25,835 nucleotides of DNA from a virus. The notes below the pieces were generated by a model. That model was not told where the DNA came from, searched no databases, and saw nothing but the letters and a program-made list of their open reading frames with translations. Position numbers and translations under genes: made by a program. Numbering within the stretch: the stretch's first letter is position 1; the number at the start of each line of letters is the position of its first letter. The stretch covers positions 1 to 25,835 of the IMG/VR virus record IMGVR_UViG_3300046011_002532; one strand, given 5' to 3'. This document shows positions 1 through 25,835 of the stretch, piece after piece.

Positions 1-1602
1 ACTTGTAGCAAGTTCTACTGCACCGACAACGGTATCAGAAGCAGAACGATATGTGTTTGAAGCACCAGAAATATCTTTGTTTGTGAGCGCGTCTGTCGAC
101 GATATTGTCGGGACTGATACACCACTAGCCTGCAATCTACCTGTTCCTTTTGGAACGATGTTTACGTTGATGTTTGTCGATGAACCCGACGCAGTTTGTG
201 TAGTCGTTCCTGTACCACCAGCGATGTCGATATAATCGGCAGAGTTTGTACCAATATTTACAGGCGCGGCTATTGTTGCGTTTACTCCACCGCCACCACC
301 CAGAGAAATAATAGAAGTACCGCCAGAGTTTTGGAGAGCGATACCACCAGAACCAGAAGCGCGAATTGTCGGGGTTACAACTACACCTGTACCGTTTGGA
401 GTAAGGTTGATATTACCGTTTGTGTCGGTTGAAGATACAGTGTTTCCATCAAGCCGTAGATTGTCTACGTTCAATTGAGTAACGCCAGAAACAACACCTG
501 CGTCGTCTACGCTAACGACGGAGTTCTGAATGAGTTTTCCAGTTGTTGTATCGAATCTTGCTACGGCGTTATCAGTAGCAGAAGCAGGTCCGACAACATC
601 ACCAGTACCTGTTGGAGTTGCCCACGTATTATCACCACGCAAGAATGTCGATGCGCTCGGTGTTCCTGTTGCAGATAGATTGTCGAGGTCGATTGGGTTT
701 GCAGTAATTGCCTGCCCAACGAGAGACAAGTAATCTTCACCAGTTACAGATACATCGCCAGTGTTTGTACCGCTCGTGTTCGCTAGTCTGTTAATAGCAG
801 TATCGTCTGTAAAGCGATTGGTTGCTGTGTCCGTAATGTCGTCTGTATCAAGGACAACAACGCCTGTCTGTCCGTTTACAGAATCAACAGCACCGCTACC
901 GCCACCGAGAACATACTTTCCATTAGTTTGTGTAACACCAGACAAATCAACGTCGTCGAGTTCGGAAAGAGATACTGTCTTTGACGCTTGCTTGAAGAAC
1001 GTAGGCGCGTCTTTAATTTCGCTGTATGAAATACCGACTTCTAGGAGTTTGTCCTTTACCTCTTGCGCCGTGATTTCTGTACCGTCTCGACCATCTTGTC
1101 CGTTCTCACCGTCTGCACCGCGTACAGACTGCAAGAACACTTCATTTGAGAGTAGTCGAGAAACAACAGCAGGCACACTAGCGTCTTTACCATTTTTACC
1201 ACGCAATGATTCCATCAACGCCTTATCCGAACGAAGAATTGAAGCAACTACTTCTGGTCGTACACTCTCACCGTCTTTTCCATCTTTACCGTCTTTTGGT
1301 TTTGGAATAAGGCGAGCAGTAACAGTAGCGATTTCCGCTATGTCCTCTTTTGTGAAGTAGTCCTCACCCTTAACAGGTGTTTTACCATCTTCGCCACGCT
1401 CACCTTTTGCGCCTTGATAGGTTGTCGCTTCTGCACCGTCAATCTGAATCTTGATTGTCGGTACATTTTTAGCGTTCTCCTCAACCGCTTCTGCGACTTT
1501 AAGAGTTGCCTGAATGTTTGTCTCCAACAGGTCTGCTGTCTTATCATCTCCCTCGCGTTGAGAAAGCAATAGATTTTCGAGGATTGGTTCTACGTTTTCC
1601 AT
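1..1602 (-). CDS. Tail fibre / appendage protein with collagen-like segments (3' end cut by window)
   Basis: The minus-strand frame is open from an ATG at 1602 to the window edge (534 codons, no stop), so the C-terminus is missing. The N-terminal 60 residues look helical. Collagen-like Gly-X-Y stretches follow (GERGEDG, KDGKDGKDGES, GADGENGQDGRDG), broken by short helical linkers. Then comes a Ser/Thr/Gly-rich beta region with fibre-type phrases such as SGTNTGDV, FLRGDNTWATP and NGNINLTPNGTG. These features are typical of trimeric phage fibres that contact the host. The gene has its own predicted promoter (TATAAT at 1622-1627, minus), separate from the other fibre gene at 5252-6763. Fibre identity is an inference from composition. 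The receptor-binding tip would lie beyond the left edge. Confidence 0.8.
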   Translation of the reverse strand, partial: MENVEPILENLLLSQREGDDKTADLLETNIQATLKVAEAVEENAKNVPTIKIQIDGAEATTYQGAKGERGEDGKTPVKGEDYFTKEDIAEIATVTARLIPKPKDGKDGKDGESVRPEVVASILRSDKALMESLRGKNGKDASVPAVVSRLLSNEVFLQSVRGADGENGQDGRDGTEITAQEVKDKLLEVGISYSEIKDAPTFFKQASKTVSLSELDDVDLSGVTQTNGKYVLGGGSGAVDSVNGQTGVVVLDTDDITDTATNRFTDDTAINRLANTSGTNTGDVSVTGEDYLSLVGQAITANPIDLDNLSATGTPSASTFLRGDNTWATPTGTGDVVGPASATDNAVARFDTTTGKLIQNSVVSVDDAGVVSGVTQLNVDNLRLDGNTVSSTDTNGNINLTPNGTGVVVTPTIRASGSGGIALQNSGGTSIISLGGGGGVNATIAAPVNIGTNSADYIDIAGGTGTTTQTASGSSTNINVNIVPKGTGRLQASGVSVPTISSTDALTNKDISGASNTYRSASDTVVGAVELATS

Positions 1603-1621
1603 GTGGGGATAAGTTTCTTGT

Positions 1622-1631
1622 ATTATACCAC
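1622..1631 (-). promoter_or_regulatory. Late promoter copy 5 (extended -10), tail fibre
   Basis: The minus strand reads GTGGTATAAT, an extended -10 (TGG-TATAAT). A poor -35 candidate, CAGACA, lies 18 bp upstream. Transcription would start near 1615, leaving a leader of about 13 nt that contains TTATCCCCA before the ATG at 1602. It is identical over 10 bp to four other minus-strand sites. Confidence 0.7.
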
Positions 1632-1633
1632 GC

Positions 1634-1663
1634 TTGGTGCTACGTTGTCTGTGTTAGCACTAA
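1634..1663 (+). promoter_or_regulatory. Stem-loop in leader of the tiny membrane-protein operon
   Basis: Arms 1634-1642 (TTGGTGCTA) and 1655-1663 (TAGCACTAA) pair over 9 bp with one G-U, leaving a 12-nt loop. The stem is followed directly by the A-rich leader ACAAAAAGT and the ATG at 1673. The plus-strand promoter is unclear. TATTAT at 1621-1626 is a 5/6 match to a -10 and would place the start near 1633, at the foot of this stem, but no -35 is visible. Confidence 0.4.
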
Positions 1664-1672
1664 ACAAAAAGT

Positions 1673-1804
1673 ATGGTTGTAGTAATTGTAGCAGTCTGTC
1701 TGTTTCTCATGTTTTGCTCGTACATCATTGGCTATTCAAGCGGTTGTATGACGGGTCGAGCAGAGACAATGGAAGTTTATAAAGACCCTAACGAACAGAT
1801 GTAA
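1673..1804 (+). CDS. Tiny single-pass membrane protein (43 aa)
   Basis: The ATG lies in the leader ACTAAACAAAAAGTATG, identical over 17 nt to the leader of the first early gene at 17885. The product starts with a hydrophobic segment (MVVVIVAVCLFLMFCSYIIG, residues 1-20) and ends in a polar tail of about 20 residues (KDPNEQM at the end). It is on the strand opposite to the surrounding late genes and is first of three overlapping tiny genes. Phage membrane proteins of this size next to virion lytic enzymes are often lysis proteins, but nothing here proves a holin or spanin role. The start is well supported; the function is unknown. Confidence 0.6.
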   Translation: MVVVIVAVCLFLMFCSYIIGYSSGCMTGRAETMEVYKDPNEQM

Positions 1805-1944
1805 TGGCTACCGTTTTACTGTATCTCGCTGGTTGGTTTGTCTTCATCATTTTCCTTATTGTACTTGCGGTTATATTTCCACCGTTGTGGATTCTTTATA
1901 TCGCGTGGGTACTTTGGAAGTTAGCAGTTGTAGCAAACGAATAA
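1804..1944 (+). CDS. Tiny very hydrophobic membrane protein (46 aa)
   Basis: The start overlaps the preceding stop as TAATG, so translation is probably coupled. Residues 4-44 are almost all hydrophobic and aromatic. A central Pro-Pro (residues 26-27) could form the turn of a helical hairpin, giving two short membrane spans, and the tail is VVANE. There is almost no soluble part. Holin-like by size and hydrophobicity only; class and topology cannot be assigned. It is the middle gene of the 1673-2006 group. Confidence 0.55.
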   Translation: MATVLLYLAGWFVFIIFLIVLAVIFPPLWILYIAWVLWKLAVVANE

Positions 1945-2006
1945 TGGCTTTTGTCGTACTTTTCCTCGTAGTTGTAGCAATCTACGCTTTCAACAACCCA
2001 GAGTAA
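1944..2006 (+). CDS. 20-residue membrane peptide
   Basis: A TAATG overlap with the previous gene opens a 20-codon frame (MAFVVLFLVVVAIYAFNNPE). The first 15 residues form one hydrophobic stretch and the end is polar. Its stop codon ends at 2006, and the stop of the opposing minus-strand gene begins at 2007, so the two genes abut tail to tail with no room for a terminator. The coupled start and clean hydrophobic profile argue that it is real, but a frame this short can occur by chance. Confidence 0.4.
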   Translation: MAFVVLFLVVVAIYAFNNPE

Positions 2007-3842
2007 TTACTGTACAAGGTCGTACTTCGTAAGGAAGTCGAGTAAGTCTTTTTCTTCTGTACCTATCTCTGCCTTTGGTAGTCCGACAGTTGGTTTCTTT
2101 GCGAGATAACGAGCAAGACGCGCTTGAAGTTCTGGCGAAGAAAATGTCTTTTTGAATCCGAAAGATGCAAGAGCCATAGGGTCGCCATTCGCAAGCAGAA
2201 TCCAATCAGTCAGTGAGATTGCGTTGTTTCCTTGCTCTCTTGCGATTGTCTTTCCAAGTGAATTAGCCAACTCTTTTGCAAGTTGTGTCTCCTTGTTAAG
2301 TTCAGCAAGGTTTTTAACACCTGCCTTGCGTGCGGTTTCTATCTGCCACGTTCTGATTGCAGAATCGAGGTTTGTCGCACGAGCAACGTCTTTCGCTGCG
2401 TTCGATTTAACGTAATCAAGACGTACTGTACGCTCGTATATGCGCTTAATTTCGTTAATCTCGCTCATATTCAAACCAGTACGCTTGTACTTGTTTGTAA
2501 GTTCAACAAGACGACGCAATTCGTCTGTCATTTGATTCTTTGGAGAAGTTTCGATTGCACGTCGGCGAACCTCATCAAGTGCCTGCTTTACGTTGTTGTT
2601 CTTGTAGGTCTTTTTGATTCCAGCAAGAGCGTTATCGACTTCACCCATTGACCTCTTTGACCAATCTACCAACTGTTCAGCGACACTCATTTTATCGCCA
2701 AAGATACCGCGTTCTGCGAGATATTCTCCCGACTCTTTACCACCAGATAGACGCTTAAACTTCAAAGAATCGCTTGGGTTTATGCGAGCAACTCTGTTCA
2801 TGATTCCAGTTGGGTTGAGCGTTTCGCGTACAGTACCGCGTACAGCACGATATGCACCGACTGTTGCAGGTGCAGCAGTACCTAGTGCGGTTCCAAGTGC
2901 AAATCCAGTCAAACCACCCTTAATAGCACCGCCAACGACGCTTTCATCTCGTGTCATAGCGTCTCCTGCGCCTATCAAAGCACCACCTGCTGCGTTTGAA
3001 ACACCGCTTGATAGAGCACTTCCTGCTATATTACGGAGAGTACCACCGCTACCGATTGCAGAAGCCACCTTGCTTGCACCGAAACTAACAGGGAGAAAAG
3101 CGGCTGTACCGAGTGCAGCACCTACTACGTCTTTCGTTTCAATTCCTGCTGTTGCTACATCTTGTGCAGAACCTCCGAGTTGTTGGAGGATTCGATTAGT
3201 TTGTGCGAGTGCCTTATCGAGTTGTGTTGTATCTTGTCCTGCGTTTGCGCGTTGATTACGTCGTGAAAGTAGGTCGCGTTGTCCTGCGATTATCTTTTGA
3301 ATATCCTCGTTTACCTTTTCAGAACGAGCGTTTGCACCGATTGACACACCGAGTGCTTTACCGAGTCCTACTGGGCTTGCACCGATAGCAGGTTGCCTTT
3401 GTTGTACGCCAGTAGACGCTTGTGCAGTTGGTACGAGTTGTGCGGATAGTTCCTTGTAATTCTTGCTTACCTTAGCAACGTAAGCAGGAACGTCGTATGC
3501 AACACCGAGTTTGTTGGTTCCACGGAAGTTTTCTGCATACGCATTTGGTCTACCCTCACCAGCGTTCCACATAGAAGCAATTTGAGCAGGTGTATGACCA
3601 GCATCTTTCTTTTCTTTAACAAACGAGTAGGCAATCTTGTTTTGATTCTCTACTGTTGGTTGTGCGTTAGCGTCTCCAAGATATTTCTGCGCATAGTTCT
3701 TGAATGTATCAGGCATGAATTGGTATGCACCAAACTCACCAGAAGCACCACGAGCGTTGTATGGGTCTGCTAAACCACCCGTCTCGGCACGACGGATTGC
3801 TTGCGTGAGTGCCTTTACCTTTGGGTCAATGTTTGTGTCCAT
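2007..3842 (-). CDS. Lytic transglycosylase / internal virion (ejection) protein
   Basis: 611 residues from the ATG at 3842. An in-frame GTG at 3854 would overlap the upstream stop. The ATG is preferred because it lies 5 nt after that stop and follows an A-rich GTAAAAACT leader. Residues 9-110 resemble the SLT/lysozyme-like fold: AIRRAETGG with probable catalytic Glu20, then GEFGAYQFMPDTF (residues 35-47) and MWNAGEGRPNAY. These enzymes cleave peptidoglycan glycan strands. Roughly residues 225-335 are Gly/Ala-rich and hydrophobic, as if able to insert into membrane, and the C-terminal half is helical. A murein hydrolase fused to a long helical protein within the late operon fits a podovirus ejection protein that opens the wall during DNA entry. 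The domain is clear; the virion role is inferred. Confidence 0.75.
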   Translation of the reverse strand: MDTNIDPKVKALTQAIRRAETGGLADPYNARGASGEFGAYQFMPDTFKNYAQKYLGDANAQPTVENQNKIAYSFVKEKKDAGHTPAQIASMWNAGEGRPNAYAENFRGTNKLGVAYDVPAYVAKVSKNYKELSAQLVPTAQASTGVQQRQPAIGASPVGLGKALGVSIGANARSEKVNEDIQKIIAGQRDLLSRRNQRANAGQDTTQLDKALAQTNRILQQLGGSAQDVATAGIETKDVVGAALGTAAFLPVSFGASKVASAIGSGGTLRNIAGSALSSGVSNAAGGALIGAGDAMTRDESVVGGAIKGGLTGFALGTALGTAAPATVGAYRAVRGTVRETLNPTGIMNRVARINPSDSLKFKRLSGGKESGEYLAERGIFGDKMSVAEQLVDWSKRSMGEVDNALAGIKKTYKNNNVKQALDEVRRRAIETSPKNQMTDELRRLVELTNKYKRTGLNMSEINEIKRIYERTVRLDYVKSNAAKDVARATNLDSAIRTWQIETARKAGVKNLAELNKETQLAKELANSLGKTIAREQGNNAISLTDWILLANGDPMALASFGFKKTFSSPELQARLARYLAKKPTVGLPKAEIGTEEKDLLDFLTKYDLVQ

Positions 3843-3847
3843 AGTTT

Positions 3848-5248
3848 TTACCACTCTTCTGCAAATCCTGAATCTCCCATTTGAGAACCGCCTTGTGCTG
3901 CGCCACCGCCCGACTCATTCTTAATTCCTTGGATAGCCGTATCTCTGTTCTGTTGTTTTTGTTCCAATACTTCTGGTCTGTCTCCTGGCTGTGGGAAGTA
4001 CTGTTGTTCTGCGTTTGCAAACTCTTGGTCTGAGATTACAGCACCAGATTCTCGACGAAGAACTGAGTTGATGAAGTTTCTCTTTGCTTGTTCAAAACGC
4101 TGTCTATCAGAAGACTTCAATGGGTTTGGAAGATTTTGTCCGACATACGCACCAAGACCAGCGAACTGACTACCAATATCGTTGATAACCGTATCTGCCT
4201 GTTCCATACGAGTAGCAAACGTTCCCGCCTTTGCTTGCGCATCAGTTAGTTTTGCAGGTGTTGTCGCCTTAGGCGCACCAGCCGCTATAAGTTGATACGC
4301 ACCAGTAGCAGGGTTGAACTCATAACGCTCTTGTCCCTCTGAGAGAGTAAAGCCGTCTGCACCTTGTGATGCTAGCAATTCTCGTTCGCGTGATGTGTAT
4401 GCAGAAGAAATGTCTTGTGGATTTACACCATAAGACTTTGCAAGTTCTGCAATCTGAGTAGGGTCAAGTTCGTCAGGGCGTACACCTTGGTCAATAAGTG
4501 CTTGTGCAAGACCAGCAAGTTTTGTGTTTCTGCGTTCTGTCTGTGCGCCGAGGTATGTAACGTATGATTGTAGACCCTCTTGAATCGCTCGACGCTTGTC
4601 TGCAATTTCCTGAGCCGCTTCTGCACGACCGCGACCGATAATTTCTTGAATCTTTGCACCTTTTTCCGCTTGGATTGTCTGCATGATTCGAGCATTCTCG
4701 CCCTCGATGTTTGCAGTTTGTGATGCACCGAAGTCAGAACCGAGCAAACCAGAACGCGCTTGAATAGCACGACTAGAACCGAGTGTTCCTAGTCCTTGTT
4801 GGCGTGCTTCTGATGCTGTCTGTGCATAGATTTGATTTATAGCGTCGATTTCTGCCTGATAGCGAGACATTACATCGTCGAGGATAGCAGACTGATTAAC
4901 TGTATCCGTAGCAAGTTTCTTCGCTTCACGAGTTTGAATACCGAGTGCTTTTTCCTCTGCTTCCTGTTCCTTGGAAATAGTAGGTGCAACAAAGTTCTGG
5001 TACGTCTGTCCGATTGTAGGTGTTGGTGCAGGTACGTTTGGCGCAACAGGAGTTTGTACAGGCGTTGGTGTACGGCGCACAAAAGGAGTCTGTGTTGGTG
5101 CTTGTGGTGCCGGTGTAGCAGGTGTCATCTGCCTATTGAGCGTACCAGCAGAAGATATAAAAGCCTGCGTTGGCTTTGCTCTGTCAGGTTCCAAAAATTG
5201 TTGGAATCCTTGACGTTGCTGACCGAAGATTTGTCCTAGTGTAGCCAT
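3848..5248 (-). CDS. Coiled-coil virion protein, possible ejection protein
   Basis: 466 residues. About residues 35-95 are rich in Pro, Thr and Gln (TPATPAPQAPTQTP, TPVAPNVPAPTP). About residues 95-260 are Ala/Glu/Gln-rich and helical, probably coiled coil (EAEEKALGIQTREAKKLA, AQEIADKRRAIQEGL). The tail is Gly/Gln-rich. No enzyme motif is seen. It lies 3 bp after the glycine-rich fibre gene and just before the transglycosylase gene, the usual place for internal head or ejection proteins in short-tailed phages. That role is inferred from position and helical character; a tail-needle or other structural part is also possible. Confidence 0.6.
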   Translation of the reverse strand: MATLGQIFGQQRQGFQQFLEPDRAKPTQAFISSAGTLNRQMTPATPAPQAPTQTPFVRRTPTPVQTPVAPNVPAPTPTIGQTYQNFVAPTISKEQEAEEKALGIQTREAKKLATDTVNQSAILDDVMSRYQAEIDAINQIYAQTASEARQQGLGTLGSSRAIQARSGLLGSDFGASQTANIEGENARIMQTIQAEKGAKIQEIIGRGRAEAAQEIADKRRAIQEGLQSYVTYLGAQTERRNTKLAGLAQALIDQGVRPDELDPTQIAELAKSYGVNPQDISSAYTSRERELLASQGADGFTLSEGQERYEFNPATGAYQLIAAGAPKATTPAKLTDAQAKAGTFATRMEQADTVINDIGSQFAGLGAYVGQNLPNPLKSSDRQRFEQAKRNFINSVLRRESGAVISDQEFANAEQQYFPQPGDRPEVLEQKQQNRDTAIQGIKNESGGGAAQGGSQMGDSGFAEEW

Positions 5249-5251
5249 ATA

Positions 5252-6763
5252 TTAGATAAAGTATTCATGAACAATTACAAGACCAGCAGTACCGTTTGCG
5301 CCAGCGCGGTCTACGGTTCCTGATTCAGCAGGTCCACCACCACCTGCACCATAACCAGTCGCAGCATTTCCGTTTCCTTCGCCTTGGTTAATAGAAATTC
5401 CGCCGATACCATATTGTGAATCAGCACCGAATCCGCTAAATTGTGGACTACCTGAAATAGTCAAAGCATTTCCACCATTTCTGCCACTGATATTTATATC
5501 CCCACCAGTTGATGTACCGCCAGAGCCACCACTAGATGAGTTCGCGTTTGATGGGTCGCCACCAGTACATGACACATGCGTACCGAATGATGATGTACCA
5601 CCTTTTGTCCCGTTATTTGCACCAGTAGTACCACCTGTTCCTGCCGCACCAATAGTTACTGTTTCAGATGAACCGAGGGAAGAAGCAAGAAGGAATTTCT
5701 TACCATACCCTCCTGCACCACCACCGCCTATTGCAGTATCTGATGAAGAAAGACCACCTGAACCACCGCCACCACCGAGGACTTCCACGATTGCATATTT
5801 AAGACCTGCTGGCTTGTTCCAAGTAGTACTTGATGTGTAAATCTGCTGAACATATGCGCGTGAAAGTGATGGGTCTAGATAACCAGAAGAATCTAGTTTT
5901 ACGGTTTTACCAGCGTCGCTTGCACCCGTTGTAGCAGATACGATTGCGGTTGGTACACGAGAATCATTTGTACCAACAGCGATTGGGTCTGTTGGAGAAG
6001 CAGGCGCAGTAGATAGTTTTGAGATACCTTTTACTGTTGTAGAAGCATCTGGTGAACCAGCGATAGCCGTATCATCGACATACTTCTTGTTTGCTACTTG
6101 GTAGTCAGTTGTCGGAGAAGCAGACGGAGACACTGGGAATGACGAAAATGTTTTAACGCCAGCGATTGTCTGGTCTCCCGTAAGTTTTACGTTCGCACTA
6201 TCGAGTCCATCAACGTACGTTTTTCTGGTTGCTTCGTTTCCGTTCGTAGGATTAGACGCAGGCAAAACTGGAATACTTGTAAATGTCTTAACGCCACCGA
6301 CAGTTTCGTTTGTATCGTTATCTACGAAGTTGTCCTCAACAAACTTTTTAGTTGTGAGTTGCTTATCGTCGCTGATTGTAGGGTCTGCATCGTAAAAGAG
6401 AGGATTGTCTGCGTCGAGTGCAAGCACACCACGAACAACACCACCGATACGTTGAAGTGCAACGTGGTCTGTGATAATTACAGGCGCACCGACACGGTGA
6501 GCGCGAGCAGAACCGCTTGTTTCTGTTCCTTGTCGAGTAACAGTCTTTACGCTAGATACCGTAGTTCCCGATAGTGAGCCGAGGAAATACTCTTTGTTTG
6601 ACGAGCCGTTATCTACGGTGAAGCCGTACAATCCAGCAGGTAGCGCAACACCGTCGTCGTCTGTTGCAGATGCGATAGTAAATGAAGTAGCACCGACCGC
6701 AATCGCTGATGAAAGTTGCGTTTCGAGGTCTGCTACTACGAGAGGAATATCATTGTTAGCCAT
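5252..6763 (-). CDS. Tail fibre / adhesin with glycine-rich C-terminal domain
   Basis: 503 residues. The N-terminal 120 residues form a beta-rich module that could attach to the tail. Two repeats follow (about residues 153-185 and 198-230) sharing the pattern TxxGVKTFxSxPVxPxxxPT...KxYVD, common in phage fibres. From about residue 308 (YTSSTTWNKPAG) the protein becomes a glycine-rich domain with runs such as LGGGGGSGG, GGGGAGGYG and GYGAGGGGPAES, ending in VIVHEYFI. Such domains occur at receptor-contacting ends of fibres and adhesins. First gene of a module with its own GTGGTATAAT promoter at 6797-6806. Fibre assignment is firm in kind; the receptor is unknown. Confidence 0.75.
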   Translation of the reverse strand: MANNDIPLVVADLETQLSSAIAVGATSFTIASATDDDGVALPAGLYGFTVDNGSSNKEYFLGSLSGTTVSSVKTVTRQGTETSGSARAHRVGAPVIITDHVALQRIGGVVRGVLALDADNPLFYDADPTISDDKQLTTKKFVEDNFVDNDTNETVGGVKTFTSIPVLPASNPTNGNEATRKTYVDGLDSANVKLTGDQTIAGVKTFSSFPVSPSASPTTDYQVANKKYVDDTAIAGSPDASTTVKGISKLSTAPASPTDPIAVGTNDSRVPTAIVSATTGASDAGKTVKLDSSGYLDPSLSRAYVQQIYTSSTTWNKPAGLKYAIVEVLGGGGGSGGLSSSDTAIGGGGAGGYGKKFLLASSLGSSETVTIGAAGTGGTTGANNGTKGGTSSFGTHVSCTGGDPSNANSSSGGSGGTSTGGDINISGRNGGNALTISGSPQFSGFGADSQYGIGGISINQGEGNGNAATGYGAGGGGPAESGTVDRAGANGTAGLVIVHEYFI

Positions 6764-6780
6764 TGGTTCGTTTTGTTGAA

Positions 6781-6793
6781 CCCCGTTTCGGGG
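6781..6793 (-). promoter_or_regulatory. 5'-terminal stem-loop of the fibre mRNA
   Basis: The perfect palindrome CCCCG-TTT-CGGGG lies just past the promoter at 6797-6806. With a start 6-7 nt after TATAAT (near 6790), the mRNA would begin at or inside this stem. It is followed by an A-rich spacer (AACAAAACGAACC) and the ATG at 6763. Confidence 0.5.
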
Positions 6794-6796
6794 ATA

Positions 6797-6806
6797 ATTA
6801 TACCAC
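6797..6806 (-). promoter_or_regulatory. Late promoter copy 4 (extended -10), fibre/ejection module
   Basis: GTGGTATAAT on the minus strand, touching the TAG stop of the nozzle-like gene (6806). No good -35 is visible, so it depends on the extended -10. It would drive 6763 to 2007. Confidence 0.7.
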
Positions 6807-8677
6807 TAATAAGGAGGGTTAGCGACATCAGTTTGTGTACCGTCAATCGAAACGTTTTGCTTGCTTCGATACTTCGCAGGAAGTTTCTCTTGGTATGTCC
6901 AAATGTCGAAGTCGATGATTTGTTCGATAGAAACAAAACCAATCGCTTGCGCTTCAAACTTGAACTTTCGCTTTCTAAACTTCGACGCGCGATACTTTAA
7001 TTCAATCCAAAACTGATACACGTTCGACGTTGCTTCTCCACCAATAACCGACGTACCGACAACAGCAGTTCCTACCGCAAATGATGTTCCGTAATCTACA
7101 TACGAACCATCACCGCGCACTGTTCCAATCTGTGTGAATCCACCGTCGTCTTGCGAGATGTAAATAGCGAGTTGTTGGTTTGGGTCAATCTTTCCTTTGA
7201 AGCGGTACTTCTTTGTCTTTTTGAGAACGTCAGAACCGTATGTCTCACCGTTTCCAACAAAGTAGTTTTCGATTGGTAGTCCAAGGTCGTCGAATCCAGT
7301 AAAGAGTTCGTAGGTTGCTGTTGAGACTGAATCACCTGCATAGAGAACACCGTCTACCTTGGCGAACGAACGCGCACCGTAGTATGTAGGCGATACCGTG
7401 TTGTCTTTTACGTTACAGAGCAACAGACGGTCATTTGCAACTGCGGTCATGGTCTTGCACGCCATAATTACATACTCATCCCATGTATCGAGTGATGCAT
7501 CGTCGTATTTGTAATACTCAAATGCAAACTGTGCGAACAATGGTTGCGTGTCGAAGTTATCTCCAAGCGGATTGCGCTGGATAATCTGCAACTTTGGTTT
7601 TGTTGGGTTCGCTGTGTTGATAAACACGATACCTGCACCCGTACCAACAGCAGAGCGAAGTGTCTGCACACCAATATCTGTTCGATAGATTTCGTTGAAT
7701 GGGTTTGTATCCGCTGCGTCGAGTTCTAGTCGGTAACATGAGTTCGCTTTGAGTGAGAAGTATGAACCGTCGAGTGGGATAACTGTTCTGATAGCATCGC
7801 CACCAGCATCTTGGCGCAAGACGAAGCCCTCACCAGCAAGGCGAGTAGCACTCTTAGAGAAGTCAGTTACACCCTTTGCGTTACTATCCTCCCATTGGTA
7901 GGTAGCAGTACCACCACCTGTCTGTCCTGTGATGGTAAATGCACCAGTCATGTAGTTGATTGTGCCTGTACTACCTAGTGAGCCACGCAAGACACCGTTG
8001 AAATTGTCCGTAAACACCTCACCAGACGACGTATCTGTGATTTGTACCCCAAAGCACGTTCTCGTAGCACCACCTGCCTTAAACGCCAACGTACCGCTTT
8101 CTACTGCGGTTATTGCTTCACCAGAAACAGTTGTATAGACAGTTGAGTTTTGTGCGTCGATGTATGAGCCATATAGACCTGTTGGGTCTTCTGCTCGACC
8201 CCAGAGAATCGTGCGACCTTTGTCGATAAGACCGAAGCCTTTGAAGTTCTTTGCCGAGTTAAATAGCGACGCGAAGTTTGCAGGGTTTGCGGTTGCGATT
8301 TTATAGATACCGTCGATACCGAAGCAGTACACAAAAGCACCAGCCAACGATTGGTAGTTTGCGAACGTATAGTCTGCGTTTTCTGTTAGCCCCGTGATTA
8401 CGTTAGTCCATGTAGACCCGTTGAGATATTGAATGGTTGTGTTTACCTTTCGGAAACGTACTTCTGTACCGTCTGCGCGATAGCCGACATGCTCACCGTA
8501 GTTTTTACCAGAAGCACCAGCACCACCGACTGTTTGGCGACCATAGGACAATTCAATACGACCCTCACGAGTAAGCCAATTTAGCGCATCAGAAGCCGCG
8601 TCTTTTGGAATAATCTCGTCAGGAAGCAAGTTGTGTACTCCCGATATAAACGCTTTAACTTCTTGCGTTGTAGCCAT
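6806..8677 (-). CDS. Tail nozzle / hub-like protein
   Basis: 623 residues, mostly beta-type, with no membrane segment or enzyme motif. The start, MATTQEVKAFISGVHNLLPDEIIPKDAASDALNW, resembles the N-terminus of large podovirus tail proteins that follow the adaptor and close the tail tube (T7 gp12 or P22 gp10 type role). The body holds repeated propeller-like phrases (IDGIYKIATANP, KVDGVLYAGDSVSTATYELF, GTVRGDGSYVDYG). It starts 1 nt after the adaptor-like gene's stop (TAACATG), so the two are probably co-translated. The assignment rests on gene order, length and fold impression rather than on a decisive motif. Confidence 0.55.
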   Translation of the reverse strand: MATTQEVKAFISGVHNLLPDEIIPKDAASDALNWLTREGRIELSYGRQTVGGAGASGKNYGEHVGYRADGTEVRFRKVNTTIQYLNGSTWTNVITGLTENADYTFANYQSLAGAFVYCFGIDGIYKIATANPANFASLFNSAKNFKGFGLIDKGRTILWGRAEDPTGLYGSYIDAQNSTVYTTVSGEAITAVESGTLAFKAGGATRTCFGVQITDTSSGEVFTDNFNGVLRGSLGSTGTINYMTGAFTITGQTGGGTATYQWEDSNAKGVTDFSKSATRLAGEGFVLRQDAGGDAIRTVIPLDGSYFSLKANSCYRLELDAADTNPFNEIYRTDIGVQTLRSAVGTGAGIVFINTANPTKPKLQIIQRNPLGDNFDTQPLFAQFAFEYYKYDDASLDTWDEYVIMACKTMTAVANDRLLLCNVKDNTVSPTYYGARSFAKVDGVLYAGDSVSTATYELFTGFDDLGLPIENYFVGNGETYGSDVLKKTKKYRFKGKIDPNQQLAIYISQDDGGFTQIGTVRGDGSYVDYGTSFAVGTAVVGTSVIGGEATSNVYQFWIELKYRASKFRKRKFKFEAQAIGFVSIEQIIDFDIWTYQEKLPAKYRSKQNVSIDGTQTDVANPPY

Positions 8678-8678
8678 G

Positions 8679-9302
8679 TTATTGAACGATTAGTTGGCTG
8701 TTCCAGTAGCCCATTTGAGCCAAGATTGCGTCGTGTGAAGCGAGGTTCTCACCTGCGTATGACTTTGCCTTATCAGATTGCTGAATGATGAAGTCATCAA
8801 CACACATACCGTGGAATAGCATGTCGTGGAATCGTGATGGGAATACAGGCGACGTAACGAGCGTAATATCCTCTGGGTTGTAGATGTAATCGAATGTGAT
8901 TGCTTCTGCGTTCTGTGGTTGCTTTGTGAACACAAGGCGCATGTTTGCAATGTCGATGTAGCAGTAACCATCGTTGTTGTTGTATTGACGACGGTCAGAC
9001 CACGAAACAACGCGATATGGTTTGTATGTAGTACCAACAAACACAACAGGTGTCTGCGCTGGATAATCAGACGTTGAATAGTTCTGATTCGGTGTGAAAT
9101 ACGCAAAGTCAGCAGGTAGAGAAACGTATGGTACAGACGATGAAGTGGTACCAGTTCCCTCTTTCTTCAAGAACTCCCACGGTCGGTCATTGAGAACGTA
9201 GCGATAACGCTTGTTGAGTACACCGAGTTCTTCGACAGACGAAAGTTCCGTCGTATCGTCGATGTAGAGTTCAAACTTTGTGATTATATCTGCGCCTGTC
9301 AT
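8679..9302 (-). CDS. Head-tail adaptor / tail tube A-like protein
   Basis: 207 residues. The helical N-terminus (residues 1-45, with NKRYRYVLNDRPWEFLKKEG) is followed by a beta section with VSLPADFAYF. A C-terminal helical part (RFHDMLFHGMCVDDFIIQQSD, then KAKSYAGENLASHDAILAQM) completes it. This helix-beta-helix plan, with an L-P-x-D-F element, matches podovirus connector proteins that dock on the portal. It sits between the major capsid gene and the nozzle-like gene, as expected. No single residue proves the role. Confidence 0.55.
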   Translation of the reverse strand: MTGADIITKFELYIDDTTELSSVEELGVLNKRYRYVLNDRPWEFLKKEGTGTTSSSVPYVSLPADFAYFTPNQNYSTSDYPAQTPVVFVGTTYKPYRVVSWSDRRQYNNNDGYCYIDIANMRLVFTKQPQNAEAITFDYIYNPEDITLVTSPVFPSRFHDMLFHGMCVDDFIIQQSDKAKSYAGENLASHDAILAQMGYWNSQLIVQ

Positions 9303-9329
9303 GTGTATGGATTATTAGTGTCCCGTATA

Positions 9330-9353
9330 CCAACCCCGACGAATCGGGATTGG
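9330..9353 (-). other. Stable stem-loop after the major capsid gene
   Basis: In minus-strand RNA, arms 9353-9344 and 9339-9330 pair over 10 bp with one G-U, closed by a UUCG loop. No T-run follows, so it does not look like an intrinsic terminator. It lies in the 67-bp gap between the capsid stop and the adaptor start. It may protect the capsid mRNA 3' end or reduce read-through. Confidence 0.55.
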
Positions 9354-9369
9354 CGAACGAAGCAATAAC

Positions 9370-10554
9370 TTACGCTACGAGGTGAACGTCGAGGAACTTC
9401 TTTGCGCCGTCTGCGAAGGTTTTGATACCTGCGAGGTAAGACGAGAAGATGTTAAATCCACGGCGGTCAGCAGTAGGACGCATATCTACTTCCTTCATGT
9501 CCTGAATGACGAGGTCAATCGCACCCTTCTTACCGAAGTAAGCGTGGAGGCGGCTTGAAGTCGTACCACTCATTGTTGTTGAGAAGATAGGGCGACCTGC
9601 TGTGATAATCGTGAGCAAGTCAGTTGCAGTGTCGTATGACGCTGTAACGCTTGCGTTGCGAAGAATCGCGCGGTTTGCCTCAGATAGTTCGATGTATGAC
9701 GAAGCACCAGGTGTACCAGTACCGTTAATCATATCGACCATAATCTGACCCTGAGCGTCAGCAGAACCAGCGACGTCGAACTCACCAGCGGCTGATGGTG
9801 TAGCCTTTGCAGTAAAGGTAACTCCGAAGATAGACACTGTCTCATCTGCGGTTGCTACGTCTACAACGAGGCGAACTTCACCTTCAAGGTTTTCTGAAAC
9901 GTAGAGTTCTGCGTTTGAGATGTCTCCTGAGTAACCGTTCTTAAACACGTTACCAGCAAGGTCGATGTTCTTGCCCATGAGGTACTGAGTGATGTCAGAA
10001 GCCGCATATGCATCAACAACGAGAGCCATGTTGGTGTTAATGTCTTGGTTGTTCTTGTAGCGCAACTTAGCAGGCATACGAGATACCATCTGTGGAACGG
10101 TAGTCGATGTGAGCGTAATTGGTACGCCAGATGAAGCGATAGTTGTAAGGTCGCCAGTGTCGAATGTTTCTGCTGCGTTATCAACTTCGAGGAATACTCG
10201 ACGGTCGAGGTCTGCTGCTACCTTTCGTGCAATCTGACCACCGATGACTTCACCAGGTGAGAGAGGTCCAGCCTGTGTGATTTCACCATCTGAGAGGTGG
10301 AATGCTGCTTCCTGCTCTACGTTTACAGTGAGGAGTTCACCAGAGTCGGTTACTGCGTCGATTGTTGAAGCAGAACCACGAGTTACTGAACGAACGAGTA
10401 CGTTACTAATGTCATATGCTACACGCTCAACTGATTCGCCGTAACGAAGTACTGGCTTGAAGCGAGTGTTAGCAATCTTGTTCGCAACGAGTACCTTAGG
10501 GAAAACCTCTTGGTATGTATTGTCGAACTTTGTTGCAAAGTCTGTAAGAGCCAT
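9370..10554 (-). CDS. Major capsid protein
   Basis: 394 residues, soluble, mixed alpha/beta. It is placed directly after an acidic scaffold-type gene and downstream of the portal, the usual capsid position. The N-terminal part (FATKFDNTYQEVFPKVLVAN, residues 6-25) and later segments (IARKVAADLDRRVFLEV, 108-124; VVDAYAASDITQYLMG, 179-194) look like an HK97-fold coat protein of the phage coat family that uses a separate scaffold. Residues about 235-335 look like an inserted beta domain (TVSIFGVTFTAKA, then DVAGSADAQGQIMVDMING, then SVTASYDTATDLLTII). The gene is flanked by stem-loops on both sides. Assignment is strong from context; the fold is inferred. Confidence 0.8.
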   Translation of the reverse strand: MALTDFATKFDNTYQEVFPKVLVANKIANTRFKPVLRYGESVERVAYDISNVLVRSVTRGSASTIDAVTDSGELLTVNVEQEAAFHLSDGEITQAGPLSPGEVIGGQIARKVAADLDRRVFLEVDNAAETFDTGDLTTIASSGVPITLTSTTVPQMVSRMPAKLRYKNNQDINTNMALVVDAYAASDITQYLMGKNIDLAGNVFKNGYSGDISNAELYVSENLEGEVRLVVDVATADETVSIFGVTFTAKATPSAAGEFDVAGSADAQGQIMVDMINGTGTPGASSYIELSEANRAILRNASVTASYDTATDLLTIITAGRPIFSTTMSGTTSSRLHAYFGKKGAIDLVIQDMKEVDMRPTADRRGFNIFSSYLAGIKTFADGAKKFLDVHLVA

Positions 10555-10557
10555 TTT

Positions 10558-10581
10558 GGGAATAAACTAATGTTAATTCCC
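10558..10581 (-). promoter_or_regulatory. Stem-loop 3 nt upstream of the capsid start codon
   Basis: Arms 10581-10572 and 10567-10558 pair over 9 of 10 positions around an ATTA loop in minus-strand RNA. The ATG at 10554 follows 3 nt after the stem, and no Shine-Dalgarno sequence is visible. The stem may keep the start exposed or control capsid translation relative to the scaffold. Confidence 0.45.
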
Positions 10582-10593
10582 CGTTCTAGGTTT

Positions 10594-11328
10594 TTAGAAT
10601 GTTCCAGCGAGACGGCGCAACATTTCTTCGTTGTACTTTTTCTTTGAAGTTGGGTCGGACATAACTTCTTTGAAGTACTCAGAATCATTCTGCGCGCGCT
10701 CGTAGTCTACGTTCTGTGGTTCCTTACCACCGTTGTGGACTGTTGATTCAATGGTGCGCTTACCACCGAGAGCGTTACCATAGGTTTTTTCGATAAGTTC
10801 GCGGAACGTGAGATTCGCGTTCTTTGGGTCGAGCGACAAAGATTTGATTACGTCAGGATTTACGACGCCTTTGTACTCGGGCATAGCCTCCATAGTCTCA
10901 CCGAAGTGTTGGTTGAATACTTTGTCGATGCGCGCTTCCTCCTTTTCTTTTAGGATTGGTTGGAACTTTGCTTCGACGTTCTTTTCAACAGACTTCGTGA
11001 GTTCTTTCAGGAACTTCTTATCTACTCCGTATTTCTCAGCGATGTCGGTAGATTCCGTCGAATCGTCGTCATCATCATCTGATACTTCACCGTTGATTGC
11101 TTCTTCGAGTTCTTTCACTTTCTTTTCCAACGCTTTACGCGCTTTCTTTTCAGCGAGGAACTTTCCAAGCGCAACAGAATCAGACTGTTTAGGTTCTTCT
11201 ACTGTTGGTTTTTCATCGACAGCCTCGGATTGGAGTAACTCACCGAGTTTCTTTTCACTAGTATCGTTAGTGGTCGTCTCTACAATTTCTGGTGTAGGAG
11301 CCTGTACAGTTGTGTCTTGTTCAGACAT
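10594..11328 (-). CDS. Scaffolding protein
   Basis: 244 residues, highly charged and predicted mostly helical. The first 60 residues are acidic and disordered-looking. A Lys/Glu-rich coiled coil follows (KARKALEKKVKELEEAI), then an Asp run (SDDDDDDST) and helices with KEEARIDKVF and FRELIEKTYG. The end is a basic helix (KKKYNEEMLRRLAGTF). Acidic helical proteins with a basic C-terminal helix directly before the coat gene are typical scaffolds, where that helix binds the coat protein. It heads a module with a promoter at 11405-11414 and a leader of about 70 nt. Confidence 0.75.
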   Translation of the reverse strand: MSEQDTTVQAPTPEIVETTTNDTSEKKLGELLQSEAVDEKPTVEEPKQSDSVALGKFLAEKKARKALEKKVKELEEAINGEVSDDDDDDSTESTDIAEKYGVDKKFLKELTKSVEKNVEAKFQPILKEKEEARIDKVFNQHFGETMEAMPEYKGVVNPDVIKSLSLDPKNANLTFRELIEKTYGNALGGKRTIESTVHNGGKEPQNVDYERAQNDSEYFKEVMSDPTSKKKYNEEMLRRLAGTF

Positions 11329-11501
11329 AATGCGAAACCTTTTTACCGAGAGGCACTCGTAGTTTTTTTACCGCGAACTAAGCGTAAATCCCGTTACTGC
11401 TAGTATTATACCACCTCAATGAACGGGTGTCATCGTGAGGCGACTCCCATCTCGTACGCCGAACGGGGATAGCGTAGGAGAGGGAAGCCGACTCGCGACG
11501 G
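11329..11501. other. Intergenic region: scaffold leader, promoter and an imperfect hairpin
   Basis: This gap holds the scaffold mRNA leader (about 11329-11398) with a repeated CGGTAAAAA element, the promoter at 11405-11414 and its -35. An imperfect hairpin at 11484-11501 (AGCCG/CGGCT arms) sits just past the stop of the 113-aa gene. No T-run follows that hairpin, so a terminator is not claimed. Confidence 0.5.
11405..11433 (-). promoter_or_regulatory. Late promoter copy 3, scaffold/capsid module (best -35)
   Basis: GTGGTATAAT occupies 11414-11405 on the minus strand. ATGACA at 11433-11428 matches TTGACA at 5 of 6 positions with exactly 17 bp of spacing. This is the only one of the five copies with both a strong -35 and the extended -10, which fits the high demand for capsid and scaffold. 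Confidence 0.8.
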
Positions 11502-11843
11502 CTACTGATTCCCGATTGCGTCTTCTACAATCGTTCTCAGTTCTTCTGCGTTCTTACCAGCGCGCGATAGTGCTTTGTACATATTCACGTTTGCAACAAG
11601 AGAAGCACACACAGAAACAAGTTCTGCGTGCGTTCCTGTTCGGTACGTTGTGTTTATGTTGTCTATCTCGCCAGCAATAACGTCGAGCAAACGCTTCATG
11701 AGAATACGACCGCCCTCTGATTTAGAGAGCAATGCTACTTCTGATGCGTCGTCGTACAAGTCAGCCAACTGCAAGTGTTCGTCGCTTGCGTCTGGGTTTC
11801 TTGTAAGGACTGCTTCTCGTGTCTTTCTAGTTGCTTTGCTCAT
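11502..11843 (-). CDS. Small helical protein of unknown function (113 aa)
   Basis: The frame is open further upstream, but the ATG at 11843 (MSKATRKTREAVL) is chosen because it overlaps the preceding gene by only 17 nt. The longer version, starting at 11945, would overlap it by 119 nt and begin with a non-native, Arg/Ser-rich stretch. The product is helical throughout (HLQLADLYDDASEVALLS, AELVSVCASLVANVNMYKAL). No motif is recognised. It lies between portal and scaffold and is probably the last gene of the portal module, so a head-assembly role is possible but unproven. Confidence 0.6.
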   Translation of the reverse strand: MSKATRKTREAVLTRNPDASDEHLQLADLYDDASEVALLSKSEGGRILMKRLLDVIAGEIDNINTTYRTGTHAELVSVCASLVANVNMYKALSRAGKNAEELRTIVEDAIGNQ

Positions 11844-12222
11844 CTTGGATAGGTGATTCAACTGAGAGTGTCTGCACGCCTGTTTGCTTCTTAATCTCTG
11901 CGAGTTCTTCGTCGTACTCCTTGATTTGATTCTCAACCTCAACAATCTTCTTTCCGTACTCTTTCGAGTTGTGGAACTGCTCGTAGTAAAACCAGACAGC
12001 GTGGATTTTCTCCTCCGTCATGTCTGAGATTTCAGGATTGTTGTTTACGATATTCTGCGCCTTAGCGTCGAATACCTGCTTCATAGCACTGTACTCTTTG
12101 AGAGACTTCGCGAGAAGTTTCTTGTGGTCTTCTACCTCTTGGATAGTAAACGTAATGACATGCCCTCGTTTCTCAATAAGCGACTCCCCTTTTTCGTTTA
12201 CCCCGTTGATGATGTATTCCAT
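11827..12222 (-). CDS. Small coiled-coil protein next to portal (131 aa)
   Basis: Starts 2 nt after the portal stop. After a short beta-like N-terminus (MEYIINGVNEKGESLIEK), the rest is charged helix, with probable coiled coil at EVEDHKKLLAKSLKEYSAM and IVEVENQIKEYDEELAEIKK. The end is acidic and polar (ESPIQDEQSN). No family is recognised. Tight coupling to portal suggests a head or connector role, without direct evidence. Confidence 0.65.
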   Translation of the reverse strand: MEYIINGVNEKGESLIEKRGHVITFTIQEVEDHKKLLAKSLKEYSAMKQVFDAKAQNIVNNNPEISDMTEEKIHAVWFYYEQFHNSKEYGKKIVEVENQIKEYDEELAEIKKQTGVQTLSVESPIQDEQSN

Positions 12223-12224
12223 GT

Positions 12225-14147
12225 TTATATTGGTTGATTAACTGATTGTTGTCCCATCTGTGCAATCACTGTGTCCTGCGTCGATGGTCGCGCCATAGCC
12301 GAATCCATTGTGTTTGGTGCGTTCATGGCTTGCATTGTTACAGCACGCGCCATGTTACGCATTACGATTGGTTTTACTTCTTCCATATACGCAATAAGGC
12401 GCATGAATTGAGATTCACTGATGTCCTCTTGGTTGTCGGTTGAGTAATCGACAAAGCGTTGGAGGTACGCAGCGTTAGCTGCACGGTTAGGTTTAACGGT
12501 CTTACCGTCGAGCAACATTTCAATGTCGCGTTCTGCTTCCGACATAATGTCTGCGTCTCCGAACTCCGATGTGTCCATGAGTTGCTTGATTTGGTCGTCT
12601 TCAAAGCCAGCGATTTGTGCCTGTACCTCGTATGCTTTCTTCTGATTCTGAATAGGGTTAGCCGCTTGTGATTGGAGGAACGTAATCCTGGTACGCTGTG
12701 CAACAGTACTAAGAGCCGCTTCTGAGTTGCTTGCTTCTACCATGACCGAGAACTTGTCTTGCTTGCGGAAAATGTCGCTGTAACCAATCTCTTCGATTTC
12801 TACACCGTCTGCGCCGAGAATATCGACAGCAACTTTCTTTTTGAGGTGTTCGCGCACTCCGTGTTCGTACAGTTGTGCAAAGCGTTGGTAGCCGAATGAG
12901 TATGACTTGTTGAATAGTCCAAAGCGGTCTGCTGCGTTTGCTTCGTTACCCTCGTAGATACCAACCTTATCCTCGTCTGAAAGTCCCTTAGAGCCAGCAG
13001 TAACGCCAGACGCTTTCTCTTGAATTACATCGAGCAACTGGTACACCTTGATTGGCGTTTCAATAGCAGGTACTCGTAGCATCTGTATCGCCTTGTCTGC
13101 GTCTACGTTGCCCTTAGTGCGAATGATACCGTCTCGACGGAACTTCAATTCAGCGAGTGATTCGATAGCATTCACGTTTACAACCTTTTGAGGTTTGTTG
13201 ATTTGCTCTGCGTTATCAAACATTTGGTTGATAGAAACGCTCTGCGCCATGAATACTTCACGAACGTAATCGCAATACGATGGAGTCCAGAACTCTGTTA
13301 GGTCCGGAAACGCTGCGTATGACCAGAATGGGAACTCGTCTGAATCGAAGATGTTTGAGAGTTCTTCAACACGAATGACGTTACCGTCGTTTGTCATGCA
13401 CAAGTAATAGCGTGTACCCTCGTAGGTTGTGTACCACTCCCAGAACTTGAACTTATCAGAGCCAGTGATTTCACGATTAACAGTCCACACGTTTTGGTCT
13501 GTTTGGCGTGGTTGCTTGTTTGTCTCCTCGGTTGTGCTTTCTGTTGCGTTAGAAGCACCGTCGATAAGATTCTGCGTCTCGTATTTCAAATAGTAACCGT
13601 ATTTGATACCGCGCTTCAACTGCTCGCGTGTCTTAACAACACCGTAGCGACCCATGAACATCGCTTTATCGAGTTCAATACCACCGACAGCAGGGTCTAC
13701 TAGGAAGTCGTATACGTCTACGTTCTCCAAGTGTGGGCGATATACACCGTCTGGTGATTCTGCGTAGTAACAATAAATAGCACGACCGTACACAATCGCT
13801 TGCTTCTTACCTACGATGTCCTTGATGTCCCAGTTATCGCGTTGTGCGTCGTATGCTCTCAAAGAGTTGAGACGTTCGACACGCTTTTTCTGCGATGGCT
13901 TGCGCTTAATGAACTTAAAGGTGAGAGGGTTATCTACCTTTGAAAGAAGTGAGTGTACAAACTCGTGCATACGACCGAGTTCGATGTTTGCTCGTGATTC
14001 GTCGCTCTTTTGCTTGCGACCGTAGAGCATCTGCTCATTTTTCTGCCAGTTCTGAATCTTTCCTTGCTTATAAGTTCGCGCAAACTGAATCTCTGTCAGT
14101 GCTTGCGCTACAATTTTATCTCGTGTTTGTTTGTTGATTGTTCTCAA
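12225..14147 (-). CDS. Portal protein
   Basis: 640 residues, a normal size for podovirus portals. The portal forms the dodecameric ring through which DNA is packaged and ejected. Long alpha/beta domains come first (PLTFKFIKRKP, VYGRAIYCYYAESPDGVYRP, VDVYDFLVDPAVGG), a pattern common in portals. They are followed by a helix-rich crown-like C-terminus with a Gln/Asn/Met-rich tail. It lies directly downstream of the large terminase. The start is TTG at 14147: the frame is stopped a few codons upstream and the next in-frame ATG would cut about 40 conserved-looking residues. The TTG sits at the foot of a predicted stem-loop. Confidence 0.8.
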   Translation of the reverse strand: MRTINKQTRDKIVAQALTEIQFARTYKQGKIQNWQKNEQMLYGRKQKSDESRANIELGRMHEFVHSLLSKVDNPLTFKFIKRKPSQKKRVERLNSLRAYDAQRDNWDIKDIVGKKQAIVYGRAIYCYYAESPDGVYRPHLENVDVYDFLVDPAVGGIELDKAMFMGRYGVVKTREQLKRGIKYGYYLKYETQNLIDGASNATESTTEETNKQPRQTDQNVWTVNREITGSDKFKFWEWYTTYEGTRYYLCMTNDGNVIRVEELSNIFDSDEFPFWSYAAFPDLTEFWTPSYCDYVREVFMAQSVSINQMFDNAEQINKPQKVVNVNAIESLAELKFRRDGIIRTKGNVDADKAIQMLRVPAIETPIKVYQLLDVIQEKASGVTAGSKGLSDEDKVGIYEGNEANAADRFGLFNKSYSFGYQRFAQLYEHGVREHLKKKVAVDILGADGVEIEEIGYSDIFRKQDKFSVMVEASNSEAALSTVAQRTRITFLQSQAANPIQNQKKAYEVQAQIAGFEDDQIKQLMDTSEFGDADIMSEAERDIEMLLDGKTVKPNRAANAAYLQRFVDYSTDNQEDISESQFMRLIAYMEEVKPIVMRNMARAVTMQAMNAPNTMDSAMARPSTQDTVIAQMGQQSVNQPI

Positions 14148-14166
14148 TTGGATTCCCCGCCCAATT
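14146..14166 (-). promoter_or_regulatory. 5'-proximal stem-loop covering the portal start
   Basis: Arms AATTGG (14166-14161, minus) and CCAATT (14151-14146) enclose a 9-nt G-rich loop. The predicted transcription start (near 14169) is only a few nt before the stem. The first two bases of the TTG start codon lie within its 3' arm, so the structure could restrain initiation. Confidence 0.4.
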
Positions 14167-14175
14167 TACTCGACA

Positions 14176-14185
14176 ATTATACCAC
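14176..14185 (-). promoter_or_regulatory. Late promoter copy 2 (extended -10), portal module
   Basis: GTGGTATAAT on the minus strand in the 54-bp gap between terL and portal. No convincing -35 is visible. Confidence 0.7.
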
Positions 14186-14201
14186 TTATAAAACGCAAAT
14201 A

Positions 14202-15683
14202 CTACAAACCAATGTCGTCGTAGAGTGGTTTATCGTCATACAAGTGCGAAATATCCTCGATTGCACTCGGCGCGAACGCGATTTGCTCACCGTAGCAAAG
14301 TGAATCTAATACATCGTCAAATTGCCCACGAGGAAACACACGCATTTCTTGTATCAAGTCATCACAATTACCAACAAAGAAGATACTTTTACTCTCCCAA
14401 CGTGGAATTAGTCCACGAATGCGAGTCTCTTTTGCTGTTTGCTTGTGGTCGAGTTCAACAATGTTAATGAATGTATTACGCTTTCGCATTTCATCATCGA
14501 GGAACGGTTTGATTGCAAGTAGGTACACGGTCTTCTCGATTCCGATGTTGATTGGTTGGTATGTACTCCACAAATAGAACAGGTGGTCTATCAAGTCCTT
14601 TGGATTCACCTTTAATTTGTACGCGGTTACATACCACTTATTTTCCCGTGATACTCGAATGACGCTCACGCCTGTGAAGTCAGCACTCGTCTTTTCTGAT
14701 ACAGCAGTGTCGATTGTGATAAACGTGTTAAACGTCAAGTGCTTCAACTGTTCTAAGTCTGCGGTCTGTGTGTATTCTTTCTTAAACTCGGCGATAGAGT
14801 CGTCGATTGGCTGGTTCATCATTTCGTATGAAAATACTTGGCTTCCTAGTTGTCGCTGTTTGTCCTCGATAGATACCTTACCAGTGGCTTCCGCTTCTGC
14901 GTCTGTGAGCGCGTATTTGCCCTCCCACGTTGGTTTACCGTCAATCATGATAGGAATGTTGCGTATGCGTAGTTTGTGGTCTGTTTTGGCGCGTTCCATG
15001 AGCCAGTTAATGTTGCCCGATTCTGTAATGTAGTTACCCAAGTACAGAATGAATCCCTCTGGTGCGATACCAGCGAGTGCTTCTGTGATGTGGTCGCGTA
15101 CTGCCTTAGTGTACGCAGGGCTATCCTTTGTCTTGTTGGTTTCAATATCGTCGCAAATAAGAGCGTCAGGTCGTTGATTCAAGTGAATACGACCACGCAC
15201 CGATTCTTGTGTTGAGTGCGCCTCAATACGAATACCGTTTTCAGTAATGAAGTTGTTGATACGATTCTGTTTAACGTCTTCGATACCACGTTGCTTTGAG
15301 AACAGAACACCGAAATCTGCTTGCAGGCGTTTGTTGTTTACTAATTCAAATGCAACGTCAAAGAGAATACGCTCGGCGTTTTCCTTGTCGTATGAGTCAA
15401 TGTTGATGTACTTGCGCTTGTTGTACGCCACGAGCCATATAACGAATAGTTTTGCGAAGGTCGTTTTGGCTGATTCACGAAAAGCAATCCACGCAACCTC
15501 TCTGATTCTTCCGTCTACCAAGTCATGACAATCTTGGGAGAAGTCCTTGTGGTACTGCGCGATTGGATATTTGAAATACTCCTTGAAGTAGTAAATAGCG
15601 AACAACAAGAAAGAGTGTTCACAGATGAACTTTCTTTCCGCTGGCGTACCGTCAATAACCTTAGCGAGGGCTTTCTTCGTCAT
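14202..15683 (-). CDS. terL: Terminase large subunit (packaging ATPase and nuclease)
   Basis: 493 residues, the normal length. The N-terminal ATPase has a Walker A-like AFRESAKTT (residues 67-75) and a Walker B ALICDDIE (174-181, Asp178/Asp179). Between them, STQESVRGR (157-165) fits the expected beta-strand/loop region. The C-terminal nuclease has the RNase H-like acidic triad: Asp325 in FITIDTAVSE, Glu383 in NIGIEKT, and Asp456/Asp457/Asp460 in QFDDVLDSL. The enzyme cuts concatemeric DNA and drives it into the prohead through the portal. It overlaps terS by 23 nt and ends the first late module. This is the most certain call in the window. Confidence 0.95.
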   Translation of the reverse strand: MTKKALAKVIDGTPAERKFICEHSFLLFAIYYFKEYFKYPIAQYHKDFSQDCHDLVDGRIREVAWIAFRESAKTTFAKLFVIWLVAYNKRKYINIDSYDKENAERILFDVAFELVNNKRLQADFGVLFSKQRGIEDVKQNRINNFITENGIRIEAHSTQESVRGRIHLNQRPDALICDDIETNKTKDSPAYTKAVRDHITEALAGIAPEGFILYLGNYITESGNINWLMERAKTDHKLRIRNIPIMIDGKPTWEGKYALTDAEAEATGKVSIEDKQRQLGSQVFSYEMMNQPIDDSIAEFKKEYTQTADLEQLKHLTFNTFITIDTAVSEKTSADFTGVSVIRVSRENKWYVTAYKLKVNPKDLIDHLFYLWSTYQPINIGIEKTVYLLAIKPFLDDEMRKRNTFINIVELDHKQTAKETRIRGLIPRWESKSIFFVGNCDDLIQEMRVFPRGQFDDVLDSLCYGEQIAFAPSAIEDISHLYDDKPLYDDIGL

Positions 15684-16056
15684 TCCCGTTCAATAGTGAT
15701 AGCAAATCGTTGCGTTGTTCTGGTGTGAATGATTCAGGAATCAAGCGTTCACCGTCTTTACCAGTGTTCTCTACACGCTGTGCAAACTCTGACTTCTTCT
15801 TACGTTCAAGATATTTGAAAGCGTGGTCAGGGTCGCTAAGTGACTTAACAACCGTTTGACGAGCGAGCAATATAGGTCGTTCCCGTAACTCCTGTATTCT
15901 GTCGCGTAATTCGTCGTCGTCTTCAATCCATCTATAAAGAGTAGCGCGGTGTATGTTCGCGTAATACGCCATTTCTTCAATGGTTCCGTCGAGTGCAGCG
16001 ACCTCTTCAATTTTGCGAAGAATCTCGTCGCTTAGTTTTGTTGGTCTTCCTGCCAT
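15661..16056 (-). CDS. terS: Terminase small subunit
   Basis: 131 residues. A helix-turn-helix at about residues 25-47 (TIEEMAYYANIHRATLYRWIE) follows the opening MAGRPTKLSDEILRKIEE, which is typical of terminase small subunits that recognise the packaging site. A helical oligomerisation region comes next (LRDRIQELRERPILLARQTVV) and the tail is charged. It overlaps the methyltransferase end by 25 nt and terL by 23 nt, so the three are translationally linked. A generic transposase-like HTH protein is the alternative, but position makes TerS much more likely. Confidence 0.85.
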   Translation of the reverse strand: MAGRPTKLSDEILRKIEEVAALDGTIEEMAYYANIHRATLYRWIEDDDELRDRIQELRERPILLARQTVVKSLSDPDHAFKYLERKKKSEFAQRVENTGKDGERLIPESFTPEQRNDLLSLLNGNDEESPR

Positions 16057-17255
16057 GTGATTAGTTCACCGTTCTTAATTATCTGGTTGTTACCTGTGTA
16101 CTTAACGTATCTTGATACGATAACGTCTACATACTTAGGGTCGAGTTCCATACCGTAGCAAGCGCGTTGTGTCTTTTCCGAAGCAATAAGTGTAGACCCA
16201 GAACCTAGGAACAAGTCCATAACAATATCGTCTGTTTTGCTTGCGTGCTTAATAGGTTTCTCGCAAAGTTCAACAGGTTTAGCAGTAGCGTGGTCTTTAT
16301 TTCTACCCATCTCTCTTTGCAATCTCCAAATGTCTTGATAATCAAGTCCAAACCTGTTTTTTATTTCAGGGTTTCCCTTTTTACCAACAATACACAGTTC
16401 GTAAGTGGACTTATAGTCACTACCAAGTCCGTGGACTTTCTTATCCCAGACAATCACGTTCTTAACATCCATGTGCTTTTCCATCTCTTGACGTATGTCA
16501 CCGACCTTTCTCCAGTCGATAAATACATAGAAAGCGCAATCTCCTTTCGTGTTGAGTACATAGTTTGCAAATATGTCTGACAGGAACTGTTCCCAGTTTT
16601 CTATCTTGTCGTTGAACATATGAGAAAGCCTGGCTTTCTCATCTCCTGGCTTACCTTGCATTCCAGTATTGTACGGTGGGTCGGTGACTACAATGTCTGC
16701 TTTAAGCCCTTTCATCAAAGTGCCGACGTCTTCCATGCTTGTGCTGTCACCGCACAATACTCGGTGTTTTCCTAGTTCGTACAAGTCGCCAAGTTTACTA
16801 ATAGGTTCTTTCGGTACCTCTGGTACGTCGTCGTCTTTTTCCTCTGGCTCAATAATCAGGTCGCGGTCGTAACCAGTAAGTTCAACCAGTCCAGTATTGT
16901 CTAGGTCGATTTCTTTTAGTTCTTCGATTACCAGTGAGTTGTCGTTGCCCGATAAAGCGTTTATCTGGTTATCTGCTAGGCGGTATGCTTTCTCCTCCGC
17001 TTCTGTTAGTTTGCGTTGCTCTGGTTCGCCTGAAATAGTTTTACCGTTTTCGTCAATAACCCACGGTTCTTTGAGAGAATACTTCTGACCGTACTTCTCG
17101 TAAGCCATGTATCTACCATGACCAACGATTATAAAACCATCTAAGCCAAGTTTAATAGGTTGTTGCCAGCCAAATCTTTGAATTGAACGTGCAATTAGTT
17201 CAACCTGTTTTTCAGGGTGTTGCTTTGCATTTTTTTCGTATGGCTTTATTTCCAT
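16032..17255 (-). CDS. ParB-like domain fused to DNA methyltransferase
   Basis: 407 residues. Residues 1-60 are a ParB/sulfiredoxin-type fold (EKNAKQHPEKQVELIARSI, then VGHGRYMAYEKYG). Residues about 155-385 are an amino-methyltransferase (N6-adenine or N4-cytosine) with the catalytic DPPY at 192-195 and the AdoMet motif DLFLGSGST at 347-355. HATAKPVEL (322-330) matches the conserved segment before the AdoMet motif. Order DPPY then FxGxG is the beta-class arrangement. It would methylate phage DNA in the producing cell, most likely against host restriction; the site is unknown. A TAATG overlap couples it to the upstream gene. ParB-MTase fusions beside terminase genes are seen in other phages. 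Confidence 0.9.
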   Translation of the reverse strand: MEIKPYEKNAKQHPEKQVELIARSIQRFGWQQPIKLGLDGFIIVGHGRYMAYEKYGQKYSLKEPWVIDENGKTISGEPEQRKLTEAEEKAYRLADNQINALSGNDNSLVIEELKEIDLDNTGLVELTGYDRDLIIEPEEKDDDVPEVPKEPISKLGDLYELGKHRVLCGDSTSMEDVGTLMKGLKADIVVTDPPYNTGMQGKPGDEKARLSHMFNDKIENWEQFLSDIFANYVLNTKGDCAFYVFIDWRKVGDIRQEMEKHMDVKNVIVWDKKVHGLGSDYKSTYELCIVGKKGNPEIKNRFGLDYQDIWRLQREMGRNKDHATAKPVELCEKPIKHASKTDDIVMDLFLGSGSTLIASEKTQRACYGMELDPKYVDVIVSRYVKYTGNNQIIKNGELITWQEDQQN

Positions 17256-17458
17256 TACTTTGATTTAGTTCCTTTACAACCCCACGCTTGTCTGCGTGCT
17301 AATACCTTTGGTGTTTTCTTTTGCCCCGATGAGCGAGCGCAATATGCGTCTGCGCGTTTTGTTCCAGGGAATGCTACACGCTTATGTGTTTTACCCTCGG
17401 AATCCTTGTAGGTTGTTCCGTTGGCGTATTTCTTTTTTGCTTCCTTGGAAACGCGCAT
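17255..17458 (-). CDS. Small basic protein (67 aa), DUF6321-like
   Basis: Very basic (Lys/Arg/His about one third). Two motifs stand out: RADAYCARSSGQKKTP and ARRQAWGCKGTKSK, with two cysteines. The F/YCAR...RR-W-C layout recalls small phage proteins annotated DUF6321; this is from memory and uncertain. Coupled on both sides by TAATG overlaps, so it belongs to the terminase module. Nucleic-acid binding is plausible from charge only. Confidence 0.65.
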   Translation of the reverse strand: MRVSKEAKKKYANGTTYKDSEGKTHKRVAFPGTKRADAYCARSSGQKKTPKVLARRQAWGCKGTKSK

Positions 17459-17628
17459 TACTTCTTCTTTGATTTACCAGCGACGCTTAGTGCGATAGCA
17501 ATGATTTGCTTCTTGCCTCGTGGTTTTCCATTTGCACCGCGTGCCTTTCCGCTTTTCTTGTTATCTGCGTATAGTTCGCGGATATTCTTGCTAATAGTTT
17601 TTTGTGAGGTTCCTTTCTTCATAGGCAT
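17458..17628 (-). CDS. DUF6496-like small basic protein (56 aa)
   Basis: The product carries [16 protein letters not shown] then [23 protein letters not shown]. The pattern S-K-NI-x-L ... GKxxKQxIAIALSxAG is that of the DUF6496 family, common in phage packaging/head regions and of unknown role. Two starts are possible: ATG at 17628 (MPMKKG) or 17622 (MKKG). The predicted promoter (TATAAT 17635-17640) puts the transcript start at or within a base or two of 17628, so the mRNA may be leaderless. First gene of the late arm. Confidence 0.75.
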
Positions 17629-17634
17629 ATACAG

Positions 17635-17644
17635 ATTATACCAC
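17635..17644 (-). promoter_or_regulatory. Late promoter copy 1 (extended -10), terminase module
   Basis: GTGGTATAAT on the minus strand; the first ATG (17628) is 6 nt past the -10. It stands back to back with the plus promoter at 17648-17657. Confidence 0.7.
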
Positions 17645-17647
17645 GGA

Positions 17648-17657
17648 ATGCTATACT
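17648..17657 (+). promoter_or_regulatory. Plus-strand promoter for a candidate small RNA
   Basis: ATGCTATACT contains an extended -10 (TGC-TATACT). The same 10-mer is the -10 region of the initiator promoter at 18716-18725. No good -35 is seen. Its upstream half overlaps the opposing late promoter. Confidence 0.55.
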
Positions 17658-17663
17658 ATACAC

Positions 17664-17758
17664 GCCCCGATGTACTGGGGTTCTACTCCTACGGATTCAA
17701 TTCATTTCAATCATCTTCTCGTAGTGGAAACCGCCTTAACCGTGGCGGTTTTCGTTTT
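17664..17758 (+). ncRNA. Candidate small RNA of about 95 nt
   Basis: It is bounded by a predicted start about 7 nt after TATACT and an intrinsic terminator. The 5' end folds as GCCCCG-AUGUAC-UGGGGU (17664-17681). CTACG (17688-17692) can pair with CGTAG (17720-17724) around a pyrimidine-rich loop, and the terminator stem ends the RNA. There is no tRNA shape and no credible gene inside. Possible roles include an antisense regulator or RNA decoy. Existence as a transcript is inferred from boundaries alone. Confidence 0.45.
17728..17758 (+). terminator. Intrinsic terminator
   Basis: AAACCGCC (17728-17735) pairs over 8 bp with GGCGGTTT (17744-17751) around an 8-nt loop, followed by TCGTTTT. Orientation favours plus-strand transcription; on the other strand the T-run is short. 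Confidence 0.75.
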
Positions 17759-17785
17759 CTATCGTTGCTACATATGCGTTTTTCA

Positions 17786-17804
17786 CTATCCACAGTTATC
17801 CCCA
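17786..17804 (+). promoter_or_regulatory. Two DnaA-box-like 9-mers upstream of the first early promoter
   Basis: CTATCCACA (17786-17794) and TTATCCCCA (17796-17804) each differ by one base from TTATNCACA and start 10 bp apart. The second starts exactly 18 bp before the -35, as at 20501. Confidence 0.5.
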
Positions 17805-17813
17805 TGTAGGCAC

Positions 17814-17842
17814 TTTACAAAACCCAGCGCTCGGATTATAGT
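17814..17842 (+). promoter_or_regulatory. Early promoter 1
   Basis: TTTACA (17814-17819), 17-bp spacer, TATAGT (17837-17842); both boxes are 5/6 matches to sigma70 consensus. Downstream GTACTAGTAAGGT is shared with the promoter at 20519-20547. Confidence 0.8.
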
Positions 17843-17848
17843 GTACTA

Positions 17849-17868
17849 GTAAGGTAATAAGACCTTAC
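17849..17868 (+). promoter_or_regulatory. 5'-terminal hairpin of the first early mRNA
   Basis: GTAAGGT (17849-17855) and ACCTTAC (17862-17868) pair perfectly around AATAAG. The predicted start (about 17849) is the first base of the stem. The A-rich leader and ATG (17885) follow. Confidence 0.5.
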
Positions 17869-17884
17869 AAACTAAACAAAAAGT

Positions 17885-18289
17885 ATGAAAAACTCAATTC
17901 AAGAACTCCGCAACATTCTCGCTCAGAAAGAACAATCATTTAGAGAGGCACGCGCAGAAGCAGAACCATTTATCAGAGAAATGCACAAGGCTGAAAATGC
18001 TGTAAGCGTTGCAAGAAAAGAAATTGAGATTGCAATCAGAAATCTACCAACATTTATGGAGGCTCGTGATTTGTTTGAAGACAACGGTGCAGATGATGTC
18101 TTTGTCGCAGACGATACAGATTGGGATATTGCAGAAGACGACGGTACACTTCACATTACTTTCAACAATGCTCGTGGTTGTTTCATTCACGACGACATGA
18201 TGAATAAGCGCGATTGGAACAATGAGGCTCGTCGCATCATGGAAGCAGTTGGTGTCCCAGTTGAATTGCGCAAGAACGGACTTCGCTAA
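17885..18289 (+). CDS. Unknown early protein (134 aa)
   Basis: First gene of the early arm, directly after a strong promoter, a leader hairpin and the leader ACTAAACAAAAAGTATG. Residues 1-50 are a charged helix, probably coiled coil (QELRNILAQKEQSFREARAEAE). The middle is very acidic (EDNGADDVFVADDTDWDIAEDDG). The C-terminus is mixed (NEARRIMEAVGVPVELRKNG). No family is recognised. First-expressed acidic phage proteins often act on host proteins or mimic DNA, but that is only a possibility here. Confidence 0.75.
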   Translation: MKNSIQELRNILAQKEQSFREARAEAEPFIREMHKAENAVSVARKEIEIAIRNLPTFMEARDLFEDNGADDVFVADDTDWDIAEDDGTLHITFNNARGCFIHDDMMNKRDWNNEARRIMEAVGVPVELRKNGLR

Positions 18290-18318
18290 TGCAAACCGAC
18301 AAACCTAAAAACCACTAA
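18289..18318 (+). repeat. Nine-codon ORF that copies the start of the 43-aa gene downstream
   Basis: A TAATG overlap opens MQTDKPKNH then stop. The gene at 18537 begins MESNKPKNPY, also from a TAATG. The DNA ACAAACCTAAAAACC is shared exactly (within 18298-18318 and 18546-18562). It looks like the remnant of a partial duplication, though a functional leader peptide cannot be excluded. Confidence 0.4.
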
Positions 18319-18327
18319 ATCAAAAGT

Positions 18328-18537
18328 ATGAACTTCAACGAAAATGAAATGAACCGCGGTGCGCTTGTTAGTTTCTTCCGAAACATCGACAACGCACCTG
18401 CACCTTACGAAGACCAAGACGAGATTATCACCGACAGTTTCCAGCGACTAACGAGATTCGAGCAAGTTAGAGTGTTGCTCGAACTTATCAGTGTTTGCGA
18501 TAGCGACATCAGCATTCGCGATTTTTTCAGAAACTAA
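18328..18537 (+). CDS. Small acidic protein of unknown function (69 aa)
   Basis: ATG with leader CTAAATCAAAAGT, a variant of the A-rich leader used through the early arm. The product is acidic and helical (FQRLTRFEQVRVLLELISVC, residues 39-58). No motif or family is recognised. It lies between the first early gene and a tiny basic gene, with a TAATG overlap into the latter, all apparently in one transcript that stops at the terminator at 18669. Confidence 0.65.
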   Translation: MNFNENEMNRGALVSFFRNIDNAPAPYEDQDEIITDSFQRLTRFEQVRVLLELISVCDSDISIRDFFRN

Positions 18538-18668
18538 TGGAATCTAACAAACCTAAAAACCCGTACGCCGTCGCTCTTGGTTCTATGCGTTCTGAAAAGA
18601 AAGCAAAAGCGTCGAGAGAGAATGGAAAGAAAGGTGGTAGACCGCGCAATCCACCGAAGCAAGATTAA
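18537..18668 (+). CDS. Tiny basic protein with GKKGGRPR motif (43 aa)
   Basis: Starts at a TAATG overlap. The product is strongly basic. SRENGKKGGRPRNPPK near the C-terminus is the kind of short Gly-Gly-Arg-Pro-Arg element seen in many small phage and plasmid proteins and resembles an AT-hook, so minor-groove DNA binding is possible. Its stop codon touches a terminator. The N-terminal five codons are echoed in the 9-codon ORF at 18289. Confidence 0.6.
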   Translation: MESNKPKNPYAVALGSMRSEKKAKASRENGKKGGRPRNPPKQD

Positions 18669-18690
18669 GTCCCTCACGGGGCTTTTTCTT
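18669..18690 (+). terminator. Intrinsic terminator after the first early operon
   Basis: GTCCC-TCAC-GGGGC gives a 5-bp stem (one G-U) starting just past the TAA stop, followed directly by TTTTTCTT. Confidence 0.75.
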
Positions 18691-18725
18691 ATCCACAGTT
18701 GCTATGTGCGTTTCGATGCTATACT
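18689..18725 (+). promoter_or_regulatory. Initiator-gene promoter with perfect DnaA box
   Basis: TTATCCACA (18689-18697) matches the DnaA-box consensus fully. ATGCTATACT (18716-18725) is an extended -10; the -35 (around 18697-18702) is poor. The box start is 31 bp from the -10 start, one helical turn closer than at 17796 and 20501 (41 bp each). Confidence 0.65.
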
Positions 18726-18752
18726 GTGCGAGTCCGTTCATTAGTCAGTAAT

Positions 18753-18807
18753 CCTTGCGCCCTCTGTCTTACTCATCACTCGCAAGGAGGTGAGTAGGAC
18801 AAAGGGC
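18753..18807 (+). promoter_or_regulatory. Long hairpin / possible pseudoknot in the initiator leader
   Basis: Arms 18759-18775 and 18791-18807 pair at 16 of 17 positions (15 Watson-Crick, one G-U, one C-A mismatch). The loop (18776-18790) carries most of AAGGAGGTGA (18784-18793), a perfect 10-nt anti-16S sequence. CCTTGCG (18753-18759) just upstream is fully complementary to CGCAAGG in the loop (18781-18787), allowing a pseudoknot or alternative stem that would hide the Shine-Dalgarno. No start codon lies at a normal distance. Confidence 0.6.
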
Positions 18808-18816
18808 TACGCCCAA

Positions 18817-19617
18817 ATGGAAAAACAGTTCAAAGTTCGAGATGCTCGACACAAAGAGCAATTCCACATAGACGATGCGTACCTTAACGGATACGCGCGG
18901 TTGTGCGGTATTAACGCGACAGGAGTGTATTTGTGCCTTTGTAGGCACGCAGATAGAAACCAAGAAAGTTTCCCGTCGGTTGAGTTAATGGCTGAAAAAC
19001 TTGGTTTGAGTAAGAGAAGTATTGTAAACGCAATAGCAATACTTGTTAGGTGGAATATTGTCAGTAAAGAGAGAACACGTCGAGAAAATGCAACGTGGCT
19101 AAACAACACGTACACACTTCTTGATAAGTCAGTGTGGTTGCCGAAAGATAGCCAAGTGCACCAGATGCGCGTGGATAGCCAAGTGCAAAATACGACAGAG
19201 CCAAGTGCAAATAACGACACGAGCCAAGTGCACCACGTGCACACTAAGGGAACACATAGAAGGGTTACACATAAGAAGGGAACACATATTAGCGACGAAA
19301 CCGTCGCAGGGAATCCTATTGTTAATCGTCAGATTGGAGAACTGATAAAACAGTTTGAGGTAATCAACCCTGCTTGCTCACGGTACTACGGCAACAAGAC
19401 CCAACGGAAAGCGTGTGAAGCCCTAATCGAGAATGTCGGGTATGACCAAGCGATAAAGGTTGTCCGCGACACGTTACCCATGAGCAACAAGATTGCGTAC
19501 ATGCCGACGATTACAACACCCCTGCAACTGCTGGAACGCTACGCTCAACTGGAATCAGCAATCAACAAAGCAAAAAACAAAACAGAAACTACTAAACAAC
19601 GTAACTTCATTCTATGA
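18817..19617 (+). CDS. Replication initiator-like protein (266 aa)
   Basis: Residues 53-82 form a winged helix-turn-helix (SVELMAEKLGLSKRSIVNAI, HTH_36-like) preceded by GINATGVYLCLCRHAD. The C-terminal part (about 170-260) has the pattern FEVINPACSRYYGNKTQRKACE ending TPLQLLERYAQLE, seen in phage proteins that open an origin or load the helicase. The low-complexity linker (112-158, SQVHQ, SQVQN, SQVHH, then TKGTH, RRVTH, KKGTH) is encoded by iteron-like DNA, as in lambda O. A GTG at 18790 would extend the frame by nine codons but lies inside the Shine-Dalgarno match, so the ATG at 18817 is preferred. Role inferred from domain plan and repeats. Confidence 0.7.
   Translation: MEKQFKVRDARHKEQFHIDDAYLNGYARLCGINATGVYLCLCRHADRNQESFPSVELMAEKLGLSKRSIVNAIAILVRWNIVSKERTRRENATWLNNTYTLLDKSVWLPKDSQVHQMRVDSQVQNTTEPSANNDTSQVHHVHTKGTHRRVTHKKGTHISDETVAGNPIVNRQIGELIKQFEVINPACSRYYGNKTQRKACEALIENVGYDQAIKVVRDTLPMSNKIAYMPTITTPLQLLERYAQLESAINKAKNKTETTKQRNFIL
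19150..19232 (+). repeat. Four iteron-like direct repeats inside the initiator gene
   Basis: AGCCAAGTGCA occurs exactly at 19150-19160, 19177-19187, 19199-19209 and 19222-19232, at 27, 22 and 23 bp spacing, about two helical turns. A fifth partial copy (GTGCA, 19237-19241) makes an inverted pair with the fourth. Candidate initiator-binding sites of the phage origin. Confidence 0.65.
19246..19288 (+). repeat. Second array: three short direct repeats
   Basis: AAGGGAACACATA (19246-19258), AAGGGTTACACATA (19260-19273) and AAGGGAACACATA (19276-19288) follow the iterons. They encode KGTH/RVTH/KGTH. Possibly a second part of the origin. Confidence 0.6.
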
Positions 19618-19967
19618 ACATCAAATACTTCAAAGTCATGCGTGGGTTTAACCAAGACGATTACATTCCGATTACTGAAAGCGAATTGAAGAAAGCAATC
19701 TACGCGCACATCACAGGAACAAATGTCGCGTTTGAGATGGGTTCGATTACGGGAACGCACATCAGCGCGGTAGTACCAGATTTCCACCGCACACTCGGTT
19801 GGAATCCTAGCCACAAACTCGATAGCGACGATTGGAATGATATTCGTGGTCGCGGATTGGAAAACACTATGCGAAATCTTATTGCCGAAGCAAAGCAAAC
19901 AGTCCAAGACGTTATCGCCAGCGGAGACAAACGATTGCTTAGCGATGAACAGCGTAAGTTGAACTAA
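19614..19967 (+). CDS. Unknown early protein (117 aa)
   Basis: ATGA overlap with the initiator gene, so the two are probably co-translated. It starts MNIKYFKVMRGFNQDDYIPI, then ESELKKAIYAHITGTNVAFE and a conserved-looking VVPDFHRTLGWNPSHKLD, and ends in a charged helix. I have the impression of a family widespread in uncultured phages but cannot name it. Placement right after the initiator suggests a replication-linked role, unproven. Confidence 0.7.
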   Translation: MNIKYFKVMRGFNQDDYIPITESELKKAIYAHITGTNVAFEMGSITGTHISAVVPDFHRTLGWNPSHKLDSDDWNDIRGRGLENTMRNLIAEAKQTVQDVIASGDKRLLSDEQRKLN

Positions 19968-20302
19968 TGGATTACGAACAGGGATTCAAAGAGTTGTCGG
20001 AGATTGAAGCCAAGGTACTACGCCAAAGTCCACAAGACCGCGCAAAGCATTTCGCTCGTCGTTACTACCGTTTCTTTTTCCACGCTCGCACTGGTAAGCA
20101 AGTAACCGAGCAGGATATGGAAAAGGCAACAGAGTTTCTTTCACCTTGGTTTGAGAGTAATCCAAAGCGATTAGTACCAGACCCACAAGTGATGTTTGAA
20201 ATTGCGCCGATTGGAAAGCCGAGTGTATTGCATAACGGGTTGTACGGGTTTTTCCTGAATGCGCTCGACCGTGATTATAAGCAAGTAGCGTGGAGGAAAT
20301 GA
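19967..20302 (+). CDS. Unknown early protein (111 aa)
   Basis: TAATG overlap with the preceding gene. Basic and aromatic-rich (HFARRYYRFFFHARTGKQVT), with a helical middle (QDMEKATEFLSPWFESNPKRL) and a C-terminal NGLYGFFLNALDRDYKQVAW. No motif, membrane span or family is recognised. It is part of the initiator operon (18817-20499). Confidence 0.65.
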   Translation: MDYEQGFKELSEIEAKVLRQSPQDRAKHFARRYYRFFFHARTGKQVTEQDMEKATEFLSPWFESNPKRLVPDPQVMFEIAPIGKPSVLHNGLYGFFLNALDRDYKQVAWRK

Positions 20303-20499
20303 AAGTACTTGAATGTAGCAAGCGAAAAAACGGTCGCGGTAACGTGTGTTTGATTCAAGACCCGAAAGACAATACCTACGCCGTGTTTGTGAATCTAGGT
20401 ATTTTTGAAAAAGACGCGCAGGATTGGTACGAACAAAAAGAAGTTGCTGTTGCGTACTACAACCGCCTTGCAAAATATGAGTTTGGTACGGGTTACTGA
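20299..20499 (+). CDS. Small unknown protein (66 aa)
   Basis: ATG at 20299 overlaps the previous stop (ATGA). An in-frame GTG at 20290 is rejected because GGAGG lies between it and the ATG; even so the spacing to the ATG is short. Compact alpha/beta appearance with two cysteines (LECSKRKNGRGNVCLIQD) and a C-terminal DWYEQKEVAVAYYNRLAKYE. Function unknown. Last gene before the second early promoter. Confidence 0.6.
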   Translation: MKVLECSKRKNGRGNVCLIQDPKDNTYAVFVNLGIFEKDAQDWYEQKEVAVAYYNRLAKYEFGTGY

Positions 20500-20500
20500 G

Positions 20501-20547
20501 TTATCCACACCTAGGGTGTTTACACATTTAACCGTTGCGTGTACTAT
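20501..20547 (+). promoter_or_regulatory. Early promoter 2 with perfect DnaA box
   Basis: TTATCCACA (20501-20509) starts exactly 18 bp before TTTACA (20519-20524); 17 bp further is TACTAT (20542-20547). Both promoter boxes are 5/6 matches. An inverted repeat ACACC-TAG-GGTGT (20507-20519) touches the -35 and could be an operator. Confidence 0.75.
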
Positions 20548-20579
20548 GTACTAGTAAGGTTAATAAGTAATCAAAAAGT

Positions 20580-20756
20580 ATGAATTACAAGCAAGAACGG
20601 TTATTTGTCCTAGCGATTGTCCAAGGTGCGCGTTTGCAAAAAAAACTCCCGACATTTGTCAAAGATGCAATCGAACTGTACTCAGATGCTTGGGGAGACA
20701 ACAGTTGGGCAGACACGGAAAACAGGGTCAAGGAAGATTTAAGAGAAAACCAATAA
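20580..20756 (+). CDS. Small unknown protein (58 aa)
   Basis: First gene after early promoter 2, with leader AATCAAAAAGT-ATG. The sequence begins MNYKQERLFVLAIVQGARLQ and is mostly helical, ending ENRVKEDLRENQ. It has no cysteines and no membrane span of useful length. No family is recognised. The next gene has the same leader 9 nt after this stop. Confidence 0.6.
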   Translation: MNYKQERLFVLAIVQGARLQKKLPTFVKDAIELYSDAWGDNSWADTENRVKEDLRENQ

Positions 20757-20765
20757 TCAAAAAGT

Positions 20766-21050
20766 ATGAACAACGACAACAAAGGCTTCTCAGTAAACGG
20801 TTACACGCACGCAGTAGGCGACAAGGTAGAGTACAACGGCAAGACATACGTTATCGACGACGCTCGCCACCCATTCTTCTTTTCGCTCAAAGATAACAAC
20901 GGTTCGTATCTCGTACTTCGCTCGGACATCGACGGTCGTATGCACAAGAATGACCCTATCCGCCGTTTCGATTTGCTCACAGGTCGCTGGGTATCACTTC
21001 TCGACCACCCATTCTTTGCAGAACTTACAAACGTAAAGGTGAACGCATAA
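20766..21050 (+). CDS. Unknown beta-rich protein (94 aa)
   Basis: Leader AATCAAAAAGT-ATG. The section GDKVEYNGKTYVIDDARH (residues 18-35), followed by SYLVLRSDIDG, looks like a small SH3-like or other beta barrel: short strands, Gly/Asn turns. The end is RWVSLLDHPFFAELTNVKVNA. The fold guess is weak and no function is assigned. It overlaps the next gene by TAATG. Confidence 0.65.
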   Translation: MNNDNKGFSVNGYTHAVGDKVEYNGKTYVIDDARHPFFFSLKDNNGSYLVLRSDIDGRMHKNDPIRRFDLLTGRWVSLLDHPFFAELTNVKVNA

Positions 21051-21430
21051 TGCAAAGTTTTTACATCGAATACGTCGTGCGCGTTAGAAGTCAATTTCCA
21101 ACTACTGAGCCAATCGAAAAAGGAAACATACTTGTGAAAGCAAGTACCGAAGAAGAGGCTTTCAAGAAAGTAATGAATTACAGGAAATCACCAAAACTCT
21201 ACACGGAGATAAGCCACATCAGAGAATTAACACCACGAACATCACTAATGAAAATCTTTATCACCGTCTGTATCGCAATACTAGCGTTCCTAGCACTTAA
21301 CAAGTACGCAGAAAGCCGAGCAGTTGCGCTCATGGACATCGGCGCGTGCGTAGACGAAATGGTAGCCCTAGATGGCTTCACTGGAACAGCGCAGGAATCG
21401 TGGGAATTGTACGCAGAATCGTGCAAGTAG
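21050..21430 (+). CDS. Single-pass membrane protein (126 aa)
   Basis: A soluble N-terminal part (1-65, with VKASTEEEAFKKVMNYRKS) is followed by one clear membrane span (about 67-84, MKIFITVCIAILAFLALN) and a C-terminal part of about 40 residues with two cysteines (Cys108 region and Cys125). An internal Met at residue 67 could give a separate 60-aa product in which the span acts as a signal-like anchor. No family is recognised. Roles in superinfection exclusion or envelope modification are possible but unsupported. Confidence 0.65.
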   Translation: MQSFYIEYVVRVRSQFPTTEPIEKGNILVKASTEEEAFKKVMNYRKSPKLYTEISHIRELTPRTSLMKIFITVCIAILAFLALNKYAESRAVALMDIGACVDEMVALDGFTGTAQESWELYAESCK

Positions 21431-21507
21431 TACCAAGTATCATCTTTTACTAAAACATCGCGCCACGGGGCAAATAGACGGCAATTAGAGGGTATAAACC
21501 AACAAGT

Positions 21508-21993
21508 ATGAAAGTAAAAACAATCGACCTTAAAGGAAAGGAGTACGCACAGGTCAAAGACCGCATCAAAGCGTTCCGAGAAGCAACGACAAACGGTGCA
21601 ATCGAAACGAGCGTAACTCTCGACGGTGGAAACGCACTTATCAAGGCAACAGTAATTCACGACCTCAAAGACGAACACTCCAAGCGAGCAACAGGTACGG
21701 CGTACGGTACGATTAAGTCAGGCGACAAGTCATTCGAGAAGTTGGAGACAATCGCAGTCGGTCGCGCACTTGCCTACATGGGTTACCTTGCCGACGGTGC
21801 AATCGCATCATCAGAGGAAATGGAAGAGTTTGAGGAGTACAAGGGCAACAAGGTAGACGAAGCAGTAGTACGCCTTGAAGAATGTTCCGACCTCGACGAA
21901 TTGAAGCGCATCTTTACAGCACTTGGCGGTCTTATGGGAGAGCCAAAGATTGTCGAAGCAAAAGAGCGCATGAAGAAGCAACTAACCAAGTAA
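21508..21993 (+). CDS. Single-strand annealing protein, Erf/Sak-like
   Basis: 161 residues. The segment EKLETIAVGRALAYMGYLAD followed by GAIASSEEMEEF (residues 77-108) matches the conserved ET-x-A-x-GRALA-x-x-GY ... IAS-x-EE block of Erf-type annealing proteins. The preceding part (VTLDGGNALIKATVIHDL...GTAYG) is the expected beta region. The protein would pair complementary single strands in phage recombination. An exonuclease gene starts 1 nt after its stop, the usual partner. The C-terminal 55 residues are acidic helix. Shorter than typical Erf, so the exact subfamily is uncertain. Leader AACAAGT-ATG. Confidence 0.65.
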   Translation: MKVKTIDLKGKEYAQVKDRIKAFREATTNGAIETSVTLDGGNALIKATVIHDLKDEHSKRATGTAYGTIKSGDKSFEKLETIAVGRALAYMGYLADGAIASSEEMEEFEEYKGNKVDEAVVRLEECSDLDELKRIFTALGGLMGEPKIVEAKERMKKQLTK

Positions 21994-21994
21994 C

Positions 21995-22612
21995 ATGAAG
22001 ATTCTAAACGTAGAGCAAAACACAGACGCTTGGTTGGAAGCACGCCGCGGTAAAATCACTGGCTCAAAACTTGGCGACATCGTAGTGAAGCGCGGTACAG
22101 GCAAGAAGATTGGATTCTACGAACTTATTGCCGAGCGTCTTTCAGTACAGGAAGAACCAGAAGACCCAATGGAGCGTGGTCATCGCTTGGAAGACGAAGC
22201 ACGCAAGAAGTTTGAGGAGACAACAGGAAAGACCGTATCGACCGCGATTGGTATGTGCTACGCAAACGACAACGACGACATCACACTCTCGCCAGACGGA
22301 CTTATCGACAACGACGGCAAGTGGTCAGAAGCGGTTGAGATAAAATGTCTATCAGGTGCAAAACACCTCAAAGCGTACTTTGAAAAGGAAGTACCAGACG
22401 AGTACGAGTTCCAAGTGTTGCAATACTTTATTGTGAACGAAGACCTTGAAACGCTCTACTTCTGCTTCTACGACCCACGCATTACTGCTCTCCCATTCCA
22501 CTACATCGCAATCAAACGCGATTCAGTGGCGGAAGACGTAGAGGAGTACCGCGAGTATCAGAAGACGACGCTTGCAGAAATTAACGACCTTATTACACAA
22601 CTAGCATTCTAA
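21995..22612 (+). CDS. YqaJ-type recombination exonuclease
   Basis: 205 residues, matching YqaJ/lambda-exonuclease nucleases. N-terminal block: TDAWLEARRGKITGSKLGDI (residues 10-29). Next, MERGHRLEDEARKKFEE (59-75), in which Glu66 is probably catalytic. The PD-(D/E)XK core is LSPDGLID (Asp101) and VEIKC (Glu115, Lys117), and YEFQVLQYFIV follows. It would resect duplex DNA 5'-3' to leave single strands for the annealing protein immediately upstream. Nearly all conserved catalytic positions are in place. Confidence 0.85.
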   Translation: MKILNVEQNTDAWLEARRGKITGSKLGDIVVKRGTGKKIGFYELIAERLSVQEEPEDPMERGHRLEDEARKKFEETTGKTVSTAIGMCYANDNDDITLSPDGLIDNDGKWSEAVEIKCLSGAKHLKAYFEKEVPDEYEFQVLQYFIVNEDLETLYFCFYDPRITALPFHYIAIKRDSVAEDVEEYREYQKTTLAEINDLITQLAF

Positions 22613-22613
22613 A

Positions 22614-22934
22614 ATGGCTGAAACAATTTTTATCGACGGACTTAGCATTTACCCACCACGCGACGGCGCACCAACATTCCTCAAAGGCGCAATCAGTATC
22701 GACCCAGTACGATTCGCGGAGTTTATGCGAAAGAATCCGCAGTACATCAACGATAAGGGATACATTCGCGCAGACATCAAGGTATCTAAGAACGGTAAGT
22801 GGTATTTCGCGGTGAACACCTACGGACTTTCAGAGCCAGAACCAAAGGAAGTACCACCAGCACCAGAACGCAAGCCAGACGTAATGGTTGATAATTATCC
22901 AACGGACTACAACGCAGACGACATCGGTTTCTAA
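22614..22934 (+). CDS. SSB-like protein with acidic C-terminal tip
   Basis: 106 residues. A compact beta-type body (FLKGAISIDPVRFAEFMRKN, then GYIRADIKVSKNGKWYFAVN) is followed by a Pro/Glu-rich linker and a final NYPTDYNADDIGF. The DD-I-x-F tip resembles the partner-binding tip of bacterial single-strand binding proteins (DDDIPF). It lies 1 nt after the exonuclease and completes an annealase-exonuclease-SSB set. The body does not obviously match classic SSB, so this is an inference from tail and position. Confidence 0.55.
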   Translation: MAETIFIDGLSIYPPRDGAPTFLKGAISIDPVRFAEFMRKNPQYINDKGYIRADIKVSKNGKWYFAVNTYGLSEPEPKEVPPAPERKPDVMVDNYPTDYNADDIGF

Positions 22935-22945
22935 ATTAAATCAAA

Positions 22946-23500
22946 ATGAGAAAAATTAAAACAATCTTTGTCAGAAATGCAGAAAACGGTGGAAAAATAA
23001 TTGACGAGTATGCTGTCGATACTTCCGTCTTTGTAAATGCAAAGGCAACAGAGAAAATCGACGGTACAAACATCAGAGTAACAGTGCGAAATCACACCGT
23101 TGTGCGTGTTGAGAAGCGCAGAAACCCAGATAAGATACAGAAGCACAAGGGCATCATTGAACCTTGGTATGTAGATGCAAGCGATAGTGCGGAAGACAAG
23201 TGGATTATGGAGGCAGTAAGAGGAACAGATTTTTCAGAGATTCCAGACGGTGAATGGAGTGGTGAAGCTGTTGGTCAGAACATTCAAGGAAACCCGCTCA
23301 ATCTTGATTCACACAAGGTCGTCTTCTTTACACTCAATCAAGCACCTATTTTTGAAAATGTGCCTACCGACTATGAAGGTCTAAAAAAGTGGTTGCCTGA
23401 ACAAAAAAGTAAGTACGGAAACAATTGTGGCATTGAGGGCATTGTGTGGCATTGCGCTAATGGCGACATGGTAAAAATTAAAACAAAAGATTTTTTCTAA
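22946..23500 (+). CDS. Small RNA ligase (Rnl2-like nucleotidyltransferase)
   Basis: 184 residues with the covalent nucleotidyltransferase motifs in order. Motif I is TEKIDGTNIRV (nucleophile Lys37). A motif III-like GEWSGEAVGQNIQGNP spans 102-117. Motif IV is IEGIVW (163-168) and motif V is MVKIKTK (175-181, Lys177 and Lys179). RNA ligases of this type repair nicked RNA such as cut tRNA. T4 Rnl2 is about 330 residues; here only the catalytic domain is present, without the C-terminal domain. A DNA ligase is less likely given the DGTN form and size. Leader TAAATCAAA-ATG. Confidence 0.8.
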   Translation: MRKIKTIFVRNAENGGKIIDEYAVDTSVFVNAKATEKIDGTNIRVTVRNHTVVRVEKRRNPDKIQKHKGIIEPWYVDASDSAEDKWIMEAVRGTDFSEIPDGEWSGEAVGQNIQGNPLNLDSHKVVFFTLNQAPIFENVPTDYEGLKKWLPEQKSKYGNNCGIEGIVWHCANGDMVKIKTKDFF

Positions 23501-23514
23501 CTAAATCAAAAAGT

Positions 23515-23718
23515 ATGAAAACCCAATACCTTATTGTCCTCAACAAACTTAATCGCGACGGTAAAATTACAAACGTATGGGCAGTACAAAATAGAATCCT
23601 ACGATTGTCGGCACACATGTTCCAACTGAAAGCCGACGGAATCAGATTTCACACCTACTACCAGCGCAACAAGAAAGGAAAGACGACGCGCACGTTTGTT
23701 TATGAATTAGTGAAGTAA
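23515..23718 (+). CDS. Small basic protein, possibly winged-helix (67 aa)
   Basis: Leader CTAAATCAAAAAGT-ATG. Basic. A possible helix (WAVQNRILRLSAHMFQLKADG) is followed by a hairpin-like segment (RFHTYYQRNKKGKTTRTFVYEL) that could form a small winged-helix DNA- or RNA-binding unit. The fold guess is from pattern only and no family is assigned. It follows the RNA ligase by 14 nt. Confidence 0.6.
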   Translation: MKTQYLIVLNKLNRDGKITNVWAVQNRILRLSAHMFQLKADGIRFHTYYQRNKKGKTTRTFVYELVK

Positions 23719-23720
23719 AT

Positions 23721-23864
23721 ATGATTCTAAACATTATTGGTTGGTTTTGGTTATTGAGTGGTTATGTGTTCGCGTTAAACGATAAGGGTATTGTTGCCTT
23801 GTACTGTTACGGAATTGCAGTTGTAGTTTTTGTGTCAAATATTGTTTATACCCTAAGCAAGTAA
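23721..23864 (+). CDS. Tiny membrane protein (47 aa), first of three
   Basis: ATG 2 nt after the previous stop. Two hydrophobic stretches (MILNIIGWFWLLSGYVFAL, residues 1-19; GIVALYCYGIAVVVFVSNIV, 23-42) are separated by NDK, so a two-span hairpin is likely. There is no cleavable signal and no soluble domain. It starts a tandem of three tiny membrane genes similar in size to the 1673-2006 group, but with no clear sequence identity. Function unknown. Confidence 0.6.
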   Translation: MILNIIGWFWLLSGYVFALNDKGIVALYCYGIAVVVFVSNIVYTLSK

Positions 23865-23865
23865 T

Positions 23866-24000
23866 ATGGATTTTATAAAAAACACGTTGGTATTTTTCCT
23901 GAGTTTGTGTGCAATCATTGCTTACATAGGATTCTACCTACTCATGGTGTCTCTACCCGTTGTCGTTGGATTGGTTGTCTATAACGCAATCTTCAAATGA
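23866..24000 (+). CDS. Tiny membrane protein (44 aa), second of three
   Basis: TAATATG: ATG 1 nt after the previous stop. After MDFIKN the chain is hydrophobic to the end, with a proline at residue 31 that may mark the turn between two spans (about 8-27 and 32-43). No motif is recognised. It overlaps the next gene by ATGA, so translation is probably coupled. Confidence 0.6.
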   Translation: MDFIKNTLVFFLSLCAIIAYIGFYLLMVSLPVVVGLVVYNAIFK

Positions 24001-24173
24001 AAGACTTTATTGAAAACTTAGCGATTGGAATATTCGCTATCTGCGCAGTAACTATCCCAGTTACAATTATCTATTTGATTTGGTTCGGGAACTTGGTAGC
24101 ACTTCAAGTTCTAGCAACAACTGCATTACTAGCAGTAGTGTCTTCTGCAACAGTAGGTTTCATTAACCGATGA
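23997..24173 (+). CDS. Tiny membrane protein (58 aa), third of three
   Basis: ATGA overlap. Two spans are likely: about 8-30 (LAIGIFAICAVTIPVTIIYL) and 36-54 (QVLATTALLAVVSSATVGF), with a short N-terminal polar part (MKDFIEN) and ending NR. The layout is that of small holins or membrane-associated early proteins. Its location with early genes makes a lysis role doubtful. Overlaps the next gene by ATGA. Confidence 0.6.
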   Translation: MKDFIENLAIGIFAICAVTIPVTIIYLIWFGNLVALQVLATTALLAVVSSATVGFINR

Positions 24174-24511
24174 AAAACGTACAAGAGATTATCGACTACC
24201 TCTCCGACATCGCAGAGAAAGGTCAGGTGATACCACCAGATGTGTACGTTCGTTGCGCCGAGAGAGTAAACGTACTGTTGCAACCAGAGCAGGACAAACT
24301 ATTTCTCTTAGAACAGAACGTAGCAAAGAAACGTGCGGAATTGGTAATAAACGGGCAAACCGCCGCCTACGCAAAAATTGTCATCGAAGCATCAGACGAA
24401 TACACCGAAGCACGAAAGCAAAAGGCACTCGTAGAACGCGCACTAGAAGTTATCAAGTTGGCTAAGAAGCACGCACAACTCGTCGGTGATATGGCGAGAA
24501 GTGGAATGTAA
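24170..24511 (+). CDS. Helical protein of unknown function (113 aa)
   Basis: ATGA overlap with the third membrane gene. Almost all helical and rich in Ala, Lys and Glu: VQEIIDYLSDIAEKGQ at the start, then LFLLEQNVAKKRAELV and EARKQKALVERALEVIKLAK, which suggests a coiled coil. A short segment VIPPDVYVRCAERVNVLLQP separates helices. No family or catalytic motif is recognised. It might be the soluble partner of the membrane proteins, by position only. Confidence 0.65.
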   Translation: MKNVQEIIDYLSDIAEKGQVIPPDVYVRCAERVNVLLQPEQDKLFLLEQNVAKKRAELVINGQTAAYAKIVIEASDEYTEARKQKALVERALEVIKLAKKHAQLVGDMARSGM

Positions 24512-24512
24512 A

Positions 24513-24689
24513 ATGATAACAACACGAACAATCTCATTCCGCACACACAAAGACGACGAGAAAGAGTTTTCAAAGATTTGTGCAACGGTTGGAGTAACTA
24601 AATGTGAAGCGATGAGAAATCTATTGTCAGAGTTTTTAGAGATGTATGCAGACGAGAGAGAATTAGCGGTTAGAGTAATACGGAAATAA
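24513..24689 (+). CDS. Ribbon-helix-helix DNA-binding protein (58 aa)
   Basis: The ATG at 24513 is preferred over an in-frame GTG at 24486, which would lie deep in the previous gene. The product has a short strand (TRTISFRTHK), then helix EKEFSKICATVG, turn and helix TKCEAMRNLLSEFLEMYADE. This is the Arc/MetJ/CopG pattern, in which the strand of a dimer reads the DNA major groove. Probably a small transcription regulator of this or another phage operon. Target unknown. Confidence 0.6.
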   Translation: MITTRTISFRTHKDDEKEFSKICATVGVTKCEAMRNLLSEFLEMYADERELAVRVIRK

Positions 24690-24690
24690 T

Positions 24691-24762
24691 ATGAACGAAG
24701 CAGAAGCACTCACAGAAGCCGAAGCAACATTAGAAGACCGTAAAGCACGGTTGGATAAGTAA
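24691..24762 (+). CDS. 23-residue acidic peptide
   Basis: TAATATG places the ATG 1 nt after the regulator's stop, as at 23864-23868. The product is a charged helix-former (MNEAEALTEAEATLEDRKA then RLDK). The coupled start supports translation, but length and simple composition make it uncertain. Confidence 0.35.
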   Translation: MNEAEALTEAEATLEDRKARLDK

Positions 24763-24772
24763 ATAAAAATAT

Positions 24773-25156
24773 ATGTTCGACAATATACAGCACAAGACAC
24801 AATCAACGGTTGTTGCAGTCACAAGGGTTGTTGAAAAGACAATCTCACCCGACAAAGTGTCTGAAATGTACGACAGTATTCGTGAAGAAGTTGAGTCGAA
24901 TCTTATTCGACAACACCACATTAAATCCGACAAAATAAACGGTGTAATAGCACAGTTCAAACATAATGCCTGTACATCGCAACGCGTACTAAAGACACGT
25001 TTCATCATAAACGGAGAGGAAGTTTTGTTGACAGACCTTGTTCAAAGCGGTGAAGACCTATCCGAAGGTGAAATGTATGAAGTTTTCAGGAACCATTACG
25101 CGAGGTCTGTATCAGATGTTCTATTAAAAGACGTTGCGATAAAGTTGCTACAATGA
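24773..25156 (+). CDS. Unknown early protein (127 aa)
   Basis: ATG after an AT-rich leader (TAAATAAAAATAT-ATG). Beta N-terminus (STVVAVTRVVEKTISPDK), helix (SEMYDSIREEVESNLIRQHH), then RFIINGEEVLLTDLVQSGED and a C-terminal helix ending LLKDVAIKLLQ. No membrane span or recognised family. Overlaps the next gene by ATGA. Confidence 0.65.
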   Translation: MFDNIQHKTQSTVVAVTRVVEKTISPDKVSEMYDSIREEVESNLIRQHHIKSDKINGVIAQFKHNACTSQRVLKTRFIINGEEVLLTDLVQSGEDLSEGEMYEVFRNHYARSVSDVLLKDVAIKLLQ

Positions 25157-25452
25157 CCCAACCAACACACGAACAACGATTGAGAGAGGAGATACGCGCA
25201 TTCATTGGTAGCGACTGTGGGCGAATCCACACACCTGATGAGCGGAACATTGTAGTGGAAGACATCATTGATAAGGTAGTGGCGATACACCGCGAGTTTG
25301 TGAAAGAGGTTAGGGAACGGATAGAAAGACAAATGGAAACCATACATGGTTATGGTGGTCTTACTGATGAGTTCAAGAGCATAGAAAATCGCGCAATAAG
25401 AACCATCCTATCTTTGAACATCCTGAAATTAGAAGAAACTAACGAGAAGTAA
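25153..25452 (+). CDS. Helical charged protein, unknown (99 aa)
   Basis: ATGA overlap. Highly charged helices: EQRLREEIRAFIGSDCG, IVVEDIIDKVVAIHREFVKE and VRERIERQMETIHGYGG. No catalytic motif is recognised. Shares a similar helical character with the following 76-aa product (both contain a DEVLK/DKVV-type segment), so the two may be related, but similarity is too low to claim. Confidence 0.6.
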   Translation: MTQPTHEQRLREEIRAFIGSDCGRIHTPDERNIVVEDIIDKVVAIHREFVKEVRERIERQMETIHGYGGLTDEFKSIENRAIRTILSLNILKLEETNEK

Positions 25453-25682
25453 TGAAAACACCACGAGACAAAATCATAGAAGTATTGGATAGGTTTTTCC
25501 CTAGGAAAGAAGTTGTTGAATACATTGCAGATGAGGTTTTGAAAATTGTGGTTGGGGAGATAGAAAATGAGATGCCGAATGCTTGGTTTCCAAACAGCGC
25601 ACTACACTTGAAAAAGAGGTACATGGAAGACATCATCACATCACTCACACAAGGCACTACTAGCACTAAAAAAGAAGAATGA
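25452..25682 (+). CDS. Unknown small protein (76 aa)
   Basis: TAATG overlap. Starts MKTPRDKIIEVLDRFFPRKE, then VVEYIADEVLKIVVGEIENE, a middle with NAWFPNSALHLKKRY, and a polar end (TSTKKEE). Likely a helical DNA- or protein-associated factor, though no family is recognised. Confidence 0.55.
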   Translation: MKTPRDKIIEVLDRFFPRKEVVEYIADEVLKIVVGEIENEMPNAWFPNSALHLKKRYMEDIITSLTQGTTSTKKEE

Positions 25683-25735
25683 ACGCACAAGAAGCACGTG
25701 AAATAGTTATCCCCATAGCACCTATTGGCGAGTAA
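25679..25735 (+). CDS. 18-residue peptide, doubtful
   Basis: An ATGA overlap opens MNAQEAREIVIPIAPIGE. The coupled start is its only support. The frame also contains a TTATCCCCA box (25707-25715), so this stretch may be regulatory instead. Confidence 0.25.
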   Translation: MNAQEAREIVIPIAPIGE

Positions 25736-25752
25736 TACAGTGGTGGTAAACT
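25707..25752 (+). promoter_or_regulatory. Possible early promoter with DnaA-like box near the right edge
   Basis: TTATCCCCA (25707-25715) starts 18 bp before TTGGCG (25725-25730, 4/6). GTGGTAAACT (25743-25752) matches the late 10-mer at 8 of 10 positions and holds a 4/6 -10 with 16-bp spacing. The promoter boxes are weak; the 18-bp phasing is what makes it notable. No gene follows before the edge. Confidence 0.35.
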
Positions 25753-25835
25753 ATTAGTTGGTAGCACACGTTCGTACATTTAATCTGTGGCGGTGCGAGT
25801 AATCTAGCAGACGAACCACAACGGGATTGCGTCCT

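Follow-up and report, generated by a model that had tools for sequence, protein, structure and literature searches.

A candidate bistable, pseudoknot-capable leader RNA ahead of a phage replication initiator gene

The replication initiator gene of the phage studied here is directly preceded by a leader that can form two overlapping helices, a long hairpin stem (S) and a pairing of the hairpin loop (strand U′) with a strand upstream of the stem (U). Comparison of related leaders demonstrates, as far as sequences can, that this structure exists, is conserved and acts in the sense RNA. The element is probably a bistable, pseudoknot-capable, cis-acting 5′ leader RNA whose competing helices control expression of the initiator, most likely at translation. 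A preliminary description of this DNA had proposed a structured leader with pseudoknot potential directly before the initiator gene, and covariation of both helices now backs that proposal.

The window, by which we mean the whole stretch of 25,835 nucleotides that was analysed, is a 25.8-kb tailed-phage fragment with the terminase gene on the minus strand (14202-15683) and a replication module on the plus strand. Other genes of the fragment encode a fusion of a ParB-like domain with an N6/N4 DNA methyltransferase (16032-17255) and an RNA-ligase-like small protein (Pfam RLIG1 / RNA_ligase; 22946-23497) near a YqaJ-like recombinase (21995-22609). Read from ATG 18817, the initiator has 266 residues, an HTH_36 winged-helix domain and matches to the PHROG replication-initiation and O-like families. 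It resembles lambda O in having a replication-initiation winged-helix domain and four iterons within its own coding sequence, but its C-terminal domain belongs to another family. The iteron spacings (27, 22 and 23) are not all multiples of 3, which indicates DNA-level repeats, and the iteron region inside the gene is a probable origin of the lambda-O type. Repeats of AAGGGAACACATA come after the four iterons. Lambda is not known to have a leader pseudoknot of the present kind. The features of the region are the following.

18667-18684, plus strand: terminator-like hairpin with a T-run, closing the upstream operon
18689-18697, plus strand: DnaA-box-like TTATCCACA (exact match), upstream of the promoter
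18717-18725, plus strand: putative extended -10 box TGCTATACT, read from the sequence and not listed by a consensus scan
18752-18759, plus strand: strand U, TCCTTGCG, complementary to the hairpin loop
18759-18777, plus strand: 5′ arm of the long stem S, with G18759 common to U and S
18778-18788, plus strand: apical loop ACTCGCAAGGA, an 11-nt loop that recurs in locus L093 on an unrelated stem
18781-18788, plus strand: strand U′ (CGCAAGGA), part of the apical loop
18784-18793, plus strand: Shine-Dalgarno (SD)-like AAGGAGGTGA, formed by the end of U′ and the first bases in the 3′ arm of S
18789-18807, plus strand: 3′ arm of stem S, also matched by a covariance model
18804-18814, plus strand: predicted mini-hairpin GGGC-TAC-GCCC, from a fold of 18784-18830; its form is not conserved
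18817-19617, plus strand: replication initiator with a winged-helix N-terminal domain and a C-terminal domain containing YYGNxTQR
19150, 19177, 19199 and 19222 (span 19150-19240), plus strand: four exact iterons AGCCAAGTGCA within the initiator gene

A transcript from the extended -10 box would begin near 18732. DnaA boxes are not enriched across the window as a whole; a DnaA-box-like TTAT(C/A)CACA also lies upstream of the promoter for leaders L052, L057, L059, L064, L070 and L120.

The stem of 17 positions described earlier (18759-18775/18791-18807) is present and two pairs longer (18776/18790, U.G; 18777/18789, C-G), with a single mismatch at C18764/A18802. The pairing of the loop with CCTTGCG, likewise proposed earlier, is also larger, since CCTTGCG (18753-18759) is fully complementary to CGCAAGG (18781-18787) and T18752-A18788 brings the helix to 8 bp. 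No other 60-nt stretch of the window folds as stably as stem S (-30.4 kcal/mol versus a mean of -9.8, sd 4.0), and the leader from 18732 to 18830 is more stable than its shuffles (z = -3.8; 1 of 200 shuffles was as stable). A covariance model, R1, scores 44.6 bits at 18764-18802, the window being one of the model's own sequences. Nine nucleotides separate the 3′ end of S from ATG 18817. The mini-hairpin at 18804-18814, which could form only with the base of S open, would end 2 nt before the ATG. Two other readings of the leader were set aside: a second upstream match, TGCGAGT (18727-18733), overlaps the predicted transcription start and is likely due to chance, and GCAA is unlikely to be a GNRA tetraloop, as relatives carry ACAA and AUAA, altering along with U.

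Relatives of the leader were not evident from its own sequence. A search of the leader DNA against phages and plasmids found nothing. The collection contains a single near relative (99.3% identity over 9.8 kb), whose leader does not differ from that of the window and is therefore uninformative. Searches with HTH_36 and with full-length alignments gave few homologues, and the C-terminal domain (alignments A2 and A3) was the productive query, with A3 retrieving 45 loci. One phage (L004/L052) has a terminase 71% identical to that of the window and an initiator that shares only the C-terminal domain; its leader has the same layout in other letters, with GCTTGGA before the stem and TCCAAGC in the loop. 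The window, L093 and L057 have in common the loop ACTCGCAAGGA or a variant of it, on unrelated stems. A pattern in which the upstream strand and loop were fixed and the stem was free matched nine viral contigs, eight of them with stems of 11-18 bp, and a pattern relaxed by purine/pyrimidine ambiguity brought the class to 15 members in total.

The architecture common to these 15 phage loci consists of the strand U, a stem S of 14-19 positions and the loop ACTYRYAAGG[A/C]; CACT, AAGG and GG were demanded by the search patterns, so their conservation is partly imposed. Omitting the final [A/C]GG from the loop pattern, as a negative control, gave 18 extra matches, mostly in GC-rich coding DNA and none with a real stem. 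The element is placed between a promoter-like -10 and the start codon, and boxes similar to TGCTATACT are found before U in most other members. Covariation in relatives, the check that the preliminary description had proposed, strongly favors both helices. For S, 92.9% of cells are paired versus 52.3% after shuffling (0/500), double-sided changes occur at 12 of 14 pairs, and sliding the partner strand abolishes the signal (41-51% paired). Independently of S, 118 of 120 U:U′ cells are paired; at the variable positions 1, 6, 7 and 8 the count is 58 of 60 versus 43.8 expected (sd 2.7), with 0 of 5000 shuffles reaching it. These shuffles ignore the relatedness of the members, but the stem sequences of the 15 loci are unrelated, and inheritance therefore cannot account for the pairing. 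Two overlapping helices that both covary are what is expected of an H-type pseudoknot or a bistable leader.

The strand on which selection acts can be read from the imperfect pairs, because G.U is allowed in the sense RNA while A.C is how a G.U of the other strand appears. In the class of 15, G.U and A.C cells stand at 25:4 (p = 1e-4), and in the other initiator leaders, described below and scored with both kinds of cell treated alike, at 66:7 (p = 4e-13). The excess of G.U indicates selection on the sense RNA and not on DNA or antisense RNA, and a structured antisense RNA is disfavored for the same reason. That the element is a DNA-level or single-stranded-DNA site, such as an initiator-binding site, an origin or a recombination site, is very improbable. 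It does have a DnaA-box-like sequence and an iteron-containing initiator gene as neighbors, but besides the asymmetry its orientation is fixed between promoter and start codon, its stem sequence varies freely and it also occurs before genes unrelated to replication.

The preliminary description had viewed AAGGAGGTGA as a perfect SD sequence. Its 10-nt match to the 16S 3′ end is indeed complete (10/10) and is the single match in the window even when one mismatch is allowed. It was also correct that other genes seldom have SD sequences, a strong one being found at about 1 in 33 starts, and that no start codon lies at the normal distance; instead of a start 5-10 nt or so downstream, the nearest are an in-frame GTG (18790) that overlaps the SD-like string and ATG 18817, 26 nt past GGAGG. 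The pre-start context at genes of the window is A-rich, for example (CT)AAATCAAAAAGTATG, which replaces an SD (17885, 18328, 20766, 21508, 23515 and others), and stop-start overlap (AACTAATG) is frequent at these starts. The SD reading is not borne out by comparison, because the A of AAGGAGG (A18788) is A or C across the 15 members. It is A where T precedes CCTT (5/5) and C where G does (9/9), the remaining member having C opposite C. A G, which could also pair with the anti-SD, does not occur there, and the U-strand base opposite was left unfixed in every search pattern. Because the alternation tracks the U partner, the central A is a pairing partner and not part of a conserved ribosome site. 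It is quite improbable that the string is a true sequestered or standby SD that recruits ribosomes to the initiator mRNA. In its favor, the match is unique in the window, and every member retains AAGG and GG (both demanded by the search patterns). Against it stand the distance to the start codon, the replacement of the central A by C in 10 of 15 members, 9 of which have a matching change in U, and the scarcity of SDs at other genes.

How the two helices might operate is suggested by their geometry. Since U and S have no linker between them and G18759 belongs to both, the complete helices should be unable to coexist. U:U′ (18752-18759/18781-18788) would be able to form once the loop is transcribed, and S (18759-18777/18789-18807) would form as its 3′ arm emerges, giving two states, the long hairpin and an H-type pseudoknot with only the loop-proximal part of S formed. 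Energy predictions agree with this order, with U:U′ predicted in 15 of 15 nascent RNAs ended at U′ and S in 15 of 15 full-length RNAs. S is clearly favored energetically (about -21 to -33 versus -7 to -13 kcal/mol), and so the pseudoknot state may need help. Opening of the lower stem would free GGGC (18804-18807) for the small hairpin 2 nt before the ATG. The states would thereby differ in how the region just before ATG 18817 is presented, which would set the amount of initiator and hence replication. The action would most likely be on translation, in a host that relies little on SD sequences, and the distance from stem end to start codon (about 6-23 nt in 13 of 15 members) fits translational control better than termination. 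The switch itself, its translational level and a trans factor that biases it via the conserved loop ACTYRYAAGG are what we infer from the sequence patterns.

Effects on mRNA stability would give the same sequence signature as translational control. It is rather unlikely that the leader serves mainly to stabilize the mRNA at its 5′ end or to receive a host RNA-binding protein, with the loop as recognition site and translation affected only indirectly. Such a role would suit the conserved loop on freely varying stems, the location near the mRNA 5′ end (in L125, U lies about 9 nt past the -10 box) and the very different genes behind the element. A simple protective hairpin, however, needs no second helix that covaries independently, as U:U′ does.

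Transcription attenuation is a further alternative, in which S would be a terminator and U:U′ an antiterminator or a pseudoknot that gates polymerase into the initiator gene. It is unlikely for the window, where no U-run directly follows the stem (the DNA there reads GGACAAAGGGCTACGCCC), and T-runs follow the stem in only 3 of the 15 class members; the stem is also far longer than those of usual terminators. Formation of U:U′ first in the predicted nascent RNA is compatible with attenuation, as are the more loosely related leaders, in which a run of at least 4 T is found at the 3′ end of the stem in 18 of 25 cases outside the class of 15. Looser forms of the element stand before most of the related initiators, in a set of 39 non-redundant leaders for which the stem and pairing were chosen by a script. 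A strong stem precedes the start codon in 29 of the 39, and 22 of these 29 have exact complementarity of at least 7 nt between the loop and the upstream 50 nt; swapping the upstream segments among phages (2000 permutations) gave 1.1 on average and 5.6 at most. The structure is absent where the initiator sits within an operon. Of the 25 looser leaders, 12 have an ATG-led ORF running across the structure (2.9 expected from shuffling), which suggests a leader peptide with coupled translation in that class. These ORFs (L059, L063, L064, L065, L067, L070, L073, L083, L086, L099, L101 and L106) have roughly 25-45 codons and run from near the promoter to at or just past the initiator start. With T-runs and leader ORFs both common, attenuation or coupled translation may act in the looser relatives. 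In L063, L067, L083 and similar leaders the loop contains an inner hairpin, and the 7-8 nt that it exposes are precisely those able to pair with the upstream strand (L083, AGGC-TTTCGCGA-GCCT; L063, AGGT-TCTAACCG-ACCT).

The genes behind the 15 leaders bear on what might read the element. Initiators follow in the window, L093/L122, L057/L154, L120, L124 and L157, and in L123 after a small ORF. HNH endonucleases follow in L148 (by Pfam) and in L145 and L152 (by motif), and other genes include an AAA ATPase (L119) and, behind a small ORF, an SPFH gene (L125). The endonuclease loci suggest that genes requiring tight control recruit the leader or move together with it. Since the class is not specific to initiators, general autoregulation by the initiator is unlikely, and a shared factor that reads the loop is the more likely explanation.

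The hosts are probably Patescibacteria (CPR). Homologous initiators occur at locus L060, within a Parcubacteria MAG, and at locus L104, within a further genome of the phylum; U:U′ spans 9 nt in the L104 leader. Among 380 genomes from this phylum, 13 contain distant relatives of the window's terminase; among 398 from the phylum of G026, none does. Pattern and covariance-model searches found no chromosomal copy of the element in about 375 Patescibacteria genomes; the pattern gave one match with no space for a stem, and four weak model matches lacked U and resembled ordinary terminators or chance.

Rfam 15 gave no family at gathering score, with chance-level matches only at relaxed thresholds, and none of the papers retrieved contains a description of this leader element. 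The likeness to plasmid initiator leaders noted earlier stands as an analogy. In ColIb-P9 repZ, the loop pairs with a strand by the initiator ribosome-binding site, downstream of the hairpin. A leader peptide, an antisense RNA and a pseudoknot switch control the initiator in this I-complex (IncI/IncB) plasmid (PMC10286972, citing Asano and Mizobuchi 1998). Both systems have a structured leader directly before an initiator and a pseudoknot between a loop and a distant strand, and a further likeness, absent from the window, is the short ORF that spans the structure in 12 of the 25 looser leaders. In contrast to repZ, the partner strand in the window is upstream (18752-18759), the leader frames are TTG-led only with no ATG leader ORF, and the G.U/A.C asymmetry gives no hint that a structured antisense RNA is under selection; the two leaders have no known sequence relation. 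The autoregulatory pseudoknot of T4 gene 32, called perhaps the only viral example in translational autoregulation, is found 67 nt ahead of the start codon and acts together with UUAA(A) repeats (PMC3014915). It too is a pseudoknot in a phage mRNA leader ahead of a replication protein gene, but the stem in the window ends 9 nt before the ATG, where the T4 operator has a pseudoknot tens of nt away and A+U repeats up to the start that nucleate the repressor, both helices are longer and varied genes lie behind the class. H-type topology near a start codon also recalls the rpsO pseudoknot mentioned in PMC3014915. The present class has no metabolic gene context and a free stem sequence, which sets it apart from H-type riboswitches and S15/rpsO-type operators. 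In these regulators, alternative folds near the start codon can gate translation. Leader pseudoknots are a known kind; what appears to be new is this particular family, together with its upstream-strand topology, the loop its members share and where they occur.

It is quite possible, if short of probable, that the element belongs to a hitherto undescribed family of leader RNAs, widespread among phages with probable patescibacterial hosts, which act as two-state switches through a shared trans factor reading the loop. If so, the family would govern when replication begins, and would regulate HNH endonuclease genes in other phages, in hosts that translate without SD sequences. From a loop that is shared while stems vary freely, one would expect a common partner that could be isolated. 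The element also offers an example of a textbook-perfect SD string serving as one strand of a helix. Control of replication level by the leader, as first envisaged, is plausible, and the element, which recurs before replication and DNA-cutting genes of unrelated phages, probably governs when they switch on. A structured RNA family backed by covariation in phages whose hosts are probably uncultured bacteria, where gene regulation is very little known, provides a concrete, testable handle on the start of replication in these phages.
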